From the NCBI GenBank assembly GCA_016197205.1, contig JACPWG010000193.1, positions 1-64,000 on the forward strand: DNA of 64,000 nt. Direction: 5' to 3'. Position numbers and translations under genes: made by a program. Positions within the stretch are counted from its first letter, which is position 1, and every line of letters begins with the position of its first letter. Origin of the DNA: Planctomycetota bacterium. GTDB taxonomy: Bacteria > Planctomycetota > MHYJ01 > WSZJ01 > JACPWG01. The notes under the pieces were generated by a model. It was not told the DNA's origin. It saw only the letters and a list, made by a program, of their open reading frames with translations, and ran no database searches. Shown piece by piece: positions 1 through 64,000 of the stretch.

Positions 1-1
1 G

Positions 2-169
2 GGCCGGTTCGCGAAACACTTCGACAAGGACGGTCGCCCGTCCGCGACGCTTTTCGCGGCGCGCGAAGACCGGCTGCGGAACTGGCACGTACTGCAGGAG
101 CTGGCGGGGCTCGCGCGGAAGGAGGGGGTTGGGGCGGCGAGTGCCGGGGCGGGCCTGAAGCCCTCTTGA
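2..169 (+). CDS. C-terminal fragment of an unidentified protein (runs off left edge)
   Basis: The first 55 codons of an open frame enter from outside the window and end at a TGA. The tail is rich in charged residues and looks like normal coding sequence (it includes the stretch LFAAREDRLRNWHVLQELAG), ending in a low-complexity Gly/Ala/Lys tail. I do not recognise the family and cannot assign a function from so short a piece. It is followed by non-coding repeat-rich DNA, so it is the last gene of whatever transcription unit lies to the left. Confidence 0.5.
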   Translation, partial: GRFAKHFDKDGRPSATLFAAREDRLRNWHVLQELAGLARKEGVGAASAGAGLKPS

Positions 170-644
170 CGGGAAGGGGATGGGAGGGAGGCGGGAGGCG
201 GCGGATGCGGTGCGCCCGCTGTCGCGGGCGTGTCGCTGGCCTTGTGAAGCCGGTCTTCCGGCCGGCCCTTTCGGGGCGGGTGAACGAGTCGACGGTTGCG
301 GCACCGAGGCTCTGGGTCCGAACGCGGGAAGGGGCAAGCTCCACACTGCTCGTCTCCGCCGTCCCCGAGCCCTTGTGGTGCAGGGCTTCAGCCCTGCACC
401 GACGGGACGGCTCGGGTGGAAAGCTCTCAGCCGGCAGGGTGCGGAGAGGGGAGCTGCGAGAGAGGCCCTGTGCCGGCCGGCCGGAAATGCAAGCTGCCCG
501 GGGCTCTTGGGGGACACCGGGCGGCCGCGTGATTTTCGCCCGGTTGGCGTTCAGACGGAGGTACCCGGTCCCGGTCCCCCTCGCCCGGACGCCCCTGACC
601 GGTGGAGAAGGCCGGAAACACTTCGGCGCCAGCCGGTGCGCGGC
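170..644. other. Non-coding, repeat-containing stretch
   Basis: No credible gene is visible; the overlapping open frames here are Arg/Pro/Gly-rich and typical of non-coding G+C-rich DNA. The stretch carries one copy of the GTGCAGGGC...GCCCTGCAC hairpin and flanking sequence that is repeated inside the small element at 835-1179. It therefore looks like an older, decayed copy of the same kind of repeat. Confidence 0.5.
377..400. repeat. Dispersed palindrome, 11-bp stem
   Basis: GGTGCAGGGCT and AGCCCTGCACC form a perfect 11-bp inverted repeat separated by TC. Related copies lie at 920-943 and 1040-1063 (inside a mobile element, in opposite orientations) and at 47478-47501 (one mismatch). The short flank CCTTGTGG is shared on one side of the first three copies. 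The spacing is irregular and no CRISPR-like array is present. Confidence 0.75.
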
Positions 645-1351
645 TCACTCACGTCGGAGCCGCTCCAGGATCGCCTTCGCCTCCGCGGCGATCGCGGCGT
701 CCTCGCCTGAGGCCGCGGCCTCGAGCGCGGGGACGACCTCCTTGCCGAGATGAAAGAGGGCCGAGGCCGCCGCGTCGCGCGTGAAGTGGTTTCCGCCGCC
801 GTGGGCGTGGAGGAGCGCCGCGTGCGCCTCGGGGCCAGCCCTTTCAAGGTGGCGGCTCCGCCCGGCTGCCAGTCGCAAGCAGCCTGTTCACTTGACGATG
901 CGACTCGAGTCCGCTTTGTGGTGCAGGGCTTCCGCCCTGCACCCGCACTCGCCCGGAACCTCCGAAGCACTTCCCCGCTTCCCGTTGAGCCAGCCCCGCA
1001 CGCAACGGGCTGCGCAATTTCCACCCGGGTTGCCCCGTCGGTGCAGGGCGGAAGCCCTGCACCACAAGGGCTCGTGGCCATCCGAAGAGAGGAGCGGGAA
1101 GCTCGCCCCTTCCCTCACCCGGCATCTGCCGCTCCGTCTCACCGGAGCCGATCCGTTCTCTGCACCTTGAAAGGGCTGGCCTCGGGGCCCAGGCGCGCGA
1201 GGGCGTCGGCGAACGTGTCCGAGAGGAAGCTGCCGCCCCCTTCCTCCTGCAATCGAGAGAGCGGCTCGATCGCCTCCCTCGCCGAGGCACCGAGGCCGGC
1301 GAGCGCGTTCGCCGCGTAGACGCGCACGAGGGCCCTGTAAACCGGGGACAC
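645..1351 (-). pseudogene. HEAT-repeat protein gene, interrupted by an inserted element
   Basis: Two minus-strand frames (1351-1188 and 834-645) each encode HEAT-like helical repeats: the first reads ...VYAANALAGLGASAREAI... and the second ...TRDAAASALFHLGKEVVPAL... ending in LERLRRE. Removing the element at 835-1179 plus one 8-bp target duplication (353 bp) brings the frames into register and restores ...ARLGPEAHAALLHAHGGG..., so they were one gene. As it stands the reading frame runs into the element and stops. The 5' end is also missing: a TAG lies immediately before the first GTG, at the edge of a second small repeat element (1342-1507). HEAT proteins are scaffolds; no specific role can be given. 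Confidence 0.7.
835..1179. mobile_element. 345-bp MITE-like element with 17-bp terminal inverted repeats
   Basis: The ends are perfect inverted repeats, CCAGCCCTTTCAAGGTG at 835-851 and its complement at 1163-1179. They are flanked by an 8-bp direct repeat, CCTCGGGG (827-834 and 1180-1187), which is a target-site duplication. The interior encodes no transposase. It holds two GTGCAGGGC hairpins (920-943 and 1040-1063) in opposite orientation. The insertion splits a HEAT-repeat gene, and precise excision would restore the frame. This is a non-autonomous transposable element; the transposase family that moves it cannot be named from the ends alone. Confidence 0.75.
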
Positions 1352-1507
1352 CTACCCGATTTCCTACGCAGGGACCCTGCGGAGGCCGAGTTTGAGGCCC
1401 ACCGCCGCCACGGCCGCACCGGCCGCCTGCCCAAGCGCTCTTCCGCCTCGGCGCGGACGCCACGACTGCCGCCAGCCGGGTCGAACTGGAAATCAGTACG
1501 TGTCCCC
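1342..1507. mobile_element. About 166-bp element with GGGGACAC-type inverted ends
   Basis: The segment begins GGGGACACCTACCCGATTTCC-like at 1342-1362 and ends with an inverted, slightly diverged copy at 1488-1507, matching at about 17 of 20 positions. It encodes nothing. GGGGACA-rich inverted repeats of this kind are common at short elements mobilised by REP-associated (Y1/RAYT) transposases, which is an inference here. It sits at the 5' boundary of the broken HEAT gene and probably removed that gene's start. Confidence 0.45.
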
Positions 1508-1544
1508 TGTCCCCTGACTTCCCCCTGAATTCGCACCGCACGTC

Positions 1545-2195
1545 TCACCGCGTGCGAGCGCCGGTCGTCTGTGATTGGTAGCGGGCGGCAGCCTCAGTCC
1601 CCGGCTGGATATGCTCGTGGTGGCCGTCGAAGGAGAGGCATGACCATCTCTTACCACCATTCGCGGGAGGCGTCGCCCAGTGATGAGTCGGGAGGGAGGC
1701 GGGACCGTCGGCGACATCCCCCCCGATGCAGGCGTCGCCTCGCGTGGCGTCGCTCAGCCGGCCCCCCGGGAAGACTGGTGCTCCGGATGACCAGGTTGCG
1801 GCGAACTGCGGCGCCGAGTAGGCCAGGCCGGTGCGCGTCGGCATCTCCATGCAGACATAGAGTCCATCGTCCCCCGGCCGCTGGGACACCGCGTTAGTCT
1901 GATTCGGTACGCGATAGAGGTGTGCCCAGAAGACGCCGTTCGGGCCGGCGGGTACCGGCGCGCCGCTGCCGCCGACGAATGCGGTTCCCGGATAGTCGTG
2001 ATCGCTGCCGTAGCGGGAGACGTACAGCGTCAAATAGTTGCCCAGGTTCATGAGGTTGCTGCAGCAGTGGAGCGAGCTGGCTCTGGGCCGGAGAGCGGCA
2101 AGGACGTGGATGCCGATGCAAACGCACAGGCTGAGGACCAGAACCACCGCGAGCAATTGGCGTAGCGTGAACGTAGAACGGCGAATGACCGCCAT
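1545..2195 (-). CDS. Pilin-like secreted protein (planctomycete prepilin/DUF1559-like)
   Basis: 216 residues. The start at 2195 is an ATG preceded by GGAGGG at good spacing. The short basic N-terminus and FTLRQLLAVVLVLSLCVCIG hydrophobic segment (residues 7-30) resemble the prepilin N-methylation/transmembrane helix. It is followed by a Cys-containing helix (HCCSNLMNLGNYLTLY) and a soluble domain. Near the C-terminus HHWAT...SFDGHHEH recalls the H-X-DG signature seen in DUF1559-type pseudopilins, which planctomycetes carry in large paralogous sets. Such proteins are probably exported and assembled or anchored at the cell surface. The canonical G-F-T-L-I/V-E cleavage motif is imperfect (STFTLRQ), so processing by a prepilin peptidase is uncertain. 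It is encoded alone, away from any secretion cluster. Confidence 0.6.
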   Translation of the reverse strand: MAVIRRSTFTLRQLLAVVLVLSLCVCIGIHVLAALRPRASSLHCCSNLMNLGNYLTLYVSRYGSDHDYPGTAFVGGSGAPVPAGPNGVFWAHLYRVPNQTNAVSQRPGDDGLYVCMEMPTRTGLAYSAPQFAATWSSGAPVFPGGRLSDATRGDACIGGDVADGPASLPTHHWATPPANGGKRWSCLSFDGHHEHIQPGTEAAARYQSQTTGARTR

Positions 2196-2369
2196 GGCGC
2201 CCTCCGGTGAACGATCGGACGCCGCGCTCCGAGGTCGGCCAACGCCAAGGACTTCTGCCGACGCTGCCGGTGCGCAAGCGGCAGCGGGGCAACCCATTTG
2301 GGCGCGGCTGAAACCGCACACCACGAACGGGTACGCGATCACCAGCAACTTCGTCGATTTCGCTGCACG

Positions 2370-2490
2370 AGAGCACGGTTGACGAAGTCCAGACGGCCTC
2401 CCTGGGAGCGTGGGCTTCCGGCCCGCACGCGCGGCCACACGGCTTTCGACTCGCCGTGACTCGACCGACGACTGTGTCCAAGGCTCATCG
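2370..2490 (+). repeat. Dispersed intergenic repeat, copy 1
   Basis: The segment contains ...ACGAAGTCCAGAC... followed by a G/C palindrome and a tail with CGACGACTGTGTC. Similar order and sequence recur at 8140-8250, 13790-13910 (both in reverse orientation) and 60070-60190. This copy is more diverged in the palindrome than the copy at 60070. All copies lie between genes. Confidence 0.5.
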
Positions 2491-2571
2491 ACGGGCGGCT
2501 ACTTGCCTCCACCTGGCCCCCCGCTCCCGCCGCACTGGCCGCCGCGGCCGCCGGGCAAGGAACGGGACCGG

Positions 2572-4599
2572 TCACTTCGTCGCCATGTGCTGCACGCCGT
2601 CCCAGCCATCCCCAGGCGGATGGGCTCGGTACTCCTCACAGCGTTGGCGCATCAAACGTGCCGGCACATCGGCGGGTTGCAGCCGCAACACCGCATCGAA
2701 CCCGGCGATGGCCTCGTCCCACCGCTGTGCGCGATAGCGCGTGAGCGCGTCGCCGTGCCGCGCACTGAGTTCGAGGACGGCGGGGTCGACCTCGCCAGAC
2801 AAACCAAGAAGCTCGTAGATCGCGACCGGCTGCGCACGCCCCTTCACGGAGACCCAGTCGATCGGGCGCAGGACGAGCGCCTCGGCCGCCTCCGCACGTG
2901 TTTCCTCCCCAAGGAGGATCTTCGTGCCGTAGTACTTGTTCAGCGCCTCGAGTCGGCTCGCGAGGTTCACCGCGTCGCCAATGACGGTGTAGTTCATGCG
3001 CGTGTCGCTGCCCACATTGCCGACCACGACTTCGCCCGTGTTGACTCCCATCCGCGTGTGCATCTCCGGCTTGCCCGCGGATGCCCAATTGGCGTTCAGG
3101 CGCACCAGCTCTCGCTGGCAGGTGAGCGCCGCGCGACACGCCTCAAGGGCATGGCGGGGGTTCACTGCCGGCGCGCCCCAAAACGCCATGATGGAATCGC
3201 CGATGAACTTGTCTACCGTTCCCTTGCCGGCGAGGATCGCGCCGTTGAGTGCGCCGAGATACTCGCGCAAGTGCTCGACGACCGCCTCCGGCGCCATGCG
3301 TTCGGAGATCCCCGTGAAGCCGACGATGTCCGAGAAGAAGGTCGTCACGCGCCGCCGCTCGCCGCCGAGCGCGGCCTCTCGATGGGACGCCATGAGCAAG
3401 CGTACGAGGTCCTGGGGAACGTACTTCTGAAAGGAGCGCAGGCCGGTTTTCATTTCTTCGCTCGCCACTGCCACGCGATCGACCTCGAGCACGAAGGAGT
3501 GCGCTATCGGTCGGGGTTCGAGGCGCAGTTCGGAGATCGCGCCCATCTCCTTCGAGAGCGACTCCAGAGGCCGCGCCACCTGCCGGGCGACCCGTGCGCC
3601 CAGGAACATCGCGAGGGCGAAACTGGCGATCGTGATGAGGAGGCTCATGTGATTCGAACGATCGACACGCCCCAGTACATCTTCCTCGGGGATGATCATG
3701 CCGATCGACCATGGGGGCGGATGGTCGCCGCTGAGTGGGCGGAAGGCCCCGATCCACCGCTTCCCCTCGACTTCGAAGGTGTCGCCGTGGGCGCTCATCA
3801 GCGCCACCGCCCGCGCATCGGAGCCCTCGCTCGTGGGGTGCGCGATGATGCGATCCGTCCCGTCCTTTCGGCGCTCGACGACAAACGCATACCCGCTGTT
3901 TCCGAGGCGCAGCGTGCGGAGAAACGCGGTGATGCTCTTGAGGTCGAAGTCCGCGATGAGGACGCCGAGAAGGGTGTCCCCCTCGTAGATCTGGGTCGCA
4001 TAGGTCACGCCTTGGGTCGGCGTCGCGCCGGCCACGCCGAGAAACGGATAGGTCTCCGTCCAGACGGGCCGACGGGTTTCGCGTGCCGCCCTGTACCACG
4101 GACGGCTGCGGGTGTCGGGCGTCGGCTTGTCCGGATCGTACGCGTAGGGCTTCGTCGGGTAGTCCTCAGGCCAGAAGTCGCGCTGCTGGTAGAGCCCGGT
4201 CCTCGGGTCCCGCGCGGACTGCCAGATGGACAGTTTGCCCTGCAAGCGCGAGACCCCGGTCGACTCGCCGGTGGCCTCGATGCCGATGAACAGCGAGGTG
4301 AGTCCGGGATTGATGCGCAGCTCCTCGAGCCAGAATGCGATCAAGCCCGGAAAGTCGGTAGGGCGCAAGCGGCCGGCTGCGAGCAAGCGCCGCGTGAGCG
4401 TGCCTTGGTCCACCGCCTGCGCCACCAGCCGCTGCACCTGGCCATCGACGCGCGCAGAGGTCTGCTCGAGAAGCTGTCGCGACAGATCGTCGGCGGTGAA
4501 GCGGGCGTTGAAATACGAGACGATCGCGACGAGGCCGACGGAGGCCGCGATGAACGTGAGCAGGATACCGAGAAACGTCGACCGAAACTTGATTCTCAT
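2572..4599 (-). CDS. Membrane adenylate cyclase, class III (Cache-HAMP-CYC)
   Basis: 675 residues. An N-terminal membrane helix (residues 8-30) is followed by a periplasmic Cache-like sensor domain (about 40-300, containing RPWYRAA and FLGVAG), a second membrane helix with HAMP-like linker (about 315-385) and a class III cyclase domain (about 410-590). The two metal-binding aspartates are in FFSDIVGFT and GDSIMAFWG. VDKFIGD carries the lysine, and NYTVIGDAVN the Thr/Asp-type position, that favour ATP over GTP, so cAMP is the expected product. A short TPR-like tail (RWDEAIAGFDAVLRLQPAD) closes the protein. The domain order is that of a ligand-sensing transmembrane cyclase; the ligand is unknown. 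A good promoter lies upstream at 4782-4810. Confidence 0.9.
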   Translation of the reverse strand: MRIKFRSTFLGILLTFIAASVGLVAIVSYFNARFTADDLSRQLLEQTSARVDGQVQRLVAQAVDQGTLTRRLLAAGRLRPTDFPGLIAFWLEELRINPGLTSLFIGIEATGESTGVSRLQGKLSIWQSARDPRTGLYQQRDFWPEDYPTKPYAYDPDKPTPDTRSRPWYRAARETRRPVWTETYPFLGVAGATPTQGVTYATQIYEGDTLLGVLIADFDLKSITAFLRTLRLGNSGYAFVVERRKDGTDRIIAHPTSEGSDARAVALMSAHGDTFEVEGKRWIGAFRPLSGDHPPPWSIGMIIPEEDVLGRVDRSNHMSLLITIASFALAMFLGARVARQVARPLESLSKEMGAISELRLEPRPIAHSFVLEVDRVAVASEEMKTGLRSFQKYVPQDLVRLLMASHREAALGGERRRVTTFFSDIVGFTGISERMAPEAVVEHLREYLGALNGAILAGKGTVDKFIGDSIMAFWGAPAVNPRHALEACRAALTCQRELVRLNANWASAGKPEMHTRMGVNTGEVVVGNVGSDTRMNYTVIGDAVNLASRLEALNKYYGTKILLGEETRAEAAEALVLRPIDWVSVKGRAQPVAIYELLGLSGEVDPAVLELSARHGDALTRYRAQRWDEAIAGFDAVLRLQPADVPARLMRQRCEEYRAHPPGDGWDGVQHMATK

Positions 4600-4781
4600 C
4601 GGGCACTACGCATCCCTTTGCATGGAGGTGTAGCGAGACGCAAGCGCAGCCATAGGACCGGGCTAAACCCTGTACCCGCAGACAGGGCTCGGCGGGGGGG
4701 GGGAGCGGCATGACGTCGCCTCTACCCGGTGCCTGCCCCGAATAGGGGCGACGAGACCTCGCTGTGCCGTGCACATGCACG

Positions 4782-4810
4782 ATTCTACCCATCCGAGCGG
4801 GTTCGCGCAA
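4782..4810 (-). promoter_or_regulatory. Vegetative promoter for the adenylate cyclase
   Basis: Read on the minus strand, TTGCGC (4810-4805), a 17-bp spacer and TAGAAT (4787-4782) match a sigma-70-type promoter, leaving a leader of about 175 nt before the cyclase start. The rest of 4600-5074 contains no gene. Confidence 0.55.
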
Positions 4811-4861
4811 CCACGAGCTCTTGTGCGAACTCCGACGACGGCGGGACCGACGGTGACGCCC

Positions 4862-4890
4862 TTCCATTGGGTGCGACCGCGAAGTAGAAT
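4862..4890 (+). promoter_or_regulatory. Possible promoter for the HDAC-fold gene
   Basis: TTCCAT, a 17-bp spacer and TAGAAT are found on the plus strand. The -10 is good and the -35 weak. It is divergent from the cyclase promoter and about 180 nt upstream of the ATG at 5075. Confidence 0.35.
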
Positions 4891-5074
4891 AGAAACCGGG
4901 TATCGAGACGTGCGGACGATCCAGGCGCGCGCTCCGGCCCTCCACGTCCGATGGAAGCAAAACACGACGACCTGAAGCCCAAGCTTCGCTGACCTTGCAA
5001 AGTGGATGCGTGAAGTGCGCGGGTTGGGCACAGTGGGGCGGAGACGGAAGCTGGACGCTTCGCGGAGAACTGCC

Positions 5075-6868
5075 ATGCTCGTGTCGCGGTGGGCGCGCCA
5101 GGCAGCGCGATGGTTCGGACGGGGAGGCGTGCCGATCTGGTACGACCCGGCCTATCGCCTTCCGATCACCGCGCTCGGCGGGCAGGGGGACCTGGAGCCG
5201 CGCCGGGCGGATTACGCCGCGTGGTACTTGCGCGAGGCGGGCGCAGCGCGCGGCGCGGACTTCCGGGCGCCGCGCCGCATCCCGTACGCCGACCTCGCGC
5301 GGGTCCACACCGAGGAACTCCTGGACTCGCTCACGCACGCCGAGACGCTCGCGCGGATTTTCGCGACCGACCCCTCGGACGTCCCCGTCGACGAGGTGCT
5401 CCACACCGTGCGGCTCGCGTGCGGCGGCACGCTGGCGGCCGCGCGCGAGGCCCTGCGGCGGCGCGGCCCAACGCTCAATCTGCTCGGCGGCTTTCACCAC
5501 GCGTATCCGGGACGGGCCGGCGGCCTCTGCCCGGTGAACGACGTCGCGGTCGCCGTCGCCGCGCTGCGGCGGGAGGGCTTTGCCGGGCGGGTCGTCGTCC
5601 TCGACTTCGACGCGCACCCGCCGGACGGGACGGCGGCCTGCCTGCGAAGCGATCCCGCGGCCTGGGTGGGCTCGCTCTCCGGCTGCGACTGGGGGCCCCT
5701 CGAGGGAGCGGACGCGCGCACGGTCGATGAGTCGGTGCTCCCTGAAGGCGCCGGCGACGAGGCCTACCTCGCCGCGCTCGCGGCGCTGCTCGGGCGCATG
5801 CCGCGACCGACGCTCGCCTTCGTCATCGCAGGCGGCGACGTCCTCGCCGGCGATCATCTGGGAAAGCTCGGCTTGACGCTCGACGGGGCGCGGCGACGCG
5901 ACCTTCGGGTGCTCGAGACCCTGCGCGGCGGCGCGAGCGTCTGGCTGCCGGGGGGAGGACGCCACCGGGACGCGTGGAAGGTCCTGGCGGGGACCGGTCT
6001 CGCGCTCGCCGAAGGCTCACTCCAGCCGATCCCGGAACGGTACGACCCGATGCAGACGCGCTTCGCCTGGGTCTCCGCTCATCTGCAGAGGCGCGCTCTC
6101 TCGGGGATCGAGCACGACCGTGACCGCGAAGATTTTCTGACGACTGACGACCTCGAAGAGGCGCTCGGGCTCGGCTCGGCCGGCCGCGACCGCCGCTTCC
6201 TGGGCTTCTACACGGCCGAAGGCATCGAGTACGGCCTCTTCCGACTCGGGATCCTGGAGCTGATCGAAAGGCTCGGGTACACCCACCCGCACGTCGCGAC
6301 CGACCGGGTCCCCGAGGGGCACCGCTTGCGACTCTTCGGCTCCGCCGAGGGGAAGCAGCATCTGCTCGTGGAGCAGGTCCTCGCGCGCGAGCGGATCGCG
6401 GGCGGGGAGCTGCTCTTCGTCCACTGGCTCACGCTCCGCAACCCCCGGGCACATTTCAGTTCGAGCCTGCCGCAGCTCCCCGGCCAGGACGTGCCGGGCC
6501 TCGGGCTGTCGCGGGAGTTCGGCGAACTGCTCCCCCTGGTCGCGCGCCGGCTCGGCCTGGACGGCGTGGCCTTTCGACCCGCGTGGTACCACATCGCCTA
6601 CGCCGCGCGCCACCACTTCCGCTTCCTCGAGCCTGGCCGCCAGGGCCGCTTCGAGGCCCTCGTCCGCGACCTCGCGGGCACGCCGCTCCTCACGGCCACG
6701 CTCGACGTCGCAGCCGGCCGCGCGCGACTCGACGGCCGGCCGTACGCGTGGGAGGCGGAGACGATGGTCGCCTGGCTCACCCCGCGGCCGGCCGACCTCG
6801 CCACAGCCGCCGCGGAGCGCGAGCGCGTCCGATTCACGATCGAGCGCGTAGAACGGCCGCTCAGGTGA
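5075..6868 (+). CDS. Histone-deacetylase-fold protein with a C-terminal extension and altered active site
   Basis: 597 residues from the ATG at 5075 (GGAG upstream); an in-frame extension to 5006 is possible. Residues about 20-320 follow the arginase/deacetylase fold of the acetoin utilization/HDAC family: LGGFHHAYPGRAGGLCPVND corresponds to the GGGHHA...GFCxxND block, VLDFDAHPPDGT to the zinc-binding DxDxH block, and AGGDVLAGD to the second metal aspartate. Where active family members have a GGY/GGGY tyrosine, this protein has LPGGGRHRDAW, so the transition-state tyrosine is absent. The DxDxHxGDGT loop is also altered (HPPDGT). The remaining roughly 280 residues (RRFLGFYTAEGIEYGLFRLG... onward) match nothing I recognise. 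It could be a deacylase of changed specificity or a non-catalytic sensor. It is single and not in an obvious operon. Confidence 0.75.
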   Translation: MLVSRWARQAARWFGRGGVPIWYDPAYRLPITALGGQGDLEPRRADYAAWYLREAGAARGADFRAPRRIPYADLARVHTEELLDSLTHAETLARIFATDPSDVPVDEVLHTVRLACGGTLAAAREALRRRGPTLNLLGGFHHAYPGRAGGLCPVNDVAVAVAALRREGFAGRVVVLDFDAHPPDGTAACLRSDPAAWVGSLSGCDWGPLEGADARTVDESVLPEGAGDEAYLAALAALLGRMPRPTLAFVIAGGDVLAGDHLGKLGLTLDGARRRDLRVLETLRGGASVWLPGGGRHRDAWKVLAGTGLALAEGSLQPIPERYDPMQTRFAWVSAHLQRRALSGIEHDRDREDFLTTDDLEEALGLGSAGRDRRFLGFYTAEGIEYGLFRLGILELIERLGYTHPHVATDRVPEGHRLRLFGSAEGKQHLLVEQVLARERIAGGELLFVHWLTLRNPRAHFSSSLPQLPGQDVPGLGLSREFGELLPLVARRLGLDGVAFRPAWYHIAYAARHHFRFLEPGRQGRFEALVRDLAGTPLLTATLDVAAGRARLDGRPYAWEAETMVAWLTPRPADLATAAAERERVRFTIERVERPLR

Positions 6869-7178
6869 CCGCGGCGCTGCGGCGCTCATTTTTTTTCGGT
6901 GCGGCCTTGTCCTGGTCGCGAGGCAGGCGCCGTGCCGCTGCGGAGGAGTCCCCGCCACGCGCCCGGAGGGGTGGAATCCGCCCCTACGCCCCGCGGGCTG
7001 CGCCGGCCGTCCTGAAGCCCGCCCGGCCGCTCCTCCGGTCCCACCAACGCTTTCGTTCCGTTCCGCGAGGTCTCGCGCAACCCGTTCGGTGGCACGGTTG
7101 CTGCGTGCCCAGGGACGACACGGGACGCTTCGCTCCGAGGCGACGGGCCTCGCAGCGCGGTTCCGAGAGGAGGAAGCC
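6869..7178. other. Intergenic region without a recognisable gene
   Basis: 310 bp between the HDAC-fold gene and the stress-protein gene. It contains a small palindrome-like segment around 6960-6990 (GGAGGGGTGGAATCCGCCCC) of the kind dispersed in planctomycete genomes. I see no convincing promoter or gene. Confidence 0.4.
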
Positions 7179-8066
7179 ATGCTTCGAAAAATCCTCGTGC
7201 CACTTGACGGCTCCGCGCTTGCCGATCGCATCCTGACCCACGTCCGGCGCATCCTCCTGCGGGAGGAGGCCGAGGTGATGCTCCTGCGCGTCATGCCCCC
7301 TCCCACCTCCCAGCGGGACGAACGGGTCCAAAGGGAGGAGCTGGAGCTGGCCTCCGCCCACCTGGAGGAGCGGCTCCGCGCTCTCGCCGCCCTCGGCGCG
7401 CGCGTCCGCTTCGACCTGATGACCGGAGATCCGGCGGAGCAGCTCTTACAGTTCGCGGCCGGCTACGCCCCCTCCCTCATCGCCATGTCCACCCACGGCC
7501 TTACCGCGCAGGATCGCTGGCCCTATGGGAGCGTGACCGCGCGCGTGCTCCGGCGCGCCCGGCACCCGCTTTTCGTCTCCACGCCCCTCGGGTTCGCCGA
7601 TGCGGATGCCGACACGCCGGCGGTGCTGCCGTTCCGCGTGCTCCTCGTCCCGCTCGACGGCTCGGAAACGTCGGCCCGGATCCTCCCGCTCGTGGAACAC
7701 ATGGCGCACCTCTACGAATCCGAAGTGGTCCTCGTCCACGCGAGCGATTTCCCAGCCGAGGAGTCGCCCTCCCCCGGGCTCTTGCGACAGCCCGTCGATG
7801 ACGCGATGCGCGCAGTCGTCCGGCCTTTCCGGGAGCGACTCGAACGCGCCGGCCTGCGGGCGCGCGTGCGCGTCTCGTTCGGGCACGCGGGCCTGGCGAT
7901 CCTCGACGCGGTCGCCGAGGAAAAGGCCGATCTCATCGCGATGACGACGCACGGTCGCTCGGGGATCTCGCGGTGGGTCTTCGGTTCCGTGGCCGAGAAG
8001 GTCCTGAGCCGGTGCCCCTGCCCGGCGCTGTTGCTTCGGACGAGCGGCCACGCGGACGCGCACTGA
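7179..8066 (+). CDS. Tandem universal stress protein (two UspA domains)
   Basis: 295 residues. The start is the ATG at 7179, directly preceded by GAGAGGAGGAAGCC, a strong ribosome-binding site. Two UspA domains are fused: residues 1-145 (LRKILVPLDGSALADRIL ... STHGLTAQDRWPYGSVTARV) and about 155-290 (FRVLLVPLDGSETSARIL ... TTHGRSGISRWVFGSVAEKV). Both keep the D-G-S start and the S/T-H-G plus GS-V motif of the nucleotide-binding subgroup; the second has the fuller G-2x-G-9x-GS signature. Family members are cytoplasmic, often bind ATP, and help survival under stress or growth arrest. There is no linked partner gene. Confidence 0.92.
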   Translation: MLRKILVPLDGSALADRILTHVRRILLREEAEVMLLRVMPPPTSQRDERVQREELELASAHLEERLRALAALGARVRFDLMTGDPAEQLLQFAAGYAPSLIAMSTHGLTAQDRWPYGSVTARVLRRARHPLFVSTPLGFADADADTPAVLPFRVLLVPLDGSETSARILPLVEHMAHLYESEVVLVHASDFPAEESPSPGLLRQPVDDAMRAVVRPFRERLERAGLRARVRVSFGHAGLAILDAVAEEKADLIAMTTHGRSGISRWVFGSVAEKVLSRCPCPALLLRTSGHADAH

Positions 8067-8139
8067 GAGGCCGCGGGAGCATTCCCTGCGCAGCCACCGA
8101 CCTCGCGGTCCCAGGGGATGCGCCCCTCGCTGCTTCGCT

Positions 8140-8250
8140 CGCTCGCCGTGAGCTACGACGCGCACGCAGGGTAGCGCAGCGCGGGCCGGAGGCCCGCGCC
8201 CCCAGGAGGTGGTTGGCCTACCAACGTGTGGAGTCAAACTTGCGGGGGTC
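8140..8250 (-). repeat. Dispersed intergenic repeat, copy 2
   Basis: The core is a perfect palindrome, GCGCGGGCC-GGA-GGCCCGCGC, at 8179-8199, next to CCCCCAGGAGG and a GTGAGCTACGACGCGC flank. The same arrangement is seen around 60107-60127 and, more diverged, at 13790-13910 and 2370-2490. It lies between convergent genes and may also form a transcription-ending hairpin. Confidence 0.6.
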
Positions 8251-8276
8251 CTCAGCGCCGCACGTGCGACTGAGCG

Positions 8277-9836
8277 TCAGGAGCTCGCCGAAGTCCGTTC
8301 GGCTTTCGCCGTCGTGTCCGGCGCGGGCGTAGTCTCCTCCGGTCCCGACGCATTCGCCGGCTCTGTCGCTGTCGCTGTCGCTGCCGCTGTCGCTTCCGCC
8401 GACGCCGGCGCCGGCGCCGGGACCGCGCCCGTCTCGCCCCCTGCCGCCGCCGGCTCCGCGACCACCGCGAGGCCGCCCTCCGACCGATCGAGGCTCAGCG
8501 CGCCCGCGTCCCCCGGCGCATCGGTAAGCGTGAGCTGGCCCGCGCCCGCATCCTCGCCCAACCGCTCCTGAATCGCACGCGCCGCGCTACGCGCCCGCTC
8601 GCGCAGGTCGCCACCCCCGAGAAGCGGCGTCGCCCGCGCGCAGGCCAGGAGCGACTCGACCGCGCGCACCGTGCCGACGTTTCCCAACGCGACCGCGGCC
8701 GCCTCCCGCACGTTCGGCGCGGCGTGTTCCAGGAGGGGCAGGAGCGCCGGCTCCGCGCACGAGTCTCCGATCTTCCCCAACGCCTCGGCGATCGCGAGGG
8801 TCGCGGCCGGGTCCGCCTCGGGCAGTCGCCGGAGCATCGCTTCCAGGGCCGGGCGGTGCCTGAATTTCCCGAGTGCGCGCGCGGCCGGCGCCCAAAACGC
8901 CGGTCGATCCGCGGCCAGGACGGACTCCAGGATCGGCACGAGCCGCCCCTCCGGCCCGTAGTGGATCCAGTGTTCGAGGGCCGCCGCGCGGATTTCCTCC
9001 GACGTGCCCTCCGCGGCGAGCACCTCGGCAAGTCGGAGCAGGCCCGCGCCACCCACGTGGTGCGCGGCGAGGCGCAGGAGCGCCGCGTCCTCCGCCGCAT
9101 CCAGGACGCGTTCGCATGCGCGCCGAGCCGCGGGGTGGTTCGGGTAGCCGTTGAGCAGCCGCTCGAGGTTGTGGCGGCGCACCCCCGGCACGGCGTCCTC
9201 CACCGCGTTCACGGCCAGCCTCTCCGGAATCGACGCGCGGGAACACGAAAGCTTCTGGACCAAACCGACCAGCTCCCGCACGCGACCGACCAGCGCGTCG
9301 GCGTCGTCGACCAGCCCGGGCACTTCCACGCGAGCCTCCCCGTCGACGATGCGCGCGCGGCCGGCGGCGATGAAGTCCACCAGTACGCGACGACTTTCGG
9401 CATCCAGGACCGCGAGCACTTCGGACTCCGCGCCTCCGAGCTGCACGAGATCGTCAAAAAGCTCGTCACCGACCTGGACGTCCGGGAAGCCGAGCGCGTC
9501 GCGCACCTCCGAGAGCCGGCCCTTGGCCCGCGCGGAGAAGCCGTGGGGCAGGGCCGTGCCGCGGACGACGAACCGCGTACAGGTCGTTCGTTGGCGACCG
9601 CCGCTCCGGACGGTGTCGACCCCGACGCCCAGACCGTCGCAGGCGCCCGAGAGCTTGAGCCCCGCCGGCCCTAGGGCCCTGGGACTGACCATCCCCAGGC
9701 GGCGCGCCGCCTCCCGCCACGGCAGCCGGACCCGGCGATGCAGGCGTTGCGACCGCCAGACAGCCAGGCCGAGGCCGAGCACACCCAGGGCCGACACGCC
9801 GAGTACCAGGTTCCAGAACGACAGGAGCCACTGCAT
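8277..9836 (-). CDS. Membrane-anchored HEAT-repeat protein
   Basis: 519 residues from the ATG at 9836 (an in-frame TTG at 9854 would add six). One N-terminal transmembrane helix (MQWLLSFWNLVLGVSALGVL) precedes a globular domain (about 40-190) and a run of HEAT/PBS-type repeats (about 195-440; for example EAMLRRLPEADPAATLAIAE and EPALLPLLEHAAPNVREAA). The last 90 residues are low complexity, Ala/Thr/Glu-rich, and contain GALSLDRSEGGLAV, a short repeat-like tail often seen in planctomycete and myxobacterial scaffold proteins. It is probably a structural or regulatory scaffold at the inner membrane. It is preceded by the same roughly 200-bp leader sequence that precedes the gene at 39220-41481. 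Confidence 0.75.
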   Translation of the reverse strand: MQWLLSFWNLVLGVSALGVLGLGLAVWRSQRLHRRVRLPWREAARRLGMVSPRALGPAGLKLSGACDGLGVGVDTVRSGGRQRTTCTRFVVRGTALPHGFSARAKGRLSEVRDALGFPDVQVGDELFDDLVQLGGAESEVLAVLDAESRRVLVDFIAAGRARIVDGEARVEVPGLVDDADALVGRVRELVGLVQKLSCSRASIPERLAVNAVEDAVPGVRRHNLERLLNGYPNHPAARRACERVLDAAEDAALLRLAAHHVGGAGLLRLAEVLAAEGTSEEIRAAALEHWIHYGPEGRLVPILESVLAADRPAFWAPAARALGKFRHRPALEAMLRRLPEADPAATLAIAEALGKIGDSCAEPALLPLLEHAAPNVREAAAVALGNVGTVRAVESLLACARATPLLGGGDLRERARSAARAIQERLGEDAGAGQLTLTDAPGDAGALSLDRSEGGLAVVAEPAAAGGETGAVPAPAPASAEATAAATATATEPANASGPEETTPAPDTTAKAERTSASS

Positions 9837-9852
9837 CGCGGCTTCAAGGCCC

Positions 9853-10053
9853 AAAAGAAAACAACGACCCGAACAAAGGCTAAACGCGGCCGAGGGCGGC
9901 CAGTGGCTAGATCATGGCTCCGCGTCCCAACTAGCCGCGGGCGAAATTTGAAATTTGAAATTTGACTTTTTGCAATTTGAAATTCGGACCGGCCGTGTGG
10001 GTCGAATGCGGGACTTTTACACAGAGACGCGGAGACGCAGAGGCCGGGCGTCG
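9853..10053 (-). repeat. About 200-bp leader repeat, copy 1
   Basis: The whole segment recurs at 41514-41714 in the same orientation, with the same order of blocks: a CGGGTCGTTGTTT-like stretch, a block with GGGACGCGGAGCC, an A+T-rich run of AAATTTC units, then CCGGCC, GTAAAA and a CTCTGCGTCTCCGCGTCTCT block. Both copies end just upstream of a minus-strand start codon (9836 and 41481). The A+T-rich run (about 9949-9985) stands out strongly in this G+C-rich genome. Confidence 0.75.
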
Positions 10054-10188
10054 TGAAACTCGCGGGCTTCGTGTCCTTCTCGGATCGTAGTTCCGAGGGC
10101 GGGTGAGTAGGCAGCCCGTGACGCGACAGGACAGCTCAGGTCGGGAGGGGAGAGGAGGGCGGAATCATAGCCGCCGCGCGAAGGGGGG

Positions 10189-10412
10189 AAGCGGGCGGCC
10201 AAAATCGCCGAGAAAATTGGGCACCCGATTGCGTGGGGCGGTACTAAGTACCGCTCCACGGAAGTCGGTGACCCATAGCCGAAGGCAAGTTCGGCCGCCC
10301 GCGAGGCGCGCGAGCAAGGCGTAGTAACGGAGAACTACGTCGAGCGAGCGCAACGAAGCAGGCGGCCGAAATCGCCGAGGAAATTGGTCACCCAATTCTG
10401 TGGGGCGGTACT
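10189..10412 (-). repeat. 137-bp dispersed repeat, copy 1, with a partial copy beside it
   Basis: Positions 10276-10412 match 19983-20119 in inverted orientation over 137 bp with only a few changes. A partial, more diverged copy (10189-10249) lies directly next to it in the same orientation. The repeat ends in GCCGAAGGCAAG on one side and GGGGCGGTACT on the other. It encodes no protein. The second full copy forms the truncated 5' end of the defence helicase gene. Confidence 0.8.
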
Positions 10413-10435
10413 AAGGAAGCGCGGCACAGCCCCCC

Positions 10436-11092
10436 TCAGGCCTTCTTCCGCCCGGCCAGCACCAGGAGGACGATCGAGAGAAGCGCGACGCCGCCCAGGA
10501 TGGCGGGGAGCGGGTCGCGGGAGGTCGCGCCGACCTGGAGGGGAAAGACGACCGTCTGCTTGGTGATCCGGCCGGAGGCGGCACCCGGGGCGGGGATGGG
10601 CGTGAACTCCACGGTGGCCTCGAAGGCGCCGGGGCTCGTGAAGACGTGGAGCGCGCTTGAGGCCTCGCCCGCCGAGACGAGCGGCAGCACGAGGGCCTCC
10701 GCGGCGCCCCCTTTCGGACGAACGGAGAACTTGACCTCGCCGGTGTACGCTTCGCTCGACCCTTTGGGCCGGATCACCAGGCCGAGGCGGGCGAGGCCCC
10801 GGGGCGCGAGTGCTTGCGGATACCAGGTGAGGGTCACGTCGTGGTCGGCGATCGCCTGGGTCGCGGTCGCGAAGTCGGGCTTCGGGTCGAAAAGGGCGCC
10901 CATGCCCGACTCGCGCGTGGAGGGGTCGCCGTGATCGGCGAAGGCGGGGGTCACGGGGCCGAGGGCGGAGAGGAGCAGGAGCGCCGGCGCCAGTCCGAGC
11001 AGGAGCGCGGGCACGGACGACCGACGCAGGGGCGGGCGGCTACGCACGACGCGGCGGCTATGCCACAGGTGCTTTCCGGATTCGATGCCCAT
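10436..11092 (-). CDS. Secreted, C-terminally anchored protein of unknown function
   Basis: 218 residues from the ATG at 11092; the start is uncertain because the upstream frame stays open. A long signal-peptide-like segment (VPALLLGLAPALLLLSALGPV...AFA, ending near residue 50) is followed by a beta-rich domain (HDVTLTWYPQALAPRGLARL ... VKFSVRPKGG ... GAFEATVEFTP). It closes with a C-terminal transmembrane helix (LPAILGGVALLSIVLLVL) and a GRKKA tail. The beta-sandwich with paired strands recalls YtkA/FixH-like periplasmic domains, but I would not assign it. It lies 163 bp downstream of the HEAT/toroid gene and is probably co-transcribed with it. Confidence 0.6.
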   Translation of the reverse strand: MGIESGKHLWHSRRVVRSRPPLRRSSVPALLLGLAPALLLLSALGPVTPAFADHGDPSTRESGMGALFDPKPDFATATQAIADHDVTLTWYPQALAPRGLARLGLVIRPKGSSEAYTGEVKFSVRPKGGAAEALVLPLVSAGEASSALHVFTSPGAFEATVEFTPIPAPGAASGRITKQTVVFPLQVGATSRDPLPAILGGVALLSIVLLVLAGRKKA

Positions 11093-11255
11093 CGAAGTCA
11101 GGCCTCCGATGCGGTTCACTGCGGAAGTCTCCCGAAGCCACCCCGACACGGCGGCACGTGCTGTGGTGAGATCGAACGCGGGGAGGACGACGAGCGCCTC
11201 GAGGCCGCTCCCGAACGGTCGCGGTGCGGTTCCGGCCGCGGGCGCGAGAGGCCGG

Positions 11256-13667
11256 TCACTTCTTCCCGTCGCCGGCTGCGGGGGGCTTGTTCCCGACGGG
11301 TCGCCGCGGCGCGACGTAGCGCTTCCACTCCACCTGCGAAAAGGAGAGGCTCTTGCGCGAGAGCGAGAGCGAGAGCGTCGCCAGCGCGGTCGAGTAGGCG
11401 CGGCCGAACACGCGCGACCCCGGGTCCGCCGGGTCCCAGCTCCCGAAATTCTCCCCGGCACGGCGCTGATGCGCCAACAGGACGCGGCGGATCTGCGCCT
11501 CCCATTCGTACCACTCCTCCTCGCCGAGCAGGAAGGTCGCGAACGTCGCGTGGAACCAGTACTCGAAGTTCACGATGTCGTCCTTCCACGGGGCCGAGAG
11601 CGACGCGAGGGCCGACGCCTGGGTCGGGGGCGTGTCCGAGGCCCCGGCGGTCTCCTCCACCGGCGGGTGGCCCGCCGGGCCGACGATCTCGTAGAACGCG
11701 TTCCACGTCGGCGGATGATGCCGCACGGTCGCGAGCCGAGGATCGATGAAGTTGTCGATCGGGACCCCCGCGACGCTCTTCTGGCTGAGCAGCACCGCGG
11801 AGATGATCCCCTGGCAGTTCGCGGCGTGCGACCGGAACCAGTAGTGGCCGTCGAAGTCGAACGGGACCTTGATCGTCGTCCCGCTCTGGACCAGCTCCGA
11901 CAACAGGTCCGCGGCCCGCTTGAGCGCGGCGTCGCCGAGCTTTGTGGTCTCACGCGCCGGCGCGCCGAGCTTCGCCGACGCGTAGCGGCACATGGCGACG
12001 AGGCAGAGTTTCGAGATGTCGACCGTCTTCTTGTTGAAGAGGTCGTACTCGTCCGGGAGCCCGCCGTCCTTGATCGCGTCCAGCGCGAGCGCCGCCGCCG
12101 CGCGCAGCTTCGGGTCGAGCGCGGGCCGGTTCTCCGGCGCGACGAAGGGATCGGTGGCGTTCTTCACGTTGTGCTGGAGGCACTCGACGACCGCGAGCGC
12201 CGGCACGAGGTGATTCATCCCCCACGCATACTGCACTTGACGGGGGTAGTTCGGATTCGGGGCCTTCGGCGCGGGCATCTCCCGCTCGGCCTTGAAGAGC
12301 CCGTTCGGCTTCTGCAGGGACAGCAGCCACGCGACGCCCCGTCGGACCGCGGCCCGGTGCGGGCCCTTGTCGAGGTCGCTGCCGGAGGCGACGAACGCCA
12401 ACACGACCCAGCCGGTGACGGCGGTGTCGTAGTACAGGTCAGCGTCGGGCGGGAAGAGCTGCGGGAAGCCGATGCGCCCGTGCCAGGGATTGCCGCGCGA
12501 GGAGGACCAGCGCCCGTCCGGCTCCTGGTTGCGCACGAGCCACGAAAGCGCCGCTTCGATGCCGGCGTCCTGCTCCCACGGTTCGGAGGCGAGCGGGGGC
12601 GGCGGGGCCTTCAGGTCGGCGGCGAACTCCAGCGCGGCGACCGCGTGATCATTCTTTTTTTCCTTCGCCAGCGCGGAGAGGTCCCGGAAGGCATCGTCCG
12701 AAAGCGGGGCGAGGCGCGTCGCGAGCGCGCCCGCCGCCTCGCGACGCAACCGGTCGCTGCCGGTGCGGAGGATGGGCAGGAGCGCCTCGGCCAGGCCTTT
12801 GCCGCCCAGCGACGTCGCGGACCAGAGCGCGTCCACGCGCAAGTCCTCGCTAGGGTCCTTCTGGAGGATGGCCAAGAGTGCCGGCAGATTCGCCTCCGTG
12901 CCGGCGCGACCCAGGGCCCGGAGCGCGAGCGAGCGCAGGGGGGCGGGCGCGTCCGCCTGCTCCGCGCGCACGGCGAGGGCGTCGGTCCCCTTCCGCAGCA
13001 GGCCGAGCGCATCCTCGGCCGCGGCGAGGAACGCCCCATCCTCGACCGGGTCCGCTTTGCGCGCGACCTCGAGCAAGGCGTCGACGAGGGCCTGGCCCGT
13101 GCCCTTGGCAAGGAGCTGGAGCGCGGCCAGCCGGAGTCTCGGCGGCGTGCCGGGCGCGAGCAGCGGGAGCAGCGCCTCGCGCACCTCCGGCTGGTCCGGG
13201 GTGGAGGCGTCGGCGACCCGATCGATCGCCTGCACGATGCCCCAGCGCACCTCCCACCAGTTCTCCCGCAGCTCCGGAAGGAGGAGCGGGATCGCTTCCC
13301 GGCCGCGGCAGAAGGCCAGGCCGAGCGCGCTGTAGTACCGGACCCAGCGGTCGGGGAAGCGGAGCCCCTCCTTCGCCAGCCACTCGCGGGCCTCGGGGTC
13401 GGTCATGCCCACGAGGGCCTGCTCGAGCGCGAGGCGCACCCCCTCGTCGGCGTCCCCGGCGGCGGAGAGCACCAGTCGGGTCTGGAGCGGTCCCGGCTGC
13501 TTCGCCAGCTCCCGGATCGCCTCCGCCCGCGCGGCCGGGTCCGGAAGGAGCAGCTTCGTCTGCAGCGCCGCAAGAGACTCCCCGCCACCCCCAGCCCCCT
13601 GCCGGGTCAGATCCCAGGCGAGGACCCCGAGGGAAGTCACGAGCAGCAGGATGGCCGTGGTTCGCAT
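11256..13667 (-). CDS. Exported HEAT-repeat plus squalene-cyclase-like toroid protein
   Basis: 803 residues from the ATG at 13667, five bases after GGAGG; a GTG two codons earlier is less well placed. The N-terminal hydrophobic segment (TTAILLLVTSLGVLAW) is a signal or anchor. Residues about 40-360 form HEAT-like repeats. Residues about 375-760 form an alpha/alpha toroid of the prenyltransferase/squalene-oxidase repeat type (GIEAALSWLVRNQEPDGRWS, VRRGVAWLLSLQKPNGLFKA, FGSWDPADPGSRVFGRAYST). The DxDD/DCTAE motifs of true terpene cyclases are not seen, so a binding role outside the cytoplasm is more likely than catalysis. Planctomycete genomes hold many such proteins. The C-terminal tail is short and basic. 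Confidence 0.75.
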   Translation of the reverse strand: MRTTAILLLVTSLGVLAWDLTRQGAGGGGESLAALQTKLLLPDPAARAEAIRELAKQPGPLQTRLVLSAAGDADEGVRLALEQALVGMTDPEAREWLAKEGLRFPDRWVRYYSALGLAFCRGREAIPLLLPELRENWWEVRWGIVQAIDRVADASTPDQPEVREALLPLLAPGTPPRLRLAALQLLAKGTGQALVDALLEVARKADPVEDGAFLAAAEDALGLLRKGTDALAVRAEQADAPAPLRSLALRALGRAGTEANLPALLAILQKDPSEDLRVDALWSATSLGGKGLAEALLPILRTGSDRLRREAAGALATRLAPLSDDAFRDLSALAKEKKNDHAVAALEFAADLKAPPPPLASEPWEQDAGIEAALSWLVRNQEPDGRWSSSRGNPWHGRIGFPQLFPPDADLYYDTAVTGWVVLAFVASGSDLDKGPHRAAVRRGVAWLLSLQKPNGLFKAEREMPAPKAPNPNYPRQVQYAWGMNHLVPALAVVECLQHNVKNATDPFVAPENRPALDPKLRAAAALALDAIKDGGLPDEYDLFNKKTVDISKLCLVAMCRYASAKLGAPARETTKLGDAALKRAADLLSELVQSGTTIKVPFDFDGHYWFRSHAANCQGIISAVLLSQKSVAGVPIDNFIDPRLATVRHHPPTWNAFYEIVGPAGHPPVEETAGASDTPPTQASALASLSAPWKDDIVNFEYWFHATFATFLLGEEEWYEWEAQIRRVLLAHQRRAGENFGSWDPADPGSRVFGRAYSTALATLSLSLSRKSLSFSQVEWKRYVAPRRPVGNKPPAAGDGKK

Positions 13668-13789
13668 CCCCACCTCCGGTCACGCGATTACGGGCGCGGG
13701 TAGGTTCGGGTCGGTTTCGTCGAGCGCACGAGTGGCCCGTTGAGGCATTTCGGAGACCATCGTCCATGCGGTCGCGGCGGGTCGCAGCC

Positions 13790-13910
13790 CATGTGCCGTT
13801 CGCGCGGGCCAGCCTGCGCTCCGTAGCTCGCGGCGAGCGAGCGAAGGAGGGAGGCCTGCGCCCCCAGGCATCGTGCCTGGACTTCGTTAACAGGCCACTC
13901 GGGTCGGATG
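13790..13910 (-). repeat. Dispersed intergenic repeat, copy 3
   Basis: Read on the minus strand it contains GTTAACGAAGTCCAGGCACG, ATGCCTGGGGGCGCAGGCC and a CGCGAGCTACGG end, paralleling the copy at 60070-60190. The palindrome is partly destroyed by an inserted GAGCGAGCGAAGG-type stretch. It fills most of the 307 bp between 13667 and 13975. Confidence 0.55.
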
Positions 13911-13974
13911 GGGGTCGGCACGCGGGCGCCGTGCGCCCCTCGCGCCCGACCCCAGTTCGGTTCCTACGACTCCT

Positions 13975-16044
13975 CTATTCCTCGGTCACGACGACCGACT
14001 TGAGCACTTCGTCGAAGGCGTTCCCGCACTTTCCCTCGTGCTCCTGGGTCACCGTCTGGACGAAGACGAGGACGTGCTTCGAGCCCTCGAGCAGCACCGT
14101 GCGGAGCGTGCACGGCTGCCCCACTTCGGCGGGCGTGCCCGTGCAGGTCATATCGAACCCGGACAGGCCGCCGAAAGCCGCCGCGGTCGGTCCCTGGCGC
14201 ACCATCACGAAATTCTGGAGGCCGTCCTTCAGCCGCAGCCGGCACTCCCGCGCGACTTCCCGGAGCGAGGTCTCCTCTTTCGCCACCGCGTGAATGCGAA
14301 TCACGGAAGCCGCGTTCTGGCACGACACCTCGGCGCCGTCACTCCGCCCCTCGAACCGGCAGCAGGAGGACGGCAGCGAGAGCTTCAGGGAAAGACCGGG
14401 GGTCGACCACGCGACGGTCCCGGCCGCGGTCGGGTGCGGGGCGGTCTTGCCGTCGGACGCGCCCGTCACCTTCCCGGCGGGCACCGAGGTCTTCGCCACG
14501 CCGGCGCCGGCGCCGTTGTCCCCGCCCTTGTCGGCCCCCTTGGACGCTGCTTTCGAGGCCCCCTTGCCGCCGGCCTTCGAGCCCTCCTTCTTGGCGGGCT
14601 TCCCCGCCTCCGGCGCAGCCGCGCCCGGCGTCTCGGCCTTGGGCTTCACGCGCTCCACCTTCTTCAGCGTCTCGCGCGTCGTCTTCTCCCACACCTGGTT
14701 CCGCACCGCCTCCAGCCCGGCCCCGTCGATCCCCTCGAGCACGAGCACGTCGTTCTTGCGGCGTTCGACGAGCATCTGCGTCCCGTTTCGCGAGAAGCGC
14801 ACGTGGCTCCCCTTCTCCTCCTCGCCGCGCTCCGCGTCGTCGAATTTCTTCTGCACGAGCTTCGCGTACCCGCTCAGGAATTCGCCCGCGTCCTTCTCCG
14901 TGTCCCAGGTCGTGAGCCACACGAGGAGGAGCTGGCCGTTCTTCTCGTACACCGCGTACTGGTCGCCCCCCCAGCCCGCGCTCACCTGGTTGATCTGGGA
15001 CTGCTTGGTGTTCGTGAAGAAGGTCCGGAAGAGAAGCTGCGTGTTCAACTCCCCCATCCGGTTCGCGGCGAGCTTTTTCCAGGACTTGTCGAGCGTGCCG
15101 TCCAGGTCCGGCAGCGCGATGAGGACCGGACAGTCGCGCTCCGCGGCGAGGTACTTCTCGGGGTGCAGCACCTGCTCGGTAGACGCGGGCGGGTCGTTGA
15201 AGGCCTTGCCGACGGCCTCCCAGCCCCCCTTCTTCTTGACGGCCGAGATGAACGCGAAGCCCTTCATGTACGGGAACACCAGGCTTTCGCGCAGGTAGAG
15301 CGGCGCCTTCGAGATCTGCTCCGAGCCCGGGCCGCCCATGCCGCCGCCGGCCGACTCCATCGCCTTCATGATGTTGCCGGGCAGGTTGTCCAGGTCGACG
15401 CCCATCTTGGAGAACGCGTCCTTGTACATGACGTAGGTCGCCTCTCCCTCGACGATGGACTTGATCGACTCCACCATGTCGTCGTTGGTCTCGTCCTCCA
15501 TGGGCAGGGTGAGAAGGTCGAAGTGCTGGTCCTGGAGCGCGTGGGTCAGCTCGTGCACGGTGATGATGCGGTTCATGTCCATCATACCGCCCATCATGGC
15601 CTTCGCGGCCTTGGCGGACGAATCCTCGTCTTCGCCGTCCTCGTCGTCGTCGTTCTTGCCCGTCCACTCCTCGATGAGGAAGAGCTGCTTCGCCTTCGGG
15701 TCGTAGAAGCCGCCGATCTGCTCGGTGAGGACGTCGAGCATCAGCTTGCCCAGGTCCGCATCGTGCGGGATCAGGCCGAGCGCGCTCAGCGTCTTGCTAT
15801 AGAGCGCGGACTTCTCCGGCGGAAATTCCTTCTGGAAGTCCTCGACGAGCTTGGCCCGAAGCTGGTCCCGGGTCTTCAAGCCGACCGTGACCGGCGTCTT
15901 GAACTGCAGGCCGCGGATCGTCTCGACGACCTTCGACAATTTCTTGGCCTCTTCGTCGGGGCGCTTTTTTTCCTGGGCCGAGACCGGAACCGCTCCGGCG
16001 ACGGCGAACGAGAGGCACAAGGCAAGGATGAAGCCGCGCAGCAT
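13975..16044 (-). CDS. Secreted HExxH metalloprotease-like protein A
   Basis: 689 residues from the ATG at 16044, preceded by GGAGGAGACCTC. A signal peptide (MLRGFILALCLSFAVAGAVPVSAQ) is followed by a peptidase-like region with H164-E-L-T-H168 (HELTHALQDQHFDLL) and, 31 residues later, VEGEATY, giving the third glutamate ligand of a gluzincin-type zinc site. A Lys/Gly/Ala-rich linker (about 470-530) leads to a C-terminal domain (about 545-689) that contains six or more cysteines and probably disulfides. It therefore acts outside the cytoplasm. It follows the paralogous gene 16075-18228 by 30 bp in one operon. The substrate is unknown. Confidence 0.75.
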   Translation of the reverse strand: MLRGFILALCLSFAVAGAVPVSAQEKKRPDEEAKKLSKVVETIRGLQFKTPVTVGLKTRDQLRAKLVEDFQKEFPPEKSALYSKTLSALGLIPHDADLGKLMLDVLTEQIGGFYDPKAKQLFLIEEWTGKNDDDEDGEDEDSSAKAAKAMMGGMMDMNRIITVHELTHALQDQHFDLLTLPMEDETNDDMVESIKSIVEGEATYVMYKDAFSKMGVDLDNLPGNIMKAMESAGGGMGGPGSEQISKAPLYLRESLVFPYMKGFAFISAVKKKGGWEAVGKAFNDPPASTEQVLHPEKYLAAERDCPVLIALPDLDGTLDKSWKKLAANRMGELNTQLLFRTFFTNTKQSQINQVSAGWGGDQYAVYEKNGQLLLVWLTTWDTEKDAGEFLSGYAKLVQKKFDDAERGEEEKGSHVRFSRNGTQMLVERRKNDVLVLEGIDGAGLEAVRNQVWEKTTRETLKKVERVKPKAETPGAAAPEAGKPAKKEGSKAGGKGASKAASKGADKGGDNGAGAGVAKTSVPAGKVTGASDGKTAPHPTAAGTVAWSTPGLSLKLSLPSSCCRFEGRSDGAEVSCQNAASVIRIHAVAKEETSLREVARECRLRLKDGLQNFVMVRQGPTAAAFGGLSGFDMTCTGTPAEVGQPCTLRTVLLEGSKHVLVFVQTVTQEHEGKCGNAFDEVLKSVVVTEE

Positions 16045-16074
16045 GAGGTCTCCTCCAGCGGTTTTCGAAACCAA

Positions 16075-18228
16075 TTATTGGTCCAGGGTGGCAAAACTCT
16101 CCAGGATCCGGTCGACGGTCTCCCGTACCGGCTCCGTCGAGGACTCGGGGGAGCGGGAGGTCAGCAGATACCAGCGGCCCCCGGCGGCAAGGGCCGTGTA
16201 CGCGACGCGCAACGGGAGCCGAGACCGCGGCGCGAAGGCCCGGAACACGACCGAATACGCGGCCCGGCCCCCGACCAGCAGCGGACCATTCCAGACGAGA
16301 CGGTCCACGGTGAGTTCGTCGCCGGCGCGCGTGCGGCGCGCGAGACGGAGCGCGAGCAGCGGCAGCGGAATCGCTTCCGGCAGGGCGCCCGACTCGACCG
16401 CGACCGCTGTCCCGAGCGGGTCGCCGGAGCGCAGAAGTCGCACGGCCGCGCCCGGGGCGTCCTTCGCCTCCTCGACCAGCCAGTCGTCCGGACGCGAGAT
16501 CGCGAAGTGGAGCGTCGCGTTCGCGTAGCGGCCCCGTTCCTCCCGCCCCGGGGCGCGCTCGGAGGCCAGGCCCTCGAGGTTCGCGCGCTTGCGCGCCGCG
16601 GCCCAGCGCTCGACGGCCGCGGTCGCCTCCGCCGCGTGCGGACGCGTCGCCGGCGGCTCCGCGCGCGACCACGTGGTGCTCCACAGCCGGCTGCGCAGGG
16701 ACTCCGCGTTCGCGGGGGGGCACCCCTCGAGCACGACGACCTGTCGCCCTTGCCGCTCGACGGAGATCCGCCGTTCGATGGTGTCCGCGACGTAGCACGT
16801 AGCCGAACAGCCCGGGGCGTCCGTGGGCTTCACGTAGCGCCGGCCGAGGCTCGCCTTCCACGTCTCGAAGAACTCCCCGGCGTCGGCCTCGGTGTCCCAG
16901 CTCGTGACCAGGAGGAGCAGGAGGGCCTCGCTCCGCGGTTGGCGGTACACGACGAGGAGATCGCCCCCCCAGCCGGCCGCCGCCTGCCGCGCCTGCTCTT
17001 CCGGGACGGACTCGCGGAGCAGCAGGAACAGCTCGGCCTCGCCGAGCACCTCGCGGTAGACCTCCGACCAGCCGGCGGGCAGGCCCTGCTGGAGTTCGGG
17101 CAGGACGGCTTCCTCGGGTAGGTCCCGGACGCCGAAGTATTTTTCGGGATGCAGGAGCTGCTCGGTGGAGCGGGGCAGGTCCTTGTAGATGCGGTTCACG
17201 CCACGCCAGCCGCCGAGCGTGAAGGCGACCTCGGCGAAGGAGAGTCCACCGTGCGCTCCGAGCCGGGAAGCGTCGTGGAAGTAACGGGGAAGGGAGGCCG
17301 CGGACCTCCGGCCGAGGTGCGGGGGCAAGCCGAAGACGACACCGGGCTCGGGCACATCCTCGAGGCCGACCTTGAGTTCCTCGGCGACGAAGGCGAGAGA
17401 GGAAAGGAGCGCGTCTCCTTCGCGGAAGGCGGCCGCGGCGCGCGGGGCGTCCCCGAGGAGGGGGAGCCGGCCTTCGGCCTCCGAGACCGGGAAGTTCTGG
17501 TCCTGGAGCGAGTGGACGACCTCGTGGAAGAGCCGTGCGCGCTCCTCGATCGAGCCGTAGGCGCCGGGCGGGGAGGCCGTGCGCACGGCGGGCGAGGCGC
17601 CGGAGCCCGGCGCTTTCGGGGCGACGGCAGGGGACTTTCCTTCGCCGGGGTTGCTGCGCCGCTGAGCCTCCTCCGCGCTCAGGAAGAGCGCCTTGGCGAA
17701 GCTGTCATAGCGGGCGACGGCGGCCTCGGCATGGAGGTCGCGGAGGAAGTGGTGTTGCGTGTCGGGGGATTCGATGGCGACGCCGAGCTTGCCCAGCACG
17801 AAGTGGCGGCAAGTCTCGAGGTCGTGGACCACGCGCTGGTCGTACTGGGCGCCGAGGGCGGACTCGAGCGCGCCCGCGGAGAGGAAGGTCCGCTTGAGGG
17901 GGCCGCCGGCGGCGAGGCCGCGGAGTGCGGCGGCGCGCCGGACGAGGTCCGAGGCCTGGAGACGAAGCTGCACGATGCGCTCGGCCGGGATGTTGTTGAC
18001 CAGCTCGACGTCGCGGTAGCGGAGCGCCACACGGCCCAGGGGCTGGTCGACCTGGATGAGCAGGGCGTCGTCGGCGTCCTCGACGATCCGCCCCTCCATT
18101 TCGCTGCCGTTCTTGAGGAGGACCACGTCCTGCGCCGCCGCGCCCCGCGCGGACGCGAGGAGGCAGACGAGGCCCAGGAGCGGGAGGAGGAGTGGGCGGG
18201 GGTGACGGTGCGGGCGGGGACGAACCAT
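16075..18228 (-). CDS. Secreted HExxH metalloprotease-like protein B (paralogue of A)
   Basis: 717 residues from the ATG at 18228, chosen because a clean signal peptide (PLLLPLLGLVCLLASARGAAA) follows; an ATG at 18294 is possible. After a small SH3-like strand region (DVVLLKNGSEMEGRIVEDAD) comes the protease-like core. H235-E-V-V-H239 lies in FHEVVHSLQDQNF and REGDALL supplies E270, aligning with HELTHALQDQHF and VEGEATY of its neighbour. Further shared blocks include STEQLLHPEKYF (STEQVLHPEKYL in A), AAGWGGDLLVVY (SAGWGGDQYAVY in A) and WDTEADAGEF (WDTEKDAGEF in A), so the two genes arose by tandem duplication. The operon promoter is at 18355-18384. Confidence 0.75.
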   Translation of the reverse strand: MVRPRPHRHPRPLLLPLLGLVCLLASARGAAAQDVVLLKNGSEMEGRIVEDADDALLIQVDQPLGRVALRYRDVELVNNIPAERIVQLRLQASDLVRRAAALRGLAAGGPLKRTFLSAGALESALGAQYDQRVVHDLETCRHFVLGKLGVAIESPDTQHHFLRDLHAEAAVARYDSFAKALFLSAEEAQRRSNPGEGKSPAVAPKAPGSGASPAVRTASPPGAYGSIEERARLFHEVVHSLQDQNFPVSEAEGRLPLLGDAPRAAAAFREGDALLSSLAFVAEELKVGLEDVPEPGVVFGLPPHLGRRSAASLPRYFHDASRLGAHGGLSFAEVAFTLGGWRGVNRIYKDLPRSTEQLLHPEKYFGVRDLPEEAVLPELQQGLPAGWSEVYREVLGEAELFLLLRESVPEEQARQAAAGWGGDLLVVYRQPRSEALLLLLVTSWDTEADAGEFFETWKASLGRRYVKPTDAPGCSATCYVADTIERRISVERQGRQVVVLEGCPPANAESLRSRLWSTTWSRAEPPATRPHAAEATAAVERWAAARKRANLEGLASERAPGREERGRYANATLHFAISRPDDWLVEEAKDAPGAAVRLLRSGDPLGTAVAVESGALPEAIPLPLLALRLARRTRAGDELTVDRLVWNGPLLVGGRAAYSVVFRAFAPRSRLPLRVAYTALAAGGRWYLLTSRSPESSTEPVRETVDRILESFATLDQ

Positions 18229-18354
18229 GGGGAGGAGTCTCCGGGGAGTGCGATGGGGACGTCGCGGTTGAATACGGGACGGCCGGGAAATCATTTGGTC
18301 GCGGCGGCCCGGCCGGATAGAATGAGCCGGTCTCTTCCCCGGCAAAGGGCGGAA

Positions 18355-18384
18355 ATTCTAGCAGCGCCTCCGCCGGGGAGTCAA
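18355..18384 (-). promoter_or_regulatory. Promoter of the metalloprotease operon
   Basis: On the minus strand TTGACT (18384-18379), an 18-bp spacer and TAGAAT (18360-18355) form a near-consensus sigma-70-type promoter, about 120 nt upstream of the chosen start at 18228. Confidence 0.65.
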
Positions 18385-18437
18385 GGGATTTGGCCGAAGC
18401 GCACGCTGACCGTGCCGTGGAATTTTCAAAAAAAAGT

Positions 18438-18465
18438 TCAAGAAGGCGGCCTGGCCCGCCGATAC
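18438..18465 (+). promoter_or_regulatory. Sigma-28 (FliA)-like promoter for flgM
   Basis: TCAA (18438-18441), 16 bp, then GCCGATAC (18458-18465). The known flagellar sigma-28 consensus is TAAA-N15-GCCGATAA, so the -10 octamer differs at one position. It is 107 nt before the flgM ATG, on the right strand. Class III flagellar control of flgM is well known in other bacteria. Confidence 0.5.
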
Positions 18466-18571
18466 TCTTGTTGTGGGAGGGGACGCGGGGCTGAGTCGGG
18501 CCCTGGAGGACACCGACACGGCGCGGGCAGGACCCCGACAGATTACGAATTTTTTTGAGGAGAGGCGAGCC

Positions 18572-18853
18572 ATGGAAATCAACAAGACGGGGGGAGTCAC
18601 GGGACCGGCCAGGATCGAAGGCAAGCGGCTCGAAGCGCCGGCCCGCATCGAAGACTCGACGCCTAAGGGAGTTACGGACAAGGTCCAGATCTCGGAGGAG
18701 GCCCAGCTCCTGAGCCGGCTCCGCGACGTGCCCGAGATGCGCATGGACCGAGTCGCGGAGCTGAAGCGGCAGATCGAAAGCGGGGAGTACGAGACCACCG
18801 ACAAGCTGCGGGTGGCGGTGGACCGCTTCCTGGAGGAGATCGACGGGAAGTAG
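18572..18853 (+). CDS. flgM: FlgM-family anti-sigma-28 factor
   Basis: 93 residues; the ATG at 18572 is preceded by GAGGAGAGGCGAGCC. The C-terminal half has the FlgM signature: TDKVQISEEAQLLSRL, a short gap, then RVAELKRQIESGEYETTDKL and VAVDRFLEE. FlgM binds the flagellar sigma factor FliA in the cytoplasm and holds back late flagellar genes until it is exported through the completed hook-basal body. The length is typical. No other flagellar gene is within the window, so it is an orphan here. The upstream GCCGATAC box suggests that its own target sigma factor transcribes it. Confidence 0.85.
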   Translation: MEINKTGGVTGPARIEGKRLEAPARIEDSTPKGVTDKVQISEEAQLLSRLRDVPEMRMDRVAELKRQIESGEYETTDKLRVAVDRFLEEIDGK

Positions 18854-18912
18854 CCGCCCCGGTCCTGGAGACGAACTGGCGATCAAAAAAAAGGAAAGCG
18901 GTGCAATTCGGC

Positions 18913-18944
18913 GCGGGCGAGTCGCGGGGACGCGGCTCGCCCGC
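18913..18944. terminator. Hairpin after flgM
   Basis: GCGGGCGAG (18913-18921) and CTCGCCCGC (18936-18944) form a 9-bp G+C stem with a 14-nt loop, 60 bp after the flgM stop. It lacks a clear U-tract, so its role as a terminator (for flgM or for the convergent Uma2 gene) is tentative. Confidence 0.35.
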
Positions 18945-19157
18945 GGCATTTGTGGGCCCTGACCCGATTCGCTTCGTCCCGGCGCTTTGCCGCCTTCGCC
19001 TGAAACCGGGCCCGAGGCCGAGGCAGGGACGCGGCGTACGCGGAGGCCCACGCTGCGGCGATCAGGGTGGAGAACCGCGGGGGCTTCGCGGGACTGGACG
19101 AAGTCGTGCGGACGCGGTAGCCGGCGAGCGCGGACGGAAGGGAGGGGCCGTTCCGGG

Positions 19158-19820
19158 TCAGGCGGGTCCTTGCTGATCCAGCTCGGCAAAGAGGTCGCGC
19201 AGGGGCAGGGTGAAGCCGGGGAGGACGTCCGCTCCGTCCAGGGCGTCGAGGCGCGCTAGCGCCAGGTTGCGGTCGCGGGTCGCGTGTACGACCGCGGTGC
19301 GAGTCTCCGGGTCGACGTACCACACGAGCCGCACGCCGGCCGCGAAATACTCGTCACGCTTTCGCGCCATCTCCGCCGCCGTGTTCCCAGGGCTCAGGAC
19401 CTCGACCGCGAGATCGGGCACCAGACTGGGAATGGGCTCCGAGGGAACGCGACGTCCTGGGATCCGGTCCCACGAGACGAAGGCGACGTCTGGGATCCGC
19501 ACCAGCCCTGGAAACAGGCGGAGCATCCCGTCGGCCCCGGTCACAAGACCCGAACGCCGCACGCGAACATGGGCCCGCAGCAGTTCGGCGATCGCGCATG
19601 CCAGCAGGGATTCCTTGTAGCCCCTTGTCTTCTCCACCAGGGCTGCGTCCACAAGCTCGCAGAGACGGTTTTCTTGCCGTTCGATCGCGAGGACGTCCGC
19701 TTCGGTCGCCGTTCCGGGATAGGGCTGAAGTCGGACCCGATAGGCAGGGATCCCGCCCAGCCGATCCAGGAGATCCCCAAGAGTCTCGACGCCCGGCAGG
19801 GCCTGGTGCGGGTCGCTCAC
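19158..19820 (-). CDS. Uma2-family putative PD-(D/E)XK endonuclease
   Basis: 220 residues from a GTG at 19820 with GGAG about 8 bases upstream; no ATG lies between it and the promoter-like site. It shows the planctomycete/cyanobacterial Uma2 (DUF820) pattern: LGDLLDRLGGIPAYRVRL, RLCELVDAALVEKTRGYKES, GLVRIPDVAFVSWDRIPGRR, VPDLAVEVLSPGNTAAEM and YFAAGVRLVWYVDPETRT. The Asp and Glu of VPDLAVEV are the expected metal-binding residues of the nuclease fold. The family is abundant in these genomes and its cellular role is not settled. It marks the left edge of the defence island; a distinct Uma2 gene at 36324 lies at the right edge. Confidence 0.88.
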   Translation of the reverse strand: MSDPHQALPGVETLGDLLDRLGGIPAYRVRLQPYPGTATEADVLAIERQENRLCELVDAALVEKTRGYKESLLACAIAELLRAHVRVRRSGLVTGADGMLRLFPGLVRIPDVAFVSWDRIPGRRVPSEPIPSLVPDLAVEVLSPGNTAAEMARKRDEYFAAGVRLVWYVDPETRTAVVHATRDRNLALARLDALDGADVLPGFTLPLRDLFAELDQQGPA

Positions 19821-19902
19821 GCGGAGGTTCTCCGACTGCGCCTGGATCCGTCTGCTGGAGGACTCGTTGTCCTCGTCGGTCGTTCGCCTCGCTTTGCTCC
19901 CC

Positions 19903-19931
19903 AGTGTAGCAAGGCGGCGCGCTCCGCGGAA
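19903..19931 (-). promoter_or_regulatory. Possible promoter for the left Uma2 gene
   Basis: On the minus strand TTCCGC (19931-19926), a 17-bp spacer and TACACT (19908-19903), about 80 nt before the GTG start. The -10 is good and the -35 moderate. Confidence 0.4.
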
Positions 19932-19982
19932 GGGGAGTCGAATGGTTGACCGGGGATCGAGGAACGAGTAGCATTTGCCCTC

Positions 19983-20119
19983 AGTACCGCCCCACAGAAT
20001 TGGGTGACCAATTTCCTCGGCGATTTCGGCCGCCTGCTTCGTTGCACTCGCTCGACGTAGTTCTCCGTTACTACGCCTCGCTCGCGCGCCTCGCGGGCGG
20101 CCGAACTTGCCTTCGGCTA
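19983..20119 (+). repeat. 137-bp dispersed repeat, copy 2, forming the truncated 5' end of the helicase gene
   Basis: It matches 10276-10412 (inverted) from AGTACCGCCCC to GCCTTCGGCTA. Homology to the other copy stops exactly where helicase-like protein sequence begins (YSGSFVNILDPRI). In the helicase frame a TAG lies inside the repeat at 20058-20060, and no ATG, GTG or TTG occurs before 20397. Confidence 0.8.
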
Positions 20120-23100
20120 CTCCGGCAGCTTCGTCAACATCCTGGACCCCCGCATCCGCGAGTACGTCGACAAGACGGTCGGCGAGGGTTTCCTCTGGCC
20201 GGACCCGCTCCTCCAACTCAACCCCGCCTTCGCGCCCGGCGAGAGCATCGACCAACTCGTCGATGCCGGCGTCCTCCACGACGACTGCCGCGCGGTTTTC
20301 CGCATCAAGCCGGAGCCTCGCGACGCGGGCAAGCCACTCCGCCTCCACAAGCATCAGGCGGACGCCGCCAAGATCGCGAGGACCGGCGCGAGCTACGTGC
20401 TGACGACGGGGACGGGTTCCGGCAAATCCCTGGCCTACATCATTCCGATCGTCGACCATGTCCTTCGGGCCGGGTCCGGCCGCGGCATTCAAGCCATCAT
20501 CGTCTACCCGATGAACGCCCTCGCCAACAGCCAGCATGGCGAACTGACGAAATTCCTTTGCCACGGCTACCCGGACGGAAGAGGACCCGTCAGCTTCGCG
20601 CGCTACACCGGCCAGGAATCTCCCGAGGAGAAGCAGAGCATCATCGGGCATCCGCCCGATATCCTCCTGACAAACTACGTGATGCTCGAACTGCTGCTCA
20701 CCCGTCCCGACGAGGTCCCCCTGATCCGCTCCGCGCAGGGGCTACGCTTCCTCGTCCTGGACGAAATGCATACCTACCGCGGCCGTCAGGGCGCCGACGT
20801 CGCCCTTCTCGTTCGACGAACCCGGGACCGCCTCGCGGCGGTCGAACTCCAGTGCGTCGGAACGTCGGCGACGCTGGCCGGATCCGGCACGCGACGGGAG
20901 AGGTGCGCGGAGGTTGCCAAGGTCGCCACTCTCCTCTTTGGAACCGAGGTGCGACTGGAGCACGTCATCAGCGAGTCCCTGAGCAGGACCACCCCCGACC
21001 GCGATCTCAAGGATCCATCGTTCCTGCGTGAGTTGACAGCACGAGTTTCCGATGCCTCCGGGAAGCCCCCGACGGACTTCGACGCGTTCGTGAAGGACCC
21101 CTTGTCCGTCTGGATCGAGACGACCTTCGGCATCACGACCGAGCAGGACCCCGAAAACAAAACCGGCCATCTAGTCCGAAACTGCCCGAAGCCGATCTCA
21201 GGAAAGCAGGGGGCCGCAGCCAAGCTCGCCGGTTCGACCGGCCTCCCCGTGGACGCCTGCGCCGGAGCCCTCCAAACCGCGCTCCTGGGGGGCTATTGCG
21301 TGAAACACCCGGAAACCGGCTTCCCGGTCTTCGCCTTCCGACTTCACCAATTCATCAGCCGCGGCGACACCGTGTGGGCCTCGCTCGAACCTGAAAGTCA
21401 GCGCTACCTCACGGCGCACGGCCAACAGTTCGTCCCAAACGACCGCAAGCGCGTCCTGTTGCCGCTCGTGTTCTGCCGGGAATGCGGTCAGGAGTATTTC
21501 TGCGTCCAGGCTCGCCTGGACGGCGCCTCCGGCTCCAGGGTCTTCGAACCGCGGGAGCTCTCTGACCACCTCACGGGAGATGACGCCGAGGCGGGTTTCC
21601 TCTTTTTCAACACGAGTCGTCCTTGGCCGAACGACGTCAAGGCTGAGCTCCAGCGTTTGCCCGATGACTGGATCGAAGACCATCGAGGAGGTTCGCGAGT
21701 CCGTGCGAACCGTCGCGAGCACGTTCCGCGGACCCTCCGCATCACGCCGGAAGGTCGCGAGGTCGAGGCGGGAGCGCTGGGCCTTTCGGTTCAGTACTTC
21801 GCGGCCCCCTTCCGTTTCTGCCTGAACTGCGGCGTCGCGTACGGGGGGCGTCAAGGATCGGACTTCGCCAAGCTCGGCACGCTCGGCTCCGAGGGCCGCA
21901 GCACGGCAACGACGATCCTCAGCATGTCCGCCATCCGTCATCTGCGAAAAGAAAATCTCCCCGAGCGAGCCCGAAAGCTGCTCTCGTTTACGGACAACCG
22001 CCAGGATGCCTCGCTCCAGGCGGGACATTTCAACGACTTCGTCCAGATCGGAGTCCTCCGCTCGGCGCTGTTTCGCGCATGCAGGGACGCGGGCGCGGAT
22101 GGCCTTCGCCACGAGGTTCTGACGCAAAAAGTTTTTCGCGCCCTGGAACTTCCCGTGGCCCTGTACGCAAGCGACCCGGACGTTCGGTTCAATGCCCTCG
22201 CGGAGACGCAGCGCGCGCTACGGGACGTCATCGGGTATCGCCTGTACGTAGACCTGCAGCGTGGGTGGCGCATCACGTCGCCAAACCTCGAACAGACAGG
22301 CCTACTTCACCTCGACTACCTCTCGCTGTCCGACGTCTGCGCTGCCGAGGACGTGTGGCGGAAGACGCACCGCGCCCTTTCGCAGGCCGCGCCGGCAACT
22401 CGGGTCGACGTCGCCCGCACGCTTCTCGACTTCATGCGGCGGGAACTGGCGATCAAGGTGGAGTACCTTGAACGTCTGACGCAGGAACGCATCCGACTCC
22501 AGAGCAACCAGCGCCTGATCCCGCCGCTCGCCATCGACGAAAACGAGGGCCTGTTCCAAGAAAGCCGTGTCCTTTATCCGCGGGCCGGCGGCGCAGAAGA
22601 CGATCCAGGCCATTTGTACCTCTCCCCTCGGGGCGGTTTCGGGCAGTACCTCCGTCGAGCCTCCACCTTCCCGGAATACCGCGAAAAGCTCGAGGTCAGT
22701 GATGCCGAACAGATTTGCACGCGACTCCTCGAAGCTCTCCGAGTGGGCGGTCTGGTCGAGATCGTCGAGCAGCCACGTTCGAAGGGGGACGTGGCCGGCT
22801 ACCAAGTGCCGGCATCGGCCATGGCGTGGGTCGCAGGAGACGGCACCCAGCCCTTCCATGATCCGATTCGCACCCCGAGTCGCTCTTCGACCGGTGGGCG
22901 AACCAACAGGTTCTTCGTCGAGTTCTACCGCGCGATCGCCGCGGAGGCGCGTGGCCTGGAGGCGCGCGAGCACACGGCCCAGGTGCCGAACTACATTCGC
23001 CAGGATCGCGAGGATCGCTTCCGCGATGCAAGGCTGCCCGTCTTGTACTGCTCCCCGACCATGGAGCTTGGCGTCGATATCGCTGAGCTGAACCTGGTGA

Positions 23101-25349
23101 ACCTGCGAAACATCCCTCCCACGCCGGCGAACTACGCGCAACGCAGCGGCCGCGCAGGCCGCAGCGGCCAGCCGGCGCTCGTCTTCACCTACTGCGCGGC
23201 GGGAAGCCCGCATGACCAGTACTTCTTCAAGCGGCCCGAGCTGATGGTGGCCGGCCAGGTGACACCGCCGCGACTGGACCTGGCGAACGAGGACCTTGTT
23301 CGGGCGCATATCCACAGTATCTGGCTCGCGGAGACCGAACAGGGGCTCGGGAAGTCGCTCAGGGACGTCCTGGACGTCTCCGGTGACAAGCCGAGCCTGG
23401 CTTTGCAGGACGTCGTTCGGGATAGCATCGGTCGAGAGGAGGCCGCCGCGCGAGGGCGAGTCCGTGCCCACCAGGTCTTGGCCACCCTTGAGGGCGAACT
23501 GCGCGCCTCCGATTGGTTCACGGATCGCTGGGTGGGTGATGTTCTGGCCCAGGCGGTCCGGCAGTTCGACCAGGCCTGCGAACGCTGGCGGGGTCTCTTC
23601 CGAGCCGCTCTTGAGCAGGCCGAGGCGCAGGATCGGATCATCCGCGACGCGTCGCGCAACCCGATGGACAAACGCCAGGCCGAGCAGCTCCGTCGTGAGG
23701 CTGAGGCGCAGCTCAAGCTCCTTGCTGAATCCGAAAACGTGATCCAATCCGATTTCTACAGCTACCGCTACTTCGCCAGCGAGGGTTTCCTCCCCGGGTA
23801 CAGCTTCCCTCGACTGCCGCTCTCCGCCTACATTCCAGGCCGTCGCCCGATCAAGGGCCGGGATGAATTCCTCTCGCGTCCTCGCTTCCTCGCGATCACC
23901 GAATTCGGTCCTCGCGCGATGGTGTACCACGAAGGCTCTCGCTACGTGATCAACAAGGTGATCCTGCCGGTGAGCAACGACCAGGTCCTTACGAGCTCGG
24001 CTAAGATCTGTGACGGGTGCGGCTACTTGCATCCGGTGGCGGGCGGAGCGGGCCCCGACTTGTGCGAGCACTGCGCCGCTCCGCTTGGGAATACTCTTCC
24101 CAATTTCTTCCGACTCCAGAACGTGAGCACTAAGCGTCGGAATCAGATCAACTCCGACGAGGAAGAGCGGCTCCGGATGGGGTATGAAATCAAGACGGCC
24201 GTGCGCTTCAGCGAGCGCGACGGTCGCCCGCTGTACCGTTCGGCGGCCGTGAAGCGCGACGGGAAGCGGCTAGGCGACCTGGCCTACGGCCACGCCGCGA
24301 CGCTTTGGCGCATCAACCTGGGCTGGACTCGACGGAAGGACAAGGGCCAGTACGGCTTTGTCCTCGACATGGAGCGGGGCTTCTGGGGGAAGAACAATCA
24401 AGTGGCGATCGAGGAGGACGATACGGACCCCATGAGCGGCCGGGTGCGGCGGATCATCCCGTTCGTGGAGGACCGGAAAAACTGCCTGATCTTGCGGTTC
24501 GACGGGGTGGAAGCCGGGGCGGTTACGACCAGTGGGTATGGGGCTGAGGGCAGCGCAGGAGCGTCGAGGGGAGCGGGCTCGCGGAGCTACGCCGCCGCAC
24601 ATGAGGTGATGGCCTCGCTCCAAGCGGCGCTCAAGACCGCGATGCAGGTCCGGTACCAGCTCGAAGACAACGAACTCGCCGCGGAGGCTCTGCCCGACAG
24701 CGAGGATCGACGCGCGATTCTGGTCTACGAGGCCGCCGAGGGCGGGGCCGGCGTCCTGCGGCGTTTGCTGGATGACCGCGATGCTCTCGCCGAGGTGAGC
24801 CGGGTAGCGCTGGAGCTTTGCCACTTCGACCCTGCGTCGGGCGAGGATCGCCGACGAGCGCGCCCCGACCGGGAGGAGTGCGAAGCGGCCTGCTACGATT
24901 GCCTAATGAGCTACGGGAATCAGCGGGACCACAAGCTGCTCGATCGCCGGGCCGTGCGCGACATGCTCCTGGCACTGGCTTCGGCCACGGTCGAGAGCGC
25001 ACCGACCGCGGCCCCGCGTGGCGAACACGTGGAAGTTCTGTCGCGGCAAGCCGGCTCGGATCTTGAACGGCGCTGGCTGCGCTTCTTGAACGAGAAGGGC
25101 TACCGACTGCCCTCGCGCGCCCAGGTCCTGATTGGGGCGTGCCGGACTCGGCCCGATTTCGTGTACGATGAGGCGCAAGCCGCGATCTACATCGACGGGC
25201 CGGTCCACCGGTATCCGGAACGGGCCGCGCGCGACGCGGCGCAGACGGAGGCGCTCGCTGATCTGGGGTACACGGTCATCCGATTCTCGGATGAGGAAGA
25301 CTGGGCGGCGAAGTTGGGGCAGCACCCCTACCTGTTTGGGAAGCCTTGA
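20118..25349 (+). CDS. Giant DEAD/DEAH helicase with DUF1998 and C-terminal nuclease-like domain; 5'-truncated
   Basis: About 1,743 codons of coding sequence, but with no normal start codon: the first in-frame one is the GTG at 20397, which would delete the sequence before the Walker A motif (TTGTGSGKS). The upstream coding sequence (SFVNILDPRIREYVDK ... PLRLHKHQADAAKIARTG) clearly belongs to the protein. Helicase motifs follow: DEMH at 20760-20771, SFTDNRQDAS, then MELGVDIAELN and QRSGRAGRSGQ. Zinc-binding pairs CRECGQ, CLNCG and CDGCG/CEHC are present, and the DUF1998 region ends in CYDCLMSYGNQRDH. The last roughly 100 residues (RPDFVYDEAQAAIYIDGPVH ... LGYTVIRFSD) resemble the Vsr/DUF559 restriction-endonuclease fold. 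DUF1998 helicases occur in DISARM and Druantia phage defence. This is the first gene of the island and is probably impaired unless it initiates unusually. Confidence 0.8.
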   Translation, partial: YSGSFVNILDPRIREYVDKTVGEGFLWPDPLLQLNPAFAPGESIDQLVDAGVLHDDCRAVFRIKPEPRDAGKPLRLHKHQADAAKIARTGASYVLTTGTGSGKSLAYIIPIVDHVLRAGSGRGIQAIIVYPMNALANSQHGELTKFLCHGYPDGRGPVSFARYTGQESPEEKQSIIGHPPDILLTNYVMLELLLTRPDEVPLIRSAQGLRFLVLDEMHTYRGRQGADVALLVRRTRDRLAAVELQCVGTSATLAGSGTRRERCAEVAKVATLLFGTEVRLEHVISESLSRTTPDRDLKDPSFLRELTARVSDASGKPPTDFDAFVKDPLSVWIETTFGITTEQDPENKTGHLVRNCPKPISGKQGAAAKLAGSTGLPVDACAGALQTALLGGYCVKHPETGFPVFAFRLHQFISRGDTVWASLEPESQRYLTAHGQQFVPNDRKRVLLPLVFCRECGQEYFCVQARLDGASGSRVFEPRELSDHLTGDDAEAGFLFFNTSRPWPNDVKAELQRLPDDWIEDHRGGSRVRANRREHVPRTLRITPEGREVEAGALGLSVQYFAAPFRFCLNCGVAYGGRQGSDFAKLGTLGSEGRSTATTILSMSAIRHLRKENLPERARKLLSFTDNRQDASLQAGHFNDFVQIGVLRSALFRACRDAGADGLRHEVLTQKVFRALELPVALYASDPDVRFNALAETQRALRDVIGYRLYVDLQRGWRITSPNLEQTGLLHLDYLSLSDVCAAEDVWRKTHRALSQAAPATRVDVARTLLDFMRRELAIKVEYLERLTQERIRLQSNQRLIPPLAIDENEGLFQESRVLYPRAGGAEDDPGHLYLSPRGGFGQYLRRASTFPEYREKLEVSDAEQICTRLLEALRVGGLVEIVEQPRSKGDVAGYQVPASAMAWVAGDGTQPFHDPIRTPSRSSTGGRTNRFFVEFYRAIAAEARGLEAREHTAQVPNYIRQDREDRFRDARLPVLYCSPTMELGVDIAELNLVNLRNIPPTPANYAQRSGRAGRSGQPALVFTYCAAGSPHDQYFFKRPELMVAGQVTPPRLDLANEDLVRAHIHSIWLAETEQGLGKSLRDVLDVSGDKPSLALQDVVRDSIGREEAAARGRVRAHQVLATLEGELRASDWFTDRWVGDVLAQAVRQFDQACERWRGLFRAALEQAEAQDRIIRDASRNPMDKRQAEQLRREAEAQLKLLAESENVIQSDFYSYRYFASEGFLPGYSFPRLPLSAYIPGRRPIKGRDEFLSRPRFLAITEFGPRAMVYHEGSRYVINKVILPVSNDQVLTSSAKICDGCGYLHPVAGGAGPDLCEHCAAPLGNTLPNFFRLQNVSTKRRNQINSDEEERLRMGYEIKTAVRFSERDGRPLYRSAAVKRDGKRLGDLAYGHAATLWRINLGWTRRKDKGQYGFVLDMERGFWGKNNQVAIEEDDTDPMSGRVRRIIPFVEDRKNCLILRFDGVEAGAVTTSGYGAEGSAGASRGAGSRSYAAAHEVMASLQAALKTAMQVRYQLEDNELAAEALPDSEDRRAILVYEAAEGGAGVLRRLLDDRDALAEVSRVALELCHFDPASGEDRRRARPDREECEAACYDCLMSYGNQRDHKLLDRRAVRDMLLALASATVESAPTAAPRGEHVEVLSRQAGSDLERRWLRFLNEKGYRLPSRAQVLIGACRTRPDFVYDEAQAAIYIDGPVHRYPERAARDAAQTEALADLGYTVIRFSDEEDWAAKLGQHPYLFGKP

Positions 25350-25380
25350 GGACCGGCCGTGCGGGACTTCTCCACACGCG

Positions 25381-25480
25381 ATGCAGGTTGCGACCGGGCA
25401 CATGGAAAAGACTGGCTGGCACGTCGCCGACGTGTCTGCGGGCAAGGTGGGGTGGGACCTGACCTGCACGCGGGGAAGCC
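25381..25480 (+). pseudogene. Remnant resembling a DUF3883-type domain
   Basis: The frame starting at 25381 reads ATGHMEKTGWHVADVSAGKV followed by GWDLTC. This resembles the start of DUF3883 (a restriction-endonuclease-like domain common in defence islands), where a helix of this type precedes G-x-D-(I/L). After this point the similarity is lost and the following frame is low in protein-like character. It is probably a scar of a deleted gene or of the end of the helicase cassette. I am not sure. Confidence 0.3.
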
Positions 25481-25585
25481 TAGCACTCGGGCACGGCGTG
25501 CAGCGCAGCGCGGCCCGGCGGACGGGAGTGAACGTTACCGCCCCCCGACGCATTTCAACCGCGAGGCGGTACACCTCGGCGAGGA

Positions 25586-25615
25586 TTGAGCCGACCGCAG
25601 CGGGCGTGGTAGAAT
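25586..25615 (+). promoter_or_regulatory. Internal promoter of the defence island
   Basis: TTGAGC (25586-25591), an 18-bp spacer and TAGAAT (25610-25615). It would drive the frameshifted small ORF, hicBA and, by read-through, the SNF2 helicase, DUF4062 and methyltransferase genes, independently of the damaged first gene. Confidence 0.55.
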
Positions 25616-25686
25616 GACCAGCGATGGGGTGCTATCCGCCAACGGCGTCGTGCAGATGCCGCGCATCGAGATCGAGAGGTGGCATC

Positions 25687-25930
25687 GTGAGACGAGATGA
25701 AGTGATGTCTTTTTTTGAGCGGAGGCCGTTTCAGCCGTTTCGAATGCCCATGGTGAGCGGAACGACCACGGACATTCGTGCCCGAGAACAGGATCGGTCC
25801 CCATCATGTTGCGTTTCTCAACAAGCGAGGCGTGATCGAGGTGATCGCAATGGAGTTCATCGAGTCCCTTGAGCCACTGGGCGGGAGGCCGGCGAATGGC
25901 GGGCGAAGAGGAAGGGCCGGGTCGAGGTAA
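25687..25930 (+). pseudogene. Frameshifted small protein (KPFxPF-type, unknown function)
   Basis: A GTG start at 25687 (GAGAGG upstream) begins VRRDEVMSFFERRPFQPFRM ... SGTTTDIR. Near 25790 the natural continuation moves to the next frame (IGPHHVAFLNKRGVIEVIAM, then EFIESLEPL) and ends at the TAA at 25928. The combined product resembles small planctomycete proteins of the pattern FxxRPFxPFxxxxxDGxxxxVxHPE...I...VIxIxxIxxLE. A one-base change around 25770-25790 explains the break. It could also be a sequencing error. No function is known. Confidence 0.5.
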
Positions 25931-25953
25931 CCTCCGTTTTGCGGAACGATCTC

Positions 25954-26184
25954 ATGAAGCGCAAGTACGCCGTCGTTTACCAGCCCATCGAAGACGGTTG
26001 GATCATGGCGACCGTCCCAGACCTGCCGGGCGCTGTGACCCAAGGGAAAACCATGGCGGAAGCCCGCGCGATGATCAAGGAGGCTGTCGAGTTGCTCTTG
26101 GAGAGCTATCGCGCAAACGCCGAAAAGGACGCGCCCGGCAATGCCGTCTGGGAGACCTTGACCGTTGAAGCTCCGACGACATGA
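25954..26184 (+). CDS. hicB: HicB-family antitoxin
   Basis: 76 residues from the ATG at 25954. It has the HicB partial-RNase-H-like fold pattern: YAVVYQPIEDGWIMATVPDL, then PGAVTQGKTMAEARAMIKEA and VELLLESYRA. It is expected to bind and neutralise HicA and to repress the operon. The usual C-terminal DNA-binding domain is absent, so this is the short form. The stop overlaps the start of hicA (ATGA), indicating coupled translation, with the antitoxin first. Confidence 0.88.
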   Translation: MKRKYAVVYQPIEDGWIMATVPDLPGAVTQGKTMAEARAMIKEAVELLLESYRANAEKDAPGNAVWETLTVEAPTT

Positions 26185-26366
26185 AACGGCGCGAGATCGT
26201 TCGGCATATCCGCTCGCACGGCTGCTACCTCGACCGCGAGGGGGCGAATCACAGCATCTACCGGAATCCTGCGAATGGTCGATGCTCCGCTGTTCCCAGG
26301 CACACCGAGGTGAAAGACACCCTCGCTCGAGCCATCTGCGACCAACTGGGCATTCCTCGTCCTTGA
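26181..26366 (+). CDS. hicA: HicA-family mRNA interferase toxin
   Basis: 61 residues: a small basic dsRBD-like fold, MKRREIVRHIRSHGCYLDRE, then GANHSIYRNPANGR with the conserved histidine of the catalytic/RNA-binding site, and PRHTEVKDTLARAICDQLGI. HicA cleaves mRNA when it is not bound by HicB. It overlaps hicB by 4 bp and is followed 16 bp later by the SNF2 helicase gene, so toxin-antitoxin and defence genes share a transcript. Confidence 0.88.
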   Translation: MKRREIVRHIRSHGCYLDREGANHSIYRNPANGRCSAVPRHTEVKDTLARAICDQLGIPRP

Positions 26367-26382
26367 TTCAGGACGGTCCCCC

Positions 26383-29241
26383 ATGCCCTTCGCCGTCGGC
26401 TCCCTCGTCCGCGCCCGCGGTCGCGAGTGGGTCGTCCTCCCCGAGTCCGCTCAGGCCCCGGAGCTCCTTGTCCTCCGCCCGCTCGGCGGAACCGAGGACG
26501 AAGTCACCGGCATCTACCTCCCCCTCGAGACCGTCGAGCCCGCACGCTTCGACCTCCCCGATCCCGCCCAGGTCGGCGACTTCCGCTCTTGCCACCTCCT
26601 GCGCGACGCCATCCGACTCGGCTTCCGCTCCAGCGCCGGCCCTTTCCGATCCTTCGCCCGCATCGCTGTCGAGCCGCGACCCTACCAGCTCGTTCCCCTC
26701 CTCATGGCACTCAAGCTCGACCCCGTCCGCTTGCTGATCGCCGACGATGTCGGCATCGGCAAGACCGTCGAGGCCGGCCTGATCGCGCGCGAACTGCTCG
26801 ACCGCGGCGAAGTTCAGCGCCTCGCAGTCCTCTGCCCTCCCCACCTCGCCGAACAGTGGCAGACCGAGCTGCGCGCCAAGTTTCACATCGACGCCGAGGT
26901 CGTCCTTCCCAGCACCGCAACCCGCCTCGAACGGAACTGCCGCGTCGGTCAATCTCTCTTCGACCTCCACCCCCACGTCATCGTCTCGCTCGACTTCATC
27001 AAGACCGACCGCCGCCGCGACGAGTTCCTCCGCACCTGCCCCGAGCTGGTTATCGTGGATGAAGCACACACGTGCACCTGGGGTCAGGGGGGCCGCAGCT
27101 CACGGCATCAGCGGCACCAGCTCCTCAGCGGATTGGCTGCGGATCCCGATCGCCACCTGCTGCTCGTCACCGCCACGCCCCACAGTGGGAACGCGACCGC
27201 GCATCGCTCTCTCCTGCTCCTCCTGAATCCCGACTTCGGCAACCTGCCCGAAGACCTGACGGGAGCGGAGAACGAGTCCCACCGCCGCCGCCTCGCCGCC
27301 CACTACGTTCAACGTCGCCGCGGTGACATCGAGCATTACCTGGATGCCGACACGCCGTTCCCGAAGCGGGAAGAAGCCGAGGAAACCTACAAGCTCTCCG
27401 CCGATTACAAGAAACTCTTCGAGCGCGTGCTCGCCTACGCCCGCGAGACCATCATAGATCAGTCCGGCCCCGCAGCCCCCGCCGGCGCCCGCGGCCACCG
27501 CCAGCGGGTGCGCTGGTGGTCGGCGCTCGCGCTCCTGCGTTCCCTCGCGAGCAGCCCCGCCGCCGCGGCCGCCACGCTTCGCAACCGCGCCGCGTCCGCC
27601 GACGCCGCCAGCCCCGAGGAGGCTGACGAAGCCGGCCGCCGCGCCGTGTTCGACCAGGAGCCGGAAGATAGCGGAGAGGGCGTCGATGTAACGCCGGGCG
27701 GCGACATGGGGGAGTTCGCGGACGACGAGACCGCGAATCAGCGCCGACTCCGCGAGATGGCCGCCGCCGCCGAGGCACTCCAGGGCGCGAAGGACGAGAA
27801 ACTCAAGCGCGTCCTCCGCGTCGTCGAGTCCGTGCTCAAGGCAGGCTACCACCCAATCCTCTTCTGCCGGTTCATCCCCACGGCCAAGTATCTTGCCGAG
27901 CAACTCCGCGCCAAACTGCCGAAGGACGTGGAGGTGGCCGATGTCACGGGAGCCCTGCCGCCCGCCGAGCGAGAGGAGCGTGTGGCGCAGCTCTCGAAAG
28001 CGAAGCGGCGCGTCCTCGTCGCGACCGATTGCCTGAGCGAGGGCATCAACCTGCAGGACCACTTCAGCGCGGTCGTGCATTACGACCTCGCCTGGAACCC
28101 GACGCGCCATGAGCAGCGAGTCGGCCGCGTCGATCGGTACGGGCAGCCGGCCAAGAAGGTGCGCGCGCTGACCTATTATGGCGTCGATAACCAGATCGAC
28201 GGCATCGTCCTGGACGTCTTGATTCGCAAGCACGACAAGATCCGCAATTTTCTCGGCGTCTCCGTCCCGGTTCCCATCAACACGGACACCGTCATCGAAG
28301 CCATCCTCGAGGGGCTGCTGTTACGGAAAGGACCTGACATTGGAGAACAGCTCCTGCCCGGTTTCGAAGCGGTAATCAAGCCGCATCGCGAGGCCCTGCA
28401 CGCTCAATGGGAGCAGGCGAAGGAACGCGAGAAGCGGTCGCGCACCGTCTTCGCACAGGAGACCCTCAAGGTCGAGGAAGTCGGACGCGAGCTGGTGGCG
28501 GTCCGGGCGGCGATCGGCTCGAGCGTCGATGTAGCCTCTTTCACCCAGGAGTCGCTCCGTGCCCACGGGGCGGTGGTCGAGGACAGCGTGGTCGCTGCGA
28601 CACCGACCGTGCGCTTCGGTCTCGCGGAGGCGTCGCAAGCGCTTCGCGAAGCGCTGGGCAGCGGGGACTCCATCCACGCCCGCTTCGAGCTACCGGTTCC
28701 GGAGGGCGTGGTCCATCTCTCGCGGACCCACCCCTTCGTGGAGGGCCTCGCCGCGCACGTGATGGACAGCGCGCTCGACCCGCTCGCCGCGGGAATCGCC
28801 CGCCGCTGCGGTGTTATCCGTACGCGCAAGGTCCAACTCCGGACCACGGCCCTGCTGGTGCGACTCCGCTACCACATCGTGCGCGTCCACGAAGATGGGG
28901 AACGGCCGCTTCTCGCGGAAGACTGCCGGCTCGTCGCATTCGTCGGTTCGCCCCGTGTCGCGGAGTGGCTTCCTCCCGCCGTCGCCGAAGAGTTGCTCAC
29001 GGCCACGCCCGAGGCCAACGTGCAGCCCGACCAGGCGTCCGAGTTCGTCCGCAAGGTGATCGAAGAGTTCGATGCGCTGCGGCCGCATTTGGACGAAATG
29101 GCCCGAGCGCGCGGCGAGGAGCTCCTCGACGCCCACCGTCGCGTCCGCGTTGCCTCGCGCCTGCGCGGAGTTCGATATCGCGTCGAGCCGCAGCTTCCGC
29201 CGGACGTGCTGGGCGTGTACATCTACCTGCCGATCGCGTGA
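26383..29241 (+). CDS. SNF2-family helicase, DrmD-like (DISARM)
   Basis: 952 residues. The N-terminus (VGSLVRARGREWVVLPES ... PLGGTEDEVTGIY) and the whole layout match the DrmD-type SNF2 proteins of DISARM phage-defence loci. ATPase motifs: G124-I-G-K-T128 in LIADDVGIGKTVEAGL, D226-E-A-H229 in VIVDEAHTC, and LVTATPHSGN. The second RecA lobe has VLVATDCLSEGINLQDHF and HEQRVGRVDRYGQ. The roughly 300 C-terminal residues are a family-specific helical region. There are no nuclease motifs. These proteins translocate on double-stranded DNA and probably help to recognise or process incoming phage DNA. It begins 16 bp after hicA and ends 47 bp before the DUF4062 gene. It is slightly shorter than typical DrmD. 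Confidence 0.85.
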   Translation: MPFAVGSLVRARGREWVVLPESAQAPELLVLRPLGGTEDEVTGIYLPLETVEPARFDLPDPAQVGDFRSCHLLRDAIRLGFRSSAGPFRSFARIAVEPRPYQLVPLLMALKLDPVRLLIADDVGIGKTVEAGLIARELLDRGEVQRLAVLCPPHLAEQWQTELRAKFHIDAEVVLPSTATRLERNCRVGQSLFDLHPHVIVSLDFIKTDRRRDEFLRTCPELVIVDEAHTCTWGQGGRSSRHQRHQLLSGLAADPDRHLLLVTATPHSGNATAHRSLLLLLNPDFGNLPEDLTGAENESHRRRLAAHYVQRRRGDIEHYLDADTPFPKREEAEETYKLSADYKKLFERVLAYARETIIDQSGPAAPAGARGHRQRVRWWSALALLRSLASSPAAAAATLRNRAASADAASPEEADEAGRRAVFDQEPEDSGEGVDVTPGGDMGEFADDETANQRRLREMAAAAEALQGAKDEKLKRVLRVVESVLKAGYHPILFCRFIPTAKYLAEQLRAKLPKDVEVADVTGALPPAEREERVAQLSKAKRRVLVATDCLSEGINLQDHFSAVVHYDLAWNPTRHEQRVGRVDRYGQPAKKVRALTYYGVDNQIDGIVLDVLIRKHDKIRNFLGVSVPVPINTDTVIEAILEGLLLRKGPDIGEQLLPGFEAVIKPHREALHAQWEQAKEREKRSRTVFAQETLKVEEVGRELVAVRAAIGSSVDVASFTQESLRAHGAVVEDSVVAATPTVRFGLAEASQALREALGSGDSIHARFELPVPEGVVHLSRTHPFVEGLAAHVMDSALDPLAAGIARRCGVIRTRKVQLRTTALLVRLRYHIVRVHEDGERPLLAEDCRLVAFVGSPRVAEWLPPAVAEELLTATPEANVQPDQASEFVRKVIEEFDALRPHLDEMARARGEELLDAHRRVRVASRLRGVRYRVEPQLPPDVLGVYIYLPIA

Positions 29242-29288
29242 GCGCCGGCCGTGGACCGACTTGAACTTGGGCGCAGGAGCAGAGCATC

Positions 29289-31034
29289 GTGAGCACGTCA
29301 GCCATCTTTGTCAGCAGCGTCCAGAAAGAGCTCACCGAGGAACGCCGTGCCCTGAAGGCGTTCGTTGAGGGGGACGCGCTGCTCCGTCGCTTCTTCACGG
29401 TGTTTCTTTTCGAAGACCTGCCCGCCGCCGACCAGCGGGTCGATGCCGTCTTTCTCGACCAGGTGGATCGCTCGTCGGTGTACGTCGGACTTTTCGGCAA
29501 CGACTATGGCTTCGAGGATGCAGAGGGCAGATCTCCTACCGAGCGGGAGTTCGATCGAGCCACTCGCCAAGGAAAGCCCCGCTTCATCTTCGTCAAGGGC
29601 GCGGACGATCGCGCGCGCCACCCCAAGATGGCGGCGCTCGTCAGGCGGGCCGGTGATCAGTTGATTCGTCGCCGGTTCGCCGGCGTCTCGGAGCTCACCG
29701 CGGCGCTCTACGCGAGCCTGGTCGAGCATCTCGAACGCACCGGCCGCCTCCGGACCAAACCGTTCGACGCAGCCGCCTGCCCGGACGCGACGCCGGCCGA
29801 CTTGTCGGCCGAGAAGCTGAACTGGTTTCTCGCGCGCGCCCAGGCGGAGCGGGCCTATCCGCTTCCGCCCGGTACCCGCATGAAGACCGCGCTGGCCCAC
29901 CTTAATCTCCTCGACGGTCGCGAGCCCAGCCATGCCGCCGTACTCCTCTTCGGCCACCGCCCGCAGCGATTTCTACTCAGCTCCGAGGTCAAGTGCCTGC
30001 ACTTCCATGGCACCGAGGTGAGCAAACCGATCCCCTCCTACCAGCTCTACAAAGGCACGGTGTTCGAGCTGGTCGATCATGCGCTGGACTTCGTAATGTC
30101 GAAGATCGCGCGCCGGGTCGGCACTCGTGCCCAGGGACCGGCTGCGCCCGTGGACTATGAGCTGCCACGAGAGGCGGTCGCCGAAGCCCTTGTCAACGCG
30201 GTCGCGCACCGCGATTACGCGAGCAACGCCAGCGTGCAAGTGATGCTCTTCGCCGACCGGCTGGAGGTATGGAACCCGGGCGAGCTGCCGCTCTCGCTCA
30301 CGCTCGACGAACTTCGTCGTCCCCACGCATCGATTCCCCGGAATCCGCTGATCGCCGAGCCGATGTTCCTCGCCCACTATTCGGAGAAGGCGGGAACCGG
30401 CATCCTGGACATGATCGCGCGCTGCCGTGAGGCGGGAACTCCGCTGCCGGAGTTCCGACAAAGCGGCGGGCAGTTCGTTCAGGTCCTTGGCCGCCCCAAG
30501 GTTGCGGAGACCCCCGAAGTTACCCCCCAAGTCGCCCCCCAAGTCACCACGGGAGTCGCCCCGGAAGTCCGGCTGGCCCGGCTGGTAAGTGGAGAGATGA
30601 CACGTCAACAACTTCAGAAGGCTCTCAGGCTGAAGGACGCGAAGCACTTCAGGGAAGCTTACCTCCAACCCGCTCTGGACGCGGGCCTGATCGAGATGAC
30701 GATTCCGGACAAGCCCCAGAGCAAGCAACAGAAGTTCCGCTTGGCCGCCGCGGGGCCCCAGGCCACTTCGGGGGTTCCCCCCCATGTCACCCCCCATGTC
30801 ACCCCCGAAGTCGCCCCCGAAGTGAGACTGGCCCGAATCGTACGAGGAGAGATGACGCGCGAGCAGCTTCAACAGTCGCTCGCACTCACGGATGCCAAGC
30901 ATTTCAGAAAGTCCTACCTACAGCCCGCTCTGGACGCCGGCCTGATCGAGATGACGATCCCGGACAAGCCCCGCAGCAGCAAACAGAGGTATCGCCTGAC
31001 CGCCAGGGGGGCGGCGAAGGGCGAGCCGTCATGA
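29289..31034 (+). CDS. DUF4062 - HATPase - winged-helix regulator/sensor protein
   Basis: 581 residues from the GTG at 29289 (AGGAG upstream). Residues 3-95 are DUF4062 (SAIFVSSVQKELTEERRALK ... SSVYVGLFGNDYGF ... ATRQGKPRFIFVKG), a TIR/nucleotide-sugar-hydrolase-like fold. Residues about 165-400 match the central part of Schlafen/AlbA-type regulators (COG2865), including the GHKL-like ATP-binding block ELPREAVAEALVNAVAHRDY and EKAGTGILDMIARC. Here DUF4062 takes the place of the usual AlbA_2 domain. The C-terminus is a tandem duplication of a 76-residue unit: a Val/Pro/Gln linker plus winged helix (EMTRQQLQKALRLKDAKHF and EMTREQLQQSLALTDAKHF). It overlaps the methyltransferase gene by 4 bp. 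It is a plausible infection sensor or regulator of the island. Confidence 0.8.
   Translation: MSTSAIFVSSVQKELTEERRALKAFVEGDALLRRFFTVFLFEDLPAADQRVDAVFLDQVDRSSVYVGLFGNDYGFEDAEGRSPTEREFDRATRQGKPRFIFVKGADDRARHPKMAALVRRAGDQLIRRRFAGVSELTAALYASLVEHLERTGRLRTKPFDAAACPDATPADLSAEKLNWFLARAQAERAYPLPPGTRMKTALAHLNLLDGREPSHAAVLLFGHRPQRFLLSSEVKCLHFHGTEVSKPIPSYQLYKGTVFELVDHALDFVMSKIARRVGTRAQGPAAPVDYELPREAVAEALVNAVAHRDYASNASVQVMLFADRLEVWNPGELPLSLTLDELRRPHASIPRNPLIAEPMFLAHYSEKAGTGILDMIARCREAGTPLPEFRQSGGQFVQVLGRPKVAETPEVTPQVAPQVTTGVAPEVRLARLVSGEMTRQQLQKALRLKDAKHFREAYLQPALDAGLIEMTIPDKPQSKQQKFRLAAAGPQATSGVPPHVTPHVTPEVAPEVRLARIVRGEMTREQLQQSLALTDAKHFRKSYLQPALDAGLIEMTIPDKPRSSKQRYRLTARGAAKGEPS
30519..31001 (+). repeat. 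In-frame tandem duplication, two 228-bp units
   Basis: Units 30519-30746 and 30774-31001 each encode 76 residues: a V/P/Q/H-rich linker (VTPQVAPQV or VTPHVTPEV type) followed by the same winged-helix sequence. The stretch ALDAGLIEMTIPDKP is identical in both. The short spacer between units is 27 bp, keeping the frame. Confidence 0.85.
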
Positions 31035-34000
31035 GCGCCGGCAACCGGAGCATCTTCACCACCGTCCGCACCGAAGGGGCCATCCTTCCGCCGGACCTGC
31101 TCCAGCGCGTCGTCGAGGGGGATCGCTCGCTCGGCGGCTTCACCCCCGCGGACTACCACCTGACCGAAGGCGAAAAGCTCAACGAGGCCATCAATCGCTC
31201 GTGGACGCGGCTGCGCGGCGCCTGGCTGGGCTTCAGGGGCGCCGAGGCGAAGCTCCCGGCCGCGGACCCGGGTACATCCCTGACGCGCGAGCGCTGGCTA
31301 CTTGCCCTCTTCCAGGAGTTCGGCTACGGCCGGCTCGTCGCGGCAAAGGCGATCGACCTCGGGGACAAGTCCTACCCGATCTCCCACCTCTGGCAAAACA
31401 CGCCGATCCACCTCGTCGGCTGCCGCGTGGATTTGGATCGCCGCTCGGCCGGCGTCGCGGGCGCAGCCCGCGGAAGCCCGCACAGCGTGGTCCAGGAGCT
31501 GCTCAATCGCTCGGACGCGCATCTCTGGGCGTTCGTGTCGAATGGCCTGCGCCTGCGCATCCTTCGCGACAACGTGAGCCTCACACGGCAGGCGTTCGTG
31601 GAATTCGACCTCGCCGCGATGATGGAGGGGGAGGTCTACTCGGACTTCTCGCTGCTCTGGCTGGTCTGCCACCAATCGCGCGTGGAAGCCGAACGCCCGG
31701 AGGCGTGCCGACTCGAGGCGTGGTCACGCGCCGCGCAGGAGCAGGGCACGCGAGCGCTCGACCAGCTTCGGCAGGGCGTCGAGGCCGCGATTGTGGCGCT
31801 GGGGCGCGGCTTCCAGGCGCATCCGGCGAATCCCGTACTTCGCGACAAGCTCCGCACCGGCGCCCTGTCGGGCCAGGACTACTACCGGCAGCTTCTGCGG
31901 ATCGTGTACCGCATGCTCTTCCTTTTCGTCGCCGAAGATCGCGAGCTTCTGCTTGATCCGCGGGCGGAGGCCGCGGCGCGCGAGCGCTACACGCGCTACT
32001 ACGCGCTGGCGCGGCTGCGGCGGCTGGCGGAAGCCCGGCGCGGCTCGAAGCACGCGGACCTCTGGCGCGGGGTCGTCCTCGTGATGGGCAAATTGGGAAA
32101 GGACGAAGGGTGCCCGGCGCTGGCGCTGCCGGCGCTGGGGAGCTTCCTCTGGTCGGAGGCGGCGATCGGGGTCCTGGGCGGCTGCGAGTTGGCGAACCAC
32201 GACTTGCTCGCCGCGATCCGCGCGCTGGCCTTCGTCCAGGACGGCAAGGTGCGGCGCGGCGTGGACTACAAGAATCTCGGGGCCGAAGAGCTGGGCAGCG
32301 TCTACGAGTCGCTGCTGGAGCTGCATCCGGTGATCGATGCGGGCGCGGGGAAGTTCGAACTGGCGAGCGCGGGCGGCAGCGAGCGGAAGACTACCGGAAG
32401 CTACTACACGCCGACGAGCCTAATCACCTGCCTGCTCGACTCAGCGCTTGACCCGGTGCTGGACGAGGCAGTCAAGCAGCCGACTGCGGCGGCCGCGGCG
32501 ACCGCGATCCTGAAGCTGAAGGTCTGCGATCCGGCCTGCGGAAGCGGGCACTTCCTGATCGCGGCGGCGCACCGGATCGCGAAGCGGCTGGCGGCGGTGC
32601 GGACCGGGGAGGAGGAACCGGCGCCGGAGGCCATGCGCACGGCGCTGCGCGACGTCATCGGGCATTGCCTCTACGGCGTCGACCTGAACGAGATGGCCGT
32701 GGAGCTGTGCAAGGTGAGCCTGTGGATGGAGGCGTTGGAGCCCGGGAAGCCGCTGTCCTTCCTGGACCATCGCATTCGCTGCGGGAACAGCCTGCTCGGC
32801 GCGACGCCGGCGCTGGTGGCGGCCGGGATCCCGGACGCGGCGTTCGAGCCGATCGAGGGGGACGACAAGAAGATCGCGTCGGCGCTACGTCACGAAAATC
32901 GAGACGCGCGAAGAGGGCAGGGCAACCTCTTCAGCGCGCTCGAACCAAAATCGTTCGCGAGTGCCCGGGCGCTCGCGGACACGGTTGCGGCTCTCGATGC
33001 GTTGCCCGAGGCGACGATCTCCGATGTTCACCACAAGGAGGACGACTTCCAGCGGATGGAGCACACCGCTGGAGTCGTGGCGCTCCACCGGGCGGCGGAC
33101 GCCTGGTGCGCGGCATTCGTCGGGGCCAAGGCACCGGATACGCCTCCTGCGATTACTCACGCGACATTCGCGCGTCTCGTGAAAGAGCCGGCGGAAGCTC
33201 CGAGTGCGGTCCTTGCCGAGGTGGCGCGACTCCACGAGGCCTACGGGTTCTTTCACTGGCACTTGGCCTTCCCCGAGGTGTTTCGAGTTTCGGAGGCCGG
33301 GGCCGCTGAGTCGCCGGATGATGCCCGGCAGGGGTGGCGCGGCGGTTTTGATGTCGTGCTCGGGAATCCCCCGTGGGACACACTGAGTCCGGATGCGAAG
33401 GAGTTCTTTTCGAATTACGATCCGGACGTGCGTTTCCGAGACAGCGCGGGGCAGAGGCGGATCATCGATCGCCTGCTCGAACAGTGCGAAATCGCCGAGC
33501 GCTGGCGGCTGCACTGCCGCCGGCTCTACTCCCAGGTCCACTTCTTCAAGGACAGTGGTCGGTTCCGGCTCTTCGCCCCGGGCAACCTCGGCAAGGGGGA
33601 CTTCAACGTCTATCGCATGTTCGTTGAGACCGCCCTCCAGATCGCAAGGTCCGGCGGTCGTGTGTCCCAGATCGTGCCGGAGGGCCTCTACAACGGCGCC
33701 AACTGCATGGCGATTCGCAAGGAGTTGTTCGAGTCGTGCAGGCTGGATCGGCTTCTGGGCTTCGAGAATGCGAACGAGACCTGGTTTCCTGGGGTCGATA
33801 CGCGCGCGAAGTTCTGCATCTATTCCGCAGCAAAGAGCGGCACCACCACCTCGTTTCGGACCGCCTTCAACATCCGGAGCGAGGCGGCACTGGCCGCGGC
33901 TGCCGCCGCGGGGGGAGGGCTGGACCTTCCCGTCGCCATGATCCCCGAGTTTTCGCCGGACGCCCTTGCGATCATGGAGTTCTCGGATCAACGAGACATC

Positions 34001-35518
34001 GACATCGCGTCAAAAATGTACTCTCGCTGGCCGAAGTTCGGGGACGAAACGGCCGGTCCGCCGCGCCGCCTCTATATGCGCGAAATCGACATGGGGAACG
34101 ACCGGGATCTCTTCGATGAGGCCCCAGGCGGGCTGCCGCTCTATGAGGGGCGGATGGTGGATCAGTTCGACCATCGCGCGAAGGGGTATCGATCCGGCCG
34201 CGGACGCGCGGCCGTGTGGGAGGAGTTGCCGTTCGGCAGCGCGGGCAAGTCGATCCAGCCGCAGTGGCGCATTCCCGTAGCGAGGGTGCCGGAGAAGACG
34301 CGCGAGCGGGTCCAGCAGTTTCGCGTCGGCTTCTGCGATGTAGGCAGCCCGACGAATGAACGAACGCTGGTGGCGGCGCTGATCTCACAGGAGGCCCTTT
34401 GCGGACACAGCGTCCCCACCATCACTTTTGGAGCTGCCGAGGATTGGGCCTACTGCTTGTGGCTCGCGGTCGCGAACTCCTACGCGATGGACTTCCTCGT
34501 GCGTCAGAAGGTCAGCCTCCACATGACCTACATCGTCTTGGACAGCTTGCCCTTCCCGCGCCTGCCGGCCTCCGACCCGCGGGTCGCTCGAATCGTGCGG
34601 CTCGCCCTTCAACTATCCTGCACGGGCCCCGAGATGGCTCCCTTCTGGAATGCGATGGCGCAAGCGGGCTGGGTCGAGCATGTCCCTGTCGCCGGGCCGT
34701 CTCCAGGAATCGTGGAGGAAGCGGCCCGGCTGGAGGCGCGAGCGGAGCTGGATGCAATCGTCGCCCGCGATCTCTTCGGCCTGAGCCGCGCGCAACTTGC
34801 CTACATCCTGGGCACGTTCCCGATCGTTGAACGGCGAGATCGTGAGCGCTACGGCAGCTTCCGCTCGCGCGATCTCATCCTCGAATTCTTCGACCAGGCC
34901 GCCCCCGCCGCCGCGCCTCCGGAACTCGACGCGGTACAGGTCCCACCTCCGGCGATCTCCCGTGCTGCAGCGGCGCCGCCGGTTCCCGTCGTCGCGCTAG
35001 GCAGGGTTGCGACTCCGGAGCCCTTTCTGCGTGTCCGGCCGAGACCCGGCGATCGCTACCGAACCTGCGTGCCGTTGCTCTCGCTCCGAGCGGCGGCCGG
35101 CGCCTTCAGCGACGATCAAGCCGTGGAGTTCGACTCGTGGGTCGAGATCGCCACTACGCATCCTCTGCGCAAGGGGATGTTCATCGCCCAGGTCGTGGGG
35201 CGCTCGATGGAACCCCTGATTCCAGATGGCGCCCATTGCTTGTTCGTGCGCCATCCGGGAGGCACCCGAGAAGGGCAGATCGTCCTGGTTCAGCACCGCA
35301 GCATACAAGACCTCGAGGCGGGCGGCACGTACACGATCAAGGAGTACCACAGCGAAAAGCAGCGGACGCCCGACGGGAGCTGGCACCACTCGCTCGTCCG
35401 CTTGCAACCGCTCAACCCGAGCTACACACCAATCGTAATTCGTTGCGATTCCGAGGACTCTGGAAACGACCTGAAAGTGATCGCGCGATTCCTCGAAGTC
35501 CTACACTTCAGCCCTTGA
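31031..35518 (+). CDS. Eco57I/PglX-type adenine DNA methyltransferase fused to a LexA/S24-like peptidase domain
   Basis: 1,495 residues, starting in the ATGA overlap with the previous gene. Residues about 1-430 are a helical and nuclease-fold-like region ([16 protein letters not shown]) as in large type IIG/PglX enzymes. The SAM-binding motif [11 protein letters not shown] is at 498-508 and the catalytic N779-P-P-W782 in LGNPPWDTL, so the product is N6-methyladenine. A target-recognition-like region follows to about 1300. The C-terminal 150 residues are a LexA/S24-type domain: [18 protein letters not shown] with nucleophile Ser1392, and [11 protein letters not shown] with Lys1437, the spacing of the Ser-Lys dyad. 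No PD-(D/E)XK triad is obvious. It probably marks host DNA in the defence system. The fused peptidase is unusual and suggests regulated self-cleavage. Confidence 0.85.
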
Positions 35519-36196
35519 CCTCAGACGTAACTCATTCCCGCAGTGAACCTTTGGCCACTTCGACCGACAACATGTACGCCAAAGACTTGGAGATCACTCG
35601 GTCGAACAGCCCATTCCTGGTGGCCCAACTTGTCAGCCAGCGTTTCGATAGGCACGCCGTGGTTGGGACGTGAGCGGGCCACGACGGGGGCGAACTTGTC
35701 CCGGAATGGGTCTGGATCGTTCGCTCGGAGAGGATCCAGGGCCATCCATCGGAGGCGGGCAAAGTCGCCGCGCCTGAAAGAGGGCGCACCGCCCCTGTCC
35801 TCGTGGTAGAGATCCCCCGGCATTCGCTGGGGGATGCCGAGCCGATTGCGCACGACCACCCGCATCCACAACGGATCATCGAGCGGGTAGGAGCGGGCGG
35901 CCGACGCCGACGCCCATGTCGCTCCCTTCGCGCGCTCCGTCGCATTACCACCGGGGCGGGGCAGCTCGAAGCCGTCTCGCCCGCCGTCCGATCCCTGCGA
36001 GCTCTCGCTGGGCTGAGAGCCACATCCCTGCAGATGCTGACGAGGCCGGGGACTCTTCGGTCGGCGGTGTCCCCAAACCCCGGAGCGGGTCGCGGCGGGT
36101 CGAACTACAGGTGGACACGCGCGCAGACCGGCAGCCAGCACCCGCCCACGGACTCCTTCGCCTGCAAACACACGCGCACCCGGCCGCGGATTCCCC
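35519..36196. other. Right boundary of the defence island, no confident gene
   Basis: About 680 bp with several overlapping open frames on both strands, none with a start, ribosome-binding site and protein-like composition together. One minus-strand frame ends with GVPIETLADKLGHQEWA, faintly recalling a tyrosine-recombinase phrase, but the surrounding sequence does not support it. It is probably decayed DNA. Confidence 0.4.
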
Positions 36197-36225
36197 TTGT
36201 CTCCGGCCGACTTGCCCGCTAGACT
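36197..36225 (+). promoter_or_regulatory. Promoter for the right Uma2 gene
   Basis: TTGTCT (36197-36202), a 17-bp spacer and TAGACT (36220-36225), about 95 nt before the ATG at 36324. Confidence 0.5.
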
Positions 36226-36323
36226 CCGGGTGGTGCTTCTTCATTCTCTCGTACGCATGGACTTGCGAGTCCGGGCCCGCTCGGCGCGACGAACGGTCGC
36301 AGGACACTCCGGGGAGACCACCG

Positions 36324-36971
36324 ATGACCGTCACGGCGCAGCATCGAATCTCTTCCGACCAGCGCTTCCTCCTTGGGTCCGCGGACTGGGGGACCTATCG
36401 GAGGATCCTGGAGGCGTTGGGCGACCGTCACGTGTTCGTCACCTACGATCGCGGGAGGCTGGAGATCATGTCCCCGTCGCCGAAGCACGAACGAGTCAAG
36501 TCGCTGCTGGGCCGCTTGGTCGAAATGTTGTGCTTCGACCTGGACATCGAGATCCAGCCCGGGGGTTCCACGACGTTTGGCCGGAAGGACCTTGACCGCG
36601 GCCTGGAGCCGGACGAGTGCTACTGGATCCGGAACGAAAAGAGGGTACGCGACCTCGTGGAGTTCGACGCGCGTCGCGATCCGCCGCCGGACCTGGCGAT
36701 CGAAATCGACATCTCGCGGAGAACCCTGGATCGACAGGCAATCTACGGGGCGCTCGGCGTTCCAGAGTTGTGGCGTCATGACGGTGACCGCTTGCGCATC
36801 CTGCTCTTGCAGCCGGACGGCGCCTATGCGCCGGCGACGAAGAGCCTCAGCTTTCCCTTTCTCCCGATGCGCGAATTCGAACGGTTTCTGCGTCCGCAGC
36901 GTGGGCTGAGGGGCAATGCACTGCTCCGGCGCTTCCACCTCTGGGCGCGTCGTTTCCGGAAGCGGAAGTAG
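36324..36971 (+). CDS. Uma2-family putative endonuclease (second, divergent member)
   Basis: 215 residues from the ATG at 36324 (GGGGAGA upstream). Uma2/DUF820 pattern: HVFVTYDRGRLEIMSPSPKH ERV-type N-terminal block, GLEPDECYWIRNE, and the nuclease-fold core PPPDLAIEIDISRRTLDRQA, where Asp and Glu are the expected metal ligands. IYGALGVPELWRHDGDRLRI follows. Only remote similarity to the Uma2 protein at 19158 is apparent. The basic C-terminus (RRFHLWARRFRKRK) is longer than in most members and could bind nucleic acid. It is a single gene with its own promoter. Confidence 0.88.
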   Translation: MTVTAQHRISSDQRFLLGSADWGTYRRILEALGDRHVFVTYDRGRLEIMSPSPKHERVKSLLGRLVEMLCFDLDIEIQPGGSTTFGRKDLDRGLEPDECYWIRNEKRVRDLVEFDARRDPPPDLAIEIDISRRTLDRQAIYGALGVPELWRHDGDRLRILLLQPDGAYAPATKSLSFPFLPMREFERFLRPQRGLRGNALLRRFHLWARRFRKRK

Positions 36972-37106
36972 CGCGCGGGCGGCTGGAGACGCAGGACCCC
37001 GGTTCTCCCTCCCTTGCAGGACCATCACCCTCCCCCACCAAAGCGGTGGCTCGAAAGGGGAGCGGCCTCCGGCTCGGCCACAGAGGCGGAACGAACTCAT
37101 CGAACG

Positions 37107-39071
37107 CTACCTCCCGCCCGCGCGGCGCAGCACCGCCTGGAAGTCGGCGCGGGCGCGGAGCGCATCGAGCGTCGGGTCCCCCTGGGCGTCGAGGGCGAAC
37201 CGCGTGGCCTCCTGGACCCGCTCCGCCTCCAGGCACCGGCCGAGCGCCTCCACGGCCTCCGGCGCCCGGCCCGCGAGCGCGCGGACGCTCGCCAGGTTGT
37301 ACCAGGCCTCCGCCCACCACGGGCGGAGCGCGAGGGCCGACCGCAGCCGCGCCTCGGCCTCCGCGTACCGGCCCGCCCGGCCGTACCATTCCCCCAGCCG
37401 GCCCAGCGCGAACGAGCGCAGGCGGTCGCTCATCGGGACCTCGCGTTCGCACGCGAGCACGCCTTCCAGCGCGGCCAGCACGACCGCGGGCGCCGCCCGG
37501 CCGGCGCGCCCCAGCAGGTGCAGCGACCGGGCGCGGAAGTGCAGCCCCAGGAGATTGCGCGGATGCGCGAGCGCGAACGCTTCCAGGTCGGGGAGCAGCC
37601 GAAGCGCGAAGCCCACCGCAACCCGCCCGCTGGGGTCGACGAGCGCGTGCGCCCCCGCCTCGCCGAAGTGCGAGGACAGGTCCAGCCCCGCCTGCAGCAG
37701 CTCTTCGAACTCCGCCCCCTCGAACCGTTGGAGGCATTCGTCGTAGGCGGCGACGAAGGCCGGGAGGTCGGAACCGCGGCGGGCGACCGAACGGAGGCGC
37801 ACCAGGTCCGAGCGCACGGCGTCCGACAGGGCCGCCGGCGGCGAGGTCGGCGCGGCGCGCAAGCGGGGCAGCACCTCGCGCACCACGGCTTCGTCCTCGG
37901 GCGTCGCTCCGGGCATGGGCGACGCGGCGTCGGGGAAGGGTGGGGCGGCCGGGGGGGCGTCGAGCCTGCGGGCGAGCACGCCGCGAAGCGTCTCGTCCAG
38001 CGCGCCGAGCTCGAGCGCGGCCTTCTCCGGGGGCCGGGCCGCGAGGCGTTCGCGTAGACGCAGGAGAAGCGGCAGTTCCGCGGGGCCGCACGAACGCCGG
38101 TAGAGCCAGCGACGACCGAGCAGGGAGGCCCCTTCGGAGGCGATCTCCTCCTCCAGCAGCGAGGCAAGGCGCTCGCCGCGCAGGAGAAAGGCCCCTTCGC
38201 GGTCCTCCTCCTCGGCGGCGGCTTCCGGGTCGGGACCGGCGGCGCGCAGGTCCTCGAGCGCGCGCGCAGCCGCCTCACGAAGCGCAATGGAGCCTAGGGT
38301 AACTACCTTAGACAGCGCGGCGCCCCCCGCCTGCGTACCGAAACGGCGGAGGTTGGCGACGAGCGCGGCACCCACCTCCTTCGAGTCCTCCTTGGCCGGC
38401 CGTGCCTCCAGCGCGGGGAGGGACGCGGGGGCGCGGAGAAGGCCGAGGGCCTGGACCGCGGCGAGCCGGACGGACGGCGCCGCGTCGACCAGCCCCGGCA
38501 GGAGCAGCTCCGGCGCGCGCACGCCGCCCGCGTCGCCCAAGGCGGTCGCGGCGGCGGCTCGCACGCGCGGGCTCGCGTCCCCCCGGAGCGCGGTGGCAAG
38601 CGGCTCGAGTCCCTCCGGGTGGCGAAGGCGGCCGAGCCCGCGCGCGGCCAACGCGCGCACCCCGTCGTCGGCGTCGGCGGCGAGCGCCCGCGCCAGGCCT
38701 TCGACCGCCGCGTCATCGAAGGGAAGCGGAAGCGCACGCGCCGCCGCCCGGCGCGCCAGCGGCGACGGATCGACGAGGCCCGCGAGCAGGTCGACGGTCG
38801 CGGCACGGCCCGCCGCCAAAGTCCGCCTCCAGGCAGCATCGACTTCAGGGTCGGACCGCTCCCCCGCGCCGGCGGTCACGTCAACGGCGCGGAGCTTCAC
38901 GCGAGCCAGGAGCTCCGCCGCGGGATGCGAGGGAGGGTCGGCGTAGGCGATGAGGAGCCAGGGGAGAGCGAGGGAGAAGGCGAGGAGGGTGGAGGCGCGC
39001 GGTGGGGAAAGGCGGCCAGAAAAGAGGAAGGAGGGTGTGACCCAGGAAGGGAGGACGATTTCAAAATTCAA
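37107..39071 (-). CDS. HEAT-repeat and TPR protein with N-terminal membrane anchor
   Basis: About 654 residues. The start is uncertain: the frame has no ATG or GTG near the N-terminal hydrophobic segment (LLAFSLALPWLLIAYA), and the nearest canonical start upstream is a TTG at 39071 inside an A+T-rich repeat. Residues about 60-230 (from the TTG) are HEAT repeats (VDLLAGLVDPSPLARRAAAR, GLRPEGLEPL-type units, ALGDAGGVRAPELLLPGLVD). The middle is helical. The last 120 residues are TPR-like (RLGEWYGRAGRYAEAEARLR, WYNLASVRALAGRAPEAVEA). It is a scaffold-type protein probably exposed to the periplasm. The odd start suggests that the repeat has replaced the native 5' end or supplies the start. Confidence 0.65.
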   Translation of the reverse strand: MNFEIVLPSWVTPSFLFSGRLSPPRASTLLAFSLALPWLLIAYADPPSHPAAELLARVKLRAVDVTAGAGERSDPEVDAAWRRTLAAGRAATVDLLAGLVDPSPLARRAAARALPLPFDDAAVEGLARALAADADDGVRALAARGLGRLRHPEGLEPLATALRGDASPRVRAAAATALGDAGGVRAPELLLPGLVDAAPSVRLAAVQALGLLRAPASLPALEARPAKEDSKEVGAALVANLRRFGTQAGGAALSKVVTLGSIALREAAARALEDLRAAGPDPEAAAEEEDREGAFLLRGERLASLLEEEIASEGASLLGRRWLYRRSCGPAELPLLLRLRERLAARPPEKAALELGALDETLRGVLARRLDAPPAAPPFPDAASPMPGATPEDEAVVREVLPRLRAAPTSPPAALSDAVRSDLVRLRSVARRGSDLPAFVAAYDECLQRFEGAEFEELLQAGLDLSSHFGEAGAHALVDPSGRVAVGFALRLLPDLEAFALAHPRNLLGLHFRARSLHLLGRAGRAAPAVVLAALEGVLACEREVPMSDRLRSFALGRLGEWYGRAGRYAEAEARLRSALALRPWWAEAWYNLASVRALAGRAPEAVEALGRCLEAERVQEATRFALDAQGDPTLDALRARADFQAVLRRAGGR

Positions 39072-39110
39072 ATTGCAAATTTCAAATCTCAAATTGCGAA
39101 TCTTGGAGAT
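39057..39110 (-). repeat. A+T-rich repeat run upstream of the HEAT/TPR gene
   Basis: A run of AATTTGAAATTTG-like units, diverged, on the minus strand and overlapping the apparent start of the 37107-39071 gene. Its likeness to the A+T-rich core of the leader repeats at 9853-10053 and 41514-41714 is clear by eye. Just downstream, 39186-39230 has short tandem repeats (three GATCAGC units, then AATTCTC units). Confidence 0.6.
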
Positions 39111-39219
39111 CACTTCTGATTCATCCGGAAACCGAGTGCCCCAAAGGACCCGAGCCGCGGGCGCCAAAAGCCGGCCACGCCGCCGCGATCAGCGATCAGC
39201 GATCAGCAATTCTCAATTC

Positions 39220-41481
39220 TCAATTGCCCCCTCGCTCCAGCCCGTGCTTCTTCATGAGCGTCTGGAGGTGCTGCCGGGAGATGCCCAGGGCGCGCGCGGT
39301 GTGGGTCACGTTACCGGCGTTGCGCGCGAGCGCGCCCTTCACGTACTCGGCCTCGAAGCGATCGCGCGCGATTTCGAGCGTCGGCGCCAGCGGCAGGTCG
39401 GAGCGCAACTTCAGGTCTTCCGGGGTCAGCATTTCCCGCTCGGAGAGGATCACCGCCTGCTCGACCCGGTGCTCCAGCTCGCGGACGTTGCCCGGCCACG
39501 GGTGCCGGAGCATCGCCTCGAGCGCCTCCGCGCTGAACCCTCGCACCGGCCGGCCATGCTCCAGGGAGAAGCGTTGCAGGAAGGAGTGCGCGAGCAAGAG
39601 GCAGTCGCGGTCGCGCTCCCGGAGCGGCGGCAGCTTCACCTGGACGACGCACAAGCGGTGGTAGAGGTCCGCGCGGAAGCGCTCCGTCCGCACCGCCGCT
39701 TCCAGGTCCGCGTTCGTGGCCGCGACGAAGCGCACGTCCACGCGGATCCGCTCCAGGCCGCCGACGCGCGTGAACTCACGCTCCTGCAGCACCCGGAGGA
39801 GCTTCACCTGCATCTGAAGCGGCAGCTCGCCGACTTCGTCGAGGAAGAGGGTCCCGCGGTCCGCCTCTTCGAATTTTCCGATCCGGCGGGCGACGGCGCC
39901 GGTGAACGCCCCTTTTTCGTGGCCAAAGAGCTCGCTTTCGATGAGCGTCTCCGGGATCGACCCGCAGTCGACGATCACAAGCGGGGCGGAGGCCCGCGGA
40001 GAGAGCGTGTGCAGCGCATGCGCAAGGGCTTCCTTGCCCGTGCCGCTCTCTCCGAGCACGAGGCAGGTCGCGTCGGTCGGCGCGACCTTGCGGACGGTCT
40101 CGTAGACGGCCTTCATGCCTTCGCTCTCGCCCAGGACCTGGGCCCGGCGGCCGAGGGAGTCGCGCAGCGCGGCGTTCTCGGCCTCGAGTCGTCGACGGTT
40201 CGAGTCGTGGCTGCGCTCCCGCCGCTCCGCGAAGCGGAAATTGTCCAGGACGACCCCGACGTGCCGGGCCACCGCCTCGAGGAAGCGGAGGTCGTCCCCG
40301 GTGAACCGGCGGGAGGCGCCGTGACTGTCGACGTAGAGGAGGCCGAGCGTCCGGTCGGCCGCGCGGAGCGGGACGCAGAGCGCGGCGCGAAGCTGGAACT
40401 GCTCCATGCTCGTGGTGCGCCCTTCGGCCGGGTCCTGCCCGGCCTCCATCCGGAAGGCGCCGGTCCCCGCTTCCCGCACCTGGCGGAGGAGGCTTTGGCT
40501 CACGTCCTGAAAGGCCTCGAGCGTGCGCCCCATCCGATCGCGCGCGGCGGAGAGCCGGGTGCCGCCCTCGTCGTCGAGCAGCAGCATGCCGCGCTCGGTG
40601 TCGGTCACTTCGAGCACGCGGTCGAGGGTGAGCAGGGTGAGGGCCGTCAGGCTTTCCCCCGAGGACCCCGCCTGGATGATCTCGAGCAGGACCTCGACGT
40701 AGCGGAGGGCGCGCGCGGGTTCGCCGGCGAAGACCGCCAGCCGCGGGTCGCCGCCGCGCACCTCGGCCACGGCGACCGGCGCAGACACCGCGGGGAGACG
40801 CGGCCGTACGACCGGGGGTGGCGGCGGGAGAGGAGGGGCGGGAGGGGCCGGCGCGGGCGAGTGCGGCATCGGCATCGAGTTCGGCGCCGGCGCCGCCGCT
40901 GCGGGCTCAGGCGGCGGGGCGGGCTTTGCGGGCGCCACGGGCGGGCCGGCCGGAGCCGTGATCGCCGCGACGATGGGCGGCAGGTCCGCGGACGCCGGCG
41001 CGGGCGAGGGCCGTCCGGGTGTCGCCCCGCCGCCCTCCGACGCCTGCCCCGCCTGCGCGGAGATCAGCCCGGTCCCTTCCCCTCCGCTCCCAGTTCTTCC
41101 CTCGCCGCCGTCGGCGGCCGGCAAGTGGCCCGCGACGGCGGGGGAGACGGGCTGCGTCTCCTGGCGGGACCGCGCCGCGAGCGCCTCGGGCAGCACCGCG
41201 CAGAACAGCAACTGGGCCCGGCCGACCTCGATGGTGTCCCCTTCTTCCAGGACCTTCTCTTCGACGCGCGCGCCGTTCACGCGCGTGCCGTTGTGACTCT
41301 GCAGGTCCACCACGCGCCACCGCCCTCCGGCCTCCACGAGCTGGCAATGGCAGCGCGACACGCCTTCGGCCTCGATGCGAAGGCGGTTCGTGCGCGAGCG
41401 GCCGACGGTCGTGACCTCGTCGAGGAGCGGCACCGCCCGCTCGCCTTCCGCGTCCCGAATCACCAGGAGGGGAGCGCCCAT
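39220..41481 (-). CDS. FHA-GAF-AAA+ sigma-54-dependent transcriptional activator
   Basis: 753 residues from the ATG at 41481 (TTGGAGC upstream). The order is: FHA domain (residues 1-95; [28 protein letters not shown]); a long Pro/Ala-rich linker (about 110-235); GAF domain (about 250-425; [20 protein letters not shown]); sigma-54 AAA+ domain (about 460-690; Walker [24 protein letters not shown] with the GAFTGA loop, FLDEVGELP); and a Fis-type HTH ([18 protein letters not shown]). It activates RpoN promoters. The FHA domain suggests that phosphothreonine from a Ser/Thr kinase switches it on, and a Hanks-type kinase gene lies 2.3 kb away at 43819. No receiver domain is present. Confidence 0.93.
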
Positions 41482-41513
41482 CGAAGCTCCAACAAGCAAA
41501 CGCGGCGGACTTC

Positions 41514-41714
41514 GGCAAAACAAACAACAACCCGAACCAAGGCTGGACTCGACCGACGGCGGCAAACGGCTAGCTCAGGGCTCCGCGTCCCAGCTAGACG
41601 CGGGCGAAATTTGAAATTTGAAATTTGACTTTTTGCAATTTGGAATTCGGCCCGGCCGCGTGGGTCGAATGCGAGAGTTTTACACAGAGACGCGGAGACG
41701 CAGAGGCCGGGCGC
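41514..41714 (-). repeat. About 200-bp leader repeat, copy 2
   Basis: Partner of 9853-10053: the same block order and orientation, including the AAATTTC run (about 41609-41650) and the CGTCTCCGCGTCTC block at the far end. It ends 33 bp upstream of the ATG of the FHA-sigma54 activator gene. Confidence 0.75.
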
Positions 41715-41800
41715 CGAGTCCACCCTCCTCTACCTGCGATGATCCCTGGCGATGCACGGAGAGCTCGACTTTAGCTTCACTTCTGCCTGTCAAAAAAAGA

Positions 41801-43492
41801 CTAGTTCAGCCCCCGGACGTAGGCGATCCACTCCTCCTCGAGCTTTCCGAGGTCCGTGCCGGCGGCGGCCTCCCAGGCGGTCTTCTGCGCGTCGGGGGTC
41901 GAGTCCTTCTTGCCGAGCTCGCGGACCCAGGCGAAGAACTTGTCCGCCTGCGTGCCGGCGCGGCGATGGATCATGAAATGGACGAGCGCCCAGGCCTCGG
42001 CGTAGGCCAGGCCCGCACCCGTGTTTCCCAGACCGAGGTAGCCTTGCGCGTTGGTGTACTTCATCACGTCGCCGAGCTTGAGGTGGGCATGCTTGAGGAA
42101 GGCATGGCGGATGACCCCGACGTGCTCGGCCTGGACGGCGCCGGGCAGGCCGCGCACCCCAGCCCAGCCCTCCTGCCGCCCCCAGTACTCCGCCAGCCCC
42201 TCGGTGATCCAGAGCGGAAAGTCCTCGCGCTGGCCGAGGACCTCGCCGTTGTGCGCGAGCTGATGGAAGCCCTCGTGGAGGAGCGTGTCGATGGCCCCGA
42301 GGGCGCTCGTCTGGCGCCTCGTTTCGCGATTGAATACCTGGTATTCCTTGTACTCGGCGAGCTGCTTCTGGAGCGCCGCCTTCTCCTCCGGCGTTTTCGC
42401 GAGCGTCAGAGCCTCCTGGGTCCGCTTGATCGCCTCGTCCACCGAGTCCTGCGCCCCGACGATGTTCCGCGCATCGGACGATTTCCGCGGGTCCGGCAGC
42501 CAAAGCTGGCGGTTCCGCCCCATGTACACCCCGCCGCTCCCCGCCGGCGCCCCGTGCGCCTTGTACTCCTCCGGGCTCGCGAACACCACGGCCACGAGCG
42601 GTCGCGGCAGGAGTTTCGGATCGAACCCGCGGTCCTCGAAATACGGATAGAAGGTCGTATAGAGCTTTTCGAGGTAGCTGAGCCGGCCGAGGGCGAAGTC
42701 CTCGGGCGTGTCGTACACGACGACGTAGTGGTCGCTGCGGACGGACCGGAAGCCCTTCCCGAAGCTCGCGACCAGGGCCTTCTCCTCCTCCGCGGGCAGC
42801 GGCAGCCGTTCGAAGAATTTCCGGTAGCGGGCGAGCTCCTTGGCGGCGGGTCCATGGTCGGGCCGGGCCGCAAGGATCTTTTCGAGGAGGGCGCGGTACT
42901 CGACCCGCAGGTCGTTGTCCCAGGCGTACCGCGCGAGCCGGTAGAGGGCGTCCACCGCGTCCGGCGGCGTCTCGGCGAGCTTCTTCGCGAGGATCTCCGC
43001 CGGCAGCTCCTTGTACTCGATCTTTTCGACGTCCGCTCTCTTGAATCGGCTCTTGCTCTTCGGCGTCTCCACGACGATCTCGTCCCCCTGCTCGCGGATC
43101 GTCCCCTCGAACTTCGCTCCCGACTTGAGCGTGACGACCCCGGAGACGCTCTTTTTTTCGGCAAGGCCGCTCCCGCCCCCGTCGGTCGAACCGGCGCTCG
43201 CGCTGCCGCCGTCCTTGGACCTCGGGCCCGCGGAGCCGCCGTCCGCGGCCTCGATCCGCTCGACCTCCTCGCGCTTGAAACGGACCGTGCCGACCTTCAT
43301 CTTGATGGAGACGATGCCGTCGGCCCCCTCGGTGACCTCTCCCTGGAACCGGCGACCGTCCTTCAGGATGACGGTCCCGGCCGCCGGAGGGTCGGCGCGG
43401 AGGGGGCGGGGCTGGAGGGACGCGAGAACGGCCGCAAAGGTCAGCGCGGCGACCGCGAGCGCGGCCACGGCGCGGTGGGCGGAGCTTCTCAT
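41801..43492 (-). CDS. Secreted DUF1570-type metallopeptidase-like protein
   Basis: 563 residues from the ATG at 43492 (GGAGG upstream). A signal peptide (VAALAVAALTFAAVLASL) is followed by two copies of a small strand module (TVILKDGRRFQGEVTEGADG, VVTLKSGAKFEGTIREQGDE), each ending in a RFKREEVERIE/RFKRADVEKIE repeat and joined by a Gly/Ser linker. A helical region follows. The C-terminal domain (about 250-530) has H406-E-G-F-H410 (LLHEGFHQLAHN) and FPLWITEGLAEYWG supplying the downstream glutamate, as in DUF1570 proteins of planctomycetes. The role is unknown, presumably extracytoplasmic proteolysis or peptide binding. It is transcribed divergently from the kinase-FGE gene. Confidence 0.8.
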   Translation of the reverse strand: MRSSAHRAVAALAVAALTFAAVLASLQPRPLRADPPAAGTVILKDGRRFQGEVTEGADGIVSIKMKVGTVRFKREEVERIEAADGGSAGPRSKDGGSASAGSTDGGGSGLAEKKSVSGVVTLKSGAKFEGTIREQGDEIVVETPKSKSRFKRADVEKIEYKELPAEILAKKLAETPPDAVDALYRLARYAWDNDLRVEYRALLEKILAARPDHGPAAKELARYRKFFERLPLPAEEEKALVASFGKGFRSVRSDHYVVVYDTPEDFALGRLSYLEKLYTTFYPYFEDRGFDPKLLPRPLVAVVFASPEEYKAHGAPAGSGGVYMGRNRQLWLPDPRKSSDARNIVGAQDSVDEAIKRTQEALTLAKTPEEKAALQKQLAEYKEYQVFNRETRRQTSALGAIDTLLHEGFHQLAHNGEVLGQREDFPLWITEGLAEYWGRQEGWAGVRGLPGAVQAEHVGVIRHAFLKHAHLKLGDVMKYTNAQGYLGLGNTGAGLAYAEAWALVHFMIHRRAGTQADKFFAWVRELGKKDSTPDAQKTAWEAAAGTDLGKLEEEWIAYVRGLN

Positions 43493-43529
43493 CGGGGGGG
43501 CCTCCGGTTGAAGGGTCAGGACGGCTCCC

Positions 43530-43558
43530 TTTGTAGTCCGCCGAGGGCCGCGGGTCAA
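43530..43558 (-). promoter_or_regulatory. Promoter of the DUF1570 gene
   Basis: On the minus strand TTGACC (43558-43553), a 17-bp spacer and TACAAA (43535-43530), about 38 nt upstream of the ATG at 43492. Confidence 0.6.
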
Positions 43559-43681
43559 GGGAGATCGCTCGCGATGCCGCCCCCCCCCCCCGGCCGGCGG
43601 CGCACGTATCCTGTCGCCGGCGACGCGCCGCCGCGCGCGTTGGCGGGCTCTCGACGTCCTGCGCGAAACGCGAGCCGAGGG

Positions 43682-43710
43682 TTGACCCTCGCACGCAAGG
43701 GTGGTAGGCT
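43682..43710 (+). promoter_or_regulatory. Promoter of the kinase-FGE gene
   Basis: TTGACC (43682-43687), a 17-bp spacer and TAGGCT (43705-43710), about 108 nt before the GTG at 43819. It is divergent from the DUF1570 promoter. Confidence 0.55.
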
Positions 43711-43818
43711 GAGCATCGACGCCCAGCGCCGACCTCCGCAACACCGCACGACACCGCGCCCGAGCGCGCCTCTCGCGCCCTCGTTCCCCGTCCCCCGCCC
43801 TTCACCGGAGCCGAGCCC

Positions 43819-46731
43819 GTGTCAGACCCCGAACAGCCCACCCAGGCAGCCTCGCCGGACAGCCCCGGCATGCTCCCGGACTCCCTGCCCGTCACGCCCC
43901 CTCCGCGACAACTCGGGGAGTACTCCATCGTCCGCGAGATCGGACGCGGCGCCATGGGCGTCGTGTACGAGGCGATCCAGACCTCGATCAATCGGCGCGT
44001 CGCGCTCAAGCTCCTTCCCCGCGGCCTCGCCGCCGATCCCGGCTTTCGCTCGCGGTTCCGGCGGGAGGCCGAGTCCCTCGGCAAGGTCGAGCACCCCGGC
44101 ATCGTCTCGGTCTTCGGCTCCGGCGGCGAGGACGACGCGCCCTACTACGCGATGGAACTCGTCGAAGGGCGCTCCCTGGACCAGGCCATGCAGAACGAAA
44201 AGCTCTCCTTCGCGCGCGCCGCCTGGATCACGCTGCAGGTCGCCGAGGCGCTCGACTACGCGCACACCCAGGGCATCGTGCATCGGGACATCAAGCCGTC
44301 GAACATCCTGCTCGTCCGCGCGCCCGAGCCGACGCCGGGCGCGGACGGAGCGCGGTCCTCCCGGCTCCGGCCCGGCAGCTCCCCCTCCTGGCGTCCCGAC
44401 TCGACCCATTTCCTCCCGACCCTCGATCCGGCCGACTTCGCCGACACGATCAAGATCACCGATTTCGGCTTGGCCGTCGCCCGGGACGACCGCCGGCTCA
44501 CGCAAAGCGGCGTCGTCCTTGGCACGCCCGCGTACATGTCGCCGGAGCAGGCGGCCGGCAAGGGGATCCGGCTGGACGGCCGCAGCGATCTCTTTTCGCT
44601 CGGCGTCGTCCTCTACGAGGTCCTGACCAAGCGCCTCCCCTTCGAGGCGGAGGACGCCTCGGTCCTGCTCGTGAAGATCCGGGAGGTCGAGCCTTCCGCG
44701 CCGGGGGAGCTGAACCGGCAGGTGCCGTCCGAGCTGAACACGATCGTCATGAAGTGCCTGGAAAAGGACCCGTACCGGCGGTACGCGTCCGGCGGCGACC
44801 TCGCCGAGGACCTGCGGCGCTTCCTCGAAGGCGAGCCGATCCTGGCCCGGCCGGCCGGTCCAGTGGAGCTGACGCTCAAATGGATCCGGAGGCACCGGAC
44901 GGCGTCGGCGGTCACCGCGTCCTGCCTGCTCCTCGTCTTCCTCTTCACGGGGTTGGTGGCGCGCAGCTACGCGCGGCAACGGATGAACATCGCGGAGACG
45001 TTGCGGCAGGCCGACCTGTGCTACGGACAAGCGCGGTACGGGGCGGCGTTGAAGCTCTACCAGCAGGTGATCGGGATCGATCCCTCCAACTGGCGGGCGA
45101 GGCAGCGGGCCCAATGGTGCGAGATCGTGTCGGAGGGCTTCCGCACGGAGGAGCTGCAGCGGATGTCGACGCCGTTCCGGGAGGAGGGGCGCGTGCTGGC
45201 GGGCGTCGGCACGCGACTCTGGGCGGCGGTCCGGGGGGCGCTGGACGAGGCGGACAGCCTGCTGGCCGCCGGGGACGTGGAAGGGGCGCTCGCGCGACTC
45301 CGGAGGGCCGGAGATCCCGCGCTCGCGAAGGCGCTGGTCGGGGCGCAAGCGGAGCTGAAGATGGGCCGGCTCGCGACTTCCGCGCTGGCCCGTGAGGTGG
45401 AGGCGCGCGCGCGCGGCGGCGACGCGACGCTCACGGAGGTGGCCGGCATGGCGCAGACGGCGCTGGAACGGGCGCAAGGGGACCACACCGTGGTCCTGGC
45501 GCTGTGGCCTCAGGACGGCGAGACGCGACGCGGATTGGCGGCCGTCTATTGCGCCCTCTTCGAGTTGTGCGACCGCGCCCACGAGCCCGAGGCGCGGCAG
45601 GCCTATGCGGACCTCGCGCGGGCCTTCGACCAGGAGGGAGCGCTGGTCCCGCTGCTCACCGGCGAAGGCACGCTCAAAGTGGAGACGGACCCACCGGGCG
45701 CGCAGGTGTTCCTCGCCGCGTATCGGGAAGACGTGGACACGCGGGCGTGGGTGCCGGAGGCCGCGCTCGAGCTCGGCCCCTCGCCGGCGGAAGTCACGCG
45801 CCTCGCGCGCGGGACGTATCAGGTCATCGCCCGACTCGAGGGGCGCGGCGAGGCCGTGGAAAGCGTGGCGAACCTCGGCGGGGAGACGCTGCGCCTGCCG
45901 CTGCGGCTCCCCGCGCCGGGGGAAGTCCCCGCGGGTTTCGCCTACGTGCCGCCCGGGAGTTTCGTGGCGGGGAAGGACGGGTGGAAGGCGCTGTCGGAAC
46001 GCATCCGGCGCAGGGTCGAGGTGCGTGCGTTCCTGATCGGGCGGCGCGAGGTCACTTCGGAGGAGTATGGGCGCTTTCTGGAAGAGACGTACCGGCGCGA
46101 TGCGGCCGAGGCGGCGCGGTGGGCGCCCCGGGACGCGGACGGACGGGCGTGGCGGCGCGGGGAGGACGGCGGGTGGCGGCCGGAAGGCGGGGCGCCCGGC
46201 AAGGGGGGAGGCGCGGGTGCGGGTGGCGCAGCCGGCGCGGCGGCGTTCGACCCGAAGCGACCGGTCGCGGGCGTGAGCGCGGAGGCGGCCGACGCGTATT
46301 GCCGGTGGCGGAGCACGGTCGAAGGGCGGCCGGTGCGCCTGCCGACGAACGACGAGTGGGAGAAAGCGGCGCGCGGCGGGGACGGCCGGCGTTTTCCGTG
46401 GGGGGACGCGGGGGCCAGGCCCGCGGACGCGGCCTGCGCGCCCTCGGCCGGGGCCGGCGCGACGGCGGGGGCCGGGGGCGCGCTCGCCGCGCAGCCGCCC
46501 GCTCCCGGGGCATTTCCGCGGGACAAGAGCGTGTACGGCGTCGCGGAGGTCATGGGCAGCGTGGCCGAGTGGACGTCGTCTCCCGTTCGCGGGTCAAGTG
46601 GCCTGCGTTCGCTGCGCGGCGGGTCGTGGCGATCGCCGGCCCCGGACGGGCTGGACGCCCGGCGAGCCGTGCCGGCCGGCGAGGCCCCCGCGGACGCGGG
46701 TCTGCGGGTGGTGATGGAACTTCCCGAGTAG
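43819..46731 (+). CDS. Hanks-type Ser/Thr protein kinase fused to PEGA-like and FGE-sulfatase domains
   Basis: 970 residues from the GTG at 43819. The kinase domain (about 35-340) has [11 protein letters not shown], catalytic Lys64 (VALKLLP), H155-R-D157 and D215-F-G217. The HRD-DFG interval is about 58 residues instead of roughly 18-20 because of a Pro/Ser/Arg-rich insert in the catalytic loop. A transmembrane helix ([16 protein letters not shown], about 375) leads to a helical extracytoplasmic region, a PEGA-like module ([17 protein letters not shown]) and a C-terminal formylglycine-generating-enzyme-like domain (about 700-970; [47 protein letters not shown]). The catalytic cysteines of true FGE are not evident, so a binding role is likely. 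It is a candidate partner of the FHA activator at 39220. Confidence 0.9.
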
Positions 46732-46937
46732 AAGGAAGCGACGAACGGCCCGTACCCGGTCTGGTCGTGCCGCTCCGGGCGCCCAGAGGCAGCACACGGA
46801 ACCGCGACCCGTTCGACTCGGCCTTCGGGCCTCGCTCAGGGCGAGGGAGCGGTCTCAGCTCGTCCTTCCTCCGGCACGTCCTCGACCTTGCCAACCCCCG
46901 AACGATCGGCGGCCGTTTCCTGGAAGGAGTCGCCCCC

Positions 46938-47237
46938 ATGAACGAGGGCCCGAGCCCGTACCGGAAGGTGCTCTTCGTCTGCGGCAACCAGCGGCAAGGC
47001 GGCCTCGCCGCGTGCGGCGACCGTGGCTCGCTGGACCTCGTCGAGCGCCTCAAAGCCTACGTCAAGTCCCACGGCCTCAAAAAAAAGGTCCGGGTCGCGC
47101 GCTCCGGGTGCCTGGACCTGTGCGAGCTCGGACCGAACGTCGCCGTCTACCCGGACAACAAGTGGTACTCGGGCGTCCGGGCGGAGGACCTCGAGACGAT
47201 CATCCGCGAGCACCTCCGGCCGCTGGAGGAGGGGTAG
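46938..47237 (+). CDS. Thioredoxin-like [2Fe-2S] ferredoxin
   Basis: 99 residues; the ATG at 46938 is preceded by GGAAGGAGTCG. Cysteines fit the thioredoxin-like 2Fe-2S ferredoxin family: VCGNQRQGGLAACGDRG near the N-terminus, and SGCLDLCELGPNVAVYPDNK about 35 residues later, with four ligands and the usual C-terminal YSGV...DLETIIREHL. Such proteins act as small cytoplasmic electron carriers or as NuoE-like modules; the partner is unknown. It stands alone after the kinase-FGE gene. Confidence 0.88.
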   Translation: MNEGPSPYRKVLFVCGNQRQGGLAACGDRGSLDLVERLKAYVKSHGLKKKVRVARSGCLDLCELGPNVAVYPDNKWYSGVRAEDLETIIREHLRPLEEG

Positions 47238-47737
47238 GGGCTGGGGTGGCGGGACAAGAGGTGGAGGAGAGCGGGCGTGGAAGCGAGGGCGTGATTCGAC
47301 CAGGGCCCACCCCGACCCAAAGCCCCGGATCGACTCCAGGAGCCACCGGGCTCCAACCCCAGGGTCCGACTCCAACGGGGGCGCGCGCGAACAGGCGCGC
47401 AAACAGGACGAGCGTCCGCTGCGTCCTCGGCGACCGTGGTCCGCTTGGCGCGAGGCTCCCAACCCCCCGAGCCCGACGGTGCGGGGCTTCTGCCCTGCAC
47501 CCGTCCCCCCGGCCAAAGCCAGCTCCGCGAAGGCCTCCCGGCCGAGGACCTCCCCTGTGCCGATCTCGCCCCTTGTGGAATCGCGTCCGGCTTCCGATTC
47601 TCGCTGAAAGGGTGTCTCACGTGTCGATCATATTCGGAACGCCGCGCAAGTCATATTCATGCGGCGAGAAAAAACACGGGGGATTGAAGGTGCGGGAGTG
47701 CAACGGCCGAGGAGTGAACCCAAGGAGGAGCGCGACC
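47238..47737. other. Intergenic region with a hairpin repeat, no gene seen
   Basis: 500 bp. It contains the 47478-47501 copy of the GGTGC(A/G)GGGC hairpin, and two copies of TCATATTC about 20 bp apart (around 47628 and 47648) shortly before the next gene. The open frames are repeat-derived. Confidence 0.45.
47478..47501. repeat. Dispersed palindrome, diverged copy
   Basis: GGTGCGGGGC-TTCT-GCCCTGCACC: the same hairpin as at 377-400 with one G:T-type mismatch in the stem. Confidence 0.6.
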
Positions 47738-48232
47738 ATGGAGACACGAACGTTGGTCCTTTCCGTCCTGGCCGGGATCGGAGTCATGGCCTATGGCGCC
47801 GAGGGCATGCTTCACGGGCCGGACCCGCGGATCGGCGCCGCAATCCTGATCTTCGGCGCCCTGGCGCCATCCTGGACCCTGCTCGCCGTTCACTTCGGGC
47901 AGCGGCTGCTCCGCGGGCTATGGCATTTTCTCCGCCAGAGCTGGGCGTCGGCCTGGAACGGGGGCTATGCCGTTTCGTTCGCCGTGCTCGCCGGCGTGTT
48001 GATCCTGATCGCCCGGTGTTTTCCGGGACCCGCGCCCGAGGTGTCCGCCGGCCTCCTGCTGTTGACCGTGCTCCTGGTCCTTTCCGTTTTCTTCGCGGAG
48101 ATCCTCCACATCCTGTGGGAGCGCGTGCTCGACTATGGGCGGGCACCCGAGGGGGAAGTCGTGGGTTACGTTGCCGCGTGGCTCACCGGGCTTTCGGCTA
48201 CGACCCTGGCAGCGGTGGGCATCTTCCTGTGA
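47738..48232 (+). CDS. Small polytopic membrane protein, unknown
   Basis: 164 residues from the ATG at 47738, preceded by AAGGAGGAGCGCGACC. Four or five hydrophobic helices are visible (LVLSVLAGIGVMAYGAEGML, IGAAILIFGALAPSWTLLAV, GGYAVSFAVLAGVLILIARC, AGLLLLTVLLVLSVFFAEIL, and a C-terminal VAAWLTGLSATTLAAVGIFL). There is no recognisable catalytic motif. It is a single gene. I do not recognise the family. Confidence 0.75.
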   Translation: METRTLVLSVLAGIGVMAYGAEGMLHGPDPRIGAAILIFGALAPSWTLLAVHFGQRLLRGLWHFLRQSWASAWNGGYAVSFAVLAGVLILIARCFPGPAPEVSAGLLLLTVLLVLSVFFAEILHILWERVLDYGRAPEGEVVGYVAAWLTGLSATTLAAVGIFL

Positions 48233-48797
48233 CGATCGGGCAGGCGAGGGGGAGGGCGGGGAAGGGAGTGGACGGGTACGCTCCGACGGCCTCCATTTCC
48301 TCCCCGGAGCCCCTGGGAAGCCGGCGGGGCCAGCGGTCATGTTAAGGAGCCGCGCCACGTCCGCGGAGATTTGGGAGCGCGAGTTTTCTTCCGAGTATTC
48401 GTTTCCAGAAAAAAAGCTCTTGCGCGATTGTGTCGCGGATTCTTCGCGATGACACGGATTACGAATCTGTGAAATCGTCGTCAATCCGTGAAAGCTGTGG
48501 TTCCGTCGTAGCTTGGCTGGGGCCCGCCGCGTTCTGATTCTACCGAACGAACCGAACGAAAGCCAAGCACTGTTGCTCCCTTCGCCCGACTCCATTCAGC
48601 ACTTAGCAGCCTCCGCTTCTCGGGAGAGCCGCACCTGCGGCGAGCACGCCGGATCGAACTCCGGAACGAAAATGCCGCGGAATGCCGTATAATGCGTGAA
48701 CGCGCAGACACACCGAAGTGCTCAACTCTCGGAAGGAGGCCCCCGGCTCGGAGGTGACGAAACTCTGGACTCGAGATTCGGAGGCGCGTTGAGCACC
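48233..48797. other. Intergenic region before the VIT/VWA gene
   Basis: 565 bp without a credible gene. It holds an ACGGATTACGAATCTGTGAAATC-like stretch (48450-48490) of the dispersed ACGGATT type, and a TATAAT at 48688-48693, about 105 nt upstream of the ATG at 48798. This could be the -10 of the next gene although no good -35 is seen. Confidence 0.4.
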
Positions 48798-51056
48798 ATG
48801 AACAAGCGACGACTTGCCCTGGCGGGGACCGCCGCGCTCCTGGCACTCGCACTTGCCCTCTCTCCCTTCACGCCCACGTCGTGGCGAAGCCTCGGCGGCC
48901 CCGAACCGAAACCGGCGTCCACGCTGGGCATCCTCGGTTCCGTGCGGACCAGCGTCTCCCTGTATTTCGTGAAGAACGCGCTGCCGCCGTCGTCCGGCGG
49001 GACGCGTCCCTGGTGGCCCCAACTTCGCGAGGGAGAACAGCTCGTCGTCGTCGGCCGCGATCGCAGGCCCGAGGACGACTGGAACTACCTCGTCTTCGAC
49101 GGCCATGTCGAGACCGTCCCCGGACCCTACGCGCCCCGGCGGTCCCGGTGGGTCCGCCCCGCCGCGGCCGGCGCGCCCGTGGCCGGAGGACTCGTCGCCC
49201 GCCCACCCGGCGCACCGGATCGGGAAATCCCCGTCCCCCTCAAGCACACGGACGTCCAGGCGCACGTCAGCGGCTACGTCGGCACGGTCGAGGTCCGGCA
49301 GAGCTTCGAGAATCCGTTCGCCGAAAAGATCGAGGCCGAGTACGTCTTCCCGTTGCCCGACGACGCGGCAGTCACCGATTTCGTCATGACCGTCGGAGAG
49401 CGCCGCATCCGCGGCATCATCCGCCCGCGCGAAGAAGCCCGGCAGATTTACCAGGAGGCGCGCGCCCAGGGCTACACCGCGACCCTCCTCGACCAGGAAC
49501 GCGCCAACGTCTTCACGCAGAAGGTCGCCAACCTCGAACCCGGCAAAGCGGTCGACGTCAACCTCACCTACTTCCACTGCCTCCCCTACGTCGACGGCTG
49601 GTATGAATTCGTGTTTCCCATGGTCGTCGGGCCGCGCTACAACCCGCCAAGCACGACGGACGGCATCGGCGCGGTGGCGCGCGGCTGCGAGGGCGCGTCC
49701 GTCCAGGCCACCGAGGTCTCCTACCTGCCTCCGGGCGCCCGCACGGGACACGACATCGCCCTCCGCGTGGACGTCGATGCCGGCGTCCCCATCGAAGAGG
49801 TGCGGTGCCCCACGCACGCGATCCTCGACGAGCGGCCCGCGCCTGAACGCGCGACCGTCCGTCTCGCCCCGCTCGACACCGTGCCGAATCGCGACTTCGT
49901 CCTTCGCTTCAAGGTCGCCGGCCGCTCGCTCAAGGCCAGGCTCCTCACGCACCGCGACGAGCGCGGCGGGTTCTTCTCCCTGCTTCTTTATCCGCCGGAG
50001 GACCTGGCGAGCATCGAGCCCAGCCCGAACGAGATGATCTTCGTGCTCGACTGCTCCGGCAGCATGGCCGGCGCGCCGATCGCCAAGGCGAAGCAGGCGA
50101 TCGCCCGCGCGCTCAAACGGCTCCGGCCCGTCGACACCTTTCAGCTCGTGCAGTTCTCGACCACCGCCTCGCAACTCGGACCAGCGCCGCTCGCCGCGAC
50201 GCGTGCGAACGTCCGCCGCGGCCTCGAGTACCTGGAGGCGCTCCAGGGGGAGGGCGGCACGCAGATGATCGAAGGCATCCGGGCCGCATTGGACTTCCCG
50301 CACGATCCGGAGCGCTTTCGCACGGTCTCGTTCTGGACCGACGGCTACATCGGCAACGAGGCGGACATTTTTGCGGAGGTCGAAAGGAAGCTGGGCGCGT
50401 CCCGCCTGTTCAGCTTCGGCATCGGCTCCTCGGTGAATCGCGAGCTGTTGGACGGACTCGCGCGGCTCGGACGCGGGGCGGCCGCCTACGTGGGGCTGGA
50501 CGAGGGCTCGGCCGAGCAGGTGGACGCCTTCTACGCGCGTGTGTGCCGGCCCGCCCTCACCGATCTCCGCATCGACTGGGGCGGACTCCAGGTCACCGAC
50601 CTCTCCCCCGGCCGACTCCCCGACCTCTTCGTCGGCCGGCACGCGGTCCTGACCGGCCGCTTCACCGGCAGCGGCAAGGCCGACGTCCGGGTCCTCGGCC
50701 GCAGCGGCGGCGAGACTAAGGTGATCACCCTACCCGTGGACCTGGACTCGGCCTCTGCTGTGCATCCGGGCATCGCTGCGGTCTGGGCGCGCACGCGGAT
50801 CCGCGAACTGGAGGACGCCCTGGCGACCGGACGCGAGGCCGCGGCCGGGGAGCGCATCAGAAAGCTGGCGCTGGAACACGGGCTGGCCTCCACGTTCACG
50901 TCCTTCGTCGCGGTCGACACCCTGGCCGCGACGGCCGGCCCGTGCGACGTGGTCGTGCGCGTGCCGGTCCCGATGCCGGAGGGCGTGAATTTCTTCATGA
51001 CCGCGTCCATGGCCGACAATCCCTTCACGATGGCCCCGGAGCCGCGGCCGCGGTGA
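48798..51056 (+). CDS. VIT and VWA domain surface protein
   Basis: 752 residues from the ATG at 48798; a longer in-frame start exists at 48696, but the signal-peptide-like segment (RRLALAGTAALLALALALSP) follows this one. The VIT domain (about 145-290) has TDVQAHVSGYVGTVEVRQSF ENPF, the FPLPDDAAVTDFVMTVGERR block and REEARQIYQEARAQGYTATL. The VWA domain (about 405-590) carries an intact MIDAS (VLDCSGSMAGAPI, then the T of QGEGGTQMIE). The architecture is that of inter-alpha-trypsin-inhibitor-heavy-chain-like bacterial proteins, abundant in planctomycetes and thought to bind ligands at the cell surface. The upstream 100 residues include a KPASTLGILGSVRTSVSLYF stretch and a FDGHVETVPGPY phrase like pilin-family ends. 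Confidence 0.88.
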   Translation: MNKRRLALAGTAALLALALALSPFTPTSWRSLGGPEPKPASTLGILGSVRTSVSLYFVKNALPPSSGGTRPWWPQLREGEQLVVVGRDRRPEDDWNYLVFDGHVETVPGPYAPRRSRWVRPAAAGAPVAGGLVARPPGAPDREIPVPLKHTDVQAHVSGYVGTVEVRQSFENPFAEKIEAEYVFPLPDDAAVTDFVMTVGERRIRGIIRPREEARQIYQEARAQGYTATLLDQERANVFTQKVANLEPGKAVDVNLTYFHCLPYVDGWYEFVFPMVVGPRYNPPSTTDGIGAVARGCEGASVQATEVSYLPPGARTGHDIALRVDVDAGVPIEEVRCPTHAILDERPAPERATVRLAPLDTVPNRDFVLRFKVAGRSLKARLLTHRDERGGFFSLLLYPPEDLASIEPSPNEMIFVLDCSGSMAGAPIAKAKQAIARALKRLRPVDTFQLVQFSTTASQLGPAPLAATRANVRRGLEYLEALQGEGGTQMIEGIRAALDFPHDPERFRTVSFWTDGYIGNEADIFAEVERKLGASRLFSFGIGSSVNRELLDGLARLGRGAAAYVGLDEGSAEQVDAFYARVCRPALTDLRIDWGGLQVTDLSPGRLPDLFVGRHAVLTGRFTGSGKADVRVLGRSGGETKVITLPVDLDSASAVHPGIAAVWARTRIRELEDALATGREAAAGERIRKLALEHGLASTFTSFVAVDTLAATAGPCDVVVRVPVPMPEGVNFFMTASMADNPFTMAPEPRPR

Positions 51057-51189
51057 GAGGTGCGCGCGTCGGATGCACCCTGCTACCGAACCGTTCTCTG
51101 CCGGCGTGCCACGATTCGCTCGACTCCGGCGAGTCGGCCCTTGAGCGCTCGTCCATAGGTCCGCGAGGTCGAACACTGCAGTGCGGCAG

Positions 51190-51236
51190 AACGCGCCGAG
51201 GCCGCTCCCTGATGGTCGCGGTTCCGTTTTCCGCCC
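51190..51236 (+). repeat. Short dispersed repeat (GAGGCCGCTCCC...GGTCGCGG)
   Basis: GAGGCCGCTCCC followed by GGTCGCGGTTCCG also occurs, slightly changed, at about 11200-11235, in each case in a short gap next to a gene end. The rest of the 286-bp gap 51057-51342 shows nothing else. Confidence 0.45.
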
Positions 51237-51342
51237 CGGTGCCCAGCGGGGCGTCGACGACCTCATCGGGGGCGCCGCGGCGGCCCAGGGTTCACCTCAC
51301 GACGCGCCGTTGGAGTTGGCCCTTGGAGTTGCGGGCACCCCC

Positions 51343-53091
51343 TCACCGCCCTTGCCGGCGACCGCCCCCGCTACCCGCGCCCGCCCCCTCCAGCCGCGCG
51401 AGGCGCGCCGCCGTCTCGGCGGCGATCACCGCCAGGTGCACGCGCGCCCGCGAGCAGCCCACGTAGAGCACCGTCTCCAGGTCCGCCTGGCTGATCGGCT
51501 CGATCTCCGCCAGGATCACCGCCGCGCGCTCCAGCCCCTTGAAGGCGTGCACCGAGCTCCACAACAGCCCGCCCCCGCCTGCCGCCGCCTCGGACTGCGT
51601 GACCAGCGCGTGCCCGCCGAAGCGGCGAGCGCGCCATACGGAGCTCTTCTCCTGCCCGTGCCCCGTCAGCACCGCGATGTCGCGCGGGGCGATTCCGTGC
51701 TCCTTCGTGAAGCGCAAAACCGTCCGCTCCACCATCGCCAAGAGCTCCGCCTCCGAGCGATAGACCAGGACTTCCGGCCGCTCGCCCGGCGGCGCGCGCG
51801 AAATGATCTTCCGGTCCGCCTTGTAGAAGCGCACGACGAGGTCGTGGATCCGCCGCAGGTTCCGGCAGTTCTCGGTCAGGTCGTATTGGCTGTCCACCGG
51901 CGGGAACGACAGCTCCTCCGTGTAGAGCATCTGGTTGTCGTCGTAGAAGACGTACAGGAAGCCCTTCCGCCGGTCGAGGAGGGCGCTCTCCAGCGGCCCC
52001 CACCAGGCGGCGTGAAAGTCCTGCCCCTCGTCCACGACGATGCCGTCGTACCGGTCGTCCGGTGAGCGCTTGACGGCCTCTCGCAACGCCTCGGGCAGGA
52101 GCCGGCGGTAGAACTCGACCTCCGGGATGGACGGGTCCTCGCGCGGGCCCGTGATCTTGAGCCCCGCCTTCAGCGCCCAGCGCACGCACAGCTCATGAAA
52201 GCTGTCCGCGGTGGCGTTCGGCCACGCCTTCAACTGCGCACGGCACGCGTCGCGCAGGTTCCTGTTGTAGCAGACGTAGAGCGGCCGCAAGCCCTGGCTC
52301 GCCAGCCGCCGGACTTTTTCCAGCGCAAGCATGGTCTTCCCCGACCCCGCGCACCCGCAGATGAGCGCGCGCCGGAAACGCGACAGCCCGTCCAGCACCC
52401 GGTACTGGTCCACGGTCAGCCGAGCCAGCTCGAACTCGTGCCGCGCGATCTGGGAGCCGACGAGGGGTCGGATCTCGAAGCCAACAGCGAGGAGCGACGA
52501 CAGGACCTCCAGCCCCCGGCCCCCCGGCGGCGGCTGCCGCTCCCGCTCGGCCCAGTAGGCAAGGGCCGCCTCGACCCAGGCCCGCGTCGAGCCGAGCGCG
52601 CGCCGGTCGAGGAGGAGGACCGCCGGAACGCCGGCGGCCGCGACGAGCGCGGGCTCCAGCTCGATCTGCGGAAAGGCGACGGCGTGCCCCAGGAGCCACC
52701 GTCTGCCCGCCGCGGCCGGCAGGCCGCGCAGGCGCCGCGCGAGCGCGAGCTTCGCCCGCACCACCGCCTGCAACGGATCGTCTTCGGCCGCGCTCCGACC
52801 CCCTTCCGCGTCCACGCTGTGCCAGCGCCCCGCCCGCGCGTCGAAGGCCGCCCCGCCCGCCCGCGCCTCGAGCACGAGCACCCCCCGCCCCTCGTGCGCG
52901 AGCACAAAGCTCGCCACCCCGTCCCGCATCGTGCCGGTCGCATTCGGCGCGTGCCACGGCCGCCGGTGGAAGACCACGTACTCCTCGGGCAGCTCCCGCT
53001 GGAACTCGCCGTAGAGGCCGCGCTCCGCCTCGGCGAGCGTCTCGGGGACCTCCGGGTCGGCCCGGAACTCCTCGGGGAACATGCGGGCCAT
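51343..53091 (-). CDS. NERD-domain UvrD/Rep-like helicase
   Basis: 582 residues from the ATG at 53091. The N-terminal NERD-like region (about 20-130; GLYGEFQRELPEEYVVFHRR, GVLVLEARAGG) is the nuclease-related domain, here with a degenerate active site. A superfamily-1 helicase follows: GCAGSGKTMLAL with Lys252, VDEGQDFHAAWW, LTENCRNLRRIHDLV, SSVHAFKGLERAAVIL and LYVGCSRARVHLAV. NERD-UvrD proteins are predicted DNA-processing enzymes, and some are linked to defence. The gene lies 21 bp after the zinc-ribbon/DUF1080-like gene and is co-transcribed with it, with no clear functional link. The C-terminus is short and Gly/Arg-rich. Confidence 0.85.
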   Translation of the reverse strand: MARMFPEEFRADPEVPETLAEAERGLYGEFQRELPEEYVVFHRRPWHAPNATGTMRDGVASFVLAHEGRGVLVLEARAGGAAFDARAGRWHSVDAEGGRSAAEDDPLQAVVRAKLALARRLRGLPAAAGRRWLLGHAVAFPQIELEPALVAAAGVPAVLLLDRRALGSTRAWVEAALAYWAERERQPPPGGRGLEVLSSLLAVGFEIRPLVGSQIARHEFELARLTVDQYRVLDGLSRFRRALICGCAGSGKTMLALEKVRRLASQGLRPLYVCYNRNLRDACRAQLKAWPNATADSFHELCVRWALKAGLKITGPREDPSIPEVEFYRRLLPEALREAVKRSPDDRYDGIVVDEGQDFHAAWWGPLESALLDRRKGFLYVFYDDNQMLYTEELSFPPVDSQYDLTENCRNLRRIHDLVVRFYKADRKIISRAPPGERPEVLVYRSEAELLAMVERTVLRFTKEHGIAPRDIAVLTGHGQEKSSVWRARRFGGHALVTQSEAAAGGGGLLWSSVHAFKGLERAAVILAEIEPISQADLETVLYVGCSRARVHLAVIAAETAARLARLEGAGAGSGGGRRQGR

Positions 53092-53112
53092 GCGGTCACG
53101 TCCAGGTGAAAG

Positions 53113-54933
53113 TCACTGGCTGAGCTTGTGGACCGTCACCTGCGGGTTCCGGAAGTACGCCTCGTCCCCCCCGATGAGACCGAAGCCCACCTTGCCCGAC
53201 TTGCTGCCCGAATGCGAGTCCCGGATCGAGATGGATTCCTTCCGGTCCGGGCGTTGAATGACGACGTCCGAGGTCGTGACCGACACCCGGAAGCGATGGA
53301 ACTGGTCCCGGGGGATCGGCGCGGGCATCTTCACGGGACACCAACCGGTGCCGCTGACGAGCACGATCACGATGAAATCACCCTTGACGCACTTGACGTC
53401 GAATTCGTAGTCGTACTCCAGCCAGCGCTCGCTCCCCTTGAAAATGGCGCCGCCCCCGTCCGCGCTTCCGTTGACCGCGTGGATCACTCCCGCCTCCGGG
53501 CACGACCACTCGACGGTGCTGGGTTTGTTTCCGATCCCGACGGTCTTCCAGCCGCCCAGGTCCGTCCCGGAGTGCAAGAGCAGGATGGTGTCCAGCACCT
53601 CCAGGTTCGCGCCGTCGGCCCCGCCGGTCGGCCCGTTTCCGCCGCCTCCGCTCCCATCGCCGCCGCCCGGCGGCTGGGCCTTCGGCGTTTCCCGCGCCCG
53701 TTCCCGCGCCCGTTTCACCTTGTCCTCGAGCGCCAGCTTCTTCGGATAGGACGGCGTCAGTTCGAACTTTTTCGGGAAGTCGTTCGTCCGTCGCAGCGCC
53801 TCCTCGAATTTCTTCGCTTCGATGAGGCGGTCCACGTCCGCGGAGATCTGCGCAAGGGCCTGCTCCGCGAGCAGGAACCACTGGGTCTCCAGCTCCTTGA
53901 TCTTATTGAGCACCTGGGACCGGAGCGTCGCGTCGAGGTCGGGGATGTCGGTCAGGATGGCCTCGTAGCGCTTCTTGAAGGGCTCGATGCTCTCGACCTT
54001 CGTCAGGTCCTTGAGGTCCGCCTCCACCAACCGGATCGACTCCCGGACGTAGGTTTCCTGCAGCACCCGCCGCTCTTCCCCGACTTTCCGCGCGAACTCC
54101 CGTCCGAAATCCTCGCCGAGCTTCCCGGCCTCCGTGGGCAGGCGTTGCAGCTCCCGCAGCGCGGGCGGAATCGTCGCGAGGTCCCGCTTGCCTTTCTCCA
54201 CCAGGTCGTGGAGGCGGTCGCGGAAGACCTGCTTCTGCAGAAACTCGTCTTTCTTCTTCTTCACCTCGTTCTCGAGCGTCACGAGGCGGGAGTAGTAGTT
54301 CGTCCCTTCCGCCTGCTCGGCCTTCGGCCGGCCCTGCGCGATTTTCGCCAGGGTCCCGTCGAAATCCTCCGGGTGGTCCTTGAAGTACACCTGGCACTCC
54401 TGAAGCGCCTCCACCGCGTTGCGCTCCAGCCGTTCCTTCCGCTCCTGTTCCGCCTTCGCGTTCATCGACTGCATCACGAGGACGATCACGATGACGAGCA
54501 GGATGCCGCCGCCGCCGACGATCGCGACGATGGCGTTCTTCGAGAGTCCCGCCCCCTGTTCATGGTTCGGACGGGAGTCTTCGTGACGCGAGCGCCCGTG
54601 GCCCCCGACGCCGGGGAGCGGCGACTTGAAGGCGTTCGGCGTGCCCGCCTTCGGCCGCAGGGAGGCCGGGGCCTTCGCAAGGCCGGAAGGAGGCCGCGGA
54701 TCGGGCGCCTGCACGGCGGGCAGGATCCCCGAACTGCGCTTGACGCTCGGCATCATGCCCGAGCTGCGCTTCGAAACCCCCACCCCGCCGCCCTTCGGCA
54801 GGAGATGCGCAATCTCTGCCTTGCAAGCCTGGCAATAGTCCTTGCTCTCGAAGTGGACCGCCTTCCCTTTCGCGAAATCCTCTTCGGGGATCATCTCCCC
54901 GCATTTTTCGCAGTAGACGGTTGCCTTCCCCAC
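53113..54933 (-). CDS. Zinc-ribbon, membrane-anchored coiled-coil protein with DUF1080-like lectin domain
   Basis: 606 residues from the GTG at 54933, preceded by GGAGGGAGACC. An N-terminal zinc ribbon (YCEKCGEMIP ... YCQACKAEI) is followed by a Pro/Ser/Lys-rich linker with an SSGMMPSVKRSSGILP repeat and one transmembrane helix (AIVAIVGGGGILLVIVIVLV, about 135-157). A long charged coiled-coil region (about 160-415) and a Gly-rich spacer lead to a C-terminal concanavalin-like beta-sandwich (about 430-606; WLEYDYEFDVKCVKGDFIVI, FHRFRVSVTTSDVVIQ) of the DUF1080 type. The zinc ribbon faces the cytoplasm and the lectin-like domain the periplasm. The function is unknown. Its promoter is TTGAAT-N17-TACAAT. 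Confidence 0.75.
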   Translation of the reverse strand: MGKATVYCEKCGEMIPEEDFAKGKAVHFESKDYCQACKAEIAHLLPKGGGVGVSKRSSGMMPSVKRSSGILPAVQAPDPRPPSGLAKAPASLRPKAGTPNAFKSPLPGVGGHGRSRHEDSRPNHEQGAGLSKNAIVAIVGGGGILLVIVIVLVMQSMNAKAEQERKERLERNAVEALQECQVYFKDHPEDFDGTLAKIAQGRPKAEQAEGTNYYSRLVTLENEVKKKKDEFLQKQVFRDRLHDLVEKGKRDLATIPPALRELQRLPTEAGKLGEDFGREFARKVGEERRVLQETYVRESIRLVEADLKDLTKVESIEPFKKRYEAILTDIPDLDATLRSQVLNKIKELETQWFLLAEQALAQISADVDRLIEAKKFEEALRRTNDFPKKFELTPSYPKKLALEDKVKRARERARETPKAQPPGGGDGSGGGGNGPTGGADGANLEVLDTILLLHSGTDLGGWKTVGIGNKPSTVEWSCPEAGVIHAVNGSADGGGAIFKGSERWLEYDYEFDVKCVKGDFIVIVLVSGTGWCPVKMPAPIPRDQFHRFRVSVTTSDVVIQRPDRKESISIRDSHSGSKSGKVGFGLIGGDEAYFRNPQVTVHKLSQ

Positions 54934-54992
54934 CCCGGTCTCCCTCCTGTGCGGTGACAGTGCTTAGGCATGGACCTCCCCGGTAGCGAAGA

Positions 54993-55021
54993 ATTGTAAC
55001 CCTGCACTTCCGACGATTCAA
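54993..55021 (-). promoter_or_regulatory. Promoter of the zinc-ribbon/NERD-helicase operon
   Basis: On the minus strand TTGAAT (55021-55016), a 17-bp spacer and TACAAT (54998-54993): one of the best sigma-70-type promoters in the window, about 55 nt before the GTG at 54933. Confidence 0.7.
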
Positions 55022-55076
55022 GGCTTTTCCCCCCTGCAGGTCCCGCGCGGCAGGCCCGGGCCGACCGGGAAAAACC

Positions 55077-55105
55077 TTGAATCGACGGGGGTTGTCTGCT
55101 ACCCT
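55077..55105 (+). promoter_or_regulatory. Promoter of the hldE operon
   Basis: TTGAAT (55077-55082), a 17-bp spacer and TACCCT (55100-55105). It is divergent from the 54993-55021 promoter. The two -35 regions share an inverted CCTTGAATCG sequence. Confidence 0.55.
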
Positions 55106-55240
55106 TTCGCGCCCGATGCGCCGCCCGCGCCCCGCCGCTGCGACCTCCCGGCCGAGTGTCCGGAAAGCGAACACAGGCGCCGAGGTCCGCCCGGCGGCGG
55201 GGTTCGCGACCGACGGTTCCACCTTCCCGAGAGCCCCGTC

Positions 55241-56776
55241 ATGATCGCCCGACTCGCCCGTTGCCTGCGCGAACTCGGGAAGCCGCGGATCCTGGTCCTC
55301 GGCGACCTGCTGCTCGACCGGTACGTCTGGGGCCGGATGGAGCGGATCTCGCCGGAGGCCCCGGTCCCCATCCTCAAAGTGGAATCGGACCGCGACCTGC
55401 GCCCCGGCGGCGCGGCGAACGTCTCGCTCAACCTGCAGGCGCTGGGCGCGCGCGTCGCCTGCCTCGGCACCGTCGGAGAGGACGCGGCAGGACGCACGCT
55501 GGCCCGTCTCCTGGACCGTGCGGGCGTGGGCATCGCGGGTCTCGTCGTCGACCGCGCCAAGCCCACGCCCGTCAAGACCCGGATGATCGCGCACCGCCAG
55601 CAGATCCTGCGGATCGACGAGGAGGAGAGCGCGCCCGTGTCGCCGGCCATCGCGACCAAGCTGCTCCGCGCTTTTCGACGGGAGGCGCGCAAGGCCGACC
55701 TCGTCCTGGTGTCCGACTACGGCAAGGGCGCCCTCACCGACCCGCTCCTCGCCGCGGTCGTCGCCGAGGGGCGGAAGCGCGGGCTCCCCGTCCTCATCGA
55801 CCCGAAGGGCAGGGACTACGCGAAATACCGGGGCGCCACGGCCCTGACGCCGAACCAGGCCGAGGCCGAGCTGGCGAGCGGCGTCGAGATCCGGAGCCCG
55901 GAGTCCCTGCGCGAGGCCGCGCGCCGGCTGGTCGACGGGCTGGCGCTCGACTTCGTCGTCGTCACGCGCGGCGAGCAGGGCATGTCCCTTTTCGCGCCGC
56001 CGACCGAGGGGGCCGAGGCGGAGCTGCACGTCCCGGCGCAGGCGCGCGAGGTCTACGACGTGACCGGGGCGGGGGACACGGCGATTGCGATGCTCGGCCT
56101 CGCGCTGGCGGCGGGCGCGTCGCGTGAAGAGTCGCTGCACCTGGCCAACCGCGCGGCCGGGCTCGTCGTGGGCAAGCTCGGCACGGCGACGGTCACGCGA
56201 AAAGAGGTGCTCGACGCGCTGGCCGCGGAGCATCGCGGTCACGCGGCGAAGATCCATCCGCCGGCGGCCCTGGGTCGGATCCTCGCGCGGCATCGGCGGG
56301 CCGGGGAGCGGGTCGCCTTCACGAACGGGTGCTTCGATCTCCTGCACGCCGGGCACGTGCAATCGCTGCGCTTCGCGCGCGCGCAGGCGGACCTGCTGGT
56401 CGTGGGCATCAACTCCGACGCGTCCGTGCGGCGGCTGAAGGGGGAGGCGCGGCCGATCCTTTCGCAGGCGGAGCGCGCGCAGGTGCTCGCGGCGCTGGAG
56501 GACGTGGACTACGTGACGATCTACGCGGAGGACACGCCCCATCGCGTGCTGGAGCTGCTTCGGCCGGACATCCTGGTGAAGGGCGGGGACTGCGCGTGGC
56601 GGAAGGAAGGCGTGGTGGGGCGGGAGGTGGTGGAGGGGTACGGCGGGCGAGTAGAGCTGGCCCCGTACGCGCAGGGGCTGTCGACCACGAACATCGTGGA
56701 CCGGATCCTCGAACGGTGCGGCCGGGCGGCGGCGAAGGACGAAGCGCCGGGCGGCGCGACCGGGGGGCCGTCGTGA
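55241..56776 (+). CDS. hldE: Bifunctional heptose-7-phosphate kinase / heptose-1-phosphate adenylyltransferase
   Basis: 511 residues, the full-length two-domain form. Residues 1-325 are a PfkB-type sugar kinase (ILVLGDLLLDRYVWG, LRPGGAANVSLNLQALGAR, and DVTGAGDTAIAMLG with the catalytic Asp). Residues about 345-505 are a nucleotidyltransferase (FTNGCFDLLHAGHVQSLRFA with H369-A-G-H372, then ISTKHIV-type LSTTNIVDRI). It phosphorylates D-glycero-beta-D-manno-heptose 7-phosphate and then transfers AMP from ATP, giving ADP-heptose for LPS inner core in the cytoplasm. It is translationally coupled to gmhA (GTGA overlap). Confidence 0.95.
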   Translation: MIARLARCLRELGKPRILVLGDLLLDRYVWGRMERISPEAPVPILKVESDRDLRPGGAANVSLNLQALGARVACLGTVGEDAAGRTLARLLDRAGVGIAGLVVDRAKPTPVKTRMIAHRQQILRIDEEESAPVSPAIATKLLRAFRREARKADLVLVSDYGKGALTDPLLAAVVAEGRKRGLPVLIDPKGRDYAKYRGATALTPNQAEAELASGVEIRSPESLREAARRLVDGLALDFVVVTRGEQGMSLFAPPTEGAEAELHVPAQAREVYDVTGAGDTAIAMLGLALAAGASREESLHLANRAAGLVVGKLGTATVTRKEVLDALAAEHRGHAAKIHPPAALGRILARHRRAGERVAFTNGCFDLLHAGHVQSLRFARAQADLLVVGINSDASVRRLKGEARPILSQAERAQVLAALEDVDYVTIYAEDTPHRVLELLRPDILVKGGDCAWRKEGVVGREVVEGYGGRVELAPYAQGLSTTNIVDRILERCGRAAAKDEAPGGATGGPS

Positions 56777-57408
56777 AGCGTGGGAGGACGGCAACGCCGG
56801 GCGCACGGGCGGGAGCGGCGGCGAGGGGGGCGGGAAGCGGGGCGGCGAGGCTTGTTCGCGCGCGGCTCGCGGAGAGCCTTGCGGCGCAGCGACGGCTCGC
56901 GACCGCTTGCGGCGCGGACCTCGTGCGGGCGGCGGAGCTGGCGGCGGACGCGTTGCGGGCCGGCGGCACGCTGTTTCTCTTCGGCAACGGCGGGAGCGCG
57001 GCGGACGCGCAGCACTGGGCGGCGGAGGCGGTGGGGCGGTATCGGCGCGACCGTCGCGCGCTGCGCGCCGTGGCCCTGACGACGGACACGTCGGTCCTTA
57101 CCTCGGTGGGAAACGACTACGGCTACGACCGGATCTTCGAACGGCAGGTCGAGGCGCACGTGCGGCCCGGCGACGTGGTGGTCGCGATCTCGACCAGCGG
57201 CCGGTCGCCGAACGTCCTCCGGGGGGTCGCGGCGGCGCGCCGGCTCGGGGCCTGCGTGATCGGCCTGACCGGCCGCTCGGGCGGCAAGCTGGCCGCCAAG
57301 GTCGACGTCTGCCTGCGTGCCCCGACGGACGAGACCGACCGCATTCAAGAGTGCCACGGGGTGCTCGGCCACATCTTCTGCGACGTCCTGGAACAGGCGC
57401 TGGCGTGA
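56773..57408 (+). CDS. gmhA: Sedoheptulose-7-phosphate isomerase
   Basis: 211 residues from the GTG at 56773, overlapping the hldE stop by four bases. A single SIS domain: LFLFGNGGSAADAQHWAAEA, TDTSVLTSVGNDYGYDRIFE, VVVAISTSGRSPNVLRGV and the C-terminal DETDRIQECHGVLGHIFCDV, including the Glu and His of the active site. It converts sedoheptulose 7-phosphate into D-glycero-D-manno-heptose 7-phosphate, the substrate of the HldE kinase. The first 35 residues are an Arg/Gly/Ala-rich extension not usual in the family. The gmhB phosphatase is not in the window. Confidence 0.95.
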   Translation: MKRGRTATPGARAGAAARGAGSGAARLVRARLAESLAAQRRLATACGADLVRAAELAADALRAGGTLFLFGNGGSAADAQHWAAEAVGRYRRDRRALRAVALTTDTSVLTSVGNDYGYDRIFERQVEAHVRPGDVVVAISTSGRSPNVLRGVAAARRLGACVIGLTGRSGGKLAAKVDVCLRAPTDETDRIQECHGVLGHIFCDVLEQALA

Positions 57409-57436
57409 GGATCGGTCCCAGTAGGCAGCGAGGCCT

Positions 57437-58726
57437 CTGAAGACACCGCAGAGCATCGACCTCGACGTCGCCATCTTCGGCGGCGGGATCGCGGGACTCT
57501 GGACGCTCGACCTCCTGCACGCCAGGGGGTACCGTGCGTTGCTCCTTTCGGCGGGCGACCTGGGCGCGGGCCAGACCATCGCGGCCCAGGGGATCGTGCA
57601 CGGCGGCACCAAGTACTCGCTCGCCGGCCTCTTGTCGGGCTCCGCGGCTGCAATTCGGGAAATGCCCGAGCTCTGGCGCGCGTGCGTCGCGGGGACGGGG
57701 CCCGTCGACCTATCCGGCGCCCGCGTCCGCTCGTCGTTCTGCCACCTCTGGCAGACGCGGTCGATCGCCTCGGTCCTCGGCATGCTGGGCGCACGCATCG
57801 GCCTGGAGACGGCGCCGGTCGAGATCGCGGCGTGCGAGCGACCGGCGGTCCTGCGCGACTGCCCCGGGCCGGTGATGCGGCTCGAGGAGCCGGTGCTCGA
57901 CGTGCCGTCGATCCTCGCGTGCTTCGAACGGCGGCATCGCGACCGGCTCCTGCGAATCGACGCGGAGCGTGGGCTCTCGTTCGGACCCGCGGACGCGGGC
58001 GGCGCGCCGGCCGTCCGACTCGCCGACCCGGCGGGTGGGCGTCCTGGCGTTGAGCTGTGCGCAAAGCGCCTTGTCCTCGCCGCGGGCGCCGGAAACGCCG
58101 CCCTTCGCGAAAGGCTCGGGCTGGCCGGTGCCGCGATGCAGCGCCGTCCGCTGCACATGGTGCTCCTGCGCGGCGAGCTGCCGCCGCTCTACGGACACTG
58201 CATCGAAGGGGCGGGCACGCGCGTCACGATCACGACGGTCGAGGGGGGAGCGACGGCGGCGCAGGGCGCGGGGGGCGGCCGGGTCTGGCAGGTGGGGGGA
58301 CAGCTCGCCGAAGACGGCGTACGCATGGAAGGGCGGGACCTCATCCGCCATGCGCGCGCGGAGCTGGCGGCGGCCCTCCCCGGCTTGGCGCTCGCGGACA
58401 TCGAGGCCGCGACCTACCGGGTCGACCGCGCCGAGGGACGCGGGCCGGCGGGCGGGCGGCCGGAGGGACCGGTCCTGCTCGAAGAGCGCGCAGTGCTCAC
58501 GGCGTGGCCCACGAAGATGGCGCTGGCGCCGCGACTCGCGGAGTCCGTACTTGGGCGCTTGCCTGAGCCCGCGGGGAGGCACGGCGCGGGCGGAAAGCGG
58601 GGCGAAAAAGGGGGCTGTGTCGAAGGCGCGGAGAGCGCGCGCGGACCCGTCCTTGCGGACTGGCCGCGACCGTGCGTGGCCGCACCGCCGTGGGAAGAGG
58701 AGAGACCGTGGTCACCCGTCGGCTAG
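57437..58726 (+). CDS. FAD-dependent oxidoreductase (DAO/GlpD-like), unusual start
   Basis: About 429 residues. The dinucleotide-binding motif (DLDVAIFGGGIAGLWTLDLL) requires translation from before 57470, but the open frame from the TAG at 57422 contains no ATG, GTG or TTG until 57539. A CTG at 57437 behind GCGAGG is the best candidate. GAGQTIAAQGIVHGGTKY is typical of glycerol-3-phosphate-dehydrogenase/DAO-family proteins, and KRLVLAAGAGNAALRERLGL gives the second FAD contact. The substrate is unknown. The C-terminal 60 residues are Gly/Arg-rich and overlap the next gene by 19 bp. Its position after gmhA suggests co-expression only. Confidence 0.75.
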   Translation: MKTPQSIDLDVAIFGGGIAGLWTLDLLHARGYRALLLSAGDLGAGQTIAAQGIVHGGTKYSLAGLLSGSAAAIREMPELWRACVAGTGPVDLSGARVRSSFCHLWQTRSIASVLGMLGARIGLETAPVEIAACERPAVLRDCPGPVMRLEEPVLDVPSILACFERRHRDRLLRIDAERGLSFGPADAGGAPAVRLADPAGGRPGVELCAKRLVLAAGAGNAALRERLGLAGAAMQRRPLHMVLLRGELPPLYGHCIEGAGTRVTITTVEGGATAAQGAGGGRVWQVGGQLAEDGVRMEGRDLIRHARAELAAALPGLALADIEAATYRVDRAEGRGPAGGRPEGPVLLEERAVLTAWPTKMALAPRLAESVLGRLPEPAGRHGAGGKRGEKGGCVEGAESARGPVLADWPRPCVAAPPWEEERPWSPVG

Positions 58727-59490
58727 GCCGCACCGGCTTCGCGGCGCGGCCGATCGGCTTCGGCGCCTTCAAGCTCGGGCGGAACCAGAAGGCGAAGTAC
58801 CCCGCCGCGTACGCCCTCCCGGACGATGCGGAGGCCGCGCGGCTCTTGCACGGCGTGCTCGACCTCGGCGTCAACTGGATCGACACCGCCCCGGCCTACG
58901 GCCTCTCCGAGGAGCGGATCGGCGCGGCCCTCGCTGGACGCCGCGGGGAGTTCTTCCTCTCGACGAAGGCCGGCGAGACCTTCACGGACGGTGTCTCCCG
59001 CTACGACTTCTCGGCGACCGCGCTACGGGCGAGCCTCGAGTCGAGCCTGCGCCGGCTCCGCACGGACGCCGTTGACGCGCTCCTGCTCCACTCGGACGGG
59101 CGCGATGTGGAGTTCGGCGGCGCGGCCGAGGCGCAAGAGACGCTCGCCGCGCTGAAGCGGGAGGGGAAGACGCGGGCGATCGGGCTTTCCGCGAAGACCG
59201 TCGAGGGGGCGCGTGCGGCACTGGCGTGGGCGGACCTTTTGATGCTCGAGTACCACCCCGCCGAGACCGCGTGCGAGGGGGTGCTCGCCGAGGCCCTGCG
59301 GCGCGACGTGGGAATTCTGGTGAAGAAAGGGCTGGGTGCCGGCAGCCTGGCGGCCGCGACCGCGCTTCCGTGGATCCTGCGGAACCCGGCGGTCGGCTGC
59401 GTGGTGGTCGGCACGCTCGACCTTGCGCACCTGCGCGCGGACCTCGCGCTGGCGGACGCGGCGGCACCGGCGGCACGGCTCGACCGCTGA
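58708..59490 (+). CDS. Aldo/keto reductase
   Basis: 260 residues from the GTG at 58708, preceded by [17 protein letters not shown]-barrel oxidoreductase of the AKR family: RRLGRTGFAARPIGFGAFKL, NWIDTAPAYGLSEERIGAAL (Asp and Tyr of the catalytic tetrad), FLSTKAGETF (Lys), then VDALLLHSDG (His) and GCVVVGTLDLAHLRADL at the C-terminus, where NADPH normally binds. It is slightly short for the family. It uses NAD(P)H to reduce carbonyls in the cytoplasm; the substrate is unknown. It is the fourth gene of the hldE operon. Confidence 0.9.
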   Translation: MVTRRLGRTGFAARPIGFGAFKLGRNQKAKYPAAYALPDDAEAARLLHGVLDLGVNWIDTAPAYGLSEERIGAALAGRRGEFFLSTKAGETFTDGVSRYDFSATALRASLESSLRRLRTDAVDALLLHSDGRDVEFGGAAEAQETLAALKREGKTRAIGLSAKTVEGARAALAWADLLMLEYHPAETACEGVLAEALRRDVGILVKKGLGAGSLAAATALPWILRNPAVGCVVVGTLDLAHLRADLALADAAAPAARLDR

Positions 59491-59500
59491 GGGGGAGACC

Positions 59501-59983
59501 GTGGCAAGTCGGTTGGATTTTGACGCGTTTCGATGGGGGGACGACAGGGCAGCCCCGCTTCGACTGTGGGAGATCTTTCTTTTCCAGGTCTTTCTCTGCC
59601 CTTGGGTATGGCTCTTGTTAAAGGTGCACCGTGGGATGTTCGGGGAGCGCAATTTCTCCTACATTGCGAGGGGGTGTCCCTTTCTCATCGCCATTGCCAT
59701 GCTTCCCCTGGTGATCCGCGACTGCTTCCTAGGGCCCCGCAGCCGGCTCCACTGGACGGGGGGAGTCTCGCTCTTGTTCAATGCCTTCGGCTTCTTCCTG
59801 CATCTGCATAGCAAGAGCAACTGGACTGCGGATTCCCCAGCTTGTCTGCTCTCCCTGCTCTCTCTTGCCGCGGCCATCGCGAACTGGCTTGTGACGGCGG
59901 GCACGCGGCGAGGCTGGGCGTGGGTGCCCATGAGCCCCTTCCTGCTGATGGGCGGGCTGGCACTGTCCCAGTCCCTGCGCTGA
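59501..59983 (+). CDS. Small membrane protein, unknown
   Basis: 160 residues from the GTG at 59501, preceded by GGGGGAGACC, 10 bp after the aldo/keto reductase. Four hydrophobic helices: LWEIFLFQVFLCPWVWLLLK, CPFLIAIAMLPLVIRDCFLG, LLSLLSLAAAIANWLVTA and MSPFLLMGGLALSQSL. Its codon use is less G+C-biased than that of its neighbours. It is not recognised. It is the last gene of the operon, ended by the 60005-60033 hairpin. Confidence 0.7.
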   Translation: MASRLDFDAFRWGDDRAAPLRLWEIFLFQVFLCPWVWLLLKVHRGMFGERNFSYIARGCPFLIAIAMLPLVIRDCFLGPRSRLHWTGGVSLLFNAFGFFLHLHSKSNWTADSPACLLSLLSLAAAIANWLVTAGTRRGWAWVPMSPFLLMGGLALSQSLR

Positions 59984-60004
59984 GCCGGCGCTGTCCGTCA
60001 ATGC

Positions 60005-60033
60005 GTAGGGGCACGGCAGCGCCGTGCCCCTAC
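60005..60033. terminator. Perfect 13-bp hairpin between convergent genes
   Basis: GTAGGGGCACGGC (60005-60017), loop AGC, GCCGTGCCCCTAC (60021-60033), 22 bp after the stop of the 59501 gene and on the 3' side of the convergent glycosidase gene. There is no T-tract. It may be a terminator, or a copy of a dispersed G/C palindrome, or both. Confidence 0.45.
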
Positions 60034-60069
60034 GGTGAACACCGTACATGCCACTTCCCGCGACCACTC

Positions 60070-60190
60070 GCGACCCGTTTACGAGGTCCAGACCCGATGC
60101 CTGGGGGCGCGGGCCTCCGGCCCGCGCGAATGGCCACATGAGCTACGACTTGCCGAGACTCGATCGACGACTGTGTCTTCAGTTCGTCGA
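60070..60190 (+). repeat. Dispersed intergenic repeat, copy 4
   Basis: The best-preserved copy: GTTTACGAGGTCCAGACCCG, ATGCCTGGGG, then a perfect 9-bp-stem palindrome (60107-60115 with 60119-60127), a GAGCTACGACTTGCC flank and CGACTGTGTC. Copies 1-3 are at 2370, 8140 and 13790. Confidence 0.65.
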
Positions 60191-60197
60191 CGGGCCG

Positions 60198-61307
60198 CTA
60201 GTGCGTCGCCGTCCAGTGCGCCAGGACCGACACGATCGCCGCGTCGGCGAGCGCGGCCCGCGGGTTGTAGTTCTGCGTGCGCCACGAGGAGCCGTTCAGG
60301 CCCTTGTCCAGGAAGTCGAAGTGGAACCGACCCAGCGGTTGGCCGTTCTGGAACGTGCCGGCGCACAGGCTGTTCGTCATCGACGGCCGCTGCGAGGGGT
60401 TCGAGAGGAGCGTCTTCGACTGCGTGTTGTGCCCGTCGTTCGAAACGAGGACCGGTTTCGGCAGGGTCGCCCACGACGAATGCGGGCTCTCGGTCGGCCC
60501 CAGGTGCATGGCCACCAGCGACACGCGCGAATCCGACAGCGCCCAGGCTTTCGTCGCCGCGTCGCCGGGCAGGTTGATCGAGATCATCTTGCTCCCGCCG
60601 TACAGGTTCAGCCGCGTCCGCAGCACCGTCACGACCGCCTTCTGGAAAGCGAGATTATCGTTGTCGCCGCCGTGCACGTTGGGTTCGTTCAGGACTTCGT
60701 AGATCACGTTGCCGAAGTTCCCGAGCCGGTCCGCGACGTCCTGAATGAGCGGCACGTTCACCTGGTTCCAGCACGGCGTCCCCACGTCGTCGAACTGGCT
60801 GGGCTTCGTCAGGTACGGCTCGGAGTTCCGCGCGTCGTTGTACGGATTGTTCACCCAGCGGACGTGGTGCGGATCGCGCGCCCCGCTGTCGAACTGGCAG
60901 CCGTCGAAGAGCGTCAGGTGGACGACGATGTTGCGCGCGTTCGCGGCCTGCACGAGCGCCACGAGGCGGGTCATGAGCGTCTGATTCCGCTGGAGCAGGT
61001 GGAAGCCCGTCGGCCGGCTGCCGACGAACGGCGTCAGGTCGTTCGCGTACGGGTAGCACAGCCACACGCGGATGTAATTGAGGTGCTTCGGGACCAGCGA
61101 GTGGTCGAAGAAGGCGACGTAATCGAAGTCGCGTTCCGCGAGGATGCCGAGGTCGCTGTACCCGACCATGCGCAGGGGCTGGCCGTTGGCGAGCAGCTTG
61201 CCGCCCGCCTGCGTGAGGAGAAGGTCGGCGCTCGCCGTCGAGGCCAAGAGCACGAGGCCGATCAGGGCGGAGCAGGAGCTGAGCCCCAGACTTCGCAGAC
61301 CCTTCAT
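60198..61307 (-). CDS. Secreted GH5-like glycoside hydrolase
   Basis: 369 residues from the ATG at 61307. A signal peptide (LGLSSCSALIGLVLLASTASA) leads to a TIM-barrel of the cellulase/GH5 (clan A) type: an N-terminal LLANGQPLRMVGYSDLGIL, NYIRVWLCYPY, NIVVHLTLFDGCQ and the catalytic acid in GNVIYEVLNEPNVHGGD (Glu208, preceded by Asn207). The C-terminal nucleophile glutamate is not obvious: the VLVSNDGHNTQS strand, where it is expected, has Asn/Asp instead of Glu. So the protein may be inactive or use another residue. The substrate is unknown. It is convergent with the hldE operon. Confidence 0.75.
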   Translation of the reverse strand: MKGLRSLGLSSCSALIGLVLLASTASADLLLTQAGGKLLANGQPLRMVGYSDLGILAERDFDYVAFFDHSLVPKHLNYIRVWLCYPYANDLTPFVGSRPTGFHLLQRNQTLMTRLVALVQAANARNIVVHLTLFDGCQFDSGARDPHHVRWVNNPYNDARNSEPYLTKPSQFDDVGTPCWNQVNVPLIQDVADRLGNFGNVIYEVLNEPNVHGGDNDNLAFQKAVVTVLRTRLNLYGGSKMISINLPGDAATKAWALSDSRVSLVAMHLGPTESPHSSWATLPKPVLVSNDGHNTQSKTLLSNPSQRPSMTNSLCAGTFQNGQPLGRFHFDFLDKGLNGSSWRTQNYNPRAALADAAIVSVLAHWTATH

Positions 61308-61623
61308 GTCGCGTCCTCCTCTGCGTTGGAACCCGGTCCGCCCGGCACCGCCGGACGGGTGGGTTCAGCTCCCCGATCAACCGCGCATCGGGCCGCTTGG
61401 CGAGCGGCCTTCGAGGGGGTGGACGCGCAATGGACGTGCCCGCGAGGGGGGCGCAGGGTGGGCCACGCGCAGGTCCTCGCACCGACGCGGGTTAGAGCGG
61501 CTCGGACTGGATGGCCGGCGCGCGGCGGGCGTAAACCCGCGCTTACGAAGCCCCCGGCGGATTCGTTACCCGGCCCCCTTCCCCCGCGCCGGTCGCGCCC
61601 CCAGGGATGCCCGCCGAGCCGTC
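61308..61623. other. Intergenic region, nothing recognised
   Basis: 316 bp between two minus-strand genes, with G+C-rich open frames only. I see no clear promoter or hairpin. Confidence 0.4.
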
Positions 61624-62583
61624 CTACCCGTAGCTCTCGTGCCGGATCTGCTGCTTCTGCACGCCGAGCTGTTCGAGACACCCCAGCACCGCTTCGAGGA
61701 ACCTTGGCGCGGGCTGCTCCCCCTTCGCTTTTGCGGCCTGCCGATCCCAGACGCCGATCGCGGGTCCGCACGTGTACACGCGCACGGCGGACGGATCGGG
61801 CACGACCTCTTTCAACAGTTCGAGCGAGATTCGTCCATGGCGTACGCCCTGCGAGGCACGGATCCCGACCGAGTCGCGCGTCAGCGTATGCACGACGCGG
61901 AGCTGCTCGGGGTACTTGCGCTGCAGGTCGTCCAAGTCGCGGCGATAGATGATGTCGTCCCACGTCTTGTTACTGTAAATGACCGTGTGGCGCAGCTTCA
62001 ACCCCGTCGCGAAGGCGTGCTTGATGATGCTCCAGTTGGGGACCATCCCGCTGCCCGCGCAGATGTGGACCAGGTGGTCGGTGTGACTCTCGATGTCGGG
62101 CGGCAGAAAGTACGCCCCGGTGAACCCCGTGATGGTCATCTTCGTGCCGCGCGGCGTGCGCTTGACGAGCGTCGGGGAGAGGAGCGGCGGGTACTTCGTC
62201 TGACCCGAGACGTAGTACTCCTCCTTGACCGTGATGGCAAGGTACTTCTCGTGCGGCGCGGAGGCGAGCGAGTACGCGCGCGGCGACTCGCGCTTCCCCT
62301 TCTGATCTTCCAGGAAGCGGAGCCAGCGGTCGAGCGCCGCGAACTGGTGCGGGTCGATCGTCAGGAAGTGGCCGGGCTTGTACTCGAGGGTGTCGTTGCC
62401 GGTGAAAAGGACCAGCGTCGTGGTATCGTCGGTCTCCGCGATGGCGTCCGCGACCATCGCCTCGACCTCCTTGATCTTCCGGCGCACGGGCTCCGGGGGC
62501 GGGGCGATGGGCGCTGCCGCGGCCGCGGCCGGGGAGGGGGCGGGTACGGGCGGCGGCGAACCGGCGGGCGTGGCCTCGGCCAT
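61624..62583 (-). CDS. Ferredoxin-NADP(+) reductase-like flavoprotein
   Basis: 319 residues from the ATG at 62583, behind GAGGAGGATCCCG. After a Pro/Ala-rich N-terminal tail (about 1-35) comes an FAD-binding barrel with the R-x-Y-S flavin motif (SPRAYSLASAPHE) and then the NAD(P) domain (LVHICAGSGMVPNWSIIKHA; VYTCGPAIGVWDRQ near the end). No iron-sulfur or heme motif is present. It transfers electrons between NAD(P)H and a separate carrier. Chains of this pattern also serve as reductase subunits of oxygenases (BoxA- or phenol-hydroxylase-type), but no oxygenase is nearby. It ends in HESYG. Its promoter is 62645-62673. Confidence 0.85.
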   Translation of the reverse strand: MAEATPAGSPPPVPAPSPAAAAAAPIAPPPEPVRRKIKEVEAMVADAIAETDDTTTLVLFTGNDTLEYKPGHFLTIDPHQFAALDRWLRFLEDQKGKRESPRAYSLASAPHEKYLAITVKEEYYVSGQTKYPPLLSPTLVKRTPRGTKMTITGFTGAYFLPPDIESHTDHLVHICAGSGMVPNWSIIKHAFATGLKLRHTVIYSNKTWDDIIYRRDLDDLQRKYPEQLRVVHTLTRDSVGIRASQGVRHGRISLELLKEVVPDPSAVRVYTCGPAIGVWDRQAAKAKGEQPAPRFLEAVLGCLEQLGVQKQQIRHESYG

Positions 62584-62644
62584 CGGGATCCTCCTCGCAA
62601 ACGGCGTATTCTCGGGTGTCTCGGCAGCGTCCGGCTCCGGCCCC

Positions 62645-62673
62645 ATCATACTCCACGCCGCGTGACGGAGCAA
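62645..62673 (-). promoter_or_regulatory. Promoter of the reductase gene
   Basis: On the minus strand TTGCTC (62673-62668), a 17-bp spacer and TATGAT (62650-62645), about 60 nt before the ATG at 62583. Confidence 0.55.
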
Positions 62674-62691
62674 GCGACCGACGTTCAAACC

Positions 62692-62720
62692 TTGACCTGC
62701 GCCCCGATCCAGAGTATACG
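62692..62720 (+). promoter_or_regulatory. Promoter of tex
   Basis: TTGACC (62692-62697), a 17-bp spacer and TATACG (62715-62720), 56 nt before the tex ATG. It is divergent from the reductase promoter. Confidence 0.6.
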
Positions 62721-62776
62721 GGCGCATCCTGCCCCGGGCTCATGGCCGTCCAATCCTCAAGGGAGCGCTCGCGCAC

Positions 62777-64000
62777 ATGAACGAAAAGCACGTCGCACGC
62801 ATCGCCGAAGAGCTGAAGCTCCGGCCGAACCAGGTCCACGCCACCACCGCGCTCCTGGACGAGGGCTGCACCGTGCCCTTCGTCGCACGCTACCGGAAGG
62901 AGGCCACCGGCACGCTCGACGAGGTCGCCATCGCGGCGATCCGCGACCGCTCCGCCCAGCTTGCCGAACTGGACCAGCGACGCGATGCGATCGTGAAGTC
63001 GCTCGCGGAACGCAACCTCCTGACGGAGGAGCTGAAGGCGAAGGTCGACGGCGCTGCGACGCTCGCGGTCCTGGAGGACATCTACCTCCCCTTCCGGCCG
63101 AAGCGCCGGACGCGGGCGACGATCGCGAAGGAAAAGGGCCTGGAGCCGCTGGGGCTCGCGCTCTTCGAACAGGACCCGGGCTGCGACCCGGCGGCGGCAG
63201 CGGCGGCGTACGTCAGCGCGGAGAAGGGCGTGGCCTCGGTGGACGAGGCGCTCGCCGGCGCGCGGGACGTGATCGCCGAACGGGTCAACGAAGACGTCGA
63301 CGCGCGCGGCGGCCTGCGCGAGCTTTTCTCCGGCAAGGGGACCTTCGCCTCGCAGGTGGTCGAGGGGAAGGAGTCGGAGGGGGCCAAGTATCGCGACTAC
63401 TTCAAGTGGGAGGAGCCGATCGCGTCCGCCCCCTCGCACCGCATCCTCGCGATGCGGCGCGGCGAGAACGAGGGCTTCCTGGCGCTCCGCGTCCAGCCGC
63501 CCGAGCTGGAGGCGACGACCCGGCTGGAGGCGCGCTTCGTGAAGCCCGCGGGGGGCGCGGCCGCCGAGCAGGTGCGCCTCGCCGTGCGCGACGCCTACAA
63601 GCGGCTCTTGGCCCCTTCGCTCGAAGTCGAGATCCGCGTCACCACGAAGGAGCGCGCGGACGCCGAGGCGATCCGGATCTTCGCCGAAAACGTCCGGCGC
63701 CTGCTCCTGGCCCCGCCGCTCGGCGCGAAAAACGTCCTGGCGCTCGACCCCGGCTTCCGCACGGGGTGCAAGCTGGTGTGCCTGGACCAACAGGGGAAGA
63801 TGCTGCACCACGACGTGATCTATCCGCATCCGCCGGAGTCGCGCACCGCGGACGCGGCGCGGAAGCTCGCCGACCTCTGCGCCAAGCTCGGCGTGGAGAT
63901 GATCGCCATCGGCAACGGGACCGCCGGCCGCGAGACGGAGACTTTCCTGCGCGGGCTCGACCTGCCCGGCAAGCCGCCGATCGTCCTCGTGAACGAGAGC
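62777..64000 (+). CDS. tex: Tex, transcription accessory RNA-binding protein (N-terminal 408 residues; runs off right edge)
   Basis: Open from the ATG at 62777 to the window end. The N-terminal helical domain is typical of Tex: IAEELKLRPNQVHATTALLD, EGCTVPFVARYRKEATGTLD, TLAVLEDIYLPFRPKRRTRA, FKWEEPIASAPSHRILAMRR. It is followed by the start of the YqgF/RuvC-like RNase-H domain (NVLALDPGFRTGCKLVCLDQ, then EMIAIGNGTAGRETETFLRG). The helix-hairpin-helix and S1 domains would lie beyond the edge. Tex binds nucleic acid and influences transcription and stress or toxin gene expression; it is cytoplasmic and widely conserved. Confidence 0.96.
   Translation, partial: MNEKHVARIAEELKLRPNQVHATTALLDEGCTVPFVARYRKEATGTLDEVAIAAIRDRSAQLAELDQRRDAIVKSLAERNLLTEELKAKVDGAATLAVLEDIYLPFRPKRRTRATIAKEKGLEPLGLALFEQDPGCDPAAAAAAYVSAEKGVASVDEALAGARDVIAERVNEDVDARGGLRELFSGKGTFASQVVEGKESEGAKYRDYFKWEEPIASAPSHRILAMRRGENEGFLALRVQPPELEATTRLEARFVKPAGGAAAEQVRLAVRDAYKRLLAPSLEVEIRVTTKERADAEAIRIFAENVRRLLLAPPLGAKNVLALDPGFRTGCKLVCLDQQGKMLHHDVIYPHPPESRTADAARKLADLCAKLGVEMIAIGNGTAGRETETFLRGLDLPGKPPIVLVNES

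Follow-up and report, generated by a model that had tools for sequence, protein, structure and literature searches.

An S24 (LexA/UmuD/CI-type) module on an ARMADA Type I methyltransferase recurs on restriction and defence enzymes and may serve as a RecA-triggered off-switch

Results

The operon around the methyltransferase gene

The analysed stretch of DNA (the window, 64,000 nucleotides) contains an operon on the plus strand with the gene order YprA helicase, SNF2 helicase, DUF4062 protein and, as the last gene, a methyltransferase. The YprA-family DEAD helicase (20118–25349, +) bears an MZB (MrfA Zn-binding) domain and a C-terminal DUF559 nuclease-like domain and corresponds to the ARMADA Type I helicase. 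Its homology begins at about position 20118, approximately 93 residues upstream of the first in-frame ATG, GTG or TTG (20397); therefore, the gene should really begin further upstream, with either a rarely used start codon or a frameshift close to 20,100. The second ARMADA component is a BrxHII/RapA-like SNF2 helicase of the DrmD/DpdE-like kind (26383–29241, +). It is followed by a protein with DUF4062, HATPase_c_4 (RecG-C-like) and Fic-like_C domains (29289–31034, +), which has two similar C-terminal repeats. The ATG of the methyltransferase gene overlaps the stop codon of the DUF4062 gene (ATGA), and the two genes are thereby translationally coupled. Directly downstream of the operon, a gene of the Uma2 family (putative restriction endonucleases) is located at 35916–36971, of which the listed N-terminal part is probably non-coding.

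With respect to components and gene order, the operon agrees with the definition of ARMADA Type I by Bell et al. 2025 (PMC12458937), showing the same succession of YprA, BrxHII-like SNF2 helicase and PglX-like methyltransferase. It differs from that definition by an S24 domain on the methyltransferase and by the additional DUF4062/HATPase_c_4/Fic_C gene in front of the methyltransferase gene; the publication mentions neither S24, LexA nor DUF4062. The other ARMADA operons examined, including those free of the S24 module, yielded no homologue of the DUF4062/HATPase_c_4/Fic-like_C protein. The cassette of YprA helicase, SNF2 helicase and methyltransferase is present in the same order in 12 other loci with approximately 35–70% identity, some of these contigs ending within the methyltransferase gene. 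A GajB-like helicase with a RelE domain after YprA, which characterizes ARMADA Type II, was not noticed next to the operon, whose first gene is YprA. DISARM class 1, which requires DrmA and DrmB, does not fit either, as the DrmA profile matched the YprA helicase only weakly (E 1.8e-14 vs 2.2e-90 for DruE) and no DrmB-like ORF was identified among the operon genes. The SNF2 helicase and the methyltransferase are homologous to those of DISARM class 1 (DrmD, DrmMI) and to BREX PglX, whereas, unlike in DISARM class 1, the YprA component resembles that of Druantia/ARMADA and not DrmA, and neither DrmB nor DrmC was noticed in the operon.

The methyltransferase and its S24 tail

The methyltransferase ORF (31031–35518, +) encodes 1,495 amino acids without an internal stop, comprising a PglX-like (Eco57I/Type IIG-like) adenine methyltransferase recognized by the Eco57I, N6_Mtase and DrmMI profiles and a C-terminal S24 module. 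Residues ~450–790 match Eco57I/N6_Mtase, and the motifs DPACGSGHF (500–508) and NPPW (779–782) are intact. Homology to module-free methyltransferase relatives stops at an Ala/Pro-rich linker (residues ~1292–1335; 34904–35035, +). The linker is followed by the S24 module (LexA/UmuD/CI-type autoprotease; residues ~1336–1495; 35036–35515, +). The first-pass annotation had placed a LexA/S24-like peptidase domain at 35080–35518; the domain is indeed present, but it starts further upstream, at residue ~1335–1340 (~35035). Peptidase_S24 (PF00717) matched residues 1354–1472 above the Pfam cut-off of 23.3 bits, scoring 27.7 bits against the full-length protein and 34.1 bits against the isolated tail. 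The two catalytic residues are located exactly where they had been proposed, namely Ser1392 (GRSMEP; codon TCG, 35204–35206, +), which is part of the GxSM motif typical of S24, and Lys1437 (TIKEYH; codon AAG, 35339–35341, +). A spacing like that of LexA, UmuD and phage repressors had also been proposed; the distance of 45 residues between Ser1392 and Lys1437 exceeds the 37 residues of LexA and UmuD and is nearer to the 43 of lambda CI. A further S24 hallmark, absent from that annotation, is a predicted cleavage-site region (35057–35107, +) with the putative scissile bond Ala1356-Gly1357 (codons 35096–35098 and 35099–35101). Gly1357 precedes Ser1392 by 35 residues, which is LexA-like (34 in LexA, 35 in UmuD).

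An AlphaFold model of the module, built from 26 aligned modules, reached a pLDDT of 90.1 and a pTM of 0.85. It matched 13 PDB chains at E≤0.001, all of them LexA or lambda CI (best E 4.5e-6) and including RecA-bound forms, so that a fold unlike S24, which would have spoken against the annotation, was not obtained. Likewise, a profile of 27 module sequences retrieved no PDB entries other than LexA, UmuD and CI at E values up to 10 (best E 2.2e-5), and its AAG, Ser and Lys columns stood in register with theirs, while an earlier profile of nine sequences had given no PDB matches. Judged by sequence and model, residues ~1340–1495 are thus a genuine S24 (LexA/UmuD/CI) domain that has the Ser1392/Lys1437 dyad and an Ala1356|Gly1357 site. 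A chance motif is ruled out by the PF00717 match above the cut-off, the profile search and the structure matches. An assembly artefact is unlikely in view of the reading frame, which is open throughout, the similar codon-position GC on either side of the methyltransferase/S24 junction, and a second ARMADA methyltransferase-S24 fusion (L065).

The module shares with LexA, UmuD and CI (MEROPS S24, PF00717) the fold, the Ser-Lys dyad, the Ala-Gly site ~35 residues before the Ser and a conserved segment ahead of the scissile bond. In contrast to these proteins, it has no DNA-binding HTH and is fused to or inserted into restriction enzymes. The N-terminal winged helix of LexA proper (PF01726) is not found, the N-terminal part of the 1,495-residue protein being the methyltransferase.

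Conservation and history of the module

Alignment of 28 modules showed 11 invariant positions out of roughly 150 (P1348, A1356, G1357, W1370, F1384, G1390, S1392, M1393, D1427, K1437 and L1458). Among them are the two residues flanking the scissile bond and the catalytic pair; none of the aligned homologues had thus lost the Ser or the Lys, a loss that would have spoken against the annotation. Conservation also covers the segment preceding the scissile bond (P1348, A1355, and L1352 with 26/28); a cut would part this segment from the module, and its conservation makes most sense if it is substrate. Together with the dyad, the invariant bond argues for a functional autoprotease that carries its own substrate, and we consider the module very probably an active self-cleaving protease on the basis of alignment and model. 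A catalytically dead S24 fold used for dimerisation or docking only, which had been offered as the alternative, is hardly credible: S24 domains do dimerise, but a scissile bond would not be kept for this purpose, and with Ala-Gly, Ser and Lys each conserved in 28/28 modules we rejected this explanation. In one close pair of modules (L035/L066), 18 synonymous and 17 non-synonymous codon differences were counted, which are small numbers from a single pair.

The conserved cleavage site and dyad would fit any timing of the cut. They would thus also fit a constitutive maturation, in which a co-translational or slow self-cut acts as an assembly or quality-control tag without a damage signal. This is quite unlikely, since good conservation extends over the entire beta-core of ~140 amino acids and the proteins nearest in structure are repressors that are inducible and RecA-dependent.

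When placed in a tree together with 15 LexA proteins, the modules fell into a single clade (support 100/100), separate from the LexA proteins of their hosts, while many inner branches are weak. Within this clade, the modules do not group by type of host enzyme (11 changes of type vs a minimum of 7), which makes transfer of the module from one enzyme to another probable.

Distribution and host enzymes

With the tail as query, the module was detected in 7 of 99 searched genomes, the window genome included. The nine-sequence profile detected it in 21 of 392 genomes (~5%) of the phylum of the window genome, in 4/247 and 3/251 genomes of the phyla of L012 and L002, respectively, and in none of the 111 genomes of the phylum of L006. 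Outside these sets, it is present on one viral contig and one Halomonas plasmid, and annotated phage genomes gave no match. The recent capture of a phage-repressor tail is unsupported, as phage genomes gave no match, the sole viral-contig locus is itself an HsdR fusion, and the module clade consists of defence-enzyme domains.

The identified hosts comprise several subtypes of Type I HsdR, Type III Res, YprA/DruE-like (Druantia/ARMADA-like) helicases, HIT-PLD-ResIII (DUF3427) helicases matching the Type IV-like (mREase_IV-like) models of PADLOC, Schlafen-group-3 helicases and two ARMADA methyltransferases; a few matches are fragments or short proteins without a nameable host (e.g. L078). The common factor of the hosts is restriction and defence, not methylation. 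The first-pass annotation, which had proposed a self-cleaving domain in a defence methyltransferase, was hence right about the domain and too narrow about its setting; the link to DNA damage by way of RecA that it suggested is plausible. The many kinds of restriction proteins with the module, and its absence from most close methyltransferase homologues, point to control of whole restriction systems and not of methylation itself.

The window genome encodes two S24 proteins, both of them fusions. Besides the methyltransferase, this is a Type I HsdR with a C-terminal module (L029; C149:4780-8658), whose gene adjoins genes for HsdS and a YhcG-type PD-(D/E)XK nuclease. In another genome, two HIT-type helicases (L120 and L121, on contigs C760 and C624) carry a more divergent S24 domain that was missed by the module profile, which suggests further S24 fusions beyond the module clade. 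At L092 (3579-6740), an in-frame stop separates the helicase from the S24 module, and at L093 (6106-10043) a frame change does so; these may be natural two-gene versions, products of decay or sequencing errors.

The module as an add-on to ARMADA methyltransferases

Sixteen methyltransferase relatives align to residue ~1290–1340 and no further, and those with complete C-termini end there or bear unrelated tails. Eight homologues with complete C-termini are without the S24 module, which excludes it as a general feature of ARMADA methyltransferases. The second ARMADA methyltransferase with the module (L065) comes from another family of the same phylum and has one apparent frameshift in the middle of the gene. 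Unrelated C-terminal tails were seen on the ARMADA Type I methyltransferases of L002, L003, L009 and L012; that of L003 resembles, by eye, a gamma-glutamylcyclotransferase-type domain. From these alignments, the C-terminus of the ARMADA Type I methyltransferase looks like a site at which additional domains can dock.

Placement of the module in its hosts

Most hosts carry the module at the C-terminus. In three HsdR proteins of the EcoEI type (L035, L036 and L066), it is inserted cleanly inside the PD-(D/E)XK nuclease domain, with the N-terminal helix (..ETEADARIVIDELLRAAGWD..) on one side and the catalytic strand (..RADYVL..LAVIEAKK..) on the other, while in a homologue from a cyanobacterial plasmid with 67% identity (L124) the same segment is uninterrupted. 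As the AlphaFold model of the nuclease with the inserted module had a pLDDT of 37, this split of the domain was taken from the sequence alignment. In L067, the module is located directly before Walker A. According to these alignments, cleavage in the three HsdR proteins or in L067 would cut the enzyme in two. The predicted N-terminal fragment after cleavage ends with ..AA in 26/28 modules.

These placements bear on the possibility that the cut activates the enzyme. During phage infection, ssDNA and RecA filaments would lead to removal of the module, thereby releasing or activating a restrained methyltransferase or restriction complex. The C-terminal placement, which is that of the window protein and most others, would leave the enzyme whole after the cut, and phage replication can yield RecA filaments. 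Nevertheless, we regard an on-switch as unlikely: in the HsdR insertion lineage the cut would split the nuclease domain, in L067 it would detach the part N-terminal to the motor, and a single activating cut is hard to picture across so many unrelated enzymes and positions.

Discussion

The enzyme-splitting placements and the ..AA ends of the predicted fragments favour inactivation, and the module is probably an off-switch rather than an on-switch or a constitutively cleaved element. The proposed course of events would start with the host in trouble, when DNA damage or the restriction of its own unmodified DNA gives rise to RecA-ssDNA filaments. The module would dock on RecA as LexA does and cut itself at Ala1356|Gly1357. 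Thereby, the module would be removed and the methyltransferase left with the end ...RAAA-COOH, a LexA/ssrA-like tail that is likely recognized by ClpXP; in enzymes with an internally inserted module, the cut would split the nuclease or the motor in two. The restriction complex would then be inactive until recovery of the host, which would amount to a self-contained restriction alleviation. The N-terminal fragment of LexA is a known ClpXP substrate, and RecA and ClpX are both encoded in the window genome. As ARMADA depends on its methyltransferase subunit for defence, loss of this subunit would disarm the system. In ARMADA Type II, the NPPW motif of the methyltransferase is required for defence (PMC12458937), so that loss of the methyltransferase should turn defence off. 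Against this off-switch, the C-terminal placement alone would also allow an activating cut, and the proposed ClpXP degron could be incidental, as an Ala at P2 is usual in LexA cleavage sites.

RecA-ssDNA is the likeliest trigger, given that the proteins nearest in structure respond to RecA. S24 domains vary in their trigger, with other ligands, e.g. antirepressors, acting on some phage repressors, and the same autoproteolytic module could accordingly respond to a phage-encoded or other ligand instead of RecA. This would agree with the distinct position of the module clade relative to LexA and with the window genome (9.1 Mb, assembly ~91% complete), in which no canonical LexA was detected. Still, such a trigger is unlikely, since RecA is present, the fold is closest to RecA-responsive proteins and no candidate ligand is encoded nearby. 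A canonical LexA is present in a relative of the same family and in most module-bearing relatives; that none was detected in the window genome makes the SOS wiring there uncertain. For the complete proposal, a RecA-triggered off-switch for the restriction system with trigger and direction both inferred, we see the chances as evenly balanced. The broader idea, that a mobile SOS-type autoprotease module common to Type I, Type III, ARMADA/Druantia and other restriction systems is a self-contained kill-switch triggered by RecA, is put forward somewhat more tentatively.

Restriction alleviation in Type IA and IB systems is brought about by ClpXP digestion of HsdR (PMC12707154, PMC4231737). The off-switch proposed here would resemble the ClpXP-dependent alleviation of EcoKI in that a restriction enzyme is inactivated by proteolysis and the host chromosome is protected (PMC4231737, PMC12707154). 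In EcoKI HsdR, a ClpX degron was sought and not found, the signal being the translocating complex (PMC4231737); in contrast, the module-bearing enzyme has its own putative protease and would make its own tail. In a strain with the non-cleavable lexA1 allele, plasmid-induced alleviation of EcoKI persists, so that self-cleavage of LexA is dispensable for it (PMC11109961), a point that counts against the off-switch proposed here.

For S24/LexA-like fusions to restriction enzymes, nothing relevant was found in the open-licence literature, while an earlier report elsewhere is possible, and recent papers on related systems contain no report of the S24 module. The attachment of one domain to many unrelated restriction enzymes suggests a built-in LexA-type off-switch for immunity that, to judge from this literature, is new. 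The control of restriction after DNA damage is understood in few model enzymes only. If the proposal is true, a self-cleaving module within the enzyme would represent an independent way of alleviating restriction and would link the SOS signal directly to anti-phage immunity across several unrelated defence families. Immunity would then be turned off upon damage of the host chromosome, and phages could disarm such systems by raising RecA filaments.
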